From assembly GCF_024628725.1 (NCBI RefSeq), contig NZ_CP102409.1, positions 2,823,001 to 2,887,000 of the forward strand: DNA of 64,000 bases. Reading direction: 5' to 3'. The notes beneath the pieces are model-generated. The model worked only from the letters and a program-made list of their open reading frames with translations. It searched no databases and was not told the origin of the DNA. The DNA is from Ruegeria sp. YS9 (lineage in GTDB: Bacteria > Pseudomonadota > Alphaproteobacteria > Rhodobacterales > Rhodobacteraceae). A program made the translations under genes and the position numbers. Below are positions 1 to 64,000 of the stretch, in pieces. Each line of letters begins with the position of its first letter. Position 1 is the stretch's first letter.

Positions 1-837
1 AGAGGCGCAATCGCCCGCCGCCCAGATCGACGGATCAGAGGTCCGGCCATGGGCGTCGGTTTTGATGCCGTTGTCCAGTTCGAGCCCTGCCATCTCGGCC
101 AGTTGAGTAGAGGGGGTGATGCCCACTCCGACCACGACGAAATCCACGTCCAGCTTCGTGCCGTCCGTCAATACGGCCCCCACAACCCTGCCATTTTCGC
201 CGATCAGACGATCCAGCCCGACGCCTTCGCGAATGTCGGCACCATATTCGCTGTGCAACGCGCGGAAATAGTCGCTGGTTTCGGGCGCAGCGACCCGTTG
301 CAGGATGCGGTCGGCCATCTCGACCAAGGTGACCTTGACGCCGCGTTTCGCGCAGACGGCGGCGGCCTCGAGCCCGATGTAACCGCCGCCCACAATCAAC
401 GCGCGGGCGCCTTCGGTCACTTTGGGTTCCATCTCGCCAATATGGGCCAGGTCGCGCACCACGTGCACACCGTCCAGATCACCTCCGATGGCGGCAGGCA
501 GGCGGCGCGGATCTGACCCGGTGGTCAGCGCCAGTTCGTCATACGGGATGACTTCGTCCCCAACAGTGACCGTTTTGGCCTTGGGGTCGATGCCGGTCAC
601 GCGCTGGCCAAGCCGCAGAGTGATGTTGTTTTCCGCATAGAAGCTTTCGGGTCGCAGGAACAGGCGCTCCAGCTCCATCTCTCCAAGAAGGTAGGCCTTG
701 GACAAAGGCGGGCGCTGATATGGCAGATGCGGCTCGGCCCCGATCAGAGTAATCTCTCCGTCGAACCCGTCCTTGCGCAGCCGCGCCACCAAGGACGCTC
801 CTGCCTGACCCGCGCCAATCACAACAATATGGCTCAT
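1..837 (-). CDS. FAD/NAD(P)-dependent ferredoxin reductase-like oxidoreductase (3' end off window)
   Basis: Leftward gene whose C-terminus lies beyond the left edge; 279 codons are visible. The N-terminus carries a Rossmann FAD-binding motif (IVVIGAGQAG), and a second dinucleotide motif (IVGGGYIGLEAA) follows about 140 residues later. The LPYQRPPLSK segment near residue 45 is typical of rhodocoxin/putidaredoxin-type ferredoxin reductases, and an AGDCA motif (FAD contact) sits at the window edge. The family moves electrons from NAD(P)H to a small ferredoxin, often for a cytochrome P450 or dioxygenase; the partner is not visible here. It is divergent from the peroxiredoxin gene. Subfamily assignment is inference. 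Confidence 0.85.
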   Translation of the reverse strand, partial: MSHIVVIGAGQAGASLVARLRKDGFDGEITLIGAEPHLPYQRPPLSKAYLLGEMELERLFLRPESFYAENNITLRLGQRVTGIDPKAKTVTVGDEVIPYDELALTTGSDPRRLPAAIGGDLDGVHVVRDLAHIGEMEPKVTEGARALIVGGGYIGLEAAAVCAKRGVKVTLVEMADRILQRVAAPETSDYFRALHSEYGADIREGVGLDRLIGENGRVVGAVLTDGTKLDVDFVVVGVGITPSTQLAEMAGLELDNGIKTDAHGRTSDPSIWAAGDCAS

Positions 838-936
838 GTTTTGCCCACCCCGCAGTTTCCCCGTGGTCTCTCTGGTTGGACAACCTATATTGCGGCTTAA
901 CCCAATTCTGCAAATCCAAACGACAGGAGCTGAAAA

Positions 937-1422
937 ATGATTTCAAAAGGAGACACCTTGCCCGAGGCCACACTGATCCAGATGGGGGCCGACGGGCCGG
1001 AGGAAGTTCGGATTTCAGACAAGACCAAAGGGCGCAAGGTTGTCATTTTCGCCGTGCCCGGCGCCTATACCGGCACATGCACCACCGCACATGTGCCAAG
1101 CTTCATTCGTACAAAAAAACAGTTTGACGACAAAGGCGTGGACGAGATCATGTGCCTGTCGGTCAATGACCCGTTCGTCATGCACGCCTGGGGTGAATCC
1201 ACCGGCGCGACCGCGGCCGGATTGACGATGGTTTCAGACGCGGCTTCAGAATTCACCAAGGCCATCGGCATGGATTTCGACGCCCCGCCTGTGGGTTTGT
1301 TCGCACGCTCCAAACGCTATGCGATGCTGGTCGAGGACGGCAAGGTCACAGCCCTGAACCTGGAAGATAACCCCGGTGCCTGCGGGATCTCGGCGGGTGA
1401 AGGCCTGTTGGAGGCGATCTGA
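937..1422 (+). CDS. Peroxiredoxin, Prx5 type
   Basis: 161-residue thioredoxin-fold peroxidase, normal length for the Prx5 group, which reduces H2O2 and alkyl hydroperoxides through a peroxidatic cysteine. The active-site segment PGAYTGTCTTAHVPSF places that cysteine at residue 48; the usual motif has TPTC, so the TGTC form is a mild variant. A GACGISAGEG segment near the C-terminus contains a second Cys that could act as resolving residue (inference). The start is fixed by an AGGAG at 925-929, 7 nt before the ATG. Cytoplasmic; transcribed divergently from the FAD oxidoreductase. Confidence 0.93.
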   Translation: MISKGDTLPEATLIQMGADGPEEVRISDKTKGRKVVIFAVPGAYTGTCTTAHVPSFIRTKKQFDDKGVDEIMCLSVNDPFVMHAWGESTGATAAGLTMVSDAASEFTKAIGMDFDAPPVGLFARSKRYAMLVEDGKVTALNLEDNPGACGISAGEGLLEAI

Positions 1423-1430
1423 ATTTGGCC

Positions 1431-1451
1431 GGCCCCGGTTTGTCCGGGGCC
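1431..1451 (+). terminator. GC hairpin after the peroxiredoxin gene
   Basis: A perfect 8-bp stem (GGCCCCGG / CCGGGGCC) with a TTTGT loop starts 8 nt after the stop codon. No T-run follows, so it may be a weak terminator or an mRNA 3' end stabiliser. Confidence 0.5.
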
Positions 1452-1523
1452 GCGTGAGCCCAATTTAACTTGAAGCAGCGCCCCAATGCGCGAATACTCG
1501 TCGCATAATTTGGGGAGATTTTT

Positions 1524-1769
1524 ATGAAACTTAAGTTGATTTTTTCCTTCCTGACCGGCGCGGCCCTTCTGGCAGCCTGCGGTCCGGCCCCAACCCCGCA
1601 ACAGCAAGCCGCACGACAGCACGAGATTGCCTGCCTTGGCGGCACACTGGGCGGCGCCTTGATCGGCGGTGCAATCGGCAACCAGTTCGGCGGCGGATCG
1701 GGCAAGACGATCCTGACCGCAGCCGGCGCTGCCGCCGGTGGCATTGAAGGCCAAAGATTTGCATGCTGA
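1524..1769 (+). CDS. Small glycine-zipper lipoprotein
   Basis: 81-residue predicted lipoprotein. A lysine-rich, hydrophobic signal is followed by lipobox LLAAC with the lipidated Cys at residue 19. The rest is a glycine-zipper stretch (LGGALIGGAIGNQFGGGSG) like those of SlyB/Rickettsia 17-kDa-type outer membrane lipoproteins. A GGGGAG ribosome site lies 6 nt before the ATG. It is first of three closely packed small exported proteins; the next start is 12 nt past its stop. Specific function is unknown. Confidence 0.8.
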   Translation: MKLKLIFSFLTGAALLAACGPAPTPQQQAARQHEIACLGGTLGGALIGGAIGNQFGGGSGKTILTAAGAAAGGIEGQRFAC

Positions 1770-1780
1770 GGAGATTGGAC

Positions 1781-2128
1781 ATGAAACGGGCGATTTTTGT
1801 ATTCACGGCTGCCTTCCTGGCCTCGGCGACCAATGCCGAAACCGTGGCTGAATTGCATGAAAAAGAATTGAACGCCATCGACGCGAACAATGACGGATTC
1901 CTGTCCAAAGACGAATTCGACGCTTTTTCGGACTATGCGTTTCAGGCCATGGACGAAGACAAGAACGGCACACTGGGTCAGGCCGAGGCCAAGCCGTTTC
2001 TGGACATAAAGCAGTTCCAGAATGTTGACCGCAACAAGGACAGCTTTATCTCAAGATCGGAATATGATGCACAGATGAATGAAGATTTCGGCGCGGCAGA
2101 TCAGAATGGCAATGGTCAACTGGACTAA
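1781..2128 (+). CDS. Secreted EF-hand protein
   Basis: 115 residues. A cleavable signal (roughly residues 1-19, ending SATNA) precedes four EF-hand-like calcium loops: DANNDGFLSKDE, DEDKNGTLGQAE, DRNKDSFISRSE and a C-terminal DQNGNGQLD cut short by the stop codon. Loops 1 and 2 are canonical; loop 3 has S where Gly is usual. The ATG at 1781 is preferred over the in-frame ATG at 1763, which lies inside the upstream gene, because a GAGGAG sits just before 1781. Likely a periplasmic calcium-binding protein; no partner is evident. Confidence 0.85.
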   Translation: MKRAIFVFTAAFLASATNAETVAELHEKELNAIDANNDGFLSKDEFDAFSDYAFQAMDEDKNGTLGQAEAKPFLDIKQFQNVDRNKDSFISRSEYDAQMNEDFGAADQNGNGQLD

Positions 2129-2149
2129 GCCCGTTTGAAGGAGCTTGCT

Positions 2150-2458
2150 ATGAAAAAATGGATCGGAATGGGTGCTTTGGCACTGGCCGCGGCCTGTGAC
2201 GTTCCGCAAGCTCCGGTGGTGACGGGGCCGAACGGACAGGCCCGCATCCAGATCAATCTGTCTGGCCTGACCTGCTATGAAAACCGGTGTCTGGATATCA
2301 ACCCAGCGGCGCGCAGCGTGCGCCAGATCGGGAACAAGACCACGGGTATCCCAAGATCCATCGATGTCAGCGACGGCACCGTCACACCTGCTGAATTCAA
2401 GCAGATGGGCACGGCTGCGTCGCTGGCCGGTGGCCAGGGGTCAGGCAACGACCGTTAA
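2150..2458 (+). CDS. Small putative lipoprotein of unknown function
   Basis: 102 residues starting at the ATG behind a GAAGGAG (2136-2142). The N-terminus is hydrophobic with an AAAC lipobox (Cys at about residue 16) followed by DVPQAP, suggesting an outer-membrane-bound lipoprotein. The mature part has one Cys pair (TCYENRC) that could form a disulfide and no domain I recognise. It is third in the small exported-protein cluster. Its stop shares a TTAA with the stop of the convergent phhB gene. Confidence 0.65.
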
Positions 2459-2748
2459 CACAGACTGTCCATCTTTCGGGCCAGCTTGGCGTCCAGTGAC
2501 GACAGGCCACCTACGTCATGGGTGGACAGAACCACCTCGACCGTGCGGTAGACGTTGGACCATTCTGGGTGGTGGTTCCATTTCTCGGCCCAGATCGCCA
2601 CTTGCGTCATCCAGCCAAAAGCGTGCACGAAGTTGTCGAATATGAAGGTCTTGGTGATCGCATCGCGGCCTTCGACCATGGTCCAGCCGTTTTTGAACAG
2701 CGGATCCAGCAGCGGGCCACGGGTCTCGGCGGACAAAAGTTCAGTCAT
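2455..2748 (-). CDS. phhB: 4a-hydroxytetrahydrobiopterin dehydratase
   Basis: 97 residues, the normal length for pterin-4a-carbinolamine dehydratase (PCD/DCoH). The family motif [13 protein letters not shown] with paired histidines is present, followed by the usual [13 protein letters not shown] segment. It dehydrates 4a-hydroxytetrahydrobiopterin in pterin recycling, classically for phenylalanine hydroxylase, although no phhA is in view and a role in molybdopterin or other pterin metabolism is possible. It overlaps the upstream acetyltransferase-like gene by 4 nt, implying translational coupling. Confidence 0.93.
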
Positions 2749-3932
2749 TGCTGTTCCTCCGGGTTCGATTTCCTGAACGGGCCGTAATCCGTCAGAATCT
2801 CGATCTCTTCTCCCACTGCGCGGCCTTCGGCGTCCAGATATTTTTTGACGGCATCGGCAAAACCCGGATCACCGACCCAGTGCAAGCTATGCGTGCGCGT
2901 CGGCAAATAGCCACGCGCCAGCTTGTGCTCGCCCTGAGCGCCCGCTTCCACCCGGGCCAGACCGTGGGCAATGGCAAAATCTATCGCCCTATAGTAGCAC
3001 AGTTCGAAATGCAGGCAGGCATGATGTTCAATGCAGCCCCAGTACCGCCCAAAAAGCGTTTCGCGGCCTATGAAGTTCAGCGCACCCGCGATGGCGTGAC
3101 CATCCCGTTCCGCCAAAACCAGGGCCATGTCATTCGCCATCGTCTCTTGTACGATGTCAAAAAACTGGCGTGTCAGATAGGGTGACCCCCATTTTCGTGC
3201 ACCGGTATCCTGATAGAACCGCCAAAACGCATCCCAGTGTTCCGGGCGCAGGTCATCGCCTGTCAATGTATGGATTTCGCCGCCAAAACCGTTGGCCTGC
3301 GCCCGTTCCTTGCGGATGTTCTTGCGCTTGCGTGACGACAACGCGGTGAGGAATTCGTCGAAATCAGCATAGCCATCATTCAGCCAGTGAAACTGTTGCG
3401 AGCTGCGTGGCATAAGCCCCATCTGCTCACCGGCCAATGCCTCGGCTTCCGTACAGAAGGTCACGTGAACCGAAGAAACCTGATTGTCGACCGCCAGTTG
3501 AACGGCACCCTGCACCAAAGCCGACATTCCGATCCTGTCATAGCCCGGACGCACCAGAAACCGCCGCCCGGTGGCGGGTGTGAACGGCACCGCAATTTGC
3601 AGTTTGGGATAATACCGCCCGCCTGCGCTTTCATAGGCATGGGCCCAGCTGTGGTCAAAGATGTACTCGCCCTGGCTGTGCGATTTGGCATACATCGGGG
3701 CCGCTGCGATCAGGATCCCGTCAAGAAAGGCTGTCAGGTATTGCGGTTGCCAACCCGTACCGTGCCCGACCGAGCCGCTTTCTTCAAGCGCCAGCAAAAA
3801 GCGATGCGTGGTGAAGGGATCAAGGGGCCGCCCACCATCGGCGGCCTCGGGGCAGGCGCAGGCATCCCACTCTGCCGCTGAAATCTGCGACAGAGACCCA
3901 AGTGCCTGAACTTCGATTTGAGCCTGATCCAT
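2745..3932 (-). CDS. FemAB/GNAT-like acyltransferase family protein (COG3146 type)
   Basis: About 395 residues from the ATG at 3932, chosen because a GGAGG lies just upstream; a longer in-frame start exists at 3974. The protein matches the conserved bacterial family related to FemAB/GNAT acyltransferases: an aspartate/proline-rich N-terminal part ([13 protein letters not shown]), an HSWAHAYE segment, a basic [11 protein letters not shown] loop, and a C-terminal GNAT-like half with [20 protein letters not shown]. Substrate is unknown. It precedes phhB with a 4-nt overlap and follows the GDPD gene, but functional linkage to either is not obvious. Confidence 0.75.
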
Positions 3933-3977
3933 GTATCCTCCGCGCCAGCCCTTTATCTGTGACCGAGGCGCCAAGGT

Positions 3978-4745
3978 TCAAGCTGAATGCGCAGCCAGAT
4001 ACCCTTCGAAGGTCACATTGTCGGCAACCATGCGGGCCTCTGCCTCTTGTTCGGGCGTCCGAACGGTCCAGCACAGGATCGGCACGCCCTGCGCCTTCAG
4101 TTCGGCCACACGCGGGCGGGAAAGGTCTTCCGCCTCATGGCTGATGAAACCGGCCCCGACACGGTCAAAATCAGGAACATCGCGCAGGGTGTCGCAGACG
4201 GCTTGCGGAAGAAGCTCGACACTGGGCTCATAGGCGCAGGTCGTGATGCCCCGCGGCAGATGCGGAGCCAGCCGCGCCAGTTCCGCGACCGAGTTGGGAT
4301 TGAAGGACATCAGGGCCACCGGACCTTCGTACCCCTGCAATGCGCGCACGGTGTCGTGCTCGAGGGCACCGATATTCATACCCATAACGCCGTCCTGATC
4401 CTTCAGCTCGATCAGCAGCGGCACCTGGCCTGCCACCATATCCAGCACCTCATCCAGCGTCGGAATGCCGTCATCACCATACAGAAGGGTCAACTCTGAC
4501 GCCGCCGCCGCCGACACCTGCCGGATCGGCCCGGGCTGGCCGGTCAGACGCCCCATATCGTAGTCATGGAACACGACGGCACGATCGTCAGCTGTCAGTT
4601 GAAGGTCGATCTCGATCCCGTAACCGGCATCAATGGCGGCACGAATGGCCGCCCGACTGTTTTCCGGGCGGTTGTTCGAGACGTCATGCAGCGCCCGATG
4701 AGCAATCGGGGCCTGCAAAAACGCAGCTGGCAGGGGCGGTATCAT
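3978..4745 (-). CDS. Glycerophosphodiester phosphodiesterase family protein
   Basis: 255 residues of a single GDPD TIM barrel. The catalytic and metal signature is visible: H16-R17 with PEN at 27-29, E45 and D47 in EIDLQL, and H60 in VVFHD. The family hydrolyses glycerophosphodiesters such as glycerophosphocholine to glycerol-3-phosphate plus an alcohol. There is no signal peptide, so it should be cytoplasmic, as for UgpQ. It overlaps the upstream RidA gene by 4 nt (ATGA), forming a translationally coupled pair. Confidence 0.9.
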   Translation of the reverse strand: MIPPLPAAFLQAPIAHRALHDVSNNRPENSRAAIRAAIDAGYGIEIDLQLTADDRAVVFHDYDMGRLTGQPGPIRQVSAAAASELTLLYGDDGIPTLDEVLDMVAGQVPLLIELKDQDGVMGMNIGALEHDTVRALQGYEGPVALMSFNPNSVAELARLAPHLPRGITTCAYEPSVELLPQAVCDTLRDVPDFDRVGAGFISHEAEDLSRPRVAELKAQGVPILCWTVRTPEQEAEARMVADNVTFEGYLAAHSA

Positions 4746-5197
4746 TCGATCTCGAAAATGCCTTCTATCTCGACCGCCACGCCCAAAGGCAGCGACGCGG
4801 CACTTACGGCAGAGCGCGAGTGGCGACCGGCGTCGCCCAGCGCTTCGACCAGAAAGTCGGATGCGCCGTTGATCACTTGCGGCTGCGCAGTGAAATCTGC
4901 GGTCGAGTTCACGAAACCGGTCAGCTTGATGACACGCACCAGTTTGTCGATATCTCCGCCACAGGCCGCCTTGACCTGTGCCAACAGATTGATCGCGCAG
5001 ACCCGCGCCGCTGCCGCTCCGGCTTCGACATCCATATCATCGCCCAGCTTGCCGGTGATCAGTTCATCCGTTTTCGATATCTGGCCGGACACGTACACGA
5101 TATTGCCCACACGTACATACGGCACATAGTTTGCCGCTGGAGCGGGTGCGTCGCCCAGCGTGACACCGAGGCTTTCCAGTTTTGCAGCGATGCTCAT
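4742..5197 (-). CDS. RidA family protein
   Basis: 151 residues from the ATG at 5197, preceded by AAGGA; upstream in-frame codons lack a ribosome site. The YjgF/YER057c/RidA fold is supported by VGNIVYVSGQI near residue 30 and the C-terminal GRHSRSAVSAASLPLGVAVEIEG, which carries the conserved Arg of the trimer cleft. RidA proteins hydrolyse reactive enamine/imine intermediates, although this longer subgroup is not proven to do so. First gene of the leftward RidA-GDPD pair. Confidence 0.9.
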   Translation of the reverse strand: MSIAAKLESLGVTLGDAPAPAANYVPYVRVGNIVYVSGQISKTDELITGKLGDDMDVEAGAAAARVCAINLLAQVKAACGGDIDKLVRVIKLTGFVNSTADFTAQPQVINGASDFLVEALGDAGRHSRSAVSAASLPLGVAVEIEGIFEIE

Positions 5198-5497
5198 TGA
5201 AAGGGTCCTTCCCTGATTGACTCTGCCGGACGCTAACCGGGAAGCACAGCCGTGGAAAGACGGAATGCGGCAAATTCCGGCTTGCATGCGATCTGAGCAT
5301 ATCTTTACTTATTATGACTTTTAGATACTCAATTGCTTTACCCGGACCTGACGGACAGGTTACACGCTAGGTGTTTCATTTGAGACCTGAAACGACTATG
5401 TGACAAGAACTTGTGCCATACCGGCGAGTAAGTATTGGTAAATTGTGATTGTTTGCCCGACAGAACGTATGCCGGGCATTTGGGAGAAGCAAAGATC

Positions 5498-6313
5498 GTG
5501 TCGAGCAGATTTCGCCTGAAACACCTGGTTGTCCTGTCGCTCATGGCCATTCTGTCCGCCTGTGCAACGACACCTCCCGAGGGTGCCTCACGCAGCGACG
5601 TGTTTGACCCTTACGAAAACACGAACCGGGGAATTCACAAGTTCAATCTGGGCGTTGACCGGTTTCTGTTTCGCCCTGCGTCCAAAGGGTACGTGAAGAT
5701 CGTTCCCGATCCCATGGTCACCAGTTTCAGCACATTCGCCGAAAACATTTCGCTGCCCGGGCAGGCGGTCGACTACCTGCTTCAGGGCAACCCGAAACAG
5801 ATGGGCAATGCGCTGCTGCGCTTCGTGATCAACATGACCGTGGGCGGCTTTGGCCTGTCCGCGCCCGCAGATGAGCTGAACCTGCCGCCCGTCGATACTG
5901 ATTTCGGCGAGACCCTGCACGTCTGGGGGGTCGGTGAAGGGGCTTATGTTGAACTGCCTTTCTATGGCCCGTCGACGCAAAGGGATGCCATCGGCGTCGT
6001 GATCAACCTGTTCTCGAATCCGATCAATTTTACCCCGGTCCGGCCCGCCGACAATCTGGGCGTCTATGCCGAAGTCGTTCGCCGCATGGGTGATCGTGGA
6101 CGGTTCTCGGATACCGTGGACTCGATTCTGTATGAAAGCGCCGACAGTTATGCACAGGCCCGCCTGATCTATCTGCAAAACCGCCGCTTCGAACTGACAA
6201 GAGATGACGAAGACGCCTATCTGGATTTGTATTCTGACCCCTATGCCGAAACCGGGACAGACCCGGTTAGGGACCCCTATCTAGACCCCTACGAGGACCC
6301 CTATGCTGAATAA
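5498..6313 (+). CDS. mlaA: MlaA/VacJ family phospholipid-transport lipoprotein
   Basis: 271 residues from a GTG at 5498 preceded by GGGAGA; an ATG at 5435 lacks a ribosome site and would put a charged leader before the signal. Lipobox LSAC (Cys near residue 20) anchors it in the outer membrane. The VacJ core is clear: FDPYENTNRGIHKFN, then long amphipathic segments and YVELPFYGPST. MlaA removes misplaced phospholipids from the outer leaflet and passes them to MlaC. Oddity: the C-terminus is a low-complexity acidic tail of repeated DPY units (about 6235-6312). It overlaps mlaC by 11 nt. Confidence 0.92.
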   Translation: MSSRFRLKHLVVLSLMAILSACATTPPEGASRSDVFDPYENTNRGIHKFNLGVDRFLFRPASKGYVKIVPDPMVTSFSTFAENISLPGQAVDYLLQGNPKQMGNALLRFVINMTVGGFGLSAPADELNLPPVDTDFGETLHVWGVGEGAYVELPFYGPSTQRDAIGVVINLFSNPINFTPVRPADNLGVYAEVVRRMGDRGRFSDTVDSILYESADSYAQARLIYLQNRRFELTRDDEDAYLDLYSDPYAETGTDPVRDPYLDPYEDPYAE

Positions 6314-6902
6314 CGAGTTGAACCGCCGTAACTTTGTCGCAGCTGGTCTGGCCTTGGCGGTCCTGCCCAAATCCGCGTTTGCCCAGACCGAAGCAACAGC
6401 CAAGGCACTGGTCAGCAGCGTGGTCAACGACATCAACAGGGTTATCGAATCCGGCAAGTCCGAGACTGCGATGCTGCGTGATTTCGAGAAGATTTTCGTG
6501 CAATATGCCGACGTCCCGATCATGGCGCGTTACGCCCTCGGTGCCGATGCCCGCACGGCCACCCCATCCCAGCTGAAGCAATTCACCAAGGCGTTTCAGG
6601 GCTATATCTCGCGCAAATATGGTCGCCGCTTCCGCGAGTTCATCGGCGGTGAGGTCAGCGTGCGCAATGCCCGCAAGATCAAGGCCGGATATGAAGTTCG
6701 CACATTGGTCAAACTGCGCGGCTCGGCTCCGTTTGATGTGACGTTCCTTGTTTCGGACAAGTCGGGGCGTGAAAAATTCTACAACATGTTCATCGAAGGC
6801 GTGAATCTGTTGCTGACCGAACGCACCGAAATCGGCGCGATGCTGGATGCCCGAAAAGGCAACCTGAACCAGTTGATCAAAGACCTGAAAAAGACGGGCT
6901 GA
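6303..6902 (+). CDS. mlaC: MlaC-type periplasmic phospholipid-binding protein
   Basis: 199 residues. The N-terminal signal contains NRRNFVAAGLALAVLPKSAFA, which has a twin-arginine look, so Tat export is possible. The mature protein follows the MlaC/Ttg2D pattern: QFTKAFQGYISRKYGRRFREF, the YEVRTLV strand and FYNMFIEGVNLLLTERTE. It shuttles phospholipid across the periplasm between MlaA and the MlaFEDB complex. The pair mlaA-mlaC is translationally coupled, and the inner-membrane mla genes are not in this window. A terminator follows at 6948-6978. Confidence 0.9.
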   Translation: MLNNELNRRNFVAAGLALAVLPKSAFAQTEATAKALVSSVVNDINRVIESGKSETAMLRDFEKIFVQYADVPIMARYALGADARTATPSQLKQFTKAFQGYISRKYGRRFREFIGGEVSVRNARKIKAGYEVRTLVKLRGSAPFDVTFLVSDKSGREKFYNMFIEGVNLLLTERTEIGAMLDARKGNLNQLIKDLKKTG

Positions 6903-6947
6903 TCCGGTTCACTTGCGGTTGGGTGTTGAAATACGCCTTTGACAACA

Positions 6948-6978
6948 GTGGACCAGAGGCATCTGACCACCTTTTTTT
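6948..6978 (+). terminator. Rho-independent terminator of mlaA-mlaC
   Basis: GTGG (6948-6951) pairs with CCAC (6967-6970), with an inner CAGA/TCTG pairing, followed by seven T residues at 6972-6978. It lies 46 nt past the mlaC stop and separates the operon from the convergent fliP. Confidence 0.75.
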
Positions 6979-7004
6979 CTGCGCACCGGGGCTAAATGTC
7001 GAGG

Positions 7005-7733
7005 TCACGGCATGTAACTGCGCACCAACGCGCCCGCAATCAAAGCCCACCCGTCGGCAATCACGAAAAAGGCCAGCTTGAATGGCAAGGATACGATTGC
7101 CGGAGGCACCATCATCATGCCCATCGACATCAATACCGCAGCCACGACAAGATCGATGATCAGAAACGGCAGGAAAATCAGAAACCCGATCTGAAACGCC
7201 CGCGCGATTTCCGACAGCATGAAGGACGGCATCAAGACCGACAACGGCGCTTGTGCGGACAACTCCATAGCCTCACCACCGGGGCGCAAAGCCGCCATGG
7301 CATAGAACGTGTCCGCATCCAGTCGGGCCGCCATGAAGGCGCGGAACGGCTGCAACGCGCGCTCCAACGCAGGTTCCACTTCCATCGTCTCTTCCATCAT
7401 CGGTCGTATCCCTGTCGCCCATGCTTCTGAAAACACCGGGTCCATGATGAAATAGGTCAGGAACAACGCCAGGCTGACCAACAGCATATTGGGCGGAGAC
7501 TGTTGCAGGCCGATGCCTTGCCGCAGGATCGACAGAACGGTGATCAGGAAGGGAAAGCAGGTGATCATGATCGCCAACCCCGGAGCGATGCTCAGCACTG
7601 TGATTAGCAGAATCAGCTGGATCGTCCGGGCGGAAATCGACCCGCCCTCGCCCAGGGACAAGGTCAAATCCTGGGCAGCGGCCAGTGAGGGCGTCAACAT
7701 GGCCACCAAAGCCAGGCAGATTACATAGCGCAT
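7005..7733 (-). CDS. fliP: Flagellar type III export protein FliP
   Basis: 242 residues from the ATG at 7733, which overlaps the fliN stop in TGATG. A cleavable signal (ending AAAQ) and four membrane segments are visible. Signatures are ITVLSILRQGIGLQQSPPN and, near the C-terminus, GFLIFLPFLIIDLVVAAVLMSMGMMMVPP, the FliP family pattern. FliP forms the export gate core with FliQ and FliR in the inner membrane; those partners are not in this window. Last gene of the leftward fliF-fliH-fliN-fliP operon. Confidence 0.97.
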   Translation of the reverse strand: MRYVICLALVAMLTPSLAAAQDLTLSLGEGGSISARTIQLILLITVLSIAPGLAIMITCFPFLITVLSILRQGIGLQQSPPNMLLVSLALFLTYFIMDPVFSEAWATGIRPMMEETMEVEPALERALQPFRAFMAARLDADTFYAMAALRPGGEAMELSAQAPLSVLMPSFMLSEIARAFQIGFLIFLPFLIIDLVVAAVLMSMGMMMVPPAIVSLPFKLAFFVIADGWALIAGALVRSYMP

Positions 7734-8020
7734 CAACCGATTCCGTTGTGCAAATCCGCAATCTCGGTCAAGCGCACTGCAAGTTGCCCTGCCTGATCGC
7801 CGTCCATTTCTTCCAACAGCCCGCGCGCCACCAACTGATCCCCAACATAGAGGTCAACCGGATCTTCGATCCGTTTGTCCAGGGTCAGCACGGCATTCTC
7901 TCCCATGTTCAACAGGTCCTTGATCAATGGGCGCGCACGACCAACGGAAACGGTCACTTCAATCGGGACCGAGTCGAATGGGTTGGGTTTTTCAGATTTC
8001 GGGATCTGGGTGTCATTCAT
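7733..8020 (-). CDS. fliN: Flagellar motor switch protein FliN
   Basis: 95 residues from the ATG at 8020, which overlaps the fliH-like gene by 8 nt. It consists of little more than the C-terminal SpoA/FliN domain: FDSVPIEVTVSVGRARPLIKDLL, then VDLYVGDQLVARGLLEE. The protein is short compared with enteric FliN (about 137), as is common in alphaproteobacteria. It builds the lower C-ring with FliM and FliG (not in view) and binds FliH to dock export cargo. Confidence 0.95.
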   Translation of the reverse strand: MNDTQIPKSEKPNPFDSVPIEVTVSVGRARPLIKDLLNMGENAVLTLDKRIEDPVDLYVGDQLVARGLLEEMDGDQAGQLAVRLTEIADLHNGIG

Positions 8021-8612
8021 TGGACAAAGCCTCTCTTGTCTCAAAGACATAAGCGTCAAAGGTCTGTTCGATGGCGGCGAGCAAAGCGGTGCAATCAACC
8101 TCACGTCGGCTCGTGCCGACCTGAAGGCGGGCCTGGCCCGGCTCCAGGTCCGAGTGTTCGATCACCTGAGGAGTGGAATGCAGATCTTGCGGCAACAGCG
8201 CTGCGACATTCTCGGCACATCCCGGCGGCACCAAAATCTGCATCGGCTGCTCTATCCGCGAACGCGCCATTTCACAGAGTTGCTCCACAATGCGGGCTGC
8301 CAGGCCGCGCTCGGCCATCTCAGGCAGTACGGTCTGAACCAGGCTGGTGAACATGGGCTCCAAAGACAGGGTCATGCGCGCGATAGCTTCGTGATAGGTG
8401 AAAGACATATCCTCAAGCGACCTTGCCAATTCAGCCGAAATCTGGCCGCGGCTTTGCTCCTGCGCCCGCGAGGCATCTTCCCAACCGGCCCCATACCCGT
8501 CTTCGAAGGCAGCGAGCCGTTGTTCTTCCAGCGTGTCCTCATTCAAGATCAGAACAGGCCCCGTACCGGTCTGGGTGGTGAAATCCTCAAGAAGATGAGC
8601 AATCGACATCAT
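8013..8612 (-). CDS. FliH-like flagellar assembly protein
   Basis: 199 residues between fliF and fliN, the position of fliH in related clusters. The N-terminal half is rich in Glu/Gln/Arg with a coiled-coil character (ARAQEQSRGQISAELARSLED). The C-terminal half has SDLEPGQARLQVG, resembling the FliH/YscL terminal strand signature. FliH regulates the FliI ATPase and tethers it to the C-ring. Identification rests mainly on position and overall pattern. Two consecutive ATGs (8612, 8609) overlap the fliF stop. Confidence 0.75.
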   Translation of the reverse strand: MMSIAHLLEDFTTQTGTGPVLILNEDTLEEQRLAAFEDGYGAGWEDASRAQEQSRGQISAELARSLEDMSFTYHEAIARMTLSLEPMFTSLVQTVLPEMAERGLAARIVEQLCEMARSRIEQPMQILVPPGCAENVAALLPQDLHSTPQVIEHSDLEPGQARLQVGTSRREVDCTALLAAIEQTFDAYVFETREALSNE

Positions 8613-10192
8613 ACCCGCTCCTCACCTTCTTCAAGCCAACTGCGCAGGATCTCGACAGTTTCTTCCTGCTTGTCACCGATCATGGCGCGCAGCCGGTCGA
8701 CAGGATCCTCCGTGGCGTTCGAGCCGAGGGCCGGAACACCACGCTCTGCCGGCAGGGTCGAGAACTCTGCCGGATCCTCCGGTGCGATCTCACCAGTCAG
8801 CGCCAGGGAATCCGAATCCGCCCCTCCTGCCGCCGTCAGCAGCGCCGGTGTCGGTGTTGCTTTCGTCAGGATCGGGCGGATCACGAACAGGGCCAGCACG
8901 ACCGAAACCAAAGCCAGCACAGCCATCTGTATCAAGGACATGACATCCAGATGGATGTTCTGCCAGAGCGACGACGAAACCAGAGTGCCCTGCGGTTCGA
9001 CCGACGGCAAATCCATGGATTTCAGTGTTATAACGTCCCCGCGCGCCGCATCGTACCCGACTGCCGACGCCACGAGCTCTTCCAGAGCGGCCAGCTCTTC
9101 CTGAGGCAAGGGCGTGAAGACTTCGGTACCGGAGGCGTCCACCGATCTTTTCCCGTTGACCAGAACTGCAACCGTCAGACGCTTGATCGCGCCGGGGGCC
9201 TTGTGAACTTCCAGTTCCGTCTCGGAGACTTCGTAGTTCACCCGCTCACGAGTCTGGGTAGCCGTCGAGTTCGATTCGTCCCCACCCGCCGCATCACCAT
9301 CCGGCAGGTTCGACGCCACGGTGACATCCGATGACTGATTTCGGGCGCTGTCCGAACGTTCTTCGACATCCGTGCTGATCGCCACGCGGCCCTTGGGATC
9401 AAAGCGCCGCTCGCGAATGGATTCCGTCTTGGTCTCGGTATCGACACTGACCTCGACCACGGCGTTGCCGGTACCGACACGCGCCTCGACCAGTCGCAGA
9501 ACGCGTTCCCGCAACTGACGCGACTTGTCGTCCGCAGTGTTCGCAGGCGCTGCGGTATCCTGACCGCCAATCACGGCCCCGTGCGAATCAACCACCGTAA
9601 CGTTCTCCGGCGTCAAACCGCTGACGGCCGAGGCAACAAGGAACCGGATGGCCTTGGCCTGATCCCCGGTAATTTCGGTCCCGGATGGCACGAGGTAAAC
9701 AGACGCTGTTGGCGACACGCTGCGCTGAAACGGGTTTGCTGTCCCGTTGGCAATATGGACGCGCGCCTGACTTATATGCGGACTACCGACAATCGTCCGT
9801 GCCAGTTCACCCTCTTTCGCGCGCCAATAGGCAGCATCGAACATCTGAGAGGTGGTGCCAAACCCGCTTAGCGAATCAAGCAGTTCGTACCCTTTATTGC
9901 CGTTTGCGGGCAGGCCTTCGCTGGCCAGGGTCATTCGAAGCTCGTCGCGCTGCGCGCCGGATACATAGATCGATCCACCCCGAATTTCATATGTGACGCC
10001 GCGCTGGTCCAGCGCGCGTACTATTTCCCCGGCGGCACCGCTTTCCAGGCCCGCATAAAGCAACGTCATGGACGGAGCCGTCACAAGGCGCGACATGCCA
10101 AGGATTCCCAGAAACACCAGCGCAACCGCACCGGCGACGATGATTTGTTTACGCCTGTCCAAATTAGCCCAGACAGTTCCGATCTGCTGCAC
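8609..10192 (-). CDS. fliF: Flagellar MS-ring protein FliF
   Basis: About 527 residues. I place the start at the GTG at 10192, because GGAGG lies 5 nt before it; the upstream GTG at 10198 overlaps that ribosome site. TM1 covers about residues 18-40. The periplasmic ring-building region includes ASEGLPANGNKGYELLD and ARVHIA, and TM2 lies near residues 425-450 (ALVSVVLALFVIRPI). The C-terminal tail (DRLRAMIGDKQEETVEILRSW) is the FliG-binding end. FliF seeds assembly of the basal body. Head gene of the leftward flagellar operon. Confidence 0.97.
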   Translation of the reverse strand: MQQIGTVWANLDRRKQIIVAGAVALVFLGILGMSRLVTAPSMTLLYAGLESGAAGEIVRALDQRGVTYEIRGGSIYVSGAQRDELRMTLASEGLPANGNKGYELLDSLSGFGTTSQMFDAAYWRAKEGELARTIVGSPHISQARVHIANGTANPFQRSVSPTASVYLVPSGTEITGDQAKAIRFLVASAVSGLTPENVTVVDSHGAVIGGQDTAAPANTADDKSRQLRERVLRLVEARVGTGNAVVEVSVDTETKTESIRERRFDPKGRVAISTDVEERSDSARNQSSDVTVASNLPDGDAAGGDESNSTATQTRERVNYEVSETELEVHKAPGAIKRLTVAVLVNGKRSVDASGTEVFTPLPQEELAALEELVASAVGYDAARGDVITLKSMDLPSVEPQGTLVSSSLWQNIHLDVMSLIQMAVLALVSVVLALFVIRPILTKATPTPALLTAAGGADSDSLALTGEIAPEDPAEFSTLPAERGVPALGSNATEDPVDRLRAMIGDKQEETVEILRSWLEEGEERV

Positions 10193-10241
10193 GCTCACCT
10201 CCGACTCGCCGGCATTCTGCCCGACGCACCCTCTGTTTGGA

Positions 10242-10265
10242 CGATTGCTCTTAACAATCGGTTAG
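10242..10265. promoter_or_regulatory. Inverted repeat and CtrA-like half-box in the fliF/fliL divergent promoter
   Basis: CGATTG (10242-10247) and CAATCG (10255-10260) form a 6-bp inverted repeat with 7-nt spacing. Overlapping it is TTAA-CAATCGG-TTAG (10251-10265), one base off the CtrA consensus TTAA-N7-TTAA. It lies between the divergent flagellar operons. CtrA control of motility is established in Roseobacters; its use at this site is inference. Confidence 0.45.
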
Positions 10266-10296
10266 TCCCTGCGCGGTTATGACGGAGTCGGAACGG

Positions 10297-10809
10297 ATGA
10301 ATGAGGACGTCATGACCGACGCAACCGATGAACTGGCGGAACCCACCGGAAAAAAAGGGAAAAAGGGAATCCTGATCGGGATGCTTCTTGCCATCGCCGG
10401 AGCTGCGGGCGGGTATTTCCTGACGTCATCCGGATTGATTCCGCTGGGTGGCAAGGCCGCGGTTGAAGCCGGCAAGGACAAGGCGAAAGAGGAACCTGCC
10501 AAAGCGCTGGCGGATGTCGGGTTCATTGATCTGCCGCCGGTTGTTGTATCGGTGAATTCCGGCAAGTCGCGACATTTGAAGTTCCACGCTCAGCTCGAAG
10601 TTAACGCGCCGTACATGGATGATGTGAAAAAAATGCAGCCACGAATCATGGATGTCCTGAACGGATACCTGCGAGCCGTTGAATTGAAGGACCTGGAGGA
10701 TTCGCTGGCATTGACGCGCATCCGAGGTCACCTGCTGCGACGCATTGGAATTGTCGTTGGCGAAGGGCGCGTTCGCGATGTGCTGGTGATGGAATTTGTG
10801 CTGAATTAG
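10297..10809 (+). CDS. fliL: Flagellar basal body-associated protein FliL
   Basis: About 170 residues. Start candidates are ATGs at 10279, 10297 (GGAG 9 nt upstream) and 10312 (GAGGA 4 nt upstream); 10297 or 10312 is likelier than 10279. An acidic N-terminus and a KKGKKG stretch precede a single TM (GILIGMLLAIAGAAGGYFL). The periplasmic domain has the FliL pattern VVVSVNSGKSRHLKFHAQLEV and ends ALTRIRGHLLRR-VRDVLVMEFVLN. FliL rings surround the stator and support torque. First gene of the rightward motility operon. Confidence 0.92.
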   Translation: MNEDVMTDATDELAEPTGKKGKKGILIGMLLAIAGAAGGYFLTSSGLIPLGGKAAVEAGKDKAKEEPAKALADVGFIDLPPVVVSVNSGKSRHLKFHAQLEVNAPYMDDVKKMQPRIMDVLNGYLRAVELKDLEDSLALTRIRGHLLRRIGIVVGEGRVRDVLVMEFVLN

Positions 10810-10818
10810 GAGGCGGAA

Positions 10819-11295
10819 TTGGAGCTGATTGCGGATATTTTGCTGGTCGCCGGTGCGTTGGGCGCGGGACTTTATTGCTTTGTGCTGTCGCGCCGCCTCA
10901 GGCGGTTCACCGATCTTGAAAAAGGCGTCGGTGGCGCGGTGGCCGTGTTGTCGACCCAGGCAGAAGAGCTGAAGAAATCTCTCGACAGCGCGCGAAATGC
11001 CTCTGATCAATCGGGGGATCAGCTTAAGGCGCTGACGCAAAGGGCTGAAACCGTGGCTCAGCGCCTCGAGCTGATGATGGCATCTCTGCATGATGTCATC
11101 CCCGAAGAAGAAACTGCCGCTCCGGAAAAAGCAAAGCCTGTCCAAGACGAGCCTCAGCCTGAAGAGCAACAGGGCACCAAGCACGAGAAAACAGCGGAAC
11201 CGGTCGAAACTGGTACGAGTGAAGAGCAACCCAAAGCGCCAGAGGGCCTGATGTTCTTCCGGCATGACCGCAAGCAGAGCGGGGCGCAGGTATGA
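10819..11295 (+). CDS. Membrane-anchored coiled-coil protein of the motility operon
   Basis: 158 residues starting at TTG (10819) behind AGGAGG. One N-terminal TM (LIADILLVAGALGAGLYCFVLS) is followed by a basic RRLRRF, a coiled-coil stretch (about residues 45-95) and a Glu/Pro/Lys-rich disordered tail ending LMFFRHDRK. It resembles the alphaproteobacterial flagellar-cluster family I recall as DUF6468, but that is from memory. It sits between fliL and the motE-like gene and overlaps the latter by 4 nt, so a role in motor or stator assembly is plausible but unproven. Confidence 0.65.
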   Translation: MELIADILLVAGALGAGLYCFVLSRRLRRFTDLEKGVGGAVAVLSTQAEELKKSLDSARNASDQSGDQLKALTQRAETVAQRLELMMASLHDVIPEEETAAPEKAKPVQDEPQPEEQQGTKHEKTAEPVETGTSEEQPKAPEGLMFFRHDRKQSGAQV

Positions 11296-11876
11296 GCCTT
11301 GCGCGCAACGCCAAACACGATACGCGCCCGCGCGGCGGTGTGCTTGCTGTCATCTCATTGCTGATGATCGGCTCGGCTGCGATTCGCGTTGGCTTGGAGG
11401 CGGGACCTGCGCTTGCCAAACCGGCGATGCCCGAAGCCGTGGAAAACAAGCCCGCCGCATCCGAAACACGCGATGTTCAGGTTGTGTTGGCAGAGCTTTT
11501 GCGCCGGGAGGAACGCGTCAAGCAGCGAGAGGATGAATTGCGCGATCAGGAAAAAGCACTGGAGATCGCAACCCAAGCCGTTGAAACGCGTCTGACGGCC
11601 CTGAAGGAAGCAGAAGATGCCCTGCGTGCCACGTTGGCGGTTGCGGACAAGGCGGCAGAGAACGATCTGGCGCGCCTGACGGATGTTTACCAGAACATGA
11701 AACCAAAGGACGCAGCCGCATTGTTTGAAACCATGGACCCGACCTTTGCCGCAGGGTTCTTGTCCCGCATGCCGGCGGACGCAGCGGCTGGCGTACTGGC
11801 GGGCCTGAGCCCCGAAGCGGCCTATACGATCAGCGTCGTCATGGCCGGACGCAACGCCTCGGCCCCGCAGGAATAG
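11292..11876 (+). CDS. MotE-like protein (MgtE N-terminal domain, flagellar operon)
   Basis: 194 residues. A basic N-terminus and one TM (about residues 17-33) precede a periplasmic coiled coil (LAELLRREERVKQREDELRD onward). A C-terminal MgtE-N-like helical domain follows: VYQNMKPKDAAALFETMDP and FLSRMPADAAAGVLAGLSPE. This matches MotE, a periplasmic chaperone for MotC in rhizobia. Here it lies directly upstream of motA and overlaps the previous gene by 4 nt. Whether it has the rhizobial function is inference. Confidence 0.8.
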   Translation: MSLARNAKHDTRPRGGVLAVISLLMIGSAAIRVGLEAGPALAKPAMPEAVENKPAASETRDVQVVLAELLRREERVKQREDELRDQEKALEIATQAVETRLTALKEAEDALRATLAVADKAAENDLARLTDVYQNMKPKDAAALFETMDPTFAAGFLSRMPADAAAGVLAGLSPEAAYTISVVMAGRNASAPQE

Positions 11877-11923
11877 TCGCCGGTGTTGCCCGGTATCGCA
11901 CAGAACTCATCTGGAGATCTCAA

Positions 11924-12793
11924 ATGATTGGAATTGTTGGAATTGTTGTCATCTTCGTAATGGTCTTCGGCGGCTATCTCGCGGCAGGTGGCAAGATGAC
12001 CATCATCATGAAATCTCTTCCCTTCGAAATGATGATGATCGGCGGTGCCGCCGTAGGCGCCTTTCTGATCAGCAATGACATGGGCGGCGTGAAACATACG
12101 ATCAAAGACATGGGCAAGGTGTTCAAAGGCCCGAAATGGAAGCCCGAAGACTATCGTGACCTTCTGTGTCTTCTGTTTTCGTTGATCCGCATTGCCCGCG
12201 CCAATCCGGTTGAGGTCGAGCAGCATATTGAAGACCCCGAAAACTCCAGCTTGTTTTCCGCATATCCCAAGATCCAATCAGACAAGGAGGTCGTCGACCT
12301 GATTTGTGACACCATGCGGTCGGCGGCGATGAATTATGACGATCCGCATCAGGTTGAAGAGGTTCTGGAGAAGCGCATGGAAGCGAATTTTCATCATGCC
12401 ATGCACTCAAGCCATGCACTTCAAACAGTAGCAGACGGCCTGCCCGCGCTGGGGATCGTTGCCGCGGTTCTGGGCGTGATCAAGACGATGGGATCAATCG
12501 ATCAGCCGCCCGAAGTGCTGGGGAAGTTGATTGGGGGCGCCCTCGTAGGCACGTTCCTGGGCGTTTTTCTGGCCTATGGTCTGGTCGGCCCCTTCGCAGG
12601 CAAACTGAAAGCCGTGGTTGAAGAAGACAACCACTTTTATCAGCTGATCAAAGAAGTACTGGTGGCCAATCTGCACAATCACAATGCCGCCATGTGCATT
12701 GAGGTCGGACGCCAGAACACCCCAACCCATAACCGCCCGGGCTTTTCCGAGCTGGAAGACGCATTAAAAGAGCTCAAGCAGGCGGCGGCATGA
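11924..12793 (+). CDS. motA: Flagellar motor stator protein MotA
   Basis: 289 residues, typical of the longer proton-type MotA (E. coli 295). Four TMs are visible: IGIVVIFVMVFGGYLAAGG, a short second, and the C-terminal pair including LPALGIVAAVLGVIKTMG and LIGGALVGTFLGVFLAYGLVGP. The conserved prolines and the cytoplasmic loop with LLFSLIRIARANP are present. MotA and MotB form the proton-driven stator; no motB lies in this window, the next gene being an unrelated 711-residue protein. Overlap of 4 nt with that gene implies coupling. Confidence 0.96.
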   Translation: MIGIVGIVVIFVMVFGGYLAAGGKMTIIMKSLPFEMMMIGGAAVGAFLISNDMGGVKHTIKDMGKVFKGPKWKPEDYRDLLCLLFSLIRIARANPVEVEQHIEDPENSSLFSAYPKIQSDKEVVDLICDTMRSAAMNYDDPHQVEEVLEKRMEANFHHAMHSSHALQTVADGLPALGIVAAVLGVIKTMGSIDQPPEVLGKLIGGALVGTFLGVFLAYGLVGPFAGKLKAVVEEDNHFYQLIKEVLVANLHNHNAAMCIEVGRQNTPTHNRPGFSELEDALKELKQAAA

Positions 12794-14925
12794 AGCGCAT
12801 CGGGTTTCTGATTGCGGTTTTGGTCACGGCTGCGTCTGCCGTGACCGCAAAGGACGTGGTGGTGCGATCCGGAGAGCATGACGGATTCACACGTCTGGTT
12901 TTCGACGTGCCACCGGACACCCGCTGGGTGCTGGCGCAACGGAAGAACGGCGCAAGCCTTACCATTGCCCTGGACGACGTGACATTCAAAACCAGCTCGG
13001 TTTTTGGGCGTTTGACCACGAACCGCCTGGCTTCTTTGTCGCAGAAGAACCCCGGCAGCGCGTTGGAGCTGGAGTTCGGATGCAACTGCGTGGCGTCGGC
13101 GTTTCTGTACAGAAACTCGATGATCGTACTGGACATCGCGCCAGGGGAATTGTTACCGCCGCTTCTTGAGGATATACCGCCACCCTTGATCGGAAAAACA
13201 GCCCAAGACAAACCGCCATCGGTTGAGACAGGGTTGCATCTGCCGCTTCTCACCATGACTGAGCAGGGGATAAAAGACCAGCTGTCGACTCGTCTTCTGC
13301 AAGGGGCCGATCGCAAGTTGCTGGACTTGAAGCTTGCTCCTGTCGGGCCACGCAATACCGCCCCGTCCGGTACAAGCGTTGTGGCGCCCCAATTGAGTTC
13401 GAACTTACGTCTGACCACGGTTTTGGACGATTTACAGAATGTTTTGAACGCAGAACTGCAACCAATTGACCAAAGACCGGCCTGCATCTCGACTGCTGAG
13501 CTGAGTTTTGCGTCTTGGTCTGGGGACTCGCCTTTTCCAGATCAAGTGTCAGCTCTCCGTTCAGGGCTGTACAAAGAGTTTGACAAACTTGACGGCGAAA
13601 AGGCCATGAAACTGGCCAAGCTCTACGCCTCTTTCGGTTTCGGAGCCGAAGCGTTGAGTGTCTTGAGGCTGTTGGAGACGCCGCCAGAGGGCTTCGAACC
13701 AGTTGCAGCAATTGCCCGGGTTGTAGATAACCGGCCGCCGCTGCCCAGGAATCCATTCAACGACCTGCAACGATGTGACGGTGATGCTGCACTTTGGGCT
13801 GTGTTGTCCGAAAGCGAGCTGGCACCTGACGCGAATGTGGAAGCAATCGAACACACGTATTCAAGACTGCCGGATCATCTTCGCCGCCAGCTGGGGCCGC
13901 GGTTATCAGAAATACTGGTGAACGCACAACAACTGGAGGCTGCCCGCAGGATCCTTCGCTCGGTTGACCGGATTGAACCGGAAACGACATCCGGTGTCGC
14001 TCAGGCCAAAGCCAGCGTTGCCAAGGCGGAAGGGAACAGTGACCGCGAAGAAGAATTGTTGACCGAGGTTATAACCTCAACCAACGCCGCCACTGAATCA
14101 CCGCTGGCTTTGGCGCGCCTGGTGGAAAAACGTTGGTCTGAACGTAAAGCTGTTTCTTCTCAGGAGCTTGAACTGGCGGCATCTTATGCGGTCGAGTTCA
14201 GGCGATCGGAACTGGGCCCGATGATGAACCGCACCTATGCGATCGCTCTGAGCCTGAGCCAGGAATTCGACCGCGCATTTGACGTGATCAAAGCGCAGCC
14301 ACCCGGCCCCGATAGTGGCGGCGCGATCAATCGGCATCTGCAATTGCTTGCCGAAAGATCGGATGACGCAACCTTTCTACGCCAGACGATGGAGGCAATG
14401 CAGCCGGACATGGCGGCAGTGCTGACAACCGATACTGCAGTTGCATTGGCCAGCCGTCTTGCTGATCTGGGCTTTGCTCAGCAGACATTCGCTCTGGCGA
14501 ACAGATCGGAAGACCAGTCGCGGCGCTTGGATCGGGCTCGATTGCGGGCTCGGGCCGCTTTGCTGTCAGGGCGCCCTCATCAAGCCCTGCTGGAGTTGGC
14601 TGATGACAATTCCGAGGAGGCGAATGCCTTGCGCGCGCAGGCGATGGTCTCAACAGAAGATTTTGCAGCCGCCGGCGATATGCTCCGAGATCTCGAGCAA
14701 AACGAAGCGGCAAACCGCTATTTCTGGCTGGCCGGGGTGTCGGATGAAAGGCTGGAACCTGCGGGCGGGAAATACGCGGCGTTGAACCAAACGACCCAAG
14801 CCTTGTCTGACCTGCCGGAACGATTGGCGGAAAAACCGCTGGCGGATGCTGAAAACCTGTTGAAGGACAGCCAGTCCGCCCGCCAGCGGATCGATGAAAT
14901 GTTGAACGCAGTTGGTGTAAAATGA
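12790..14925 (+). CDS. Large exported AMIN-like/helical-repeat protein of the motility operon
   Basis: 711 residues of unknown function, translationally coupled to motA. A signal peptide (MKRIGFLIAVLVTAASAVTA) precedes an AMIN-like beta segment at about residues 22-125 (HDGFTRLVFDVPPDTRWVL...IVLDIAP). A Pro-rich linker follows, then a long all-helical, TPR/Sel1-like region to the end (for example KAMKLAKLYASFGFGAEALSVLRLLE). AMIN domains often bind peptidoglycan, so a periplasmic scaffold around the stator is a reasonable guess. Rhodobacter MotF shows that this order has lineage-specific motor proteins, but I do not claim homology. Confidence 0.7.
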   Translation: MKRIGFLIAVLVTAASAVTAKDVVVRSGEHDGFTRLVFDVPPDTRWVLAQRKNGASLTIALDDVTFKTSSVFGRLTTNRLASLSQKNPGSALELEFGCNCVASAFLYRNSMIVLDIAPGELLPPLLEDIPPPLIGKTAQDKPPSVETGLHLPLLTMTEQGIKDQLSTRLLQGADRKLLDLKLAPVGPRNTAPSGTSVVAPQLSSNLRLTTVLDDLQNVLNAELQPIDQRPACISTAELSFASWSGDSPFPDQVSALRSGLYKEFDKLDGEKAMKLAKLYASFGFGAEALSVLRLLETPPEGFEPVAAIARVVDNRPPLPRNPFNDLQRCDGDAALWAVLSESELAPDANVEAIEHTYSRLPDHLRRQLGPRLSEILVNAQQLEAARRILRSVDRIEPETTSGVAQAKASVAKAEGNSDREEELLTEVITSTNAATESPLALARLVEKRWSERKAVSSQELELAASYAVEFRRSELGPMMNRTYAIALSLSQEFDRAFDVIKAQPPGPDSGGAINRHLQLLAERSDDATFLRQTMEAMQPDMAAVLTTDTAVALASRLADLGFAQQTFALANRSEDQSRRLDRARLRARAALLSGRPHQALLELADDNSEEANALRAQAMVSTEDFAAAGDMLRDLEQNEAANRYFWLAGVSDERLEPAGGKYAALNQTTQALSDLPERLAEKPLADAENLLKDSQSARQRIDEMLNAVGVK

Positions 14926-15513
14926 CGTATATCGCGACTGTTCCGCCCGCACCCGGCAAAGTGAAGGCAGGTCCCGATCCCGGTATACCCTGCAATGCGT
15001 TTCAACCGCTGGGAGCCCGGCGCGTTGCTTCAAACCGAATCCAATCAGAACACCCGATCAGGCGGGGATGCAAATATGGCTCCAACTTCTTTCAAGGATG
15101 TTGGGTTCCAGACATGACGCCGAAGAACAGGCCGCCGAATTTCAGGCCGCGTTCCTCAACCAATAAGGTCACGACGGCTGACCGCCCGCGAAGCAACCGG
15201 TACCGTGGCATTTGCGGCAGATGCGTGAAAACGAGACACCTGATCAGCGATATACGGCGGTAATGGTTCCGCGTCTTCAATGAGTTCAGTGGCCAGAGAA
15301 ATCGCGGACGAATCTCCTCATCAGGCCGGGCCAATCGGCCGAGGATGGCAACGTCTTTGAACAAAAATTCCGCAATACCTACCTTTTCCGGCACGCTGGC
15401 AGGCGTCGATGTTGTCAGTGTAGTATTGCCCGCCACTGGCTGGCGTTTCCTCTGCTCCCGGCGCCGAACACGGGGAGCAGAGACATCAAGAAAAGCGGAC
15501 AACCGTCCTTGAT
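14926..15513. other. Intergenic stretch with no credible gene at the flagellar block boundary
   Basis: 588 bases between the motility operon and betB. An ATGA overlap at 14922-14925 mimics a coupled start, but the frame it opens (to 15263) reads as low-complexity basic sequence with no domain. The leftward open frame at 15092-15502 is equally unconvincing. The only structure I see is the hairpin at 15450-15482. It could be a decayed remnant of further flagellar genes or simply spacer. Confidence 0.5.
15450..15482 (-). terminator. Strong hairpin downstream of betB
   Basis: A perfect 10-bp stem (CTCTGCTCCC / GGGAGCAGAG) with a 13-nt loop, 32 nt past the betB stop in its direction. There is no T-run, so it may protect the mRNA end rather than terminate intrinsically. 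Confidence 0.55.
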
Positions 15514-16968
15514 TCAGTACGGAGCCTCAACGTCATTCATCGAGACATAGACGGTTTTCATTTCCGAGAAATGGTTGATCGCCAGTTTCGAGTTCTCGCG
15601 CCCGACACCGGACATTTTCGATCCGCCAAACGGCGCTTCGACCGGGGCAAGGTTGTAGGTGTTGATATAGCAAGTGCCTGCTTCGAATCCGGCCACGATT
15701 CGATGCGCCCGGGTCAGATCATTCGTGAAGACACCTGCGGCCAGACCGAACTCGGTGTCATTGGCGCGGGCCATCACCTCTTCCTCGGTCTCGAAATCCA
15801 GCACCGACATGACGGGGCCAAAGATTTCCTCGCGCGCGATGGTCATGTTGTCCGTGACGTCAGCAAAAACCGTGGGCTGCAAAAAATAGCCGTCCCGGTC
15901 GATCCGTTCACCGCCATAAATCAATCTTGCGCCTTCGGCTTTTCCCTTTTCGATATAGCCCAGGGCGATGTTCATCTGGTTCTCGCTGACCATCGGGCCA
16001 AAGCTGACGTTCTCGTCCATTGGATCGCCGATTTTCGCGTGATCCAGACGTTCTGACAGACGTTTCAGGAAGGCCTCTTTGATACTTTTCTGAACAAAGA
16101 CGCGGGTGCCGTTGGAACAAACCTGACCCGAAGAATAGAAATTGCCCAGGATCGCACCTGAAACAGCGTTTTCGATGTCGGCATCGTCAAAGACGATCAT
16201 CGGGGATTTGCCGCCAAGTTCCATGGTCACATGCTTCATGCCATCCGCCGCAGCAGCATAAACCTTGCGGCCCGTCGGCACAGAACCCGTCAAAGAGACT
16301 TTGGCCACACGCGGATCGGTGACCAGCGAAGCACCGACATCGCCGTAACCCTGGATCACGTTGTAGACACCCTTGGGCGCGCCGGCCTCGACAAGAATTT
16401 CAGCCACTTTCAATGCCGAAAGCGGTGTGGTTTCCGAAGGTTTGAACACCATCGTATTGCCACAAGCAAGCGCCGGGGCACCTTTCCAGCAGGCGATCTG
16501 CGTCGGATAGTTCCAGGCGCCGATCCCGACGCAAACACCCAGCGCCTCGCGGATGGTATAGACGAAATCACCCCCGCCCAGCGGAATATGCTCGCCAGTC
16601 AGTGAGGCGGCCAATCCACCAAAATACTCCAGCGCATCGGCCCCCGAGGTGGCATCGGCCACAGTGGTTTCCTGAATCGGTTTGCCGGTATCATGGGTTT
16701 CCAGAACGGACAGGTCGTAATTGCGTTCGCGCATGATATCGGAGGCGCGGCGCAGGATGCGGCCACGTTCCGTCCCGGACAGGGCCGCCCAAGCCGCCTG
16801 AGCGTTTTTTGCGCTGTTTAGAGCCTGTTCCACGATCGCCGGCGTCGCCGAATGCAAACGTGCAATCACTTCGCCTGTAGCGGGATAGATCACTTCAATG
16901 GCCGTGCCGTTTGTATCTTCGACATATTCGCCATCAATGAAATGGCTGGCCCTGGGCTGAAACTTCAT
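15514..16968 (-). CDS. betB: Betaine aldehyde dehydrogenase
   Basis: 484 residues from the ATG at 16968 (AAGGA 7 nt upstream), the normal BetB length; an earlier in-frame start at 17007 lacks this. ALDH signatures are [10 protein letters not shown] (catalytic Glu) and [11 protein letters not shown] (catalytic Cys near residue 285). Also present are the [21 protein letters not shown] cofactor region and the C-terminal [23 protein letters not shown] typical of BetB. It oxidises betaine aldehyde to glycine betaine with NAD+. betA, betC and betI are not adjacent. A BetI-like operator lies upstream. Confidence 0.93.
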
Positions 16969-17034
16969 ACCGTGTCCTTTTCTTTCGCACCCGTCAGGAC
17001 GGGACAAATGGTCAGTCGAAAATCGGCCTATCGG

Positions 17035-17056
17035 TTATTGATTGACCAGTCAATAA
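17035..17056. promoter_or_regulatory. BetI-like operator upstream of betB
   Basis: TTATTGA (17035-17041) and TCAATAA (17050-17056) flank TTGACCAG, with the inner pattern TTGATTGACC-AGTCAA. This closely resembles the enterobacterial BetI operator. It sits 67 nt upstream of the betB start, consistent with choline-responsive repression. The regulator gene is not in view. Confidence 0.6.
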
Positions 17057-17118
17057 AATCATCGAAGGGGCGGTTTCACGCCTGTCAAACCCCATAATCC
17101 TTGAAATTTTTGGTTAAT

Positions 17119-17133
17119 GTTCTATTTATGTTC
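17119..17133 (+). promoter_or_regulatory. Alphaproteobacterial SOS (LexA) box
   Basis: GTTC (17119-17122), seven bases TATTTAT, then GTTC (17130-17133): a perfect GTTC-N7-GTTC direct repeat, the LexA recognition pattern of alphaproteobacteria. It ends 22 nt before the ATG of the 109-residue gene at 17156, a position suited to repression. Confidence 0.6.
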
Positions 17134-17155
17134 TACATAGTCAGAGGACAAACCG

Positions 17156-17485
17156 ATGACCCAGCAAACACGCCCCACAGCCCTGAACGGGCCGAACAAC
17201 GACTATCACCTGCTTCCAGTCACCGACCGGCAGATGCGGTATGCGCGTGCGATTGCCGAGAAGTCAGCCCTTGAGATCCCTGTTGAGGCACAGCGCGACC
17301 GGCGGCTTTTGTCTGACTGGATTTCAGCCCACAAACCACGCGGGACCTCGCAGTTCGACAATTACCCGACGGGAAAACAAGTTGCGTTTGCCGAGCGGAT
17401 TTCACGCAGCAAGCGCCGCCCGATCCCGTCCGAGTGTTTCCGCGACAAGAAAATGATGTCTCGCTGGATCGATCAGAACAAATAG
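17156..17485 (+). CDS. Small protein with internal duplication, probable SOS-regulated
   Basis: 109 residues of unknown function. Two copies of one motif are visible, at about residues 21-60 and 71-109. Each has the form P-x-(D/G)-(R/K)-Q-(M/V)-x-(Y/F)-A-x-x-I, then IP(V/S)E, then RD(R/K)(R/K), then W-I-x-x-x-K. Paired KQ/aromatic and basic residues suggest nucleic-acid or protein contact, but this is a guess; the motif vaguely recalls the small repeats in DUF3072-like proteins. An AGAGGA ribosome site precedes the ATG, and the SOS box lies 23 nt upstream. No cysteine-rich, signal or membrane feature is present. Confidence 0.75.
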   Translation: MTQQTRPTALNGPNNDYHLLPVTDRQMRYARAIAEKSALEIPVEAQRDRRLLSDWISAHKPRGTSQFDNYPTGKQVAFAERISRSKRRPIPSECFRDKKMMSRWIDQNK

Positions 17486-17492
17486 ACCCTTA

Positions 17493-18002
17493 TTAGGGTC
17501 TTTCCTGAGTGTGATTGCGGGCGTAAAGCGAAACTGCTGCGGCAACAAACATCCCCAGCAGGATATAGCCCGTCACGGCCTCGGACACGGCGAGCCCACG
17601 GCACAGTCCGGTCGGGGACATGTCGCCATACCCGACTGTGGTAAAGGTGACATAGGAAAAATACAGGATATCCCCCGGACCCTGCGCACCGATGACACAG
17701 TGGTCGTTATACCCAAAGGCGCCGTAAACCGCGGCGAACAGGAAGGGGACAACCTGTATGAACGAAACACCCATCAGAAACAAAAGCCTGCGGGGCGACT
17801 TTACCTGGGTCACGTAATACCAGGACTGCGACACCAGCCAGATCAACAGGCCAACCGAAGCGATTGTGCCAATCGTGTCGCCCGCAGCTGCCTCGTTCAG
17901 GCGTGAAAGACCATACCAGGCAAGAAAGCTCGCCAGAACCAGCCCCAACGCTGCAATCAGGGTTGATTTCCATTCATCCAAAGTCGTGGGTTTGCGGTGC
18001 AT
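17493..18002 (-). CDS. Two-pore-helix potassium channel family protein
   Basis: 169 residues from the ATG at 18002, with GAAGGGG upstream; a longer start at 18032 is possible. Membrane segments lie at about residues 15-35, 45-62, 75-95 and 135-155. A perfect K+ selectivity filter, TFTTVGYGD, sits in the re-entrant loop before the last helix. There is no ligand-binding RCK domain in the protein, so gating is unknown. It is convergent with the SOS-box gene, whose stop lies 8 nt away. Confidence 0.88.
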   Translation of the reverse strand: MHRKPTTLDEWKSTLIAALGLVLASFLAWYGLSRLNEAAAGDTIGTIASVGLLIWLVSQSWYYVTQVKSPRRLLFLMGVSFIQVVPFLFAAVYGAFGYNDHCVIGAQGPGDILYFSYVTFTTVGYGDMSPTGLCRGLAVSEAVTGYILLGMFVAAAVSLYARNHTQERP

Positions 18003-18067
18003 GAACGCCCCTTCAATCCGGTCTTCGCGCAATCATCCGACCTAAAGGCATCGCCCGCAACCCGAAT

Positions 18068-18973
18068 TCAGTCCTGGCGCAGATGCGCCTCACCCCGCTC
18101 GCGCGCCAGCAGGATCTGCTTTTGCCGTTCGCGAAAGCGCATTTTGTCAGCATCGGACGTCTCATCGATGCATTGATGGCATGAAACGCCATGCTCGTAT
18201 TCCGGGCGCTTCACATCCTCGGGCAGGATTGGACGCCGGCAGCCATGACAGAGCTTGTGCGGCCCTTCAACAAGCCCGTGACCAACCGAAACACGATTGT
18301 CGAACACAAAGCATTCGCCCTGCCAGGAACTGTCTTCAGCAGGCATTTCCTCAAGATACCGCAGGATACCGCCCTTGAGGTGATAGACATCCTCGACCCC
18401 CTGACCCAGCAGGTAGTTGGTGGATTTCTCGCAACGGATACCGCCCGTGCAGAACATGGCGACCCGTTTGTTGTGAAAGCGGTCCTTGTTCTGTTCCCAC
18501 CATGCCGGGAAATCGCGAAAACTGGCTGTTTCAGGGTCTATTGCGCCTTCAAACGTCCCGATTGCCACTTCGTAATCGTTGCGCGTGTCGATCAGCACCA
18601 CATCGTCAGAACGGATCAGGTCATTCCACTCCTGCGGGTCGACATAGTTGCCGACACGGGCGCGCGGGTCGACATCGGGCTGACCCATGGTCACGATCTC
18701 TTTCTTCAGCCGCACCTTCATCTTGCCGAAAGGCGGATGCTCCGAGGTCGCTTCCTTCCACTCCAGATCAGCGCAACCGGGCAAGGATCGGACATGTGAC
18801 AGCACGGCGTCGATTCCGGCACGCGGGCCGGCGATCGTGCCGTTGATCCCTTCCTGCGCAAGCAGCAGCGTACCGGTGACGGACTGCGCGCGGCACAGGT
18901 CCAGCAAAGGGTCACGCAACGCGGCTGGATCCGCGAAACGGGTAAAGTGATAGAGGGCAGCGATTGTGTACAT
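18068..18973 (-). CDS. trhO: tRNA uridine(34) hydroxylase, rhodanese domain
   Basis: 301 residues, standard for the YceA/TrhO family. An N-terminal acylphosphatase-like domain (TGTLLLAQEGINGTIAG) is followed by a rhodanese domain with ID(T)RNDYE and the catalytic loop FCTGGIRCEKST (Cys175). A C-terminal zinc-ribbon-like region has Cys pairs (CHGCRRPI, CHQC). TrhO hydroxylates U34 of certain tRNAs using O2, the first step to 5-(carboxy)methoxyuridine. Monocistronic and divergent from pncA. Confidence 0.93.
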   Translation of the reverse strand: MYTIAALYHFTRFADPAALRDPLLDLCRAQSVTGTLLLAQEGINGTIAGPRAGIDAVLSHVRSLPGCADLEWKEATSEHPPFGKMKVRLKKEIVTMGQPDVDPRARVGNYVDPQEWNDLIRSDDVVLIDTRNDYEVAIGTFEGAIDPETASFRDFPAWWEQNKDRFHNKRVAMFCTGGIRCEKSTNYLLGQGVEDVYHLKGGILRYLEEMPAEDSSWQGECFVFDNRVSVGHGLVEGPHKLCHGCRRPILPEDVKRPEYEHGVSCHQCIDETSDADKMRFRERQKQILLARERGEAHLRQD

Positions 18974-19069
18974 ACGCGCGATCTACCTTTGCAGACCCAG
19001 AGTCGCAAGGGATTGCATTGACGCCCCGCGCGCCGCCGCCTACCGATAGAGCGGTAAAAGGAGGCCGCC

Positions 19070-19663
19070 ATGACCCATGCCCTGCTCGTGATCGATGTCC
19101 AGAACGACTTTTGCCCCGGTGGTGCGCTGGCTGTGGCAGAGGGGGACGAAATCGTCGCACCGATAAACGCCATGATGGGTGAATTCGATGCCGTGATCCT
19201 GACTCAGGACTGGCATCCGGCGGGGCATTCTTCGTTTGCCAGTTCCCACGATGGCAAAAACCCGTTCGACCTGGTCGACATGCCCTATGGCCCACAGGTT
19301 CTGTGGCCCGACCACTGCGTGCAGGGCACGCGCGGCGCCGGTTTTCATCCCGACTTGCGCACGGATGGCGACCTGATCCTTCGCAAAGGATTCCGCAGTA
19401 CCATCGACAGCTATTCCGCATTCTTCGAGAATGACCACCAGACACCGACAGGCCTGAAAGGCTATTTGGATACACGCGGTATCGACCGTTTGACCCTTGT
19501 GGGATTGGCCACCGATTACTGCGTGCGTTATTCCGCGGTAGATGCCGCCAGGTTGGGTTTCGATGTCACGGTCCGCATGGGCGCGTGCCGCGCGATTGAT
19601 ATGGACGGTTCGCTGGCAGCCGCCGAGCAGGCGATGCGGGATGCCGGAGTCGTATTGACCTAA
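19070..19663 (+). CDS. pncA: Nicotinamidase
   Basis: 197 residues of the isochorismatase-like fold. The catalytic triad is visible as D9 (VIDVQNDF), K106 (RKGF) and C151 (ATDYCVRYSA). The metal site is D47, H49 and H53 (QDWHPAGH). It hydrolyses nicotinamide to nicotinate, feeding the Preiss-Handler salvage route with PncB encoded just downstream. An AAAGGAGG ribosome site precedes the ATG. Its stop overlaps the convergent gene at 19660 by 4 nt. Confidence 0.96.
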   Translation: MTHALLVIDVQNDFCPGGALAVAEGDEIVAPINAMMGEFDAVILTQDWHPAGHSSFASSHDGKNPFDLVDMPYGPQVLWPDHCVQGTRGAGFHPDLRTDGDLILRKGFRSTIDSYSAFFENDHQTPTGLKGYLDTRGIDRLTLVGLATDYCVRYSAVDAARLGFDVTVRMGACRAIDMDGSLAAAEQAMRDAGVVLT

Positions 19664-20190
19664 GGTGTGGCGCCCGCGGCGGCCAGAAGCTTGATCATCA
19701 CGAACAGAACAACTGCCAGACCCAGCGCGAACCCAATGCGCCCTGGAATCGTGCGGCGTTCCGGATTGGTCTGGTTTGACGGAGGTGGCGGAACGCGCAT
19801 CGATCGGCTGCGTACGATCCCAGCCATGGGTTGCGCGGTTCGCACGTAGTGCAAGAAATCCCAAAGGTTGAAATCGCCGCAATATTCACCCTGAATTCCA
19901 CGCGTCCTGATGTTGTCAAACAGCGACCGCAGAATTCGCACCCGATCCGCATGGTCCTCGGCCGGAAAAACACCCGGCACGATGCCGCTGTTGCGCGACT
20001 CGAGGCTGAATCCTGCATCCATGAAAATCTTGCGGATTTTCGGCGATGTTCCACGCAACGCGTCCGCGGCTCTGATATCGCGGAACACCGCACATACCAG
20101 GCGTTCCGTATCAGAGGCAGACCCCAGCTTTTCGGGGTCCAGATCTTCCAGCGCTACGTTAACAATATCAAAATCGTACTCGATACCCAT
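19660..20190 (-). CDS. Tail-anchored protein of unknown function between pncA and pncB
   Basis: 176 residues. The N-terminal soluble part (about 1-115) begins MGIEYDFDIVNVALEDLD and contains GEYCGDFNLWDFLHYVRTAQ; I recognise no domain. A Pro/Arg-rich linker leads to one C-terminal hydrophobic segment (IGFALGLAVVLFVMIKLLAA), suggesting insertion as a tail-anchored inner-membrane protein with a cytoplasmic head. It faces pncA and is divergent from pncB. Linkage to NAD metabolism is only positional. Confidence 0.65.
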   Translation of the reverse strand: MGIEYDFDIVNVALEDLDPEKLGSASDTERLVCAVFRDIRAADALRGTSPKIRKIFMDAGFSLESRNSGIVPGVFPAEDHADRVRILRSLFDNIRTRGIQGEYCGDFNLWDFLHYVRTAQPMAGIVRSRSMRVPPPPSNQTNPERRTIPGRIGFALGLAVVLFVMIKLLAAAGATP

Positions 20191-20247
20191 TCACAAACTC
20201 AGTTTCGACTTTCCATCCCCTCTTCTCACTAACCGGTAAAAACAATG

Positions 20248-20267
20248 CACAATATGCCGGTATTGTG
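20248..20267. promoter_or_regulatory. Perfect palindrome in the pncB upstream region
   Basis: CACAATA (20248-20254), spacer TGCCGG, TATTGTG (20261-20267): a 7-bp perfect inverted repeat of operator type, 58 nt from the leftward gene's start and 87 nt from the pncB ATG. The regulator is unknown. Confidence 0.4.
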
Positions 20268-20276
20268 ACTTCAAAC

Positions 20277-20308
20277 TGGCATTGTCACCAAATCAGTGAC
20301 TCTTGCCA
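20277..20308. promoter_or_regulatory. Nested inverted repeat upstream of pncB
   Basis: TGGCA (20277-20281) pairs with TGCCA (20304-20308), and GTCAC (20284-20288) pairs with GTGAC (20296-20300). The result is an interrupted hairpin 46 nt before pncB. It could be a second operator or a 5' leader stem. Confidence 0.35.
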
Positions 20309-20354
20309 TTTCCAGAGTCGATTGATCTAACTACGGAAATCGCAGGAGTTCCCC

Positions 20355-21647
20355 ATGGTCGACATCGCGACCCGCGTCTACAATCACAAATGGAAGATTG
20401 ACCCGATTGTACGGTCTTTGATCGATACTGATTTCTACAAACTGCTGATGTGCCAGTCAGTGTTTCGAAACAAGCCTCAAACAGATGTCGTGTTTTCGCT
20501 GATCAACCGGTCGAATCACGTACCTCTGGCGCGTTTGATCGATGAAGGCGAGCTGCGGGAACAGCTGGATCACATCCGCTCTCTCAGCCTCAGCCGTGGG
20601 GAAAGCACCTGGCTGCGCGGCAACATGTTCTACGGAAAACGGCAGATGTTCCGCTCTGACTTCATGGAGTGGTTCGAGAATTTGCGCCTGCCGCCCTATC
20701 ATCTTGAACGCAAAGGCGACCAATATGAACTGACCTTTGAAGGCAAATGGCACGAGGTCATGCTGTGGGAAATCCCCGCGCTGGCGGTGTTGATGGAGCT
20801 GCGCTCGCGCGCGGTGCTGAACGATATGCGCCGGTTCGAATTGCAGGTCCTGTACGCCCGCGCGATGACCCGGGTTTGGGAAAAGATCGAAAAGTTGAGC
20901 TCGATAAACGGGCTTGGGATCGCGGATTTCGGTACCAGACGGCGGCATTCCTTCCTGTGGCAGGATTGGTGCGTGCAGGCGATGATCGAAGGGCTGGGCG
21001 CATCCTTTACCGGCACTTCGAACTGCCTGATCGCCATGCGACGCGAGGTCGAGGCCATCGGCACCAATGCGCATGAACTGCCCATGGTCTATTCCGCGCT
21101 GGCAGATACGGATGAAGCGTTGGCGCAGGCGCCTTATGACGTGCTCAGCGACTGGCATGACGAGCATGACGGCAACCTCCGCATCATCCTGCCCGACACC
21201 TATGGCACTAAGGGGTTTCTGGACAATGCTCCTGACTGGCTGGCGGGATGGACCGGCATTCGAATCGACAGCGGAGACCCGGCAGCGGCGGCCGAGGTCG
21301 CAATAGACTGGTGGAACGCACGCGGCGAAGACCCGACAGGGAAGCGGATCATTTTCTCTGACGGTCTGGATGTCGAGAAAATTCAGGAATTGCATGCCCA
21401 GTTCGCGGGCCGCGCCAATATTTCCTTCGGTTGGGGAACCTTGCTGACCAACGATTTTCGCGGACTCGTCCCCAATGACGCGCTGGCGCCATTCTCATTG
21501 GTCTGCAAAGCGGTATCCGCCAATGGCCGCCCGACGGTAAAACTGTCGGACAACCCGGAAAAGGCTATGGGTCCGGAGGACCAGATCGAACGCTACAAGC
21601 GGGTGTTTGGTGTCGGAGCGCAAAAGGCGATCGAGGTGATCGTCTGA
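20355..21647 (+). CDS. pncB: Nicotinate phosphoribosyltransferase
   Basis: 430 residues, full length for PncB. Family marks include SLIDTDFYKLLMCQ at the N-terminus, FGTRRRHSFLWQDW and FTGTSNCLIA around the active site, IRIDSGDP for the phosphoribosyl pocket and FGWGTLLTNDF near the C-terminus. It converts nicotinate, PRPP and ATP to nicotinate mononucleotide, acting after PncA in NAD salvage. The CAGGAG ribosome site at 20343-20348 supports this start. Two inverted repeats lie upstream. Confidence 0.96.
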   Translation: MVDIATRVYNHKWKIDPIVRSLIDTDFYKLLMCQSVFRNKPQTDVVFSLINRSNHVPLARLIDEGELREQLDHIRSLSLSRGESTWLRGNMFYGKRQMFRSDFMEWFENLRLPPYHLERKGDQYELTFEGKWHEVMLWEIPALAVLMELRSRAVLNDMRRFELQVLYARAMTRVWEKIEKLSSINGLGIADFGTRRRHSFLWQDWCVQAMIEGLGASFTGTSNCLIAMRREVEAIGTNAHELPMVYSALADTDEALAQAPYDVLSDWHDEHDGNLRIILPDTYGTKGFLDNAPDWLAGWTGIRIDSGDPAAAAEVAIDWWNARGEDPTGKRIIFSDGLDVEKIQELHAQFAGRANISFGWGTLLTNDFRGLVPNDALAPFSLVCKAVSANGRPTVKLSDNPEKAMGPEDQIERYKRVFGVGAQKAIEVIV

Positions 21648-21734
21648 ACCACGGCAGCGCATTCATCATTTATCGGCAACTCACCTGATGCTATTTTGGA
21701 AGGCATTCTCATTGAGCATTAAGGTTGAGACACA

Positions 21735-22895
21735 ATGATTTTTGAACCAAGGAACTTCTACGATACCGGCGGATCCCGGGATGAGCTTTCACTTTTTTCC
21801 TACGCCGCATACCTGATATCCCGCGCGCAGTTTCTGCAAGCCGAAGGCGATGACAGCGACCTTTTACTGTTGGGCCGCGATTGGGAAGAAACCGACGATG
21901 CCGTTCTGTCCAAACAGCTTGTCATGCTCGGATTCCGGCCAATTGACGACCGCCAGACATCCGCCCACGAATACATGAGTTTCCTTGATGGCCCCGATGA
22001 CCTAAGGCCCGTCGACCTGCTTACTTCGCCAGAACCTGAAGGGTATTACCAACATTTGTTCGAGGCGATCAAAGCAGCAGAGGAATGGCCCAGCGCCCAA
22101 CATATTGGCGCTGCTTTGAAGCTTGGACTGGCGGCCCCGGATTCAATTGTTGCTCTTGCCGCACTGAGTTCATGCCTCAAACTGTATTCGCCGGATTCTT
22201 TTCCGCCACGTCTTTGGCTTGGTGTGTTTACGGCGCGTTGGGCGCAGTTGGAGCCGCTCTCGCAAGATTTGCTTACTGTGTTGTCGTCCGCTCTGATTTC
22301 CGTCCCGCCGGGCTCGAAGGTTCCACCGGCCCCCGCGCAACAGAAAGCCGATGCGCCGGGGTTGCTTCTTGTTCATGGCACTCACTTCGAAGTCGATCCC
22401 GACCCCACATGGTACTATCCGCATGTCGGAGATCTGCACAATTACATCAAGCCGCATCGCAACGATATCTTTTCAGGACAGAACTACTATGAATGGGAGG
22501 GCCGGTGGTCCGATCGCGGCCGCCATATTGCTGCCAAACACCTGAAAAACTGGATAGATCTTGAGGCCTATCACGGCTGCGATGTGGTTGCCCACAGCCA
22601 CGGCTGCAATGTCGTCATGAAAGCCGCCGATATGGGGGCGCATTTCAACAAGGTCGTTTTCCTAAGCTGCCCGGTACACTGGCACAAGTACAACCTGAAT
22701 TCAGGCCGGATCAATGCGCCGTATTCCGTTCGGGTCTGGTTTGACTTGGTGATCCTGGCAGACGGCGGCAGACAAAAGTTCCCCGCCAGTGCCAACGTTG
22801 CCGACGAGGTCGTCGGAGGTTGGTTCAGCGGGCATTCTGCCACGCGGACATCACGGATTTGGGGCAATCATACATTGGAAGCAAAGCTGATCTGA
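21735..22895 (+). CDS. Alpha/beta-hydrolase-like protein with unknown N-terminal domain
   Basis: 386 residues, no family recognised. The C-terminal half has the outline of an alpha/beta hydrolase: a first strand LLLVHGTHF near residue 215, and a nucleophile-elbow-like VVAHSHGCN with Ser288. The expected G-x-S-x-G is changed to A-H-S-H-G. Late His residues (GHSAT, NHTLE) are candidate catalytic bases. The N-terminal 200 residues are mostly helical and acidic, without signal or membrane segment. The ribosome site is weak. It is convergent with the aldehyde dehydrogenase gene. Confidence 0.7.
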   Translation: MIFEPRNFYDTGGSRDELSLFSYAAYLISRAQFLQAEGDDSDLLLLGRDWEETDDAVLSKQLVMLGFRPIDDRQTSAHEYMSFLDGPDDLRPVDLLTSPEPEGYYQHLFEAIKAAEEWPSAQHIGAALKLGLAAPDSIVALAALSSCLKLYSPDSFPPRLWLGVFTARWAQLEPLSQDLLTVLSSALISVPPGSKVPPAPAQQKADAPGLLLVHGTHFEVDPDPTWYYPHVGDLHNYIKPHRNDIFSGQNYYEWEGRWSDRGRHIAAKHLKNWIDLEAYHGCDVVAHSHGCNVVMKAADMGAHFNKVVFLSCPVHWHKYNLNSGRINAPYSVRVWFDLVILADGGRQKFPASANVADEVVGGWFSGHSATRTSRIWGNHTLEAKLI

Positions 22896-22911
22896 ATTGC
22901 CCGGGTAAATG

Positions 22912-24363
22912 CTAACCGTGAAACGCGGCAACTGTCTTCAACTGTGAAAAGCCGTACAAAGCTTCGAACCCTTTTTCGCGGCCGTGTCCGGATTTTCCCA
23001 CCCCGCCAAATGGCAGTTCAACGCCGCCACCAGCACCGTAGTTGTTTATGAAAACCTGACCCGAGTGCAATGCTTTCGCCAACCGCATCTGTCGCGCACC
23101 ATCCCGCGTCCAGACGCTGGCGACCAGGCCATATTCCGTACTATTCGCTATGGTCAGAGCCTGTTCTTCGGTGTCAAACGGGATCAGAACCTGAACCGGG
23201 CCGAATATCTCGTCCTGTGCCAACTGATGATCTGGCGGCACGTCTGCGAACAAAGTGGGCCGGACATAGGCTCCGGTTTCTGGCGCGTCATCGACAATCT
23301 GTCCCTGCGCAGCGATCGTCAGGTCCGTGGCTGTTTTCAGAAAGCCGCTGACAATCTGTCTCTGCCGGTCCGAGATCAACGGTCCAACGCGCAGATCCTG
23401 CATCGCCGGGCCGACGGTCAGTTCTTCATAGGCCTTGGCCATGCGCGATCTGACCTGTTCATAGACGCCCCGCTGCACCAGGATGCGGGACGAGGCCGAA
23501 CAGGTCTGGCCCGCGTTTTGGACACCCGCATTCACCAGAAACGGCAGCGCTGCATCCAGATCGGCATCGTCAAAAACCAATTGCGGGGATTTCCCGCCCA
23601 GTTCCAGCGTCACGGGCACCACGTTGCGTCCCGCCGCCTGCTGCACAAGGGCCCCGGTGGCAACCGAACCGGTGAACGAGATATGGTTGACTCCCCGATG
23701 CCCCGACAGCGCTGCACCCGCCTCGGCCCCCAGACCGGGCACGACGTTCAATGCTCCGGCTGGCAGCCCGGCCTGTTGCGCAAGATGGGCAAAGGCCAGC
23801 GCGGTCAGGCAGGCCTCTTCCGCAGGTTTCAGAACACAGGCGTTGCCCATGGCCAACGCCGCCCCGACGGAACGCCCGATAATCTGCATCGGATAGTTCC
23901 AGGGCACGATATGGCCCGTCACCCCATGCGGTTCGCGCAAGGTGTAGACGGTGTAGCCATCGAGATAGGGAATGGTCTCGCCCATCACCTTGTCGGCCGC
24001 GCCGCCATAGAACTCGCAATAGCGCGCCAGGGCGACCGCGTCTGCCCGGGCCTGTGTCAGCGGTTTGCCGACATCCATCGCCTCGAGCCGCGCCAGATCG
24101 TCCACCCGGTCCAGCACCAGCTGGCCCAACCGTGTCAGGATGCGGCCGCGTTCCAACGCCGTCTTTCGCCCCCAATCACCATACAACGCAGATCGGGCGG
24201 CTTGTACCGCCGCGTCGATATCCGCCTCGGACCCTCGGGCGATCCGGCAGATCTCGGTCCCGTCCGAAGGGTTGATCAAGGGCAGGCTGTCGCCCGCAGC
24301 CGCCCGGATCCAGCGCCCGCCGATCAGGCACAAGGTGGGATCAAACCAAATGTTCTGGGTCAT
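22912..24363 (-). CDS. NAD-dependent aldehyde dehydrogenase at the end of the peptide ABC operon
   Basis: 483 residues from the ATG at 24363 (GGAGG upstream). ALDH signatures are VTLELGGKSP, GQTCSASSR (catalytic Cys near residue 290) and PFGGVGKSGHGREKG. The closest relatives by pattern are betaine-aldehyde, gamma-aminobutyraldehyde or 4-guanidinobutyraldehyde dehydrogenases, but the substrate cannot be read from sequence. It follows the fused ABC ATPase gene after 33 nt in the same direction, suggesting that it processes an aldehyde derived from the imported compound (inference). Confidence 0.88.
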   Translation of the reverse strand: MTQNIWFDPTLCLIGGRWIRAAAGDSLPLINPSDGTEICRIARGSEADIDAAVQAARSALYGDWGRKTALERGRILTRLGQLVLDRVDDLARLEAMDVGKPLTQARADAVALARYCEFYGGAADKVMGETIPYLDGYTVYTLREPHGVTGHIVPWNYPMQIIGRSVGAALAMGNACVLKPAEEACLTALAFAHLAQQAGLPAGALNVVPGLGAEAGAALSGHRGVNHISFTGSVATGALVQQAAGRNVVPVTLELGGKSPQLVFDDADLDAALPFLVNAGVQNAGQTCSASSRILVQRGVYEQVRSRMAKAYEELTVGPAMQDLRVGPLISDRQRQIVSGFLKTATDLTIAAQGQIVDDAPETGAYVRPTLFADVPPDHQLAQDEIFGPVQVLIPFDTEEQALTIANSTEYGLVASVWTRDGARQMRLAKALHSGQVFINNYGAGGGVELPFGGVGKSGHGREKGFEALYGFSQLKTVAAFHG

Positions 24364-24396
24364 TTTGGGCCTCCAATCAGGCTCTAACAAGGAACT

Positions 24397-25995
24397 TTAC
24401 GCCGTCAGCGGCCTTATCTCGGGCAACCGGGGCGCAGCGGCAATCAGGGTTTGCGTATAGGGATGTTGCGGATTTTCGAACACCTGCTTGGTCTGACCCT
24501 GTTCGACGATCCGCCCGGACTGCATCACAAGCACACGGTCGGTGATCGTGCGGACAACGCTCAGGTCATGGCTGATGAACAGATAGGTCAGGTCATAGGC
24601 ATCGCACAGTTCAGCGAGCAGATCGAGGATCTGTGCACGGACCGAAACGTCAAGCGCCGAAACCGCCTCGTCGAACAGGATCAGATCGGGCCGGATGATC
24701 AGGGCGCGTGCAATGGCGATCCGTTGTCGTTGCCCGCCCGAGAATTCGTGGATGTACTTGCCCGCGTCGCCGGGGCTGAGGCCGACGGCCGTCAGTATTT
24801 CCGAGATCCGATCCCGCCGGTCTGATCCGGTGGGCGGGTCGTCCAGCAAATGGAAAGGCTCGGTGATCAGGCGCGCGACACGATGACGGGGGTTGAAGCT
24901 GCCATATGGGTCCTGAAACACCACCTGCATCTTCCGGCGCACGGCAAGGTTGGGTTTGTGCCCGGTGAAAACCGGCTGACCACCCAGCCGGATTTGACCG
25001 GACTGAACCTCCTCCAAGCCCAAAATTGCCCGTGTTAGGGTCGATTTTCCGCATCCGGATTCCCCAACCAAACCCAACCGCTCGCCTCGGTTGAGTGAAA
25101 AACTGACACCATCCACTGCCCGGTGATGGCGCGGCGCGTCCAACAGGCCTTTTCGGGGCAATCGGTAGTCCCGGACAACCTGGGTTACCTCCAGCAACGT
25201 TTGCGGTTGCGCGGGTTCCGGCAAAGTGACCTGATGGCCAGACGCCTCGAACAGCATTCGGGTATAAGGGTGATGCATGTGACGCAGCAGGTGCTGTGTG
25301 GCCCCGCTTTCAACCACTTCTCCGTGGCGCATGACGATGATCTGGTCCGCCATATCAGAGACAACGGCCAGATCATGGGTGATCATCAGCAGCCCCATGT
25401 CATATTCACGCACCAGCCCCTTGAGCAGGTCGAGGATCTGCGCCTGTGTCGTGACGTCCAGCGCTGTCGTCGGCTCGTCCGCGATCAGCAGCCTGGGGCG
25501 CAGAGCGATGGCCATGGCAATGACCACGCGTTGCCGTTGCCCGCCGGACAGTTCGTGCGGATAGCGGGAAAGGGGGAACCGATCAGGTGGCAGGCCGACC
25601 CGGGTCAGCACCTCTTTGGCGCGTGTTCGGGCCTGGGTCGGGGGCATCGCCTTGTGGATCAGGATCGTCTCCATCACCTGATCACCGATGGTTTTCACCG
25701 GATTGAGCGCTGTCATCGGTTCCTGAAACACCATCCCCATGGACGCGCCGCGCAAGGCGCACAAATCGGGCTCTGACCGTGTCAACAGATCCTGACCGTC
25801 CAGCCAGATCGCACCTTCCGTGCTGGCCCCATGCGGCAGCAGTTGCATCACCGCCAATGCGGTCATCGATTTGCCCGAGCCGCTTTCACCTGTCACCGCC
25901 ACGATCTGGCCGGGGTCGATCGACAAGCTGACCTGTTTCAGGATCGGCATCCCGTGGATCGTCAGCGACAGGTTTTCAATCTGCAACAAGCTCAT
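24397..25995 (-). CDS. Fused peptide-type ABC transporter ATPase (DppD-DppF-like tandem)
   Basis: 532 residues containing two complete ATPase modules. Module 1 has Walker A GESGSGKS, signature LSGGQRQRV and Walker [13 protein letters not shown]. Module 2 has [17 protein letters not shown] and [12 protein letters not shown]. Both end in the oligopeptide-type extension (HPYTRML / HPYTQTL), so this is a single-chain version of the DppD/DppF pair. It energises the two permeases encoded upstream; the genes overlap by 4 nt. Confidence 0.95.
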
Positions 25996-26807
25996 ACCCG
26001 CGCCACCCTGATCCGGGGATCCAGCCAGTCCCGCATTCCGTCGCCCAACAGGTTCAGACCCAGCACCGTGACGATGATCGCCAGACCCGGAATCAGAGCC
26101 AAATGCGGGGCAAAACTGACCATCGTCTGCGCGTCTGCCAGCATCCGGCCCCAGCTGGGCGTCGGAGGTTGAGCGCCCAGACCAACATAAGACAGGCCCG
26201 CTTCGGCCAGAATGCCAAGGCTGAACTGGATGGTGCCCTGCACGATCAGCAGGTTGGCCACGTTGGGCAGAATATGTTCAGCCGATATCCGCGCCACCCC
26301 TTTGCCCGACACACGGGCGGCGAGGATGAACTCTCTCTCCCAAAGCGACAAAGCAGCCCCGCGGGTGATACGGGCAAAGACGGGGATGTTGAAAATGCCG
26401 ATCGCAACAATGGCGTTGATTGCTCCGGCGCCATAGACGGCCGTGATCAGGATGGCGATCACCAGCGAGGGGAAAGCGAAGACCAGATCGTTGCCACGCA
26501 TGATGACCTCATCCAGCCAGGATCCTTTGCGCGCGGCCGCCGTCAGGCCAAGAGGAACGCCAAGTGCCATGCCGATGCCGACGGCCACCAATGCCACCGC
26601 AATCGACGTGCGTGCACCGACCATGATCATCGAGAATATGTCGCGGCCGAAATGATCGGTTCCAAACCAATGCTGCCCGTTTGGTGGCTGCAATTTATTG
26701 GGAATGTCCAGCGCGGCATGGTCGTAAGGGGTCCAGATGAACGAGACCAACGCGGCCAGAACCACCAGCGACGACAACAAGGCCCCAAGGATCAGGTTCC
26801 GGTTCAT
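25992..26807 (-). CDS. Peptide/nickel-type ABC transporter permease (DppC-like)
   Basis: About 271 residues from the ATG at 26807, whose A overlaps the upstream permease stop (ATGA). An N-terminal TM (ILGALLSSLVVLAALVSFIW) precedes HWFGTDHFGRDIFSMIMVGAR, the hallmark of DppC/OppC proteins. The EAA loop, RGAALSLWEREFILAARVSGKG, is intact. C-terminal TMs are ALIPGLAIIVTVLGLNLLGDG. Inner-membrane channel partner of the permease encoded at 26804-27751. Confidence 0.95.
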   Translation of the reverse strand: MNRNLILGALLSSLVVLAALVSFIWTPYDHAALDIPNKLQPPNGQHWFGTDHFGRDIFSMIMVGARTSIAVALVAVGIGMALGVPLGLTAAARKGSWLDEVIMRGNDLVFAFPSLVIAILITAVYGAGAINAIVAIGIFNIPVFARITRGAALSLWEREFILAARVSGKGVARISAEHILPNVANLLIVQGTIQFSLGILAEAGLSYVGLGAQPPTPSWGRMLADAQTMVSFAPHLALIPGLAIIVTVLGLNLLGDGMRDWLDPRIRVARV

Positions 26808-27751
26808 GTCCTGCTCCTCAGTCGTGGGTCCACGGCCGCATAAGCAAGATCGACAAGGAAATTGACCGTTATAACGGCAAAGACCAGCAGCATCACGACC
26901 GATTCCACGACGATGAGGTCTCGGGCAGAAATGGCCTGAAACACCAGCCGCCCGAGGCCCGGCAGATAGAACACCTGTTCGATGATGATCGACCCCGCCA
27001 GCAGAAAGGAAAACTGCAAGCCGATGATGGTCAGCACCGGGATCAGTGCATTTCGCACACCATGCCGCCACAGGGCCTGACGACGGGACAGGCCCTTGGC
27101 CCGAGCCGTGCGCATGAAATCCTCACCCAGAATGTCCAGCAAGGCCGACCGCATGACGCGCGCCAGAATCGCCGCCTGTGGCAAGGCAAGAGCCACGGCA
27201 GGCAGGGTCAGGGAATGCAGGCCGGCCCACAGACCGTCGTTCCAACCGGCAAACCCGCCCGCATTGAACCAGCGCAGGTTGATGGCGAAGATCAGCACAA
27301 GCATCATTGCAAACCAGAAATTGGGCACAGCAATCCCAAGCTGCGTCGCCCCCATCACTGCAAGGTCCCCCGGCTTGCCCCGACGCGCAGCGGCATAGAT
27401 TCCGGCGGGAAAGGCGATCAATGTGGACAGTGTCAGCGCGTAAAGCGCCAGGGGCAACGACACCCACAACCGGTCCGCGATCATCTGCGACACTGGCGTG
27501 CGGTAGGTGTACGAGGTGCCGAAATCGCCCTCCAGCATGCCGCCCACCCAATTGAAGTACCGCTGTATCCTGGACGCATCCAGGCCCAGCTCGGCCCGCA
27601 ACGCGGCCAGCGTGTCCTCCTGCGCGTTGACGCCCAGCATGAACGACGCCGGATCACCCGGGGCAACCTCGATCACGGCGAAGATGACCACCGAGGCGAC
27701 GGCCAGGCTGACAAGCAAGGAAATCAGTCGTTTGAGGACGTAGCGGAGCAT
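26804..27751 (-). CDS. Peptide/nickel-type ABC transporter permease (DppB-like)
   Basis: About 315 residues from the ATG at 27751; a GTG at 27760 is an alternative. Typical DppB/OppB features are MLRYVLKRLISLLVSLAVAS with an early TM, APGDPASFMLG, and the EAA loop MRSALLDILGEDFMRTARAKG. The terminal stretch is NFLVDLAYAAVDPRLR. Six TMs are expected. It lies 40 nt downstream of the ligand-gated channel gene and is coupled to the second permease by a 4-nt overlap. Confidence 0.95.
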   Translation of the reverse strand: MLRYVLKRLISLLVSLAVASVVIFAVIEVAPGDPASFMLGVNAQEDTLAALRAELGLDASRIQRYFNWVGGMLEGDFGTSYTYRTPVSQMIADRLWVSLPLALYALTLSTLIAFPAGIYAAARRGKPGDLAVMGATQLGIAVPNFWFAMMLVLIFAINLRWFNAGGFAGWNDGLWAGLHSLTLPAVALALPQAAILARVMRSALLDILGEDFMRTARAKGLSRRQALWRHGVRNALIPVLTIIGLQFSFLLAGSIIIEQVFYLPGLGRLVFQAISARDLIVVESVVMLLVFAVITVNFLVDLAYAAVDPRLRSRT

Positions 27752-27791
27752 TGGCACCACGTTAGGGTCACATCAGGCATGGGTCCAGCGT

Positions 27792-28862
27792 CTAAGGCAC
27801 CAGAAGGAAAGCGGAAACCGCATAGGCAACGATCGCGGCATACCCCAGTGGATAGATCCACTTGATCGCATAGTTGTCCAGGATGCGGGCCGTACCCTCC
27901 TTGCCGGACACTTTCAGCCGTCGCAGTGCGACGTTGAACACGATCAGCGCCCCGGTCATCAGAAACATGCACTGAAGGACAAAATCCAGAAAAGTCAGAT
28001 AACCCAGCTTGGGCAGATCAGCGGATATCGCCCAGTTGAACGCGACAAACACCAGCAGGTTGCCGCCCGCGATCTCGATCCTCCGGCGGTATTCATCCAG
28101 AAAAAACAGCGCCCAGCCGACCGAAATCAAGACAAGCATCGGCAGGAAAACCCGTATGACGTAGTATGTCAGATGTCGTTTGCCCTCGAAAACAAGCGCG
28201 ACCTGATCGCTTTCTTTGCCGGATAGCCCCAGAACCCTGGACGTTTCCAACCGTGCATTGTTCAGAATCCATTCTTCTTCGCCCAGTTGATCTCCGAGGC
28301 CGGAAAATTCATCCAGCGGATGGTAATTGACATATTCGGACGGAAAGACCGATACGACTTCGAAATGGAACTCCTGCGTGTCGAACGGGTATTTTCGGAA
28401 ATCGAAATGAGGCGCCTGGAGTGTAAGAGACGATTTTTCGACATACAGCACCCGTCCGTCGTACCGCAGGGATGCGGCGGATTCGTGGATCCACTTGTTG
28501 GACTGCTGATTGTGAATGACAAAAGCCGGCAGAACGGAACCTATACTTGCCGCATGATCGGCAAGATCGGGCGGGTTGAAAACCCTGATATCCCTTCCCA
28601 GTTCCTCGGGATCAAACGCCAGCGCAGGATCGGTCCATTCCACCCGCAAGACCACAACCGCGCCGTAGTTTTCAGCCTTTTGATCAACGCCGGTGATCTG
28701 GTCGATGCGAATGCCGACGCCAACATCCAACGGGTTCTCGGGCGTTCCGGGCAGGGCATCCAGCCGCCCACCCAACACATTCTGAGCCGTGGCCACGACC
28801 GAAGAACCGAACACCAGGAAAACACCTAAAACCAAGACGGGAATGGCGCGGAGCAAGAACAT
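27792..28862 (-). CDS. Prokaryotic pentameric ligand-gated ion channel
   Basis: 356 residues from the ATG at 28862. A signal peptide (about 1-26, ending VATA) precedes a beta-rich extracellular domain. The Pro-loop signature DFRKYPFDTQEFHF (residues 154-167) has the Cys-loop receptor pattern without the cysteines, as in GLIC/ELIC. Four TMs lie at about 233-256, 260-280, 288-312 and 334-354, with an RRIEIAGG turn into the pore helix. Known bacterial members are gated by protons, amines or other small ligands. It sits inside an ABC import operon between the binding protein and permease genes. Confidence 0.9.
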   Translation of the reverse strand: MFLLRAIPVLVLGVFLVFGSSVVATAQNVLGGRLDALPGTPENPLDVGVGIRIDQITGVDQKAENYGAVVVLRVEWTDPALAFDPEELGRDIRVFNPPDLADHAASIGSVLPAFVIHNQQSNKWIHESAASLRYDGRVLYVEKSSLTLQAPHFDFRKYPFDTQEFHFEVVSVFPSEYVNYHPLDEFSGLGDQLGEEEWILNNARLETSRVLGLSGKESDQVALVFEGKRHLTYYVIRVFLPMLVLISVGWALFFLDEYRRRIEIAGGNLLVFVAFNWAISADLPKLGYLTFLDFVLQCMFLMTGALIVFNVALRRLKVSGKEGTARILDNYAIKWIYPLGYAAIVAYAVSAFLLVP

Positions 28863-28891
28863 GCGTGAGAACACCCTGACACAATGAAAGG

Positions 28892-28916
28892 CCCGGGCCG
28901 CCCAGCGCGGCCTGGG
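28892..28916 (-). terminator. Intercistronic hairpin between binding protein and channel genes
   Basis: A 10-bp stem (28892-28901 with 28907-28916) with one A-C mismatch in the leftward RNA, closed by a short loop, lies in the 62-nt gap after the binding-protein stop. No strong T-run follows. Such stems often stabilise the binding-protein message or attenuate downstream genes. Confidence 0.5.
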
Positions 28917-28924
28917 CAGTACTA

Positions 28925-30412
28925 TTACTCGGACCAGCTGATCTGAGTCAGATCGATTGCGGCGGTGGGCGCGTTCTTCCAAAGGCCCTGAACTCCGACT
29001 TTCGCAACGCCCAGCTTGGCCAACTGGAACAGGTACCCATTGACATAGTCGCTTGCGATCAGGCGCTGCGCCTCACCCAGCAAACGGGTGCGTTCTTCGG
29101 GGTCGGTGGTGGTGTTCAGCATGTCCATCAGCGCCTGAAAATCCGTGCTGTCATACTGGAAGTAATAATCAGGTCGCGCATAAATGCCGATATCCATCGG
29201 CTCCGTGTGGCTGACAATGGTCAGGCCGAACTCCTTGCCCTTGAACACCGTTTCCAACCATTGCGCCCATTCCACATTGATGATCTCGGCCGTGATGCCG
29301 ACCTCGGCCAGCTGCGCCGCTATGATTTCGCCCCCGCGGCGGGCATAAGACGGCGGCGGCAGATGCAACGTGGTCTCAAACCCGTTTTCGAATCCTGCCT
29401 CTGCCAGCAACGCCCTTGCTTTTTCAGGGTCGTAAGCCGAATTGCCCGTCAGATCGACATACGCCGGATGATGCGGCGCAAAATGGGTTCCGATCGGGGT
29501 GCCATAGCCGAACATCGCGCCGTCGATGATGGCCTGCCGGTCGATGGCATGGGCCAGTGCCTGCCGGACCAGAATACTGTCAAACGGAGGTTGTTTGTTG
29601 TTGGTGGACAGGATCGTTTCGCCTTCGGTCGAGCCGACCAAAACCTGAAAGCGTGGATCGGCCTCGAACTGAGGCAGGTTTTCCGGCGCGGGGAAGTTGT
29701 CAAATACGTCGACATCCTCGGCCATCATGGCGGCAAAAGCGGCAGTCGGGTCCGAGATGAACTTGAATGTTGCAGTCTCTAATGCAGGCTGATCACCCCA
29801 ATAATCGGGATTGCGGTTCAGTGTGATGCTGTCACCCTGCACCCAGTTGCCAAAGGTATAGGCGCCAGTGCCAACTGGATTGGTCTTGATGTTTTCAATG
29901 CTCTCGGGCGCGACGATGACTGCGTCCCCCCAAGCCAGGTTGAACAGGAAATTTCCGTTTGGCTCTGACAGGGTGACTTTGACCGTAAGCGGATCAACGA
30001 CCTCGACGGTTTCGATACCGGCAAACAGGGCCTTTTGCGCGTTGGCGCTGTCTTCCGCGGTTGCGCGGTCAAGGCTGAATTTGACATCCTCGGCGTCCAT
30101 GGTGGTGCCATCATGGAAGATCACCCCGTCGTGCAGTTTGAAGGTATAGACCGTCCCGTCTTCGGAAATCTCCCAGCTTTCCGCCAAGCCGGGTACGACC
30201 GAACCATCGCCCATGAAACGTGTCAGACCTTCGAAGATATTGGTGTAAACCACCGAGTCGATGGCTTGCGCCGCCGCGCTTGTCGGATCCAGATGCGGAG
30301 GCTCAAGCTGCATCGCTATGGTGATGTCCGACTTGGCCAAAGCCTGCGTGGCAAGCAGGCTGGCCCCTACGGCCAGGGTCGATGCAAATGTCCGGAACAG
30401 GAATTTCGTCAT
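28925..30412 (-). CDS. Peptide/nickel-type ABC transporter substrate-binding protein
   Basis: 495 residues from the ATG at 30412 (GGAGAG upstream). A Sec signal ends ATQALA. The SBP family 5 pattern is visible: EPPHLDPTSAAAQAIDSVVYTNIFEGL, GTVYTFKLHDGVIFHDGT, NPVGTGAYTF and RQALAHAIDRQAIIDG. Periplasmic; delivers an oligopeptide-like or other amine-bearing solute to the permease pair. First gene of the operon SBP, channel, permease, permease, fused ATPase, aldehyde dehydrogenase. Confidence 0.95.
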   Translation of the reverse strand: MTKFLFRTFASTLAVGASLLATQALAKSDITIAMQLEPPHLDPTSAAAQAIDSVVYTNIFEGLTRFMGDGSVVPGLAESWEISEDGTVYTFKLHDGVIFHDGTTMDAEDVKFSLDRATAEDSANAQKALFAGIETVEVVDPLTVKVTLSEPNGNFLFNLAWGDAVIVAPESIENIKTNPVGTGAYTFGNWVQGDSITLNRNPDYWGDQPALETATFKFISDPTAAFAAMMAEDVDVFDNFPAPENLPQFEADPRFQVLVGSTEGETILSTNNKQPPFDSILVRQALAHAIDRQAIIDGAMFGYGTPIGTHFAPHHPAYVDLTGNSAYDPEKARALLAEAGFENGFETTLHLPPPSYARRGGEIIAAQLAEVGITAEIINVEWAQWLETVFKGKEFGLTIVSHTEPMDIGIYARPDYYFQYDSTDFQALMDMLNTTTDPEERTRLLGEAQRLIASDYVNGYLFQLAKLGVAKVGVQGLWKNAPTAAIDLTQISWSE

Positions 30413-30581
30413 GTGAACTCTCCCTACTGAAACGGGTTGCGCCCTTGTTTTCAGGGCCATTTTACTGACAGTCTTCCTGTAAACCTCAGGTCAATCAAGG
30501 GAATGTTCGCGCAACCGGGGTTTCTTCGGCCCCTTCCGATCTGCTATGCCGCACTGCAACATAATACTGCAGGAGCGATCC

Positions 30582-31421
30582 ATGAGCGCCACCGCCCGCA
30601 AGAAAGCCCCGAACGCCGAGGATATTCGCGCCCGAAAAGGTGGCGAACCTCTGGTCTCTTTGACCGCCTATACCACGCCAATGGCGCGCCTGATGGACGC
30701 GCATTGCGATTTCGTGCTGGTCGGAGACAGCGTCGGCATGGTTCTGCACGGGCTGGACTCTACGCTGGGGGTCACGATGGAAATGATGATCCTGCACGGT
30801 CAAGCCGTGTCTCGCGGCCTGGACAGGGCGATGATGGTCATCGACATGCCTTTCGGAAGCTATGAGGAGAGCCCGGCACAAGCCTTTCGTAACGCCGCAC
30901 GCCTGATGGCGGACACACGTGCGGGCGCGGTCAAACTGGAAGGCGGGGTCGAAATGGCTGAAACCATCCGCTTTCTGGTGAAACGAGGCATCCCGGTGAT
31001 GGCTCATATCGGACTGACGCCGCAATCGATCAACACGCTGGGCGGCTACAAGGTGCAGGGCCGTGACGAGCAGGCCGAAGCCGTCATGGCAGACGCCCGC
31101 GCCGTGACCGAGGCTGGCGCGTTCTCGGTCGTTCTGGAGAAAGTGCCCCAAGGTCTGGCGAACCAGATCACCGAAGAGATTGCGATCCCGACCATCGGCA
31201 TCGGTGCATCTGCGGGCTGTGACGGGCAGATTTTGGTCGTGGACGACATGGTGGGCTTTTTCACCGCCTTCAAACCCAAATTCGTCAAACGCTATGCCGA
31301 GCTGGGTCCGCTGGCCGAAGCGGCCATTGCGGAATACGCCGCTGAAGTCCGCGCGCGGACCTTCCCGGCGGATGAACACGTCTTTGCCGATCAGGCTCCG
31401 GCCAGAGGACAAAAGACATGA
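30582..31421 (+). CDS. panB: 3-methyl-2-oxobutanoate hydroxymethyltransferase
   Basis: 279 residues from the ATG at 30582 with AGGAG at 30571. KetoPANT hydroxymethyltransferase signatures are [35 protein letters not shown] and GHIGLTPQ in the form [39 protein letters not shown] is near the C-terminus. It makes ketopantoate from 2-oxoisovalerate and methylene-THF, the first committed step to pantothenate. Coupled to panC by a 4-nt overlap. Confidence 0.97.
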
Positions 31422-32269
31422 CCGCACCGATTCTGCGCTCTCTGGCCGAGCTGCGTGCCAAAACCACCACTTGGCATCGAAACGGTGAGACCATCGGCGT
31501 GGTTCCGACCATGGGTGCGCTGCACGAGGGGCATTTGTCACTGGCACAGGCGGCGAAACAGGGCTGCGACCGGGTGATCGTGACGATTTTTGTGAACCCC
31601 AAGCAGTTCAACAATCCCGAAGACCTGGCAAATTACCCCCGCACCGAGCATGAAGACGCCCAAAAGCTGGCCCCGTATGGTGTGGATGCGATCTATGTGC
31701 CGGACCCGCAGGAAATCTATCCGGAAGGGTTTTCGACGACGGTATCGGTCGCCGGTCTGACCGACGTGATGGAAGGCCCCTTCCGCCCCGGACATTTCGA
31801 AGGCGTGGCCACGGTGGTCGCCAAGCTGTTCCTGCAAACACAGGCGGATCGAGCCTATTTCGGGGAAAAAGACTATCAACAGCTGCTGGTTGTCCGCCGG
31901 ATGGCGCGTGATCTGAATATCCCCATCGAGGTGATCGGCTGCCCGACCGTGCGTGAACCCTCGGGCCTGGCGATGTCGTCGCGCAATCTTCTTCTTTCCC
32001 CCCAAGGGTTGAAGGTCGCAGAACAAATGAACGGCGTCATGCAACAGGTGGCTGACGATCTGGCCAAGGGCGCAGACTTTGCCAAACTGGCGCAGGATGC
32101 AAAGGAAACCCTGCTGAAGGTCGGGTTTTCCGAAGTCGAGTATGTCGACCTGCGCTGTGCCGAGACACTGGAAAGCCTGTCCAGCGCCACCCAGCCCGCC
32201 CGCCTGTTCGTCACGGCCTGGGCCGACGGCGTCCGCCTGATCGACAATATCCCTGTCAACCCGGCCTGA
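31418..32269 (+). CDS. panC: Pantoate--beta-alanine ligase
   Basis: 283 residues. The N-terminal [17 protein letters not shown] contains the ATP-binding HxGH-type site. [42 protein letters not shown] and SGLAMSSRN complete the PanC pattern. It joins pantoate and beta-alanine with ATP to form pantothenate. Neither panE nor panD is in view. Second gene of the panBC operon. Confidence 0.97.
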
Positions 32270-32338
32270 TTTCTGGTCTGGCCCCTGCGCCATTGTTTGC
32301 GCTAAAGTCCGGCAAAACGATACCGGGGGAGAGCGGAA

Positions 32339-33817
32339 ATGACCCATATTCTGGCAATCGATCAAGGCACTACGTCTTCGCGCGCCATTCTGTTTGACGC
32401 GCAGATGCGGCCTGTCGGCACTGCCCAGCAGGAGTTTCCCCAGCACTTCCCGCAGGAAGGCTGGGTTGAACACGACCCCGAGGATATCTGGTCCAGCGTT
32501 CTGCATGTGTGCCGTGAGGTGATGGAAACCACCGGCATTTCAGCGGACCAGATTGCCGGTATCGGCATCACCAACCAGCGCGAAACGACGGTCGTCTGGG
32601 ACAAACAGACCGGCAAGGCCATCCACAATGCCATCGTCTGGCAGGACCGCCGCACCGCCGATATCTGCGCCCGCTACAAACAGGCCGGGTGCGAGGATGA
32701 CGTTACCGCTCAGACCGGTCTGCTGCTGGATCCCTATTTCTCGGGCACCAAGGTCAAATGGCTGCTGGATACCGTTTCGGGTGCCCGCGCGCGGGCAGAA
32801 GCCGGAGACCTGCTGTTCGGCACGATCGACAGTTTCCTGATCTGGCGGCTGACCGAAGGCCGTGTTCATGCAACCGATGCGACCAACGCCGCCCGTACCC
32901 TGCTGTTCGACATTCACTCAGGCACGTGGAGCGCCGAGATTTGCGACCTGCTGGACGTGCCCCTGAACCTTTTGCCCGAAGTAAAGGATTGCGCCGCGGA
33001 TTTCGGAACCACCACTTTGTTCGGGGGCGACATTCCCATTCTGGGCGTTGCAGGCGACCAGCAAGCCGCCACCATCGGGCAGGCCTGTTTCCAGCCCGGT
33101 ATGATGAAATCAACCTATGGCACGGGCTGCTTTGCGCTGCTGAACACAGGAGCACAGCCGGTTCAGTCGAAAAACCGCCTGCTGACGACGATCGCTTATC
33201 AACTGGACGGCCGGCGAACCTATGCGCTGGAAGGGTCGATCTTTATCGCGGGGGCCGCAGTGCAATGGCTGCGCGACGCGTTGCAGATCATCGATGCGGC
33301 GCCACAAAGCGGCGAACTGGCGGCTCGGGCTGATCCGAACCAGCATGTGGTGCTTGTGCCCGCCTTCACCGGCCTCGGGGCGCCTTATTGGAAACCTGAC
33401 TGTCGCGGAGCGCTGTTCGGGCTGACGCGCAATTCCGGCCGGGCCGAGATCGCCCGCGCCACGCTGGAAAGCATCGCCTTCCAGACCCGCGACCTGTGGC
33501 ACGCCATGCAGGGCGACTGGGGCGCCGATGCCGATGTCATCCTGCGCGTCGATGGCGGGATGGCCGCGTCTGACTGGACCATGCAAGGCCTGTCGAACTG
33601 TCTTGGCGCGCCTGTGGACCGCCCTGTCATGCAAGAGACGACAGCCCTGGGCGCCGCATGGCTGGCAGGCATGAAAGCCGGAATTTATCCGGATCAGGCC
33701 GGGTTTGCGGAAACATGGGCGCTGGATCGCCGGTTCGAGCCAACGCAGGACCAAGCCAACCGCGATGCGGCCTATGACCGTTGGCAACGCGCGGTACAGG
33801 CGGCGATGGCGTTCTAG
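32339..33817 (+). CDS. glpK: Glycerol kinase
   Basis: 492 residues of the FGGY carbohydrate kinase family. [13 protein letters not shown] opens the protein, and [47 protein letters not shown] and the C-terminal [13 protein letters not shown] follow the GlpK pattern. It phosphorylates glycerol to glycerol-3-phosphate. A GGGGGAGAG ribosome site precedes the ATG. It stands alone, without glpF or glpD nearby. Its stop overlaps that of the convergent smpB by 4 nt. Confidence 0.97.
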
Positions 33818-34290
33818 CTGTGGTCTTTCAACAAACGCTGTTTCTGCCGTGACCAATCGCGCTTGGCCTGGGTTTCGCGCTTGTCATGGGTTTTCTTACC
33901 CTTGGCGATGCCGATCTTGATCTTGGCCAAACCCTTGTGGTTGAAATACAAAACCAGCGGCACCAGCGTCATGCCCTTGCGCTGGGTTGCATTCCACAAA
34001 TCGGACATCTGTTTGCGGGACACCAGCAACTTGCGACGGCGGCGCTCTTCATGCTTGAACACTTTGGCCTGCTCGTATGGCGCGATATAGCTGTTGACCA
34101 GCCACAGCTCGCCGTCATCGACGGTGGCATAGCTTTCGGCAATGTTGGAACCACCCGCGCGCAGGGATTTGACTTCGGACCCTTGCAGAACGATACCGCA
34201 TTCGATGTCCTCTTCGATTGCATAATCGAAGCGGGCGCGCCGGTTTTCGGCGATTACCTTGTAATTCGGGTCTGTCTTCTGCTTGGCCAT
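33814..34290 (-). CDS. smpB: SsrA-binding protein
   Basis: 158 residues from the ATG at 34290. The SmpB core has [40 protein letters not shown] and [12 protein letters not shown], with a basic C-terminal tail [17 protein letters not shown] that enters the ribosomal mRNA channel. With tmRNA it rescues stalled ribosomes; ssrA is not in this window. Convergent with glpK. Confidence 0.96.
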
Positions 34291-34348
34291 AACGCGTTGA
34301 TTTAGGCGGCTTGCGCCGCCCTTGCAAGGCACGGATTTTCAGCCGGGG

Positions 34349-34891
34349 TCAGGATTTGGCCGAAATGATCAGATCCGGGCCAAAAATCGTGTCAGCGTGG
34401 TTGTGAAGGTATATCTTCAACCAGGGCGTAAACCGGTCCGGGTGGCGTTTCACCTCGGCCAACAGATCGTGATAGTCGATCCAACGGATATCCATGACTT
34501 CATCCGGGTTGGGCGCGATTTTCAGCGGGCCTCGGACATGAGCCAGAAAGACGTCGACAACCTCGTTTTCCACCATGCTGTTGCCCACATCGGCGTGGTA
34601 TTCCAATCGGTGTCGGTATTCGGGATACAGACCTGCGATACCAAGCTCTTCGCCCAGGCGGCGCACGGCACAGGTGGAAGAGCTTTCATCCCAATCGGGG
34701 TGCGTACAGCAGGTGTTCGCCCAAAGGCCGGGCGTGTGGTACTTGCCCAGCGCCCGGCGCTGCAACAGGATCTCGGTCCCCCGAACGACAAAAACCGACA
34801 CAGCCTTGTGCTTGAGTCCTTTTTCGTGAACTTCAAGCTTGTCTACAGGGGTCAACTCACCATTGACCCAAGCTGGGATCATGATACCCAT
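34349..34891 (-). CDS. idi: Isopentenyl-diphosphate delta-isomerase, type I
   Basis: 180 residues of the Nudix fold. The active-site Cys lies in WANTCCTHP, the Nudix-type helix is AVRRLGEELGI and the catalytic Glu is in ENEVVDVFLA. It interconverts IPP and DMAPP for isoprenoid synthesis. In this order idi is often linked to carotenoid and photosynthesis genes, but none appear here. No signal peptide. Located between smpB and the cytochrome gene, same strand. Confidence 0.95.
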   Translation of the reverse strand: MGIMIPAWVNGELTPVDKLEVHEKGLKHKAVSVFVVRGTEILLQRRALGKYHTPGLWANTCCTHPDWDESSSTCAVRRLGEELGIAGLYPEYRHRLEYHADVGNSMVENEVVDVFLAHVRGPLKIAPNPDEVMDIRWIDYHDLLAEVKRHPDRFTPWLKIYLHNHADTIFGPDLIISAKS

Positions 34892-35033
34892 ATGTCCTCT
34901 CCTGCTGCCAATCCGCCTGACGAGCCCTGATTTTGATTATAGCTGTTGCCGGATCGGCTTGGCTTTGCGGCGTTGCTTGGCAATCCGCCGTCATATACCA
35001 AAGTGTCGCTGTTCCACACTGTTATCAATCGCA

Positions 35034-35062
35034 CCAAAGGCCGCAGGGGCTGCGGCCTTTGG
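35034..35062 (-). terminator. Terminator-like hairpin after the cytochrome c gene
   Basis: A perfect 13-bp stem (arms 35034-35046 and 35050-35062) with a 3-nt loop, 31 nt downstream of the leftward cytochrome stop. No T-run follows, but the stem is very stable. Confidence 0.65.
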
Positions 35063-35092
35063 TCCTTGTGCATTGGTGCACAGTATCAGGTG

Positions 35093-35506
35093 TTATTCAC
35101 CCGACACGCTTGCGATATAGGCATAGACGTCTTCACCGCCCTTTTTCAGCTTGAAGGTCATTTTCGATTTGGCAGACGTGTCATCCAGATAGGATTTCAA
35201 AAATGCCTTGGGGTCCTGAGCATACTCGACAAAAGTAGTCTCGTCCCAGACCAGACCCTTCTCACCGGCGGCAACGATGCTGTCTCCGTACTTGAAACCC
35301 TCAACGGTACCGGCGGTGCGGCCAGCGATTCCATAGAGGTTGGGGCCGGTTTTGCCACCCTTGACGATCACTTCGCCTGCCGGGTCAGCGATCATGTGGC
35401 AGGACTTGCACTTGTTGAAGGTTTTCTTGCCCGCCTCAGCGTCGCCTTCAGCATAGGCAGGAAGGGCCAGAAGGCCGACGATTGCAGTAGCGAGGATGCG
35501 ATTCAT
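35093..35506 (-). CDS. Soluble class I cytochrome c (c2/c550-like)
   Basis: 137 residues from the ATG at 35506 (GGAG 8 nt upstream). A signal peptide ends LPAYA (cleavage near 19/20). The heme motif is C33-K-S-C36-H37 with a probable axial Met116 (KSKMTFKL). Also visible are GPNLYGIAGR and the C-terminal YAYIASVSG helix. It is a periplasmic electron carrier, in this group feeding oxidases or photosynthetic/denitrification chains. The name cycA fits by pattern, but several paralogues exist, so I leave it unnamed. Confidence 0.92.
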   Translation of the reverse strand: MNRILATAIVGLLALPAYAEGDAEAGKKTFNKCKSCHMIADPAGEVIVKGGKTGPNLYGIAGRTAGTVEGFKYGDSIVAAGEKGLVWDETTFVEYAQDPKAFLKSYLDDTSAKSKMTFKLKKGGEDVYAYIASVSGE

Positions 35507-35554
35507 AGCTTTTGCTCCGATACAAATTGGCTGCACCGAATGGACCGTCGGCGC

Positions 35555-35589
35555 AAAAAAGAGTCAACGCGCAGATTGCCGCGCGCGTT
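35555..35589 (-). terminator. Rho-independent terminator of the P1 peptidase gene
   Basis: Reading leftward, AACGCGC (35589-35583) pairs with GCGCGTT (35572-35566), followed by GACTC and six T residues (A-run 35555-35560 on the plus strand). It lies 31 nt past the peptidase stop. Confidence 0.7.
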
Positions 35590-35619
35590 CACTGTGCCAC
35601 TGCGACAAATAGGCTGTCC

Positions 35620-36636
35620 TTAACTTTTGTCATGCACCCCGGACCAGCAAGGCAACAGATCGCCTGCTGCCGGAGTCGCCAGATACACGGCGCGCGCGAT
35701 GGCCCGCGCCAGGCAAAGCGAGGCCGCATGCCCGATGACACCAGGTTCGGTATCGGTGGCGACACCTCGCGCGCCCGTACTGATCCCGAATACCAGATCG
35801 CCATCCCCCGGCGTGTGGGCGGGTACAATGGCGCGGGCAATACCGTCATGGGCGGCAACGGCCAACCTTTGACATTGCGGTTTGCTCAGGGCCGCATCCG
35901 TCGCAACGATGGCAATCGTGGTATTGGCCTTGTCCGGGTTCGCCGACCGCATCACCTGCGCTTTGCGACTGACCGTTGGTTGGCCAAGCCCGGCATTGGG
36001 ATCAGGTCCCAATCCACCGAATTCGCCGTCCACTTCAAATGGGGCGGCCCAGAAATGCCTGTCACCCGGCGTGGTGACACTGCCCAGCGGATTGACCGCA
36101 ACCAATGCGCCAACGGTGACACCGCTGTCCAGAACAAGCGAGGCGGAACCCAACCCGCCTTTGTGCATCGCGGTCAGAGCCCCGGTTCCTGCACCTGCGG
36201 TTCCGAGTTCGAACCGGTCCGACGCGGATTCGAACGCCGCACGGCCCAAGGCGCGATAGGGATTCTGGTGCCACGCCTTGTCGCCGCCATTCAGCAGGTC
36301 GAACAGAATCGCCCCGGGCACGATCGGCACCACGGCGGAACCCACCTGAAACCCACGACCCTGCGCATGCAGCGCGTCCATCACGCCCGAACAGGCATCC
36401 AGCCCAAAGGCCGACCCGCCCGAAAGCACGATCGCATCCACCTGGTCAACGGTCTTGTCGGCGGCCAGCAAATCTGTCTCGCGCGTGCCGGGTGCGCCGC
36501 CCATCACGTGCACCGAGGCTCGGAGTGGTTGCGCGCCGGTCAGAACCGTGACGCCTGATTTCAAAGCTGCGTTCTGTGCGTTGCCGACCATCAGGCCGGC
36601 GACATCCGTGATCAGGTTTCTGGGTCCGGGGATCAT
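35620..36636 (-). CDS. P1 family peptidase (DmpA-type)
   Basis: 338 residues of the DmpA/ornithine-acetyltransferase-like self-cleaving fold. Features are NLITDVAGLMVGNA, VDAIVLSGGSAFGLDA, HKGGLGSASLVLDSG and VGALVAVNPLGS. NTTIAIVATDA at about 238-248 is the strand where DmpA-type enzymes expose the nucleophile, here probably Thr239 (inference by pattern). Relatives are aminopeptidases or beta-peptidyl hydrolases; the substrate is unknown. No signal peptide. Downstream of the SDR gene, separated by a repeat element. Confidence 0.9.
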   Translation of the reverse strand: MIPGPRNLITDVAGLMVGNAQNAALKSGVTVLTGAQPLRASVHVMGGAPGTRETDLLAADKTVDQVDAIVLSGGSAFGLDACSGVMDALHAQGRGFQVGSAVVPIVPGAILFDLLNGGDKAWHQNPYRALGRAAFESASDRFELGTAGAGTGALTAMHKGGLGSASLVLDSGVTVGALVAVNPLGSVTTPGDRHFWAAPFEVDGEFGGLGPDPNAGLGQPTVSRKAQVMRSANPDKANTTIAIVATDAALSKPQCQRLAVAAHDGIARAIVPAHTPGDGDLVFGISTGARGVATDTEPGVIGHAASLCLARAIARAVYLATPAAGDLLPCWSGVHDKS

Positions 36637-36680
36637 GCATACCTCGGTGGTCGAGCGGGAAAGCGCGCTGGCGCGCGCTG

Positions 36681-36712
36681 CCTCCGGCGGGGATATTTTT
36701 GGCTAGATGAAG
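36681..36712. repeat. Short intergenic repeat, copy 1
   Basis: A CCTCCGGCGGG head followed by GGATATTTTTGG and CTAGATGAAG. It shares GGATATTTT and AGATGAAG, in register, with the copy at 45444. A GC hairpin (AGCGCGC / GCGCGCT, 36662-36679) flanks it. I recall such elements as common at gene ends in Rhodobacterales. Confidence 0.6.
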
Positions 36713-36718
36713 AACGGA

Positions 36719-37465
36719 TCAGATGCATCGGCCTCCGTCCACCTCGAGCGCGGCGCCGGTGATCATGCTGGCCTCGTCCGAACACAGGAAACAGGCGGCA
36801 TTGGCCATGTCTTCTGGGGTTGAAAAGCGGCCCAACGGGATGGTCGACAGGAATTTGGCACGGATTTCGGGTGTGTCTTCACCCATGAAAGACTTCAGCA
36901 ATGGCGTTTCCCCGGCGACCGGGCAGATCGCGTTCACCCGCAGCCCGGAGGGGGCGAGCTCGACTGCCATCGTTTTGGTTGCGGTGATCATCCAGCCCTT
37001 GGAGGCGTTGTACCAGTTCAGGTTCGGGCGCGGCGACAGGCCCGCGGTTGAAGCCACGTTCAGCACTGAACCCGCCCCGCGTGCCTTCATAGGTGGAACC
37101 AATGCGCGGGCGGTCAGATAGACGGATTTCATGTTCACGTTGAAAACACGGTCGAAATCCGCTTCGCTGACCTCCTCCAACGGCGCCGGCAGGTGGGTCA
37201 CACCGGCATTGTTCACAAGGATGTCCAGATGGCCGAAGGTTGAGAAAGCCGCATCCGCCATCTTTTGAACCGAAGCGCCCTCACCTACATCAACCTGCTG
37301 AGCAACCGCTTCGGACCCAAGCTGGGTTGCAAGCTCATGGGCGGCATCGCCATTGATGTCAGCAATCATGACACGCGCGCCTTCGGCCAGGAACTTCCTT
37401 GCGATCCCCGCACCAAACCCGGATGCACCGCCAGTGACGATTGCGGTTTTTCCCTCCAGCCTCAT
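36719..37465 (-). CDS. Short-chain dehydrogenase/reductase (SDR)
   Basis: 248 residues from the ATG at 37465 (AGGAGAG upstream). Classical SDR marks are TGGASGFGAGIA for cofactor binding, DIN(G)D after the second strand suggesting NAD(H) preference, NNAGVTHLP, and the catalytic YNASK. The C-terminal DVDGGRCI ending is typical of the 3-oxoacyl-ACP reductase/glucose-dehydrogenase-like group. Substrate unknown. Leftward, with the repeat element starting 7 nt past its stop. Confidence 0.93.
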   Translation of the reverse strand: MRLEGKTAIVTGGASGFGAGIARKFLAEGARVMIADINGDAAHELATQLGSEAVAQQVDVGEGASVQKMADAAFSTFGHLDILVNNAGVTHLPAPLEEVSEADFDRVFNVNMKSVYLTARALVPPMKARGAGSVLNVASTAGLSPRPNLNWYNASKGWMITATKTMAVELAPSGLRVNAICPVAGETPLLKSFMGEDTPEIRAKFLSTIPLGRFSTPEDMANAACFLCSDEASMITGAALEVDGGRCI

Positions 37466-37525
37466 GGCGTTACTCTCCTGCACCTATTGATGGCCAGACT
37501 ATCAACGCCCAGACGAGATGCCAGA

Positions 37526-37945
37526 TCATTCTTCGGACACCTTGCCGCGCAGCGCCTTGACGTCGCCCCTCGCCTTTTTCGCCGCAAGCCTGCGTTTGAC
37601 CGAACCATAGGTGGGTTTCGTCGCGATGCGCCGCTTGGGTTTGACCAGCGCCTTGCCGATCAGTTCCGCCAGTCTTGTACGTGCGATTTCCCGGTTGCGG
37701 GCTTGGGAACGTGTTTCTTCGCACTGGATGATGATCGCGCCATCCTTGGTCCAGCGCCGCCCGGCCAGCCGTTTCAGCCTGTTCTTGACCGGATCGGGCA
37801 AAGAAGGGGAGCGCGCGGCCTCGAACCTCAGCTCAACGGCGGTTGAGACCTTGTTCACATTCTGCCCACCAGGGCCGGAAGAACGCACGAAGCTCTCGGT
37901 CATTTCCCAGTCTTGCAGAGTGATATCGTCAGAGATGCGCAACAT
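37526..37945 (-). CDS. arfB: Peptidyl-tRNA hydrolase ArfB
   Basis: 139 residues from the ATG at 37945; an alternative ATG at 37957 adds four residues. The class I release-factor GGQ motif is intact in FVRSSGPGGQNVNKVST. The C-terminal tail is strongly basic (KPKRRIATKPTYGSVKRRLAAKKARG), the part of ArfB that enters the empty mRNA channel. It rescues stalled ribosomes without a stop codon, a back-up to tmRNA/SmpB. A terminator for upstream leftward transcription sits 34 nt before its start. Confidence 0.95.
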   Translation of the reverse strand: MLRISDDITLQDWEMTESFVRSSGPGGQNVNKVSTAVELRFEAARSPSLPDPVKNRLKRLAGRRWTKDGAIIIQCEETRSQARNREIARTRLAELIGKALVKPKRRIATKPTYGSVKRRLAAKKARGDVKALRGKVSEE

Positions 37946-37978
37946 GGGTGAGACCATAACTGGCGCGGGTAAAAACAG

Positions 37979-38006
37979 AAAGGGCCGCCCCGGCGGGACG
38001 GCCCTT
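37979..38006 (-). terminator. Rho-independent terminator of the micro-ORF transcript
   Basis: Reading leftward, AAGGGCCG pairs with CGGCCCTT, extended past one mismatch by three C-G pairs, and is followed by TCTG and five T residues. It ends transcription coming from the transporter/micro-ORF region before arfB. Confidence 0.75.
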
Positions 38007-38076
38007 CGAAAGTTCAGGAGGTCGGGTCGGTTAGATCAATCGACCAGCCGGAGCGCACGCTCGGCCAAGGGCTGCC

Positions 38077-38133
38077 CTAGCAGGCGGTCCCCCCGGTTGT
38101 TCCGACACCTCTCTCCAATCTCTTTCTTGACAC
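38077..38133 (-). CDS. Micro-ORF with an extreme Shine-Dalgarno sequence
   Basis: An 18-codon frame, GTG start at 38133 and TAG stop at 38079-38077, encoding a basic peptide that begins SRKRLERG and ends GGTAC. Directly upstream (38134-38148) the leftward strand reads AAAGGAGGTGATCCA, fully complementary to the 16S rRNA 3' tail, with ideal 7-nt spacing. An ACCTCCT later in the same RNA (38016-38022) could pair with this site. A terminator follows at 37979-38006. Too short to judge by composition; it may be a small protein, a leader peptide or an sRNA. Confidence 0.4.
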   Translation of the reverse strand: MSRKRLERGVGTTGGTAC

Positions 38134-38208
38134 TGGATCACCTCCTTTTCTATCTGTTGCGGTTGAAAAGAAGCGTGACACAAGATGCGCCATTCTCAAA
38201 GCACTTTT

Positions 38209-38856
38209 TTACGCAGGCTGTGCAGCGGTCAGTCGCGCAACGATCACCTTGAACGGGATCAGAGCGATCAGGGCCAGCGACAGTTTCACCATCCAGTCGG
38301 CAAAGGCCAGCGTCACCCACAGCGGCGCCTCGGGACCCGACAGCATGAAGGGCACGGGCTCCCACGCCCAGTTGATGGCAGCATCCGCATCGGCGCCAAA
38401 GAAGGTGACCGAGGCCGAGAAGGCGATGGTGAAGAACAAAGCGGTATCCAGCGCTGAACCTACCAGAGTCGATACCAGCGGCGCACGCCACCATTGACCG
38501 CCACGCATGGCGTTGAACACGGTGACGTCGGTCAGTTGCGCAATCAGGAAGGCGGTGCCCGAGGCCACGGCGATGCGCAGCGGCACGGCGGCATAGGTGA
38601 AGCCGTCGCCCTGAAGCATGATCTGGCTGCCGATCAGCGAGCAGATCACCCCGGTGACGAAGCCCGCGAAAACGACCTTGCGGGCCGGGCCCACACCATA
38701 GACGCGGTTCATGATGTCAGTGACCAGAAAGGCCAGCGGATAGGTGAAAGCACCCCAGGTCAACAGCCCGTCAAGGATCAGGAACTGGACCAGGATGTTC
38801 GAGGCCACGACGATGGCGGCCATGGCAATGATGCCGGGAATAAAGTTGCGTTGCAT
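38209..38856 (-). CDS. Queuosine precursor transporter (YhhQ/VUT family)
   Basis: 215 residues from the ATG at 38856; an upstream ATG at 38898 is possible but no clear ribosome site supports either. Six TMs are visible. Family marks are TYPLAFLVTDIMNRVYGVGPARKVVF, the ASGTAFLIAQLTDVTVF segment and ALIPFKVI at the end. YhhQ-type proteins import preQ0/preQ1 for queuosine-tRNA synthesis. I see no convincing preQ1 riboswitch in the 90 nt upstream. Confidence 0.9.
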   Translation of the reverse strand: MQRNFIPGIIAMAAIVVASNILVQFLILDGLLTWGAFTYPLAFLVTDIMNRVYGVGPARKVVFAGFVTGVICSLIGSQIMLQGDGFTYAAVPLRIAVASGTAFLIAQLTDVTVFNAMRGGQWWRAPLVSTLVGSALDTALFFTIAFSASVTFFGADADAAINWAWEPVPFMLSGPEAPLWVTLAFADWMVKLSLALIALIPFKVIVARLTAAQPA

Positions 38857-38947
38857 TTTTTGATGCCCGTTTTGACAAGGTAGCGGCGACTTGGCCAAGG
38901 GACCGTCCCGAGGCAGGCTGTGCGTTTAGACCTTCATCTGCCGCGTG

Positions 38948-39832
38948 TCAATCGGGCAGCAGATACTCGACCAACTCGGTCCGTTGCAGCGCCAGAAAGT
39001 TGTCGTCCGAGATCATCGTGGCCCGCAAACGTCCCTGATCATCCCGCCAGATCGACAAGCCTTCGAGGTTGTCATGCGCGCCCGTTCCGGTTTCGAACAG
39101 GGTTTTCTCGGCGTTTGGCATGTCGCCTGCCAGATCCCACCGCCGCAGGCGCGAGCGAAACCCGATTGCCGAGAGGCTTCGCTCCAACACATAAAACCGC
39201 CCATCAGGACCGAAATCAGCGGCAACCGGCTTGAACCAACCGCGCTGGGGCAGAACAAAAGGGGTCGACCAGGTTTGGCCATTCCAGCGATAGACGGGAA
39301 TATCTCCGCCCGAGGTGCGGTTTGTTTCCGGCAACGTATACAGCCGCCCGCGCCCATCGATGGCCAAACCTTCAAAGGACCCGTTGTCGGCGAGATGCTG
39401 AAATGCCTGCGGGCGTGGCAATACACGCGCCTTCGTGCCCGGTGCGGGGTAATGGGCGACGCGGTGCACCCCTTCGAATGAGATATAGAACCCACCGTCA
39501 GGAGCCGCCGCAATCCCTTCGGAATCGCCAACGCCGCCTGACATGATATGACCATTGCTGGACAGAACCGGCCATTGCCCCAGAATGCGAAGGCCGGTGA
39601 TCTCTCCATCAAGACGCTCAATGCGCGCCGTCACCAACCGCGCCCGGTCGCTCAGCGCCATCATCTGCTGCCCATTGTCGGAAATGTGCAGCGCCGAGAA
39701 TCCACCGAACCAATCCGCCTTGTCACGCCATGCAAAACTGCTTTGATGTGTGGCGGTTTTGACATCCACTCCAAGGGCCGCCGTGGCCAGAAACAGTGCC
39801 GCACCTACTTGGATTGCAAGACTGAGGCGCAT
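38948..39832 (-). CDS. Exported esterase-like protein of the phytase family
   Basis: 294 residues. A signal peptide (ending ALG near residue 21) is followed by a beta-propeller-like esterase/phytase domain (COG4246 type). Repeated strands end in acidic/aromatic motifs such as GGFSALHISDNGQQMMALSDR, GDSEGIAAAPDGGFYISFEG and NLEGLSIWRDDQGRLRATMISDDNF. Probably periplasmic; substrate unknown. Its start lies inside mepA (28-nt overlap), so the two are probably co-translated. Confidence 0.82.
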   Translation of the reverse strand: MRLSLAIQVGAALFLATAALGVDVKTATHQSSFAWRDKADWFGGFSALHISDNGQQMMALSDRARLVTARIERLDGEITGLRILGQWPVLSSNGHIMSGGVGDSEGIAAAPDGGFYISFEGVHRVAHYPAPGTKARVLPRPQAFQHLADNGSFEGLAIDGRGRLYTLPETNRTSGGDIPVYRWNGQTWSTPFVLPQRGWFKPVAADFGPDGRFYVLERSLSAIGFRSRLRRWDLAGDMPNAEKTLFETGTGAHDNLEGLSIWRDDQGRLRATMISDDNFLALQRTELVEYLLPD

Positions 39833-40668
39833 TGTTTCGGCAAATCGGCCAGCACATATTCCCGGCGTTTCTTGGGCGGCGGCGCGTTCGGGTCGGGCGG
39901 CGGCGGGTTCAGGATGTTACGCACCCATTGTTGCGCCTCGGCACAGCCATCGCCCTTGGGAGGTGCGTCCTGGTTGACGCATCCCTTTGATCCTCTTGGG
40001 CATTTCAGGCGCACATGGAAGTGGTAGTGATGCCCCCACCAGGGCCTGATCTTGCGCAGGTAGGCCCGGTTGCCTTTTTCATCGTTGCACATCTGAACTT
40101 TCGCGCCGGGGAACACGAAGATACGTGCCACGCGCTTGTCCTTGGCGGCTTCGCGCAGCACCGCGTGGTGCTGTTTGGTCCAGTTGCTGTTGACGTAGGC
40201 ACCGTTCGAGCGGCGCAGCGATACGGACGAAATATTCTCGCGCGCCTTGCGCGACAGGCGCATGTTGTCACCCGGAAGCATCCAGATATCGATATCCAGC
40301 CCCAGCTGGTGCGAGCGGTGGCCCGAAGTCATTGGCCCACCCCGCGGCTGGCTGATATCCCCGATATAGAGACCGTTCCAACCCGGCTGTTTCGCCGCGA
40401 ACCGGCTGAGGTCCTGCACGTAATCGATTGCCTCGGGATGCCCCCAGTTGCGATTGCGCGACAGCCGCATTGCCTGCCACGTGGGCCCGGTTTCGGGCAA
40501 TTGTACCGATCCGGCCGCACATCCGCGCGAATAACTGCCGAACGCCGCTGCTTTTTGTTGCGAGCTTACCTTCTGTGCCCCGAACAACTGCTTTGCCAAG
40601 GGCTGCGCTGATGCCGTATGTGCCAGCGCGGCTATTACCAGTAGTGCAAAAAAACGTAATAAAATCAT
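39805..40668 (-). CDS. mepA: Penicillin-insensitive murein endopeptidase
   Basis: 287 residues with a signal peptide (ending TASA). MepA metal-site motifs are visible: GGPMTSGHRSHQLGLDIDIW (His and Asp ligands) and the late PWWGHHYHFHVRLKCP. Cysteines in the second half (CNDEKG, CPRGSKGC, DGCAEAQQW) probably form disulfides. A Pro-rich stretch (NPPPPDPNAPPPKKRRE) precedes the C-terminus. It cleaves D-Ala-meso-DAP cross-links in the periplasm. Overlaps the UMF1 gene by 4 nt. Confidence 0.94.
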   Translation of the reverse strand: MILLRFFALLVIAALAHTASAQPLAKQLFGAQKVSSQQKAAAFGSYSRGCAAGSVQLPETGPTWQAMRLSRNRNWGHPEAIDYVQDLSRFAAKQPGWNGLYIGDISQPRGGPMTSGHRSHQLGLDIDIWMLPGDNMRLSRKARENISSVSLRRSNGAYVNSNWTKQHHAVLREAAKDKRVARIFVFPGAKVQMCNDEKGNRAYLRKIRPWWGHHYHFHVRLKCPRGSKGCVNQDAPPKGDGCAEAQQWVRNILNPPPPDPNAPPPKKRREYVLADLPKQCASVLQSK

Positions 40669-42032
40669 CTGCTCTGATCCCCTTCAGGTCTGACCCAGCG
40701 CATCAGGAATAGACCCAGAATAAACAACAGAATGATTGGTGACACCCCCAGACGCGCACTGCCGGTTGCGGTTGTTGCAATCCCGATCAACAACGGGGCC
40801 GCAAAAGCGGTCGCGCGCCCCGACAGACCATAAAGACCAAAGCTTTCGACCGGGGTTTCGGGGTCGGTGTGGCGCACCATCATCGAACGGCTGGCCGATT
40901 GCAGAATGCCTCCCATGCCACCGATCAGCACACCACAGCCAAAGAAGACCAGATCAGGCAGGTTGGATCCGTCAGGCAGGCCGATGCCGTAGATCTGCGC
41001 CCGGTCCATCGACACCACTGTGACACAGACGAAAATCAATACCCAGATCGCCACCAATATCACCGGTTTCGGGCCGTATTTCTTGTCTGCCTTGCCCCCA
41101 AGCCACGCAAAAACGGCCGAGGCGAGAACGCTGACGATCCCGAATACTCCGATCTTGATCAGATCCCATTCCAATACCAGCCGCGCGTAGACACCACCAA
41201 AACTGTACAGCCCGTTCAGTGCGTCGCGATAGAACATGGACGAACCGAGGTAACTGGCCAGACTGACGCGATAGCGCAAGTTAGACACTGATTTCGACAA
41301 CAGGCGCAGCGCCTCACCCACGCTTCCCTTCCTGTCCGTCGCCGCATCGTCGCGGACCCACAGGAAGTACGGCACCATGAACAAAATGAACCACATTGCG
41401 GTAAAGGGGCCGACAAAACGCGTGCCTTCCCGGGTGGCGGCATCCAGACCAAAGGCGGGCGTCATCCCGATCAGGGTTTTGCCGTTTGGCTGTTCCACAA
41501 ACAGCGCCAGCATGATCGCCAGCGAAATCAGCCCTCCAAAATAGCCAAAGGCAAAGCCCGAGCCCGAGATCTCGCCCACTTCGCTGTCATCGCCCAAATC
41601 GGGTAGCTGCGAGTTGATGAAGATCAGCGCATATTCTGCACCTACGAAGCCGAAACCGAAAGCCGACAGCATCAACCACATGTTCGAGCCATCGGGCATC
41701 GTATACCAAAGCGCCGCAGACCCGACCGCATACATGACCGAAAAGGCAAATATCCACGGGATACGCCGCCCCGAAACATCCGCCATCGCCCCCAGCAGCG
41801 GCGCGCCAAAAGCGATGATCAACCCGGTGATCGTCAGACAGTTGGCCCAAACGGTCTGCGCGCGCGCCGCGGCCGCCTGCGCATCCAGCCCTTCAGTGGT
41901 GAAATACCCGGCGGCGACGCCTGCGAAGTAGGGGCCAAAGACAAAGGTGACCAGAAGGGTGTGATAGGGTTGGCTGGCCCAGTCAAAGAACCACCAGCCC
42001 CAGATGCGCCTGCGCTTGGATATTTCTGCCAT
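40665..42032 (-). CDS. MFS transporter, UMF1/Atg22 type
   Basis: 455 residues with about 12 TMs. The WGWWFFDWASQPYHTLLVTFVF start and PLLGAMADVSGRRIPWI loop are characteristic of the UMF1 (Atg22-like) group of the major facilitator superfamily. Substrate unknown; Atg22 exports amino acids from yeast vacuoles. First gene of the leftward group UMF1, mepA, phytase-like, linked by overlaps. An 8-bp inverted repeat (TTGCGATT at 42051, AATCGCAA at 42080) lies in its upstream region. Confidence 0.9.
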   Translation of the reverse strand: MAEISKRRRIWGWWFFDWASQPYHTLLVTFVFGPYFAGVAAGYFTTEGLDAQAAAARAQTVWANCLTITGLIIAFGAPLLGAMADVSGRRIPWIFAFSVMYAVGSAALWYTMPDGSNMWLMLSAFGFGFVGAEYALIFINSQLPDLGDDSEVGEISGSGFAFGYFGGLISLAIMLALFVEQPNGKTLIGMTPAFGLDAATREGTRFVGPFTAMWFILFMVPYFLWVRDDAATDRKGSVGEALRLLSKSVSNLRYRVSLASYLGSSMFYRDALNGLYSFGGVYARLVLEWDLIKIGVFGIVSVLASAVFAWLGGKADKKYGPKPVILVAIWVLIFVCVTVVSMDRAQIYGIGLPDGSNLPDLVFFGCGVLIGGMGGILQSASRSMMVRHTDPETPVESFGLYGLSGRATAFAAPLLIGIATTATGSARLGVSPIILLFILGLFLMRWVRPEGDQSR

Positions 42033-42160
42033 CTCTGCCCCTGTTTATCGTTGCGATTATATGACTGGGCTTTAATTCAAATCGCAAGCGTTGAGTGCCA
42101 GGCACTTGCTCTTTGTCGCCATGGTGCTTAGGTCTCGGCCAACAAGAATACGGAGAACCC

Positions 42161-42448
42161 ATGCTGTCGCTGATCCAAATCCTGCTGCTGATCCTGGACA
42201 TTGTCTGGTTCATCATCCTGGCCCATGTGATCATGAGCTGGCTGATCAACTTTCAGGTGCTCAACCTGCACCAACAGCTGGTCGCGCAAATCTGGTACGG
42301 GCTGAACCGCCTGTTAGAGCCTATCTACGGCCCGATCCGGCGTATCCTGCCCAATATGGGCGGTCTGGACCTGACGCCGCTGGTGGTGCTGATCGGGGTC
42401 TATGCGCTGCGGATCATCCTGATCAACAACGCGGTCTATTTCTACTGA
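42161..42448 (+). CDS. YggT family membrane protein
   Basis: 95 residues from the ATG at 42161 (GGAGA upstream; the ATG at 42095 lacks a site). Two hydrophobic segments flank the YggT signature LNRLLEPIYGPIRRILPNMGGLD. The family is linked to osmotic-stress tolerance and cell division or shape in various bacteria, but its biochemical role is unknown. Monocistronic or cotranscribed with recQ, 76 nt downstream. Confidence 0.92.
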   Translation: MLSLIQILLLILDIVWFIILAHVIMSWLINFQVLNLHQQLVAQIWYGLNRLLEPIYGPIRRILPNMGGLDLTPLVVLIGVYALRIILINNAVYFY

Positions 42449-42484
42449 CCTCTTGTTCCCCGATTCCGACTGTGTGATTGTCCG

Positions 42485-42507
42485 TTCAAGAGCAGTCAAA
42501 TCTTGAA
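42485..42507 (+). promoter_or_regulatory. Inverted repeat just upstream of recQ
   Basis: TTCAAGA (42485-42491) and TCTTGAA (42501-42507), perfect 7-bp arms with a 9-nt spacer, ending 17 nt before the recQ ATG. Candidate operator or 5' UTR hairpin near the ribosome site. Confidence 0.35.
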
Positions 42508-42524
42508 ACAGGGCACCCCCGCAC

Positions 42525-44564
42525 ATGTTCGACGCCGCGCCTTTGCTGCGAGATGTCTTTGGATTCGATGAATTCCGCCCCGGGCAGGAAGAGATTGTCG
42601 ATGCCGTGACCGCTGACCAGAACGTGCTGGCGATCATGCCCACGGGTGGCGGCAAATCCCTGTGTTTTCAACTTCCTGCCCTGCTGCGTGACGGGGTGAC
42701 GGTGGTGATCTCGCCGCTGATCGCGCTGATGCGAGACCAGGTGCGCGGGTTGCAGGAGGCCGGGGTCGAGGCCGGTGCGCTGACCTCGGGCAACACCCCC
42801 GAGGAAACCGACGCCGTGTGGGAGGCGCTCGAGGCCGGGCGGCTGAAACTGCTGTATATGGCGCCCGAACGGCTGGCGGCGGGCTCGGCGCTGGGCATGT
42901 TGCGGCGGATCAATGTCAGCCTGATCGCGGTGGACGAGGCCCATTGCGTCAGCCAATGGGGCCATGATTTCCGGCCTGATTATTTACGGATCGGAGAATT
43001 GCGGCGCGCCCTGAACGTGCCTCTGGCCGCCTTCACCGCGACCGCCGACGCCGAAACACAGGACGAGATCGTCGAGAAACTGTTCGACGGCACGCCTCCG
43101 CGCAAGTTCCTGCGCGGCTTCGACCGCCCGAACATCCACCTGGCCTTTGCCGCCAAGGACAGCCCGCGCAAGCAGATCCTGGATTTCGCCGATGCGCGCC
43201 GGGGCCAGTCGGGCATCGTCTATTGCGGCACCCGCAACAAGACCGAAGTGCTGGCGCAGGCGCTGCGCGAACAGGGCCACAGCGCCTGCCACTATCACGG
43301 TGGGATGGAGGCCGAGGACCGCCGCATCGTCGAAACCCGCTTCGTGCGCGAGGACGGGCTGATCGTGGTGGCCACCGTGGCCTTTGGAATGGGCATCGAC
43401 AAGCCCGACATCCGCTGGGTCGCCCATGCGGACCTGCCGAAATCCATCGAGGCCTATTACCAGGAAATCGGTCGCGCCGGCCGCGACGGCGGGCCGGCCG
43501 AGACCCTGACCCTGTTCGGCCCCGACGATATCCGCCTGCGCCGCTCTCAGATTGACGAAGGTCTTGCTCCGCCCGAGCGCCGCATGGCGGATCATGCCCG
43601 GTTGAATTCTCTACTGGGGCTGGCCGAGGCGCTGGAATGCCGCCGCCAGACCCTGCTGGGCTATTTCGGAGAACAGGCGGCACCCTGTGGCAAATGCGAC
43701 CTGTGCGATACACCGCCCGAAGTGTTTGATGGCACAACACCCGTCCGAATGGCCTTGTCCGCGATTCTTCGTACCGATGAGTGGTTTGGCAGCGGTCACC
43801 TGATCGACATTCTTCTGGGGAACGAGACAGACAAGATCCGCGCGCGCCGTCATGATGGTCTGTCCACCTGGGGCATCGGCAAGGACTGGTCGCGCGCGCA
43901 ATGGCAGGCGATATTCCGCCAGATGATGGGGCACGATCTGGTGCGCCCCGACCCCGAACGCCACGGGGCCTTGCGGATGACCGAGGCCGCCAAACCAATT
44001 CTCAAGGGCGAGGCAAAGATCAACCTGCGCAAGGACGCCCTGCGCAAGGCAACCCGTCGCCCCGCCGTGAAAGCCATGGTGTCCGATGAAGATGCGCCCT
44101 TGCTGTCGGCTCTCAAGGCCAAAAGACGCGCTTTGGCAGAATCCGCCCGGGTCCCGGCCTATGTCATTTTCCCGGATCGCACCCTGATCGAAATGGCGGA
44201 AAAGCGCCCCATGACGCTGGACGAGATGGCCCGGATCGGCGGCGTCGGCGCCAAGAAGCTGGAACGCTATGGCGACACCTTCCTTGAAGTGATCGCGGGC
44301 GAGGTCCAGGCGTTGCACCCGGCGCGCCGCAAGCTGGCCGGTCGCGATCAGGGCGACATCTATGACCGCTTGCTGGAAGTACAATCTCAATTGTCCCGCG
44401 GCCCCGACGGGATAGACAAACCCCTGACCTGCTCGGCCTCGCAGCTGGCAAAGGTGGCGCAGATGCGCCCTGACGACCTGCGTGGACTTGAACAGGTGCT
44501 GGGCGACCGGCGTCACGAAAGGTTTGGCACTGCCTTTCTGGACGTGTTGCGTGGGGCGGGCTAG
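42525..44564 (+). CDS. recQ: ATP-dependent DNA helicase RecQ
   Basis: 679 residues. Superfamily 2 motifs are intact: FRPGQEEIV (motif 0), PTGGGKS at 39-45, DEAH at 137-140 followed by CVSQWGHDFRPDYL, and motif VI QEIGRAGRDG. A zinc-binding CGKCDLC follows the helicase core. The winged-helix RQC region leads to a C-terminal HRDC-like helical domain (IGGVGAKKLERYGDTFLEVI), with a possible second at the end. 3'-5' unwinding in recombination and fork repair. The ribosome site is weak; a hairpin lies upstream. Confidence 0.96.
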   Translation: MFDAAPLLRDVFGFDEFRPGQEEIVDAVTADQNVLAIMPTGGGKSLCFQLPALLRDGVTVVISPLIALMRDQVRGLQEAGVEAGALTSGNTPEETDAVWEALEAGRLKLLYMAPERLAAGSALGMLRRINVSLIAVDEAHCVSQWGHDFRPDYLRIGELRRALNVPLAAFTATADAETQDEIVEKLFDGTPPRKFLRGFDRPNIHLAFAAKDSPRKQILDFADARRGQSGIVYCGTRNKTEVLAQALREQGHSACHYHGGMEAEDRRIVETRFVREDGLIVVATVAFGMGIDKPDIRWVAHADLPKSIEAYYQEIGRAGRDGGPAETLTLFGPDDIRLRRSQIDEGLAPPERRMADHARLNSLLGLAEALECRRQTLLGYFGEQAAPCGKCDLCDTPPEVFDGTTPVRMALSAILRTDEWFGSGHLIDILLGNETDKIRARRHDGLSTWGIGKDWSRAQWQAIFRQMMGHDLVRPDPERHGALRMTEAAKPILKGEAKINLRKDALRKATRRPAVKAMVSDEDAPLLSALKAKRRALAESARVPAYVIFPDRTLIEMAEKRPMTLDEMARIGGVGAKKLERYGDTFLEVIAGEVQALHPARRKLAGRDQGDIYDRLLEVQSQLSRGPDGIDKPLTCSASQLAKVAQMRPDDLRGLEQVLGDRRHERFGTAFLDVLRGAG

Positions 44565-44597
44565 ATACGTCAGAGCAGGCAAGAAAAGAGGGCAGGT

Positions 44598-45368
44598 ATG
44601 CTGGTAGTGATTTCTCCGGCCAAGCGGCTGGACTGGGCAGAGCGGGACGTTCAAGTCACACAGCCGGATTTTCAGGATGATGCGATCAGACTGTCCAAAA
44701 CCGCACGCAATCTGACCCTTGGCGATCTGAAGAAGCTGATGGATCTGAGCGATGATCTGGCGCGTCTGAATCGCGATCGTTATCGTGCTTTTTCCGACAT
44801 GCCAGACGCCGATGCGACGCGCCCGGCCGCGCTGGCCTTTGCAGGAGACACCTATCAGGGTCTGGAAGCAGCTTCGCTCGACCCTGACGAACTGGCATGG
44901 GCGCAGGATCATCTGCGCATCCTCTCAGGTCTCTATGGTGTTTTGCGGCCACTCGATGCGATACAGCCCTACAGGCTGGAGATGGGCAGCAAGCTGAAAA
45001 CACGGCGCGGCAAGAACCTGTATGAGTATTGGCGCGACCAGCTGAGCAAAGCCCTGAACGCACAAGGCAACGTGATCGGCAGCGACGTTCTGATCAACTG
45101 CGCCAGTCAGGAGTATTTCGGCGCCGTGGACCCGAACGCTCTGAAATTGCGCGTCATCTCGCCGGTTTTCATGGAAGACAAAAACGGCACTCCGAAAATC
45201 GTGAGTTTCTTTGCCAAAAAGGCGCGTGGCGCAATGGCGCGATATGTCATTCAGCACCGCCTGACCGACCCCGATGCCCTGCTGGATTTCGATACGGGCG
45301 GTTACGCGTATCGTGCTGACCTGTCGGAAAAGGACAAACCTGTCTTTGTTCGACCTTATTCGGCCTGA
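44598..45368 (+). CDS. yaaA: Peroxide stress protein YaaA
   Basis: 256 residues, family-typical length. MLVVISPAKRLDW opens the protein; LSGLYGVLRPLDAIQPYRLEMG and the C-terminal FFAKKARGAMARYVI are conserved YaaA (DUF328) motifs. In E. coli it limits free iron during H2O2 stress and binds DNA. It follows recQ by 33 nt on the same strand, so cotranscription is likely. Confidence 0.95.
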   Translation: MLVVISPAKRLDWAERDVQVTQPDFQDDAIRLSKTARNLTLGDLKKLMDLSDDLARLNRDRYRAFSDMPDADATRPAALAFAGDTYQGLEAASLDPDELAWAQDHLRILSGLYGVLRPLDAIQPYRLEMGSKLKTRRGKNLYEYWRDQLSKALNAQGNVIGSDVLINCASQEYFGAVDPNALKLRVISPVFMEDKNGTPKIVSFFAKKARGAMARYVIQHRLTDPDALLDFDTGGYAYRADLSEKDKPVFVRPYSA

Positions 45369-45422
45369 GACGCTGACAGCCTGATTGATGTTTCCTTCCA
45401 CGGTTTCGGGCCGTGGGTCCGA

Positions 45423-45442
45423 GCGAGGGGCCAGCCCCTCGC
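45423..45442 (+). terminator. GC hairpin downstream of yaaA
   Basis: GCGAGGGG (45423-45430) pairs with CCCCTCGC (45435-45442) across a 4-nt loop. GGATATTTT of the adjacent repeat follows, so hairpin plus repeat may act as the yaaA terminator. Confidence 0.5.
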
Positions 45443-45443
45443 G

Positions 45444-45458
45444 CTCCCCGGGATATTT

Positions 45459-45472
<14 letters not shown>
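45444..45472. repeat. Short intergenic repeat, copy 2
   Basis: CTCCCCGGGATATTTT followed by CAGCCAGATGAAG, matching copy 1 at 36681. It also encodes the last four residues and stop of the histidine kinase on the opposite strand. Confidence 0.6.
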
Positions 45473-47717
<2,245 letters not shown>

Positions 47718-47834
47718 TTTGATCGATTCCGGGACGTTCGGAATTCAGCATCGCCACAGAGAATGAAAAACTGTTTAAGCCGTTGCGTTACAGGCGCGCG
47801 CCATGCAAGGCTGAGCCCGAATAGGAGGGCACCT

Positions 47835-50800
47835 ATGCACCGCTTTGTTTTTATTTCAATGACTTACATAATTTTCCTTCTGATCCTTCCCGCTGCCGTT
47901 CTGGCGCAGAGTGCGGTGCCTGAGTTCCGCTATGTCACCTCTCGGGACACGGATTTTTATGGCTCGGATTTGGATGCTCTGTTCGACACCGATCTGAAGT
48001 CCTGCATTCAGGCCTGCTCGGCAAACGCGCAATGTACGGCGTTCACCTACAACACCCGGTCCGATGCCTGCTTTCCCAAAAGTGGCGTGAACCGGCAAGA
48101 GGCGTATCAAGGCGCATTGTCCGCGCAAAAGGTGCCAAGCGCTGAACAGACCCTAACCTTGGGAAAAACGCGCGAGCAAGCACTCAGCGTCCTGAGTTCT
48201 GACGATCTGGGTCACGCAAGAAAACAAGCCCGCGATCTGGGGTTCCTGCACCCGGCAGGAGGGTATGATCTGCAAGCCGTTCTGGATGCCGCGCGCGACG
48301 CGGGCAGTGTCACGCAAGCGATGCAGTGGACCGGCGTCGCCGTATCGCTAAGCGACCGCGCGGATCTTTGGGTGGAATATGCGCGCCTGCTGCTGGCCAT
48401 GAACCCTTCGGGTTGGAACGAGCGGCGCGACCTGCGCAACCGCGCGCTGAATGCGGCGATCAATGGCTATCTGCGCGCCGATGGTCCCGGCTCCCAGATC
48501 CCTGCGCTGATGACCCTTGCGGAGGCCCTGGAAGAGGTTGAGCGCGGGCGCGACATGATCCCTGTTCTTCGGCTGGCCGAGCAGGTGCAACCGCGGGAAG
48601 ACGTATTGGCCGCCTTGGACAACGCCATCGGTAAATATGGCTTCCGCGTGGTTGACAGCTCGGTCGAAAGCGATGCGGCTGCCCCCAGGATTTGTATCGA
48701 ATTCTCGGAATCGCTGGTCAAGGCCGGGGTTGATTATGATCCCTTCGTTCAGCGTGACGCTGACGGGCTGGTCGTGCAGGCCGAGGGCAGGCAGCTTTGC
48801 GTCGATGGGGTTGCGCATGGCCAACGCTATCGCCTGACATTGCGCGAAGGCTTGCCTGCCGCCTCGGGCGAAGCACTGAACCGCAGCATTGAACTGACCC
48901 ATTATGTTCGCGACCGGGCACCTTCGGTTCGGTTTCCCGGGCGCAGCTATGTCCTTCCGAAATCTGCCGACGCGGCCTTGCCTGTCGAAACGGTCAATGT
49001 CACCGAACTTGACCTGACCCTGCGGCGGGTCAGTGATCGGAACCTGTTGCGTGCCGTGCAACAGGGTTTTTTCGGCCGCCCGCTCAGCGAATGGCAGGAA
49101 GAGGAATTCTCGGACCAGATTGCCCAGGACATCTGGACGGGTACTGCCGAGGTTTCCAACCAGTTGAACCAGACCATGACGGCACGTCTTCCCATGGCCG
49201 AAGCGATCTCGGATCAACCTGCCGGTATCTATGCATTGACCGCCCGCGTGCCGGGGGCCGATCCCTATGACGATCCTGGCGCAACACAATGGTTTGTTCT
49301 TTCTGATCTGGGGATCAGCACCGCCCTTGGCACTGACGGGCTGCACGTGACCGTGCGCGGGCTAAGCGATGCAGTACCGCGCCAAGGTGTCGAAGTTTCG
49401 CTGGTCTCAGAGGCGAATGCCGTCATCGCATCGGCACAGACCGATGAAACCGGCTATGCAAGATTCGATCCGGGCCTTACACGCGGCAAAGGGGCCAGTG
49501 CGCCTGCTCTGGTGACGGCTGCACTCGATGATAGAGATTTCAGCTTTCTCTCGCTGACCGATCCTGCCTTTGACCTGTCGGATCGCGGCGTTGAAGGGCG
49601 CGCGCCGGCGGGGCCGGTCGATGTCTTTCTGACCACCGACCGAGGTGCCTACAGGGCCGGCGAAGTGATCCACGTCACTGCCCTGTCCCGCGATGGCAAG
49701 GCGCTGGCCATCGAGGGCCTGCCTCTGACTGCGATCCTGTATCGCCCGGACGGGGTGGAATACCGCCGGTCGGTCTCGGATGGCGGCGTTGCCGGGGGCC
49801 ATGTCTTTGCCCTGCCCGTGGCCGCAGACGTACCGCGTGGCGCATGGAGGGTTGAAATCAAATCCGATCCCAAAGGCGATGCACTGGCGCGTCATACCGT
49901 GCTGGTCGAGGATTTCCTGCCCGAACGTATCGATTTTGACCTGACCCTGCCCGACGCACCTTTGCGCCCCGGCGACAGTCCACCGCTTTCGATCGACGCA
50001 CGCTATTTGTTCGGAGCGCCGGGGTCGGACCTGAGCATCGACGGGCAGGTCATCGCGCGCCCGGCGGACACGGTTCCGGGCTACGACGGCTATCGCTTTG
50101 GTCGCTATGATGCAGAGACCTCGATCAAGAGCACATATTTCGGTGACATGCGAACAGACACGGCGGGGCAAGCAACAGTGGCCGTCGAAGTCCCTGTATT
50201 AGAGACTGAAGGAAAGCCAATCGAGGCCGAAATCATCGCCCGGCTGGCCGATGGCTCGGGCCGCCCGGTCGAGCGTCGCCTGACCGTGTCCGTCCTGCCG
50301 CCGCACCCTGTTATTGGTGTCAAACCCCTGTTCGACGAAGTCATCCCGGAAGGCACCGAGGCTGCGTTTGAGGTTGTCGGCCTCTCGCCTGAGCTGACGC
50401 CCATTCCGATGCGCCTGCGCTGGACGCTGAACAAGATGGAAACGCGCTATCAATGGTACCAGCTTCACGGCGACTGGAATTGGGAACCGACAACGCGCCG
50501 CACCCGTGTCGCCACTGGCGAAGTGGACGTTTCCTCCGACCCTCTGACGCTGACACAGCCTGTGGAATGGGGGCGCTATGAACTGGTGGTGCAACGCGTA
50601 GACGGAACATATACCGAAACCGCCGTCGATTTTTATGCGGGCTGGTATCAGGCCGCCGATGCGTCAACCACGCCGGACCGGCTTGAAATGTCATTGGATC
50701 GCGACAGCTATCGCATCGGGGATACGGCGCAGTTGCGGATTGTACCGCGAATGGCCGGTGTCGCTCAGATCGAAGTCCTTTCGAACCGTCTGATCCATCG

Positions 50801-53261
50801 CCAAATGGTGGAAGTGCCGGAAGGTGAAACTCTGATCCCCATTGAGGTAACGAAGGATTGGGGCGCAGGGGCTTATGTCACCGCAACCGTGATCCGCCCA
50901 ATGGATGTTGCAGCCGGTCAGAACCCGGCGCGGGCAATGGGCGTGGCCCATGCCAGCATCGATCCAGAGGAACACAAACTCTCCGTAACTGTCGATGTGC
51001 CCGAGGTCACTGCACCACGTCAGACGCAAAAAGCCCGTATCAGGGTCGAAAACACCGTGGACGACGAACCGATCTGGCTGACGCTGGCCGCTGTCGACGT
51101 GGGCATTCTGAACCTCACCGGGTTCGAAAGCCCGGACCCGCAAGGATACTATTTCGGGCAGCGCCGTCTGGGCGTTGATCTGCGGGATGTCTACGGGCGA
51201 CTGATCGACGGCATGACCGGAGCCATGGGCACCGTGCGCTCGGGCGGCGACAATGACAGCGGGATGCGTCGCCAGTCTCCGCCGCCGACGCAAGACCTGA
51301 TGGCCGTGTTCAGTGGCCCGGTCGAGATCGGCGCGGATGGTGAGGTTGAGATCGACATTCCCCTTCCCGCTTTCAACGGAACCGTCCGCCTGATGGCCGT
51401 CGCGTGGTCGCACAAAGCCGTCGGCCAGGCCGAAGCCGAAATGATCGTCCGCGACCCTGTGGTCGTCACCGCCAGCCTTCCGCGCTTCCTTGCCCCAGGC
51501 GATCAAAGCCGCATGCGTCTTGAGATCGTCCATGCGGATGGCACACCCGGGGCAATGGCACTTGGCCTGAGCGCCTCCAACGGTTTGGAGCTGGGTGCGG
51601 CACCATCCAGCTTTGTGCTGGAGGACGGCGGCAAGGCGGTTTTCGAGATCCCGATCACGGCCAGCGCCGTCGGCGATCCTGAAATCAGCGTCTCGATCAC
51701 CACTCCTGATGGGCGCGACCTGTCGCAAACCCTGCGGATGCCCGTGCGGGCCAATGATCCGGTGATTGCCCTGACACGGCGTTTTGCCTTGGGCGCAGGC
51801 GACAGCTTCCTGTTTTCACAGGACGTGTTTGACGGGTTCCAGCCGGGTTCGGCCAAGGCCATCCTGTCCGCCGGAGCGTTGGCAAAATTCGACACACCCG
51901 GACTGCTGGATCAGCTGAACCGTTATCCCTATGGCTGCACCGAACAGATCACCAGCAAAGCGCTGCCGTTGCTGTACCTGTCATCCGTTGCGCAAGCCGC
52001 GGGGCTGGGGGATGGTCCGGTTGTGCATCAACGCATCGCCGATTCGATCCGCAGCATCCTGACCCGTCAGGCCGCGAACGGCGCCTTTGGTCTGTGGCGC
52101 GCAGGCAGCGGGGATTTCTGGCTGGACGCCTATGTGACCGACTTCCTGTCCCGTGCCCGCATTCAGGGACATCCCGTGCCGGACCGGGCTTTCGCTCAGG
52201 CAATGGACAACCTTCGGAACAGGGTCAATTACGCGCCTGATTTTGACGAAGGCGGTCAGGACATTGCCTATGCTCTGATGGTTCTGGCGCGGGAAGGCGC
52301 GGCCTCGATGGGCGATCTGCGCTATTACGCGGATGTCAAAGGGGATGCCTTCGACACCCCTCTGGCGGCGGCACAACTGGGCGCAGCTCTGGCCTCTTAC
52401 GGCGACCAGACCCGAGCGGATGCGATGTTCAACCGTGCCGCGCGGATGCTGGATCGGCAACGGAACCAGCAACAGAACGTCTGGCGCGCTGACTACGGCA
52501 CCCACCTGCGGGATGCGGTCGGTCTGTTGACCCTTGCCACGGGCGCGGGCAGCGAGGCGATTGACCGCGATGCTTTGATCCAACGGGTGAGCACGGGCCG
52601 CACGCCGCTGTCTCCTCAGGAGGCCACGTGGTCGTTGCTGGCGGCGCACGCGCTTGTGTCTGACCCAACGGGGTCGGGCTTGATGGTCAACGGCGCACCG
52701 GTTTCCGGTCCGTTCGTGAAGGTTCTGCAATCCGGGCAGGCGGATGAGATCAACATCACGGCCGCCGACGGTCAGGCGACGGATATCACCTTGACGATCA
52801 CGGGCATTCCGGAGGTTCCGCCCGAGGCGGGCGGCACCGGCTACGCGATCGAACGGCGGTACTATTCGATGGATGGCGATTTGATCGACGCAAACAGCTT
52901 TGCCGTGGGTGACCGGTTCGTCACTGTACTGCAAGTAACACCGTTCGAAAGCGGCGGTGCGCGGTTGATGGTGGACGATCCACTGTCCGCCGGGATCGAG
53001 ATCGACAACCCGAGCCTGCTGCGCTCGGGCGATGTGCGGGCACTCGACTGGCTGGACCTGTCCGACGCCACCCATACCGAGTTCCGTTCGGACAGGTTCC
53101 TGGCCGCCGTTGATTTGTCCGGTCGTGAGACGGTAACGCTGGCCTATGTGGCGCGCGCCGTAACACCGGGCGTGTTCCATCATCCTGCGGCCTCGGTCGA
53201 AGACATGTACCGCCCGCAGAACCGTGCGCGTACGTCGACCGGACGGGTCGAGATCCAGTGA
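47835..53261 (+). CDS. Bacterial alpha-2-macroglobulin family protein with PAN-like N-terminal domain
   Basis: 1808 residues from the ATG at 47835 (AGGAGGG upstream). A type I signal (about 1-24, AVLAQ) is followed by a small Cys-rich PAN/apple-like segment (SCIQACSANAQCTAFTYN to about residue 105). A long chain of macroglobulin beta domains follows, with FLTTDRGAYRAGEVIHVTALSRDGKA. The thioester motif CTEQ is intact (Cys1368-Gln1371 in YPYGCTEQITSK) in an alpha-toroid. It should trap attacking proteases in the periplasm. No lipobox, unlike E. coli YfhM. It is paired with pbpC, as in other bacteria. Confidence 0.93.
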   Translation: MHRFVFISMTYIIFLLILPAAVLAQSAVPEFRYVTSRDTDFYGSDLDALFDTDLKSCIQACSANAQCTAFTYNTRSDACFPKSGVNRQEAYQGALSAQKVPSAEQTLTLGKTREQALSVLSSDDLGHARKQARDLGFLHPAGGYDLQAVLDAARDAGSVTQAMQWTGVAVSLSDRADLWVEYARLLLAMNPSGWNERRDLRNRALNAAINGYLRADGPGSQIPALMTLAEALEEVERGRDMIPVLRLAEQVQPREDVLAALDNAIGKYGFRVVDSSVESDAAAPRICIEFSESLVKAGVDYDPFVQRDADGLVVQAEGRQLCVDGVAHGQRYRLTLREGLPAASGEALNRSIELTHYVRDRAPSVRFPGRSYVLPKSADAALPVETVNVTELDLTLRRVSDRNLLRAVQQGFFGRPLSEWQEEEFSDQIAQDIWTGTAEVSNQLNQTMTARLPMAEAISDQPAGIYALTARVPGADPYDDPGATQWFVLSDLGISTALGTDGLHVTVRGLSDAVPRQGVEVSLVSEANAVIASAQTDETGYARFDPGLTRGKGASAPALVTAALDDRDFSFLSLTDPAFDLSDRGVEGRAPAGPVDVFLTTDRGAYRAGEVIHVTALSRDGKALAIEGLPLTAILYRPDGVEYRRSVSDGGVAGGHVFALPVAADVPRGAWRVEIKSDPKGDALARHTVLVEDFLPERIDFDLTLPDAPLRPGDSPPLSIDARYLFGAPGSDLSIDGQVIARPADTVPGYDGYRFGRYDAETSIKSTYFGDMRTDTAGQATVAVEVPVLETEGKPIEAEIIARLADGSGRPVERRLTVSVLPPHPVIGVKPLFDEVIPEGTEAAFEVVGLSPELTPIPMRLRWTLNKMETRYQWYQLHGDWNWEPTTRRTRVATGEVDVSSDPLTLTQPVEWGRYELVVQRVDGTYTETAVDFYAGWYQAADASTTPDRLEMSLDRDSYRIGDTAQLRIVPRMAGVAQIEVLSNRLIHRQMVEVPEGETLIPIEVTKDWGAGAYVTATVIRPMDVAAGQNPARAMGVAHASIDPEEHKLSVTVDVPEVTAPRQTQKARIRVENTVDDEPIWLTLAAVDVGILNLTGFESPDPQGYYFGQRRLGVDLRDVYGRLIDGMTGAMGTVRSGGDNDSGMRRQSPPPTQDLMAVFSGPVEIGADGEVEIDIPLPAFNGTVRLMAVAWSHKAVGQAEAEMIVRDPVVVTASLPRFLAPGDQSRMRLEIVHADGTPGAMALGLSASNGLELGAAPSSFVLEDGGKAVFEIPITASAVGDPEISVSITTPDGRDLSQTLRMPVRANDPVIALTRRFALGAGDSFLFSQDVFDGFQPGSAKAILSAGALAKFDTPGLLDQLNRYPYGCTEQITSKALPLLYLSSVAQAAGLGDGPVVHQRIADSIRSILTRQAANGAFGLWRAGSGDFWLDAYVTDFLSRARIQGHPVPDRAFAQAMDNLRNRVNYAPDFDEGGQDIAYALMVLAREGAASMGDLRYYADVKGDAFDTPLAAAQLGAALASYGDQTRADAMFNRAARMLDRQRNQQQNVWRADYGTHLRDAVGLLTLATGAGSEAIDRDALIQRVSTGRTPLSPQEATWSLLAAHALVSDPTGSGLMVNGAPVSGPFVKVLQSGQADEINITAADGQATDITLTITGIPEVPPEAGGTGYAIERRYYSMDGDLIDANSFAVGDRFVTVLQVTPFESGGARLMVDDPLSAGIEIDNPSLLRSGDVRALDWLDLSDATHTEFRSDRFLAAVDLSGRETVTLAYVARAVTPGVFHHPAASVEDMYRPQNRARTSTGRVEIQ

Positions 53262-53288
53262 TCAGCCTTGCGCCATATCGCTGCTTGG

Positions 53289-55334
53289 ATGGCTGTCATG
53301 CCTAGGCGGTCGCGACTTTTGTTTGCGCTGGCCGGAGCACTCTACCTGACGGCATTGGCGCGGGATGGTGTTGACCGCTGGGTCGACGCCACAACCCTCC
53401 CTCCCGTTCTGGCTGAAACTTCGGTCGAGATGCGAGACCGGAACGGCGACCTTCTGCGTGCATTTCCAGTCGAGGATGGCATCTGGAGGCTACGGCCCGG
53501 CGCCGTCGATCCGAATTTCATCGCCATGCTGATCCGGTACGAGGATAAACGGTTCTGGACCCACGCCGGAGTGGACCCCATCGCGATGCTGCGGGCCGCC
53601 GGGCAAAGCCTGTGGAACGGGCGCAACGTGTCGGGCGGGTCCACCCTGACCATGCAGGTGGCGCGGTTGATCGAAGATGGCCCGACCGGGCGCTGGAGCG
53701 GGAAATTTCGCCAGATCAGAGTCGCATTGGCGTTGGAGCGGCATCTGAGCAAACAGCAAATCCTGAACCTTTATCTGACCCACGCCCCCTATGGCGGCAA
53801 TCTGGAAGGGCTCCGTGCCGGTGCCCGCGCGTGGTTTGGAAAGGACGCCGCCCGGCTGACTCCCGCACAGACAGCCCTGTTGGTCGCACTGCCGCAATCC
53901 CCCGAGGCCCGGCGTCCGGATCGCAACCCACAGGCCACCCGAGAAGCGCGTGACCGGGTGCTGCGCAGGCTTGAACGCCATAACGTCCTGACCGGTGCTG
54001 AGGCGCGCGCGGCCATGACCGAACCCCTTCCGGGTCGGATGAATCCGTTTCCGCGCCTTGCACCGCATCTGACTGACCGTGTGGTGCGGCAAGCACCCGC
54101 AATCCAGGCCTTCGACCTGACCCTGGATGCCGGATTGCAGGCCCGGCTGGAAACCTTGGTGGCCCATGCCGCCACCCGTGTCGGACCACGCGTTTCCGGG
54201 GCCCTGATCGTGGCCGATCATCGCAGCGGCGAGGTTCTGGCATCGGTCGGATCTGCCGGGTACCAGGATGCGCGTCAGGGGTTCGTGGATATGACCCGGG
54301 CCGTACGGTCGCCCGGATCGACCCTGAAACCTCTGGTCTACGGGCTGGCCTTCGATCAGGGGCTGGCCCATCCCGAGACCCTGATCAGCGACAGCCCCGT
54401 CATGTTCGGTCGGTACGCGCCGCGCAATTTTGACGGCGCATTCCGTGGAGATGTCCGGGTGCGGGAGGCATTGCAATTGTCGCTGAACATCCCCGTTGTA
54501 CGGCTGACGAATGAGCTGGGGCCCGTTCGTGTGATGACGGCATTGCGGTTGGCCGGCTCGGAACCGCGTCTGAAGGGCGGCACACCCGGATTGGCGATTT
54601 CTTTGGGCGGCGTGGGGTTGAGCCTGCACGATCTGGTACAGGTCTACGCCACCCTGGCAGCTGGAGGCACAGGCCCGATCCTGCATCATGACGTTCTGGC
54701 AGACGCCCAGCGCACCCGGCGCGTTCTGTCGGATACCTCGGCCTGGCAGGTTTCGGACATTCTGGCCGGGCTTGCGCCACCGGCAGGCGGTGCAACAGGG
54801 TCGCTGGCCTACAAGACCGGCACGTCTTATGGCCACCGCGATGCCTGGGCCATCGGCTTTGACGGGCAGCACGTCATCGGGGTCTGGCTGGGCCGCGCCG
54901 ATGGAACGCCTGTTCCCGGTGCATTTGGGGGCGATGTTGCCGCGCCGCTTCTGGCCGAGGCTTTCAACCTGTTGAAACCCGACCTCACGCCCCTGCGTCC
55001 CCCGCCACCCTCGACCCTGCTTGTCGGCGCGGCCCAATTGCCGCAACCGTTGCAGCGATTTCGCTCCCGCACGACAGCTTTCAAGGATGATCCCTCGGCG
55101 CCGGACCTGCTGTTCCCGCCAGATAACGCCGTGTTAGAGACGTCAGGAGCACCACTGACGGTCAAACTGCGTGGGGGCGTCGGGCCGTTTTCCGTGCTGG
55201 CAGATGGCGTACCGGTGCTGACCGGTCAGCGGCGACGAGAGTTTGAAATCCCCAATCCGGGGACCGGCTTCACCTCGCTTGTCGTGGTGGATGCGCAAGG
55301 TCAATCCGACAGGGCGTCAATCAGGATCGATTAG
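53289..55334 (+). CDS. pbpC: Penicillin-binding protein 1C
   Basis: About 681 residues. No start has a good ribosome site: TTG 53268, ATG 53289 and ATG 53298 are all possible. One N-terminal TM (RLLFALAGALYLTALA) leads to a GT51 transglycosylase domain with YEDKRFWTHAGVDP (catalytic Glu), GGSTLTMQVARLIE and LEGLRAGARAWFGKDA. The transpeptidase has SPGSTLKP, SLN and KTGTSYG. The C-terminal 90 residues are the BiPBP_C module. It follows the macroglobulin gene by a few bases; the pair is thought to repair damaged wall. Confidence 0.95.
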   Translation: MAVMPRRSRLLFALAGALYLTALARDGVDRWVDATTLPPVLAETSVEMRDRNGDLLRAFPVEDGIWRLRPGAVDPNFIAMLIRYEDKRFWTHAGVDPIAMLRAAGQSLWNGRNVSGGSTLTMQVARLIEDGPTGRWSGKFRQIRVALALERHLSKQQILNLYLTHAPYGGNLEGLRAGARAWFGKDAARLTPAQTALLVALPQSPEARRPDRNPQATREARDRVLRRLERHNVLTGAEARAAMTEPLPGRMNPFPRLAPHLTDRVVRQAPAIQAFDLTLDAGLQARLETLVAHAATRVGPRVSGALIVADHRSGEVLASVGSAGYQDARQGFVDMTRAVRSPGSTLKPLVYGLAFDQGLAHPETLISDSPVMFGRYAPRNFDGAFRGDVRVREALQLSLNIPVVRLTNELGPVRVMTALRLAGSEPRLKGGTPGLAISLGGVGLSLHDLVQVYATLAAGGTGPILHHDVLADAQRTRRVLSDTSAWQVSDILAGLAPPAGGATGSLAYKTGTSYGHRDAWAIGFDGQHVIGVWLGRADGTPVPGAFGGDVAAPLLAEAFNLLKPDLTPLRPPPPSTLLVGAAQLPQPLQRFRSRTTAFKDDPSAPDLLFPPDNAVLETSGAPLTVKLRGGVGPFSVLADGVPVLTGQRRREFEIPNPGTGFTSLVVVDAQGQSDRASIRID

Positions 55335-57373
55335 CGCCGCCCTTCGCGCAGCCAACCGCCCAACAGGAAACCTCCTGCCAACAGCAAAACCAGCCAAGGT
55401 GGCAGCAGACCCGCCTGGGTCACATCCCGTGTCTCGTAGGCATCGCGCGGGGTCAGACCGATCCAGCCCCGACCAGCCGCCGGACGCCCGGCGCGCACGT
55501 TGCGGATCGACGGCAATCCATCTTCCAAACGGATCACGCCGCCACGCATGCCGGCCAGAACCGGTTCAAGAACATCCCCCGTTGCAATGGTGCGTTCAAA
55601 CTCCTTCGGCGCGGCGGGACCAAGGCCAATCACGGCTGTATGGTCGCCTTCCTGCAAACGGTAAAGACCAATCTCAGGCCCAAAATATTGCGCTTCGAAC
55701 CGCCCCAGAGAGACCTCTTGCAAAGTGATTTCCAGCGTTTCGCCGTTCGGACGCGTCACAGTCACCGGACCCACATCATCCCCAAGCGTCTGTCGAATGA
55801 TGCGCATGGACTGCCCGTTGGCTTCGGCCCACAGCGCCTCTTCCTCAAGCTCGGGTTCCTTCATCATCCAATGGGCCAGCCTGCGCAAAAGCTCCAGTTG
55901 TGGGCCGCCGCCTTCAAAGCCACGGCTCCACAGCCAGGCGTGGTCCGAAGCCAGCATCGCGACACGCCCTTCGCCCACTCGGTCCAGAACCAGCAGGGGG
56001 CGTTCGTCAATGCCTGTCATCAGAACCTCGCCCGAGCGATGGTTCACATCGATCTGGCGCAACCAGGCCCCCCAATCCTCGGAATCGCCAAGATTTGTTG
56101 TTACCGGATGGCGCTGACCCAAGTCGCTGACCTTCGGAACATAGCGTTCCTCGAAGACACGCGCAGAGGGTTGAGCCGGCAGGATCGGTGCCAGCGGCGA
56201 CCGGAAAATGCTGTCAGCTCCGGCGAAATCGGGACCGGCCGCAATCAGAACGGCGCCGCCATCGTTGATATAACTGGTGACGTTGTCCAGATAGATCGCA
56301 GGCAGGATGCCGCGCCGCTTGTAGCGGTCGAAGATGATCAGATCGAAATCGTTGATCTTTTCCAGAAACAGTTCACGCGTTGGGAAAGCGATGAGTGAAA
56401 GCTCGTCGACGGGCACGCCATCCTGTTTCTCGGGCGGACGCAGGATGGTGAAGTGCACGAGGTCTACGGAACTGTCGGATTTCAGCAGGTTGCGCCATGT
56501 GCGCCCGCCGGGATGCGGCTCACCCGAGACCAGCAGAACGCGCAGGCGATCCCGAACGCCGTTCATCTGGATCAGCGCGGTGTTGTTGCGGTCGGTCAAC
56601 TCACCTTCGGCCTGAGGCACGGAAAACTGGATCACGTTGCGCCCGCCATGCGGCAGGGTGACAGGCAGTTCGACGTCCCGACCGATTGGAATACTCAGCT
56701 GCTGCGGCTCGCCACCATCCACGGAAATCTCCAGCGGCGCTGTCGCGGCACCCGCGGGGGCTGCACCGCTGTCTTCCACGCGCAGGGTCAAAGTCACTGA
56801 TTCTCCGATGATGGCAAAGGCCGGCGCGTTTCGGACGATAAGCCTGCGATCCCAGTCGTCTGCACGCCCGGTTTGCAACAGATGCATCGGCGCCGGCAAT
56901 TCCGGGGCCTGATCGGCATCATGCACGATCCCGTCCGATACCACCAGAATGCCCGCAATGCGCGCGCGCGGTTCTTCGGCCAGGGCTTCATTCAGGGCGG
57001 CCATGACCTGCGTGCCCTCATCCCCGTCACCGTCGCCGACCCGAATGCGGCGCAGTTCCGTATTGTCCCGCGCCTCGATCTCGGCGGCCAGATCTTCGGC
57101 GGCCTGCGCAGTTTGACGGGCCCGGTCCGAAAGTGTCTGGCTGGCGCTTTCATCCTCGATCATCAAAACGATATCCGTCAGCGGCGCGCGGTCCTCGACT
57201 TGATAGACCGGACCGGACAGTGCCGAGATGACAACCAAAGCCGCCAATCCCCGCAGGGCCCAGCCCGACAAGCCGCGCCACAAGGCCAGAGCTACTCCGA
57301 CAGCAGCAATCGCCCCCACAGCAGCCAAAAACGGCCACGGGATCAGCGGGTCGAATATGACGGTTCCGGTCAT
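55331..57373 (-). CDS. Large membrane protein of the MoxR operon (COG5426-like, glutamine amidotransferase-type fold)
   Basis: 680 residues. Two TMs at the N-terminus (PWPFLAAVGAIAAVGVALALW, LRGLAALVVISALSGPVY) are followed by a VWA-like half (DIVLMIEDESASQTLSDRARQ, AGILVVSDGIVHD). A Rossmann-type half comes next (RVLLVSGEPHPGGRTWRNLL, NDFDLIIFDRY, GGAVLIAAG). A last TM lies at the C-terminus (PPWLVLLLAGGFLLGGWL). Function unknown. Last gene of moxR-DUF58-DUF4159-this, with ATGA overlap. Its stop overlaps the convergent pbpC stop. Confidence 0.82.
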   Translation of the reverse strand: MTGTVIFDPLIPWPFLAAVGAIAAVGVALALWRGLSGWALRGLAALVVISALSGPVYQVEDRAPLTDIVLMIEDESASQTLSDRARQTAQAAEDLAAEIEARDNTELRRIRVGDGDGDEGTQVMAALNEALAEEPRARIAGILVVSDGIVHDADQAPELPAPMHLLQTGRADDWDRRLIVRNAPAFAIIGESVTLTLRVEDSGAAPAGAATAPLEISVDGGEPQQLSIPIGRDVELPVTLPHGGRNVIQFSVPQAEGELTDRNNTALIQMNGVRDRLRVLLVSGEPHPGGRTWRNLLKSDSSVDLVHFTILRPPEKQDGVPVDELSLIAFPTRELFLEKINDFDLIIFDRYKRRGILPAIYLDNVTSYINDGGAVLIAAGPDFAGADSIFRSPLAPILPAQPSARVFEERYVPKVSDLGQRHPVTTNLGDSEDWGAWLRQIDVNHRSGEVLMTGIDERPLLVLDRVGEGRVAMLASDHAWLWSRGFEGGGPQLELLRRLAHWMMKEPELEEEALWAEANGQSMRIIRQTLGDDVGPVTVTRPNGETLEITLQEVSLGRFEAQYFGPEIGLYRLQEGDHTAVIGLGPAAPKEFERTIATGDVLEPVLAGMRGGVIRLEDGLPSIRNVRAGRPAAGRGWIGLTPRDAYETRDVTQAGLLPPWLVLLLAGGFLLGGWLREGRR

Positions 57374-60132
57374 TGTCCCAACCTGTCCAAAAGGGCGGGC
57401 ACGTGGACCTGATCGGATTTGTAGTTCCCGGTCAGAACGTGCATCACCAGATTTACGCCAAACCGATTTGCCAGTTCGCGTTGCCGTTCCCCGGCATAGC
57501 CACGACCGACAGGCAACAGGGCCTGCCCGTTGCGATCCACGGCCCAGGCCCCGGCCCAGTCATTGCCGCCGATAACCACCGGCGTCACATTGTCGTTGAG
57601 GTTGCGGAATGGCATCCCCTCGATCTGTTCGGCATCCCCGGGCGCAGCTTCGACCCAAACTTCTGCGCCGGAATAGCGACCCGGAAAATCCTGGAGCAAA
57701 TAGAATGTTCTGGTCAGGACGTGATCGCGGGGTATCGGCTCTAATGCAGGGATATTCAGCGGTCCGGCCAGTTGCTGCAACTTGCGGCCATTCGGGCTGG
57801 ATGCGCCAAAACCGGCGATGTCCGCGTCGCGCGTGTCAAACAGGATCATCCCACCCGAACGCAGATAGGCGTTCAGTTTGATATACGCCTCGGCCGAAGG
57901 TTGCGGCTGGTTCGGTGTTATGGGCCAATAGAGCAGCGGAAAGAATGCCAGTTCGTCTCGTTCCAGATCAACGCCGATGGGGTCCGCCGGTTCGACAGAG
58001 GTGCGAAAGAACAGGGTTTGTGCCAAGCCCCGCAATCCGGCCTCGGCAATGTCGTCCACCTGCGCGTCACCCGTCAGCACATGCGCCAGCACAAGTTCTT
58101 GCGTTGCCGCCAGGGCGAACTCGGTATCTTCGGGCGTCTGCGCCTGTACGTCCGGCACCAGCAGAAAAGCCGCCAGCGCCGCAGCCGTCGTTCGGGCCAG
58201 ACCCAGCCTGCCCGACAAAGCCAGAGAGGCAATTATGTCAACCGTCAGCAAGATCAGTGCGAGGCTGAGCAACAGGCCACCAAGCGGGGTTTCGGTGCTG
58301 ATTTCCTGCCCCTTGATCGGCACATTGGCGGGCCAGGTCACCGGGCGCAGCTCGGTTTCTTCCGAGACCACGTTCAATGCCAGCTTCTGTTTGCCGCTTT
58401 CATAAAGACCCGGACGCAGCTCTGGCCCGATCCGGCCCGAGATCAGCTGAACCCCATCCACACCGGCCAGCGTTCCGGCATCCGACAAGGCCCCAAACCC
58501 GTCCATGATCTGAACCGGTTCCCACGTGGTGCCCTGCAACTGCGCCTCTTGCCGCGACTTGGCTGCCGAAGCCACGGCCAAACGGTCCAGCATCTCGACG
58601 AACAGGCCCGACAAGGGCAGGCTGGACCATTCGGCATCCGCAGTGACGTGAAACAGCACCACCTGCCCAAGTCCCAGTGCCTTGCGCGTCACCAATGGAG
58701 TGCCGTCGGACAGCGAAGCAATCACGCGATCCGCCAAGTTAGGGTCTGGTTGGGCCATGACTTGTGTCGAGACGACCACGTCATCCGGGATAGCCAGGCC
58801 GAAAAAAGGAGAGTTCTCGGGGAATGGAGCCAGCGTCTTGGCTTCGCCCCAGCTCATCGCGCCGCCGACGGATCGCCCACCGCTGCGCAGCCGCGCCGGC
58901 AACAGGGTGTCTTCGGTGTCCCTGCCCAGATCGCTGGCCGCCATGCGCGGACCGGCAAAACGCAGCAGCAGCCCACCCTGTTCGACCCATTCGATCAAAG
59001 CGGCCTTTTCCGGTTCCGACATCTGGGCCACGTCCGACAGGACGATCACATCCGGGTTGGCGGGCAGAACCTCAAGCAGGGCGCCATCCACAAAATCCGC
59101 GGTCGGACTCAGGACCTGTGTCAGGTAATGCAGAGGCGACAACAGCTCCAGCCCTTCACGGTTGAGGGTTCCGGCAATCAGTGCAACCTCGCGCCGACGC
59201 AGACTGTCATCGGTCAGGGTCACGGCCCCGGCGGACCTTTGGCCCTGAATTTCAAACCTCGTGATCCGGGCGCGCAATTCCGACGGCAGTGCCAGATCGG
59301 CCTGCGCCGTGGTTTCGCCGGCTTCAAGGGTCAGCTCAACGGAATGCAGCACCCGGGCCGTGCCCGCCGGATCACGGCCTTGCGCCAATACCGTCACGCG
59401 GTCTTCCAGGCCGGGGCCCGCGCGCTGAACGGTCAATTGGATCAGCCCGTCCTGATAGGCCGCAGGCCGGATCGCAACGGGCCGAGACGCCGCCTGATAG
59501 ACCGTCACATCACCGCGCGCCTGTAGGCTGGACACCAGTTCAGCGTGGTCTGCATAGTCCAGCCGGTCACTGAACCAATGGGTATCAAACCTGCCGTCAA
59601 CGGCGTTCAACGCGGAAATGGTCTGAGCAATCTGATCCGCATTCGGCTGCCAGGGGTTCGGGGTCAGCCCCGGCAAACGCCCGCGCCACGCTTCCGCAGC
59701 CTGAAATACAGGTGTTTCCGGCTCTGTCAGGCGCAAAATCGCAACCGTGCGGCCCGCGCGCCCGGCTTCGGACAGCTGGGTGTCGATTTGGTCAAGTGTC
59801 GCCGGCCAGCGCGCGGCACCGGCCCAACTGGCATCCAGAACCAGCAGCAGCGGCCCGGTTCCGGTTTCATCCCGTGACGGGTTCAGGACCGGCCCTGCCA
59901 GCCCGATGATGATCGCAGCCGCCGCCAGCATCCGCAGCAGCAGCAGCCACCACGGGGTGCGGTCGGATACGCTTTCGTCATCCTTCAGGCCCAGCAGCAG
60001 CGTGACCGCCGGGAACAAGCGGCGGATCGGTGCGGGCGGAACAGCGCGCAGGATCAGCCACAGGATCGGCAGGGTCAGAAGACCCAGCAACACCCAGGGC
60101 GCGGTAAAGCCGATGCCCGCCAGAACCGTCAT
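57370..60132 (-). CDS. BatA-like / DUF4159 membrane protein
   Basis: 920 residues from the ATG at 60132 (ATGA overlap with the DUF58 gene). An N-terminal BatA segment carries two TMs (FTAPWVLLGLLTLPILWLIL, LLRMLAAAAIIIGLAGPVL). A VWA-like region follows without a complete MIDAS motif (VLDASWAGAA). A long beta-rich middle leads to another TM pair near residues 640-680. The C-terminal DUF4159 domain (about 700-915) includes FFPLLYWPIT and GGMILFDTRDAD. Probably a membrane partner of the MoxR chaperone; function unknown. Confidence 0.87.
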   Translation of the reverse strand: MTVLAGIGFTAPWVLLGLLTLPILWLILRAVPPAPIRRLFPAVTLLLGLKDDESVSDRTPWWLLLLRMLAAAAIIIGLAGPVLNPSRDETGTGPLLLVLDASWAGAARWPATLDQIDTQLSEAGRAGRTVAILRLTEPETPVFQAAEAWRGRLPGLTPNPWQPNADQIAQTISALNAVDGRFDTHWFSDRLDYADHAELVSSLQARGDVTVYQAASRPVAIRPAAYQDGLIQLTVQRAGPGLEDRVTVLAQGRDPAGTARVLHSVELTLEAGETTAQADLALPSELRARITRFEIQGQRSAGAVTLTDDSLRRREVALIAGTLNREGLELLSPLHYLTQVLSPTADFVDGALLEVLPANPDVIVLSDVAQMSEPEKAALIEWVEQGGLLLRFAGPRMAASDLGRDTEDTLLPARLRSGGRSVGGAMSWGEAKTLAPFPENSPFFGLAIPDDVVVSTQVMAQPDPNLADRVIASLSDGTPLVTRKALGLGQVVLFHVTADAEWSSLPLSGLFVEMLDRLAVASAAKSRQEAQLQGTTWEPVQIMDGFGALSDAGTLAGVDGVQLISGRIGPELRPGLYESGKQKLALNVVSEETELRPVTWPANVPIKGQEISTETPLGGLLLSLALILLTVDIIASLALSGRLGLARTTAAALAAFLLVPDVQAQTPEDTEFALAATQELVLAHVLTGDAQVDDIAEAGLRGLAQTLFFRTSVEPADPIGVDLERDELAFFPLLYWPITPNQPQPSAEAYIKLNAYLRSGGMILFDTRDADIAGFGASSPNGRKLQQLAGPLNIPALEPIPRDHVLTRTFYLLQDFPGRYSGAEVWVEAAPGDAEQIEGMPFRNLNDNVTPVVIGGNDWAGAWAVDRNGQALLPVGRGYAGERQRELANRFGVNLVMHVLTGNYKSDQVHVPALLDRLGQ

Positions 60133-61004
60133 CGCGTTCCCCCGTCCAAGGCCCGATAAAGCCACAACAGAGCCGCCTGCGCGCTGTCGCCCGTGTGATG
60201 CAGGCCCAGTTGCCAGCCCGTCGCCCGGCATAACTGCGTCAGCGCGTCCTTGCGGCGTGCGAGGCGTTCCAGATAACGATCCCGCAACTCAGCAGCCTTG
60301 AGCGTTTCGTGTCGGACGGACCCTCCGACGCTTTCGAAGATGGTGCGCCCGCGATAGGGAAACGACTCCTCACCCGGATCCAGCACTTGCAGAACCACGC
60401 CGCGCACGCCACGGTCGGCGGCTTTGGTCAGGGCCAGTTCAACCTCATCCATGGGGCCCAGAAAATCAGAGATGAACACGGCGCGGGCATGAGGGATCAT
60501 GGCGCGGTGTTCGGGCGGGGCGTAATCCGCTTGATCATCCTCGGACCAGGCCTGCGCCAGCCGGATGATCTGCGCATTGCCGCGCCGGGGCGGCAAGGTG
60601 GTGCCGGTCAGGCCGACACGTTCACCACCGCGCACCAGAAGGATGGATGTCGCCAGCCCCAACAGCCGGGCGCGATCCGCTTTGGTCGGCAGGGTCTTGT
60701 CGGATGCAAACCGCATTGAAGCCCCCTGATCGACCCACAGCATCACGGATTGCGCGATCTGCCATTCCCGCTCACGTACAAACTGCTGATCCCCCCGCGC
60801 CGAGCGGCGGTGATCGATCATGCGACGGCTGTCGCCGATCTGGGCCGGACGGTATTGCCAGAAATCATCCCCCATGCCGGACCGCCGTCGACCGTGGTCG
60901 CCCAGCAGAACGGTACCTGCCAAATGCTCGGCCCGCGCCAACAGGGGCGGCAGCCGTGATGCCTCGGCTTCGGATCTTTCGCGAAGGGTCAGCGCGGCAT
61001 TCAC
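60129..61004 (-). CDS. DUF58 domain protein
   Basis: 291 residues of the MoxR-associated DUF58 family. The signature appears as IGDSRRMIDHRRSARGDQ, where the usual Trp is replaced by His. A degenerate VWA-like half follows (VMLWVDQGASMRF, AVFISDFLGPMDEVE), with VRGVVLQVLDPGEE near the end. No TM. The family is thought to be acted on by the MoxR AAA ATPase. Overlaps its neighbours by 4 nt on each side. Confidence 0.9.
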   Translation of the reverse strand: MNAALTLRERSEAEASRLPPLLARAEHLAGTVLLGDHGRRRSGMGDDFWQYRPAQIGDSRRMIDHRRSARGDQQFVREREWQIAQSVMLWVDQGASMRFASDKTLPTKADRARLLGLATSILLVRGGERVGLTGTTLPPRRGNAQIIRLAQAWSEDDQADYAPPEHRAMIPHARAVFISDFLGPMDEVELALTKAADRGVRGVVLQVLDPGEESFPYRGRTIFESVGGSVRHETLKAAELRDRYLERLARRKDALTQLCRATGWQLGLHHTGDSAQAALLWLYRALDGGTR

Positions 61005-62008
61005 GCCGCGGCCTCGGTCCGGATCAGCCCGACAGCGGTCGAGTCGATCAGATCAGCAAGGCTGTCGCCACGCGCCCGTGCCGCAAAGTTCAGTGCCATC
61101 CGATGGCTGAGCACCGGGCGCGCCATGTCCAGAACATCCTCGGCATTTGGCGCCAGACGTCCCTGCAACATGGCACGCGCCCGCACCGTCATCATCAGCG
61201 CCTGCGCTGCACGAGGGCCCGGGCCCCAGGCCACGGTTTCGGCAACCCGTTCGGACACACCAGATTCTTCGGGGCGGAAGGCCCGCACCAGATCAAGGAT
61301 CAGCTCAACGACGGATTCTCCGACCGGCATCCTACGCAACAGGACCTGCGCGGCCAGCAACTCTTCCTTGCTGAAAATCTGATGCGCTTCCTCTTCTTCA
61401 ACCCCTGTCGTGGCCAGCAGAATATCCCGCTCGGTCTGACGGTCGGGGTATTCGACATCGATCTGTACCAGGAACCGGTCAAGCTGCGCTTCGGGCAGCG
61501 GGTAGGTGCCTTCCTGTTCAATCGGGTTTTGCGTTGCCAGCACGTGGAAGGGCGTACCCAATGAACGATCCTCGCCCGCTACGGTCACTGTACGTTCCTG
61601 CATCGCCTGCAACAGCGCCGACTGAGTCCGCGGACTTGCCCGGTTGATCTCGTCCGCCATCAACAGCTGACAGAAGATCGGGCCGGAAATGAACCGGAAA
61701 TGGCGGCTGCCATCGTCGGCAGTATCCAACACCTCAGAGCCCAGAATATCGGCGGGCATCAGGTCGGGCGTGAACTGAATGCGGTTGCCATGCAGGCCCA
61801 TCACCGTTGACAGGGTCTCGACCAGACGCGTTTTGCCCAGCCCCGGCAGACCGATCAGAAGGGCATGGCCGCCACACAAAAGCGCGGTCAGCGTCAGGTC
61901 AACGACCCTCTCCTGCCCGATGAAGCGGCGGGTGATCGAGGCCTTGGCCTCTTGCAGCTTGTTTTCCAGCGCTTCGATCTCGGCTACGAGGTCGGCAGGT
62001 TCGGTCAT
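61001..62008 (-). CDS. MoxR family AAA ATPase
   Basis: 335 residues from the ATG at 62008 (GGAAGGG upstream). Walker A is GLPGLGKT at 53-60, Walker B and sensor region LLMADEINRASPRTQSALLQAM, and VLATQNPIEQEGTYPLPEAQLDRF is the MoxR hallmark. C-terminal AAA lid helix bundle present. MoxR ATPases act as chaperones that load or remodel VWA-type partners, here presumably the DUF58/BatA-like proteins. First gene of the four-gene leftward operon; divergent from the DUF1285 gene over 52 bp. Confidence 0.95.
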   Translation of the reverse strand: MTEPADLVAEIEALENKLQEAKASITRRFIGQERVVDLTLTALLCGGHALLIGLPGLGKTRLVETLSTVMGLHGNRIQFTPDLMPADILGSEVLDTADDGSRHFRFISGPIFCQLLMADEINRASPRTQSALLQAMQERTVTVAGEDRSLGTPFHVLATQNPIEQEGTYPLPEAQLDRFLVQIDVEYPDRQTERDILLATTGVEEEEAHQIFSKEELLAAQVLLRRMPVGESVVELILDLVRAFRPEESGVSERVAETVAWGPGPRAAQALMMTVRARAMLQGRLAPNAEDVLDMARPVLSHRMALNFAARARGDSLADLIDSTAVGLIRTEAAA

Positions 62009-62060
62009 GACTTTCCCTTCCGTGGAGTAATATGATTGAAGTGTATCGCGCTGAGAGGAA

Positions 62061-62648
62061 ATGGCAAAAGCAATGAGCGGACAAAAACCTGTGAAACCGT
62101 CGCCTGATGGTCTGGCGGCATCGGTCAAGGCGGCCAAAACCAACGGTTTACCGCCCGTTCACCTCTGGAATCCTCCGTTTTGCGGCGATCTGGACATAAA
62201 GATCGCAAAAGATGGCACATGGAGTTATTTAGGCTCACCCATCACCCGTTTCGAGCTTGTGAAGCTTTTTTCCTCAATTCTTAAGAAGGAAGACGGCAAA
62301 TACTACCTCGTCACGCCGGTCGAGAAGGTGGGAATCACTGTCGAAGACGCGCCGTTTGTTGCTGTGGATTTCGACCGGGACGGGGATGGAAAGGACCAGT
62401 CCTTGACCTTCACAACTCATGTTGGCGACAGGGCCGTGGCCGGAGTTGACCATCCGATCCGCATTGTAATCGACCCTGAAACAGACGAACCCTCACCCTA
62501 CATATTGATCCGCGACAACCTCGAAGCCCGCATAGACCGCAAAAGCTTCTACCGCCTCGTCGAGATCGGAACGCATCATGACGGCTGGTTTGGTGTTTGG
62601 TCAGGCGGGCAGTTCTTTGGCCTGATCCCCTCAGCCGACCTGAGCTGA
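62061..62648 (+). CDS. DUF1285 domain protein
   Basis: 195 residues; the ATG at 62061 is very close to GAGAGG, and the ATG at 62073 is an alternative. The DUF1285 pattern is clear: PPVHLWNPPFCGDLDIKIAKDGTW, SPITRFELVKLFSSILKKEDGKYYLVTPVEKVGI and DNLEARIDRKSFYRLVE. The family is conserved in Proteobacteria and lacks an assigned reaction. Divergent from moxR, an arrangement I recall as frequent in alphaproteobacteria. Its 3' end overlaps the convergent DMT gene by 18 nt. Confidence 0.9.
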   Translation: MAKAMSGQKPVKPSPDGLAASVKAAKTNGLPPVHLWNPPFCGDLDIKIAKDGTWSYLGSPITRFELVKLFSSILKKEDGKYYLVTPVEKVGITVEDAPFVAVDFDRDGDGKDQSLTFTTHVGDRAVAGVDHPIRIVIDPETDEPSPYILIRDNLEARIDRKSFYRLVEIGTHHDGWFGVWSGGQFFGLIPSADLS

Positions 62649-63581
62649 CCGGGGCGCGCGATCCTGTGCCAGCACGACAGCCATTGCAACAATGCCCGCA
62701 CCCAGTGCCCGGGTCCAGTTCCACTCGTCCCCCAGCATCAGCATGATCAGCATCACGTAGAACGGGGCAACATTGATGTGAAAAGAGGCCAACGCAACGC
62801 CCAGCTTGCCGACGGAGGTGATGAAAAGGACCTGGCTGAGGCCCATGGAAACAAGCGCATAGATCAACAGCATGCCTGCCTGCTGCACGTCGAATGCAGT
62901 TGCAGGCATCACTTCCAGGCCAAACTGCGCCGATCCGAAAACCAGCAGCGACGCCATGCCCAGCCCTCCGACGAAGGTGATCGTGGTGCGCCCGGTCTGG
63001 CTGAGCTCGGGGAAGTCCCGGGCGGTTGCCATGCTGGCCCAGCAAAACAGCACCGTTGATCCAACCGCACAGGCCGCGCCCAGACCCAACTGTGCCGGGG
63101 CCAAGGCGCTGGTGGCGATCAGCCCGCCGACAACCGACACAAGAACGCCCAGCGCAAAATTCCACTTCAACCGGCGTGTGCCAGCAGCCAATTCAAGCAA
63201 TGTGGCCACCAAGGGCGCACACGAGACGATTAGCGCCACCGTCACCGGGTCGGTCAGCTTTTGCGCCACGATCAAAAGGAACATTCCCGACCCGATCCCA
63301 AGGCCGCCGACGGTCATTGCATGACCCCAGCGGGCCGAAACAACCCGGCGCGGTCCGTCCAGAATCACCCAGACCGGCACCATCACCAACACGGCCAGCG
63401 CCAGTCGCGCGGCCAACAGGGCAACGGGCGGCCATGTTTGCAACAGCACTTCGGCCGCCGGAAATCCGGCCGCCCATGTCAGCATCGAGGCCACGGCCAA
63501 CCCGTTGCCCGACAAAGCAGAATACTGTCCCGCCGGCGCAGAAAGGCCGTTCCCGCGGACGGGGTCTGGGCTCATCGCCAT
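62631..63581 (-). CDS. DMT superfamily (EamA) transporter
   Basis: 316 residues with about ten TMs in two EamA halves. Marks include the AGFPAAEVLLQTWPPVALLAARLALA segment and, in the second half, LLIYALVSMGLSQVLFITSVGKLGVALASFHINVAPFYVMLIMLMLGDEWNW, the usual conserved end loop. Exporters of this type move amino acids or other metabolites; substrate unknown. Start ATG 63581, with the in-frame ATG at 63575 equally possible. Divergent from the hydroxypyruvate isomerase gene. Confidence 0.9.
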   Translation of the reverse strand: MAMSPDPVRGNGLSAPAGQYSALSGNGLAVASMLTWAAGFPAAEVLLQTWPPVALLAARLALAVLVMVPVWVILDGPRRVVSARWGHAMTVGGLGIGSGMFLLIVAQKLTDPVTVALIVSCAPLVATLLELAAGTRRLKWNFALGVLVSVVGGLIATSALAPAQLGLGAACAVGSTVLFCWASMATARDFPELSQTGRTTITFVGGLGMASLLVFGSAQFGLEVMPATAFDVQQAGMLLIYALVSMGLSQVLFITSVGKLGVALASFHINVAPFYVMLIMLMLGDEWNWTRALGAGIVAMAVVLAQDRAPRSAQVG

Positions 63582-63689
63582 CGTTTCAAACCTTCTATTG
63601 GCACGGCGCCGGAAAAATGATTCGCCGCAATGCAGGAAGCGTTTCCGATTTCATCGGGTCGATCTGGTCGAATTTCGACAAACTGTCGT

Positions 63690-63710
63690 TTTCTGTCACT
63701 TTCACAGAAA
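63690..63710. promoter_or_regulatory. Inverted repeat in the hydroxypyruvate isomerase promoter
   Basis: TTTCTGT (63690-63696), spacer CACTTTC, ACAGAAA (63704-63710), 46 nt before the ATG at 63757. A second near-palindrome, GTCGAA-T-TTCGAC, lies at 63667-63679. Candidate operator pair; regulator unknown. Confidence 0.4.
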
Positions 63711-63756
63711 TCAACGCGCGGATAAGGTCGGGCCACCTGAAACCCATGGGCCGCCT

Positions 63757-64000
63757 ATGCCAAAATTCGCCGCGAATATCTCGTTGCTCTTTGCCGAACT
63801 TCCGTATCTCGACCGGTTTCAGGCAGCGGCAGACGCCGGGTTCCGGGCGGTCGAGATCCTGTTTCCGTATGAACTTGCGGCAAAAGAAACCCGGCGGGCC
63901 TTGCTGGCCAACGGGCTCGAACTGGTTCTGATCAACGCGCCTCCGCCGAATTATACCGGTGGCACACCAGGTTATGCCGCCATCCCCGGCGGTGCGTCCC
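63757..64000 (+). CDS. Hydroxypyruvate isomerase family protein (3' end off window)
   Basis: 81 codons are visible before the right edge. The N-terminus KFAANISLLFAELPYLDRF and AADAGFRAVEILFPYE are the start of the Hyi/OtnI TIM-barrel family, and LVLINAPPPNYTGG follows the expected third strand. The enzyme interconverts hydroxypyruvate and tartronate semialdehyde in glyoxylate or sugar-acid metabolism; a related OtnI role is possible. An inverted repeat upstream suggests local regulation. Confidence 0.85.
   Translation, partial: MPKFAANISLLFAELPYLDRFQAAADAGFRAVEILFPYELAAKETRRALLANGLELVLINAPPPNYTGGTPGYAAIPGGAS

Follow-up and report, generated by a model that had tools for sequence, protein, structure and literature searches.

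Why does a gene for a pentameric ligand-gated ion channel (pLGIC) lie inside an operon for a peptide-type ABC importer, and do channel and importer share a task? To our knowledge, the role of pentameric channels in bacteria is not yet settled. The case was encountered in a 64,000-nt stretch of Ruegeria sp. YS9 DNA (the window), for which an earlier note had proposed that importer, channel and aldehyde dehydrogenase (ALDH) all act on the same amine-bearing ligand.

Gene content of the operon

Pfam searches and a check of the open reading frames in the window found six genes on the minus strand in the order binding protein, pentameric channel, DppB, DppC, fused DppD-DppF (DppDF) and ALDH. This confirmed the genes, order, leftward direction and coordinates given in the earlier note, and the short gaps and overlaps described there were measured as 62 nt between the binding-protein and channel genes, 31-40 nt between the channel gene and DppB, and a 4-nt overlap of DppC with DppDF. 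The first gene (28925..30412, minus strand) encodes a periplasmic solute-binding protein of the peptide/nickel/opine type with 495 aa (SBP_bac_5, Pfam E = 3e-94). Its best solved relative is YliB (1uqw, 177 bits), and all 11 NCBIfam models listed scored it below their cut-offs. The channel gene (27792..28862, minus strand; ATG at 28862, TAG at 27792) encodes a pLGIC subunit of 356 aa, as assigned by Pfam, by a sequence search of the PDB and by a structural model with structural alignment. Neur_chan_LBD (PF02931) matched with E = 3e-13 and 50.1 bits against a Pfam cut-off of 26, and the NCBIfam models LGIC_1 (93 of 500) and LIC (86.3 of 280.2) matched below their cut-offs. The N-terminus resembles a signal peptide by eye, and this gene is the single pLGIC match in its own genome.

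The next genes, all on the minus strand, encode a DppB-type permease (26804..27751, ATG at 27751 with GTG at 27760 also possible; BPD_transp_1, E = 6e-39), a DppC-type permease (25992..26801; BPD_transp_1, E = 9e-33) and a fused DppD-DppF ATPase of 532 aa with two ABC_tran stretches (24397..25995), which passes the NCBIfam subfamily model PRK11308 with 514.5 bits against a cut-off of 408. The importer thus shows the features of a peptide/nickel/opine ABC system, namely SBP_bac_5, two BPD_transp_1 permeases, and ABC_tran with oligo_HPY. The one lead on the importer's substrate was SPO0098 of R. pomeroyi, which may belong to the same operon. In the passage available of one study, SPO0098, a peptide/opine/nickel ATP-binding gene, is the target of an antisense RNA (PMC4809877).

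The last gene (22912..24363, minus strand; ATG at 24363, TTG at 24390 possible) encodes the ALDH (Aldedh, E = 2e-153). An amine importer and an aminoaldehyde-type dehydrogenase had been postulated, but no amine-specific mark was found on either. The ALDH stayed below the curated cut-offs of BADH (422.9 of 668.6 bits), PRK13473 (aminobutyraldehyde, 420.9 of 615) and PuuC (359.9 of 850), did not reach the cut-off of any of the 25 NCBIfam models shown out of 44, and has as its closest solved relative 4ywe, a 'putative aldehyde dehydrogenase'. Between the NAPRT and ALDH genes lies a 386-aa gene on the plus strand (21735-22895) with no Pfam or NCBIfam match. Among 50 channel loci only L011 contains a relative (46%), so accessory genes are taken up at the far end of the operon too. 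Rfam gave no match in the whole window at gathering thresholds.

The channel resembles sTeLIC and DeCLIC

The nearest solved relatives of the channel, both in the sequence search and when the model was aligned structurally, are sTeLIC (42%) and DeCLIC (38-39%), and the channel belongs to the sTeLIC/DeCLIC clade. The label 'ELIC-type' used previously does not agree with these best matches. The 60 best sequence matches and the 50 structural rows shown did not include ELIC, although such an absence is no evidence of difference. ELIC of Erwinia is an amine-gated channel of the same superfamily.

According to the passages available of Lycksell et al. (PMC9897478), calcium in DeCLIC is bound between E347 and E479-E481. 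These residues align exactly with E64 and E195-E197 of the window channel, and the four glutamates are the same in all 26 chosen relatives. In the pore, L270 (9') corresponds to DeCLIC L554 and W277 (16') to DeCLIC F561, and position 263 is acidic (E263), as in sTeLIC (D) and DeCLIC (E). Eighty positions are invariant across the 26 diverse channel rows. By analogy, the window channel is likely to be modulated by Ca2+ and selective for cations. DeCLIC was found open at pH 5 with 10 mM Ca2+ (title of PDB 9fth), indicating that calcium alone need not decide gating. Frames of 632-655 aa with an N-terminal extension as in DeCLIC were observed in relatives from Chloroflexota and Thiocapsa (L045, L046, L047, L049).

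sTeLIC was crystallised with 4-bromophenethylamine and 4-bromoamphetamine (PDB titles), which are vestibular modulators of this channel in the passages available of PMC11988449. Since sTeLIC binds amine modulators, modulation of the window channel by amines is possible by analogy. The vestibular residues W75/L93/Y104 of sTeLIC correspond in the alignment to L111/A129/Y140, so that Y104 alone is kept. Neither residues 204-222 (loop C) of the window channel nor this stretch in 25 of 26 rows contains F, W or Y. The amine site of ELIC-type channels uses aromatic residues in loop C. With the proviso that ELIC itself is absent from the alignment, a loop C tip devoid of aromatic residues would speak against a classical amine cage.

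Selection was estimated from 12 chosen close pairs. The dN/dS of the channel was 0.02-0.13 in all 12, and the median was 0.074 for the channel, 0.045 for the binding protein, 0.032 each for DppB and DppC, 0.098 for DppDF and 0.069 for ALDH. The channel is under purifying selection and is constrained like its neighbours.

Adjacency is conserved, but the channel is not always present

A survey of the neighbourhoods of channel homologues, suggested in the earlier note, supported one part of its expectation. The order binding protein-channel-DppB-DppC-DppDF is kept in 44 of the 50 loci fetched with the channel (L001-L042, L048, L050), four of which (L025, L030-L032) carry extra genes between channel and DppB; it is not kept in L043-L047 and L049. 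Of the 54 genomes of the genus, 53 gave a match to the binding protein and 38 to the channel. In all 38 congeners with a full-length channel, the aligned binding-protein and channel pieces lie 57-134 nt apart on the same strand. Across genera the channel is retained down to ~53% identity, and it is co-directional with the operon in 53 of 53 slot rows. The adjacency is more than chance. Because of this conserved adjacency, the single direction and the short gaps, channel and importer are likely to be co-transcribed.

The adjacency does not hold throughout. Of the 53 congeners in which the binding protein occurs, 15 lack the channel, and each of these 15 has all five genes for importer and ALDH. 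In a sample of 295 genomes of the family, mostly one per genus, the binding protein (E up to 1e-150) was found in 178 and any channel match in 24. A channel of at least 50% identity was present in 13 genomes and stood beside the binding protein in 11. The same level of identity was reached without a binding-protein match at 1e-150 in G207, where other genes flank the channel, and in G220, which is a partial hit. Absence of the channel from the operon of close relatives, named beforehand as evidence against a common function, is therefore partly the case, in 15 of 53 congeners; in the family, 11 of the 178 genomes have the channel adjacent.

The junction before DppB is an exchangeable slot

What occupies the position of the channel was read in 15 channel-less regions of congeners and 14 channel-less binding-protein regions from other genera. 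Nine of the 15 congeneric junctions hold a same-strand gene for a protein of 338-339 aa (L084, L085, L086, L088, L089, L090, L094, L095, L096), four hold an opposite-strand gene for an SH3 protein, and two hold no gene (53 and 158 nt). The 338-339 aa protein has a signal-peptide-like start by eye and gave no Pfam match in the one copy scanned (L084). Its gene is matched in 11 of 54 congeners, within the slot in nine; a 60% copy lies outside the slot in G330, a genome that also has the channel, and G344 gave just a weak match (28%). The SH3 protein, of 108 aa and SH3_3-type in the one member scanned with Pfam, likewise starts like a signal peptide by eye. In other genera the slot contains a cupin gene, an opposite-strand deacetylase-family gene, an esterase-like or GMC-oxidoreductase-like gene (by eye), or nothing; in three of the 14 regions (L098, L113, L116) the binding-protein orthologue is present and DppB was not found in the fetched stretch downstream. 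At L025, another 6.5 kb lies behind the channel. The slot channel of L107 (G110) and that of L050 are each read in two overlapping frames, owing to a frame shift or a sequencing error.

Among 76 distinct operons, a non-random set enriched for channel operons as most were drawn by channel search, the binding-protein/DppB junction is longer than 300 nt in 70 (20 of the 26 without channel), and the other three junctions do so in 0 of 76, 0 of 76 and 4 of 73. The junction is an exchangeable slot, which unrelated genes occupy too. The idea that the channel is obligatory for the importer was rejected on the importer genes found in the 15 channel-less congeners and on the variable slot contents.

A hairpin precedes the channel gene

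Folding of the spacer revealed a G+C-rich hairpin right after the stop codon of the binding-protein gene (28891..28917, minus strand), which the earlier note had missed. One terminator-like site (28905-28893) lies inside it; the window scan as a whole gave 2 promoter-like sites (shuffles 4.0) and 14 terminator-like sites (shuffles 11.9), which were not weighed as evidence. A stem of at least 7 pairs is found in 44 of 50 distinct channel operons, compared with 16 of 50 for a control inside the gene. The median fold z is -2.2 versus -0.14 in the control, and z is below -2 in 31 of 50. The hairpin stretches (first 60 nt) share only 30% ungapped identity, and at least 4 T within 8 nt after the stem occur in 16 of 50. 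In operons with the 339-aa protein the median z is -0.2, one of nine lies below -2, and five of nine have a stem of at least 7 pairs. The hairpin is possibly an attenuator or an mRNA stabiliser. Such hairpins usually set the expression of the binding protein above that of downstream genes. The channel would then be expressed at the level of the permeases.

History of the channel in the slot

When channel presence was placed on an importer tree (four proteins, 79 rows, a quick method, many weak branches), 15 changes were needed, at least 8 of which are forced by starred branches. All 53 slot channels form one clade relative to 9 outside relatives (98), with the caveat that long branches meet there in a quick tree with many weak branches. 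Many independent acquisitions of slot channels are not favoured by this grouping, subject to the same long branches. Channel and importer distances/identities correlate (r 0.81, 1378 pairs), as expected of mostly vertical co-inheritance. L025 shares 94% identity with the window in its importer proteins and 74% in its channel; this channel groups with those of L023, L024, L026 and L042, and constraining it to its importer kin was rejected (p-AU 1e-7). In the pairs L010/L012 and L014/L016, synonymous divergence is 0.60-0.66 in the binding-protein gene and 0.12-0.16 in the channel gene, a mosaic that points to recombination around the slot. Our own reading is one entry and mostly vertical descent, with repeated loss or replacement and some exchange between species.

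Channel relatives at 44-59% identity have no peptide importer within the stretches read. They adjoin ispH and a NYN gene (L123), a histidine kinase and response regulators (L110), typA/bipA and alaS (L111, and by eye L044), or sufS (L043, whose locus starts near the channel so that one side is unseen). A channel copy with stop codons also lies beside sufS in L112 (by eye). G100, which carries a 46% channel, is not one of the 178 genomes in which the binding protein was matched at 1e-150. Of eight distant pLGIC loci read by eye, one has a solute importer directly upstream: in L129 (4696-9035, G180) a pLGIC (26%) follows directly behind a TAXI-type binding protein and DctM (TRAP importer), genes which are themselves downstream of an orthologous Dpp cluster. 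This single case favours a link between pLGICs and transport. By eye, L125 lies near ccm heme-export-like genes and L128 near PqiB-type-like genes.

Discussion

We consider it moderately probable that the gene encodes a Ca2+-sensitive cation channel which is kept by purifying selection in a swappable slot and does a job independent of the importer. As a homopentamer, the protein would form a cation channel that spans the inner membrane and exposes its extracellular domain to the periplasm. Calcium bound at the subunit interface, by E64 on one side and by E195-E197 of the adjoining subunit on the other, would favour the closed state, and loss of calcium, a pH change or a vestibular modulator would open the pore to monovalent cations. 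Its gene would have entered the binding-protein/DppB junction once in this lineage and would be carried on the importer transcript below the hairpin. Since then some lineages may have lost it, received it from another species or come to hold unrelated genes in its place, with the importer continuing without it. Against this reading, co-direction in 53 of 53 rows and retention to ~53% identity are long for a mere passenger, and the correlation of r 0.81, the transporter neighbourhood of L129, the open DeCLIC at 10 mM Ca2+ and the amine modulators bound in the sTeLIC vestibule also count against it.

In the proposal of an amine-bearing ligand common to importer, channel and ALDH, the binding protein would deliver the ligand to the channel, or share it, and the channel would report by ion flux. 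The conserved adjacency, the second importer neighbourhood at L129 and the two amines bound by sTeLIC, 4-bromophenethylamine and 4-bromoamphetamine, are in its favour. There is also a precedent: the passages available of Tasneem et al. (PMC549065) describe some bacterial channels that have a stand-alone PBP-II gene as neighbour and others fused with a PBP-I domain, and propose cooperation of channel and PBP and a chemoreceptor role. As the main explanation this proposal was rejected: the genes of the importer are present in the 15 of 53 congeners that lack the channel, and the ALDH reaches no amine-specific model among those shown. The swappable slot, the channel relatives with no peptide importer in the stretches read, the channel of G100 in a genome with no binding-protein match at 1e-150, the lack of F, W or Y at the loop C tip in 25 of 26 rows, and the vestibular position of the sTeLIC amine site, of whose three named residues only Y104 is kept, also count against it, and we regard it as quite improbable. 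A further reading, to which we give an equally slender chance, takes the slot as modular: the exported proteins encoded there (channel, 339-aa and SH3 proteins) would be accessory factors working from the periplasm on the same importer or on the energetics of its membrane. A Ca2+-sensitive channel would then tie uptake to the state of ions or of the membrane potential, and the proteins that replace it would serve as functional alternatives.

Position and expression, rather than ligand, could be what links the two. A channel useful on its own in an ion, pH or calcium response might be kept in the operon for its importer-controlled expression level, with no shared ligand; in 53 of 53 rows the channel gene comes second and on the strand of the operon, which agrees with this, as does the preceding hairpin, conserved as structure and not as sequence. 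Opposite-strand SH3 and deacetylase genes in the slot, however, cannot use the importer promoter, and the hairpin signal fades in operons with the 339-aa protein, although five of nine still have the stem. We consider coupling by expression only unlikely. A neutral passenger without present use, in a junction that merely tolerates insertions, would account for the high turnover of slot contents, the stop-codon copy in G007 (outside the slot) and the frame-shifted slot copy in G110/L050. It was rejected on the low dN/dS in 12 of 12 chosen pairs, the 80 invariant positions pointing the same way, and we hold it to be very improbable.

Natural operons with (38) and without (15) the channel at the same spot are a ready comparison, in marine bacteria with many deposited strains, of what the channel adds, and they make its function testable. 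The chemoreceptor idea rests in part on channel genes that adjoin a binding-protein gene; such adjacency may just reflect a tolerant insertion slot. Apart from Tasneem et al., whose main text does not name Silicibacter or Rhodobacter (PMC549065), we found nothing relevant in the literature searched on the genomic setting or role of bacterial pentameric channels; the main text of Jaiteh et al. 2016 (PMC4795631) does not contain the terms operon, genomic context, Ruegeria, Silicibacter, periplasmic or horizontal gene transfer.

In the passages available of Tasneem et al. (PMC549065), a channel gene stands beside a PBP-II-type gene as in the window; unlike in the window, these passages describe no whole import operon and no replacement by unrelated genes. 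Compared with sTeLIC of the Tevnia endosymbiont (PDB 6fl9), the window channel has L111 in place of the vestibular W75 and lacks the F residues present in the loop C stretch of sTeLIC. DeCLIC of Desulfofustis (PDB 6v4a/7q3g) is a 642-residue chain with two N-terminal domains, whereas the window channel is without them, having 356 aa and its Pfam domain from residue 40; all four calcium-site glutamates are common to both. Calcium inhibition, as predicted for the window channel, has been reported for ELIC as well in the passages available of PMC9897478.
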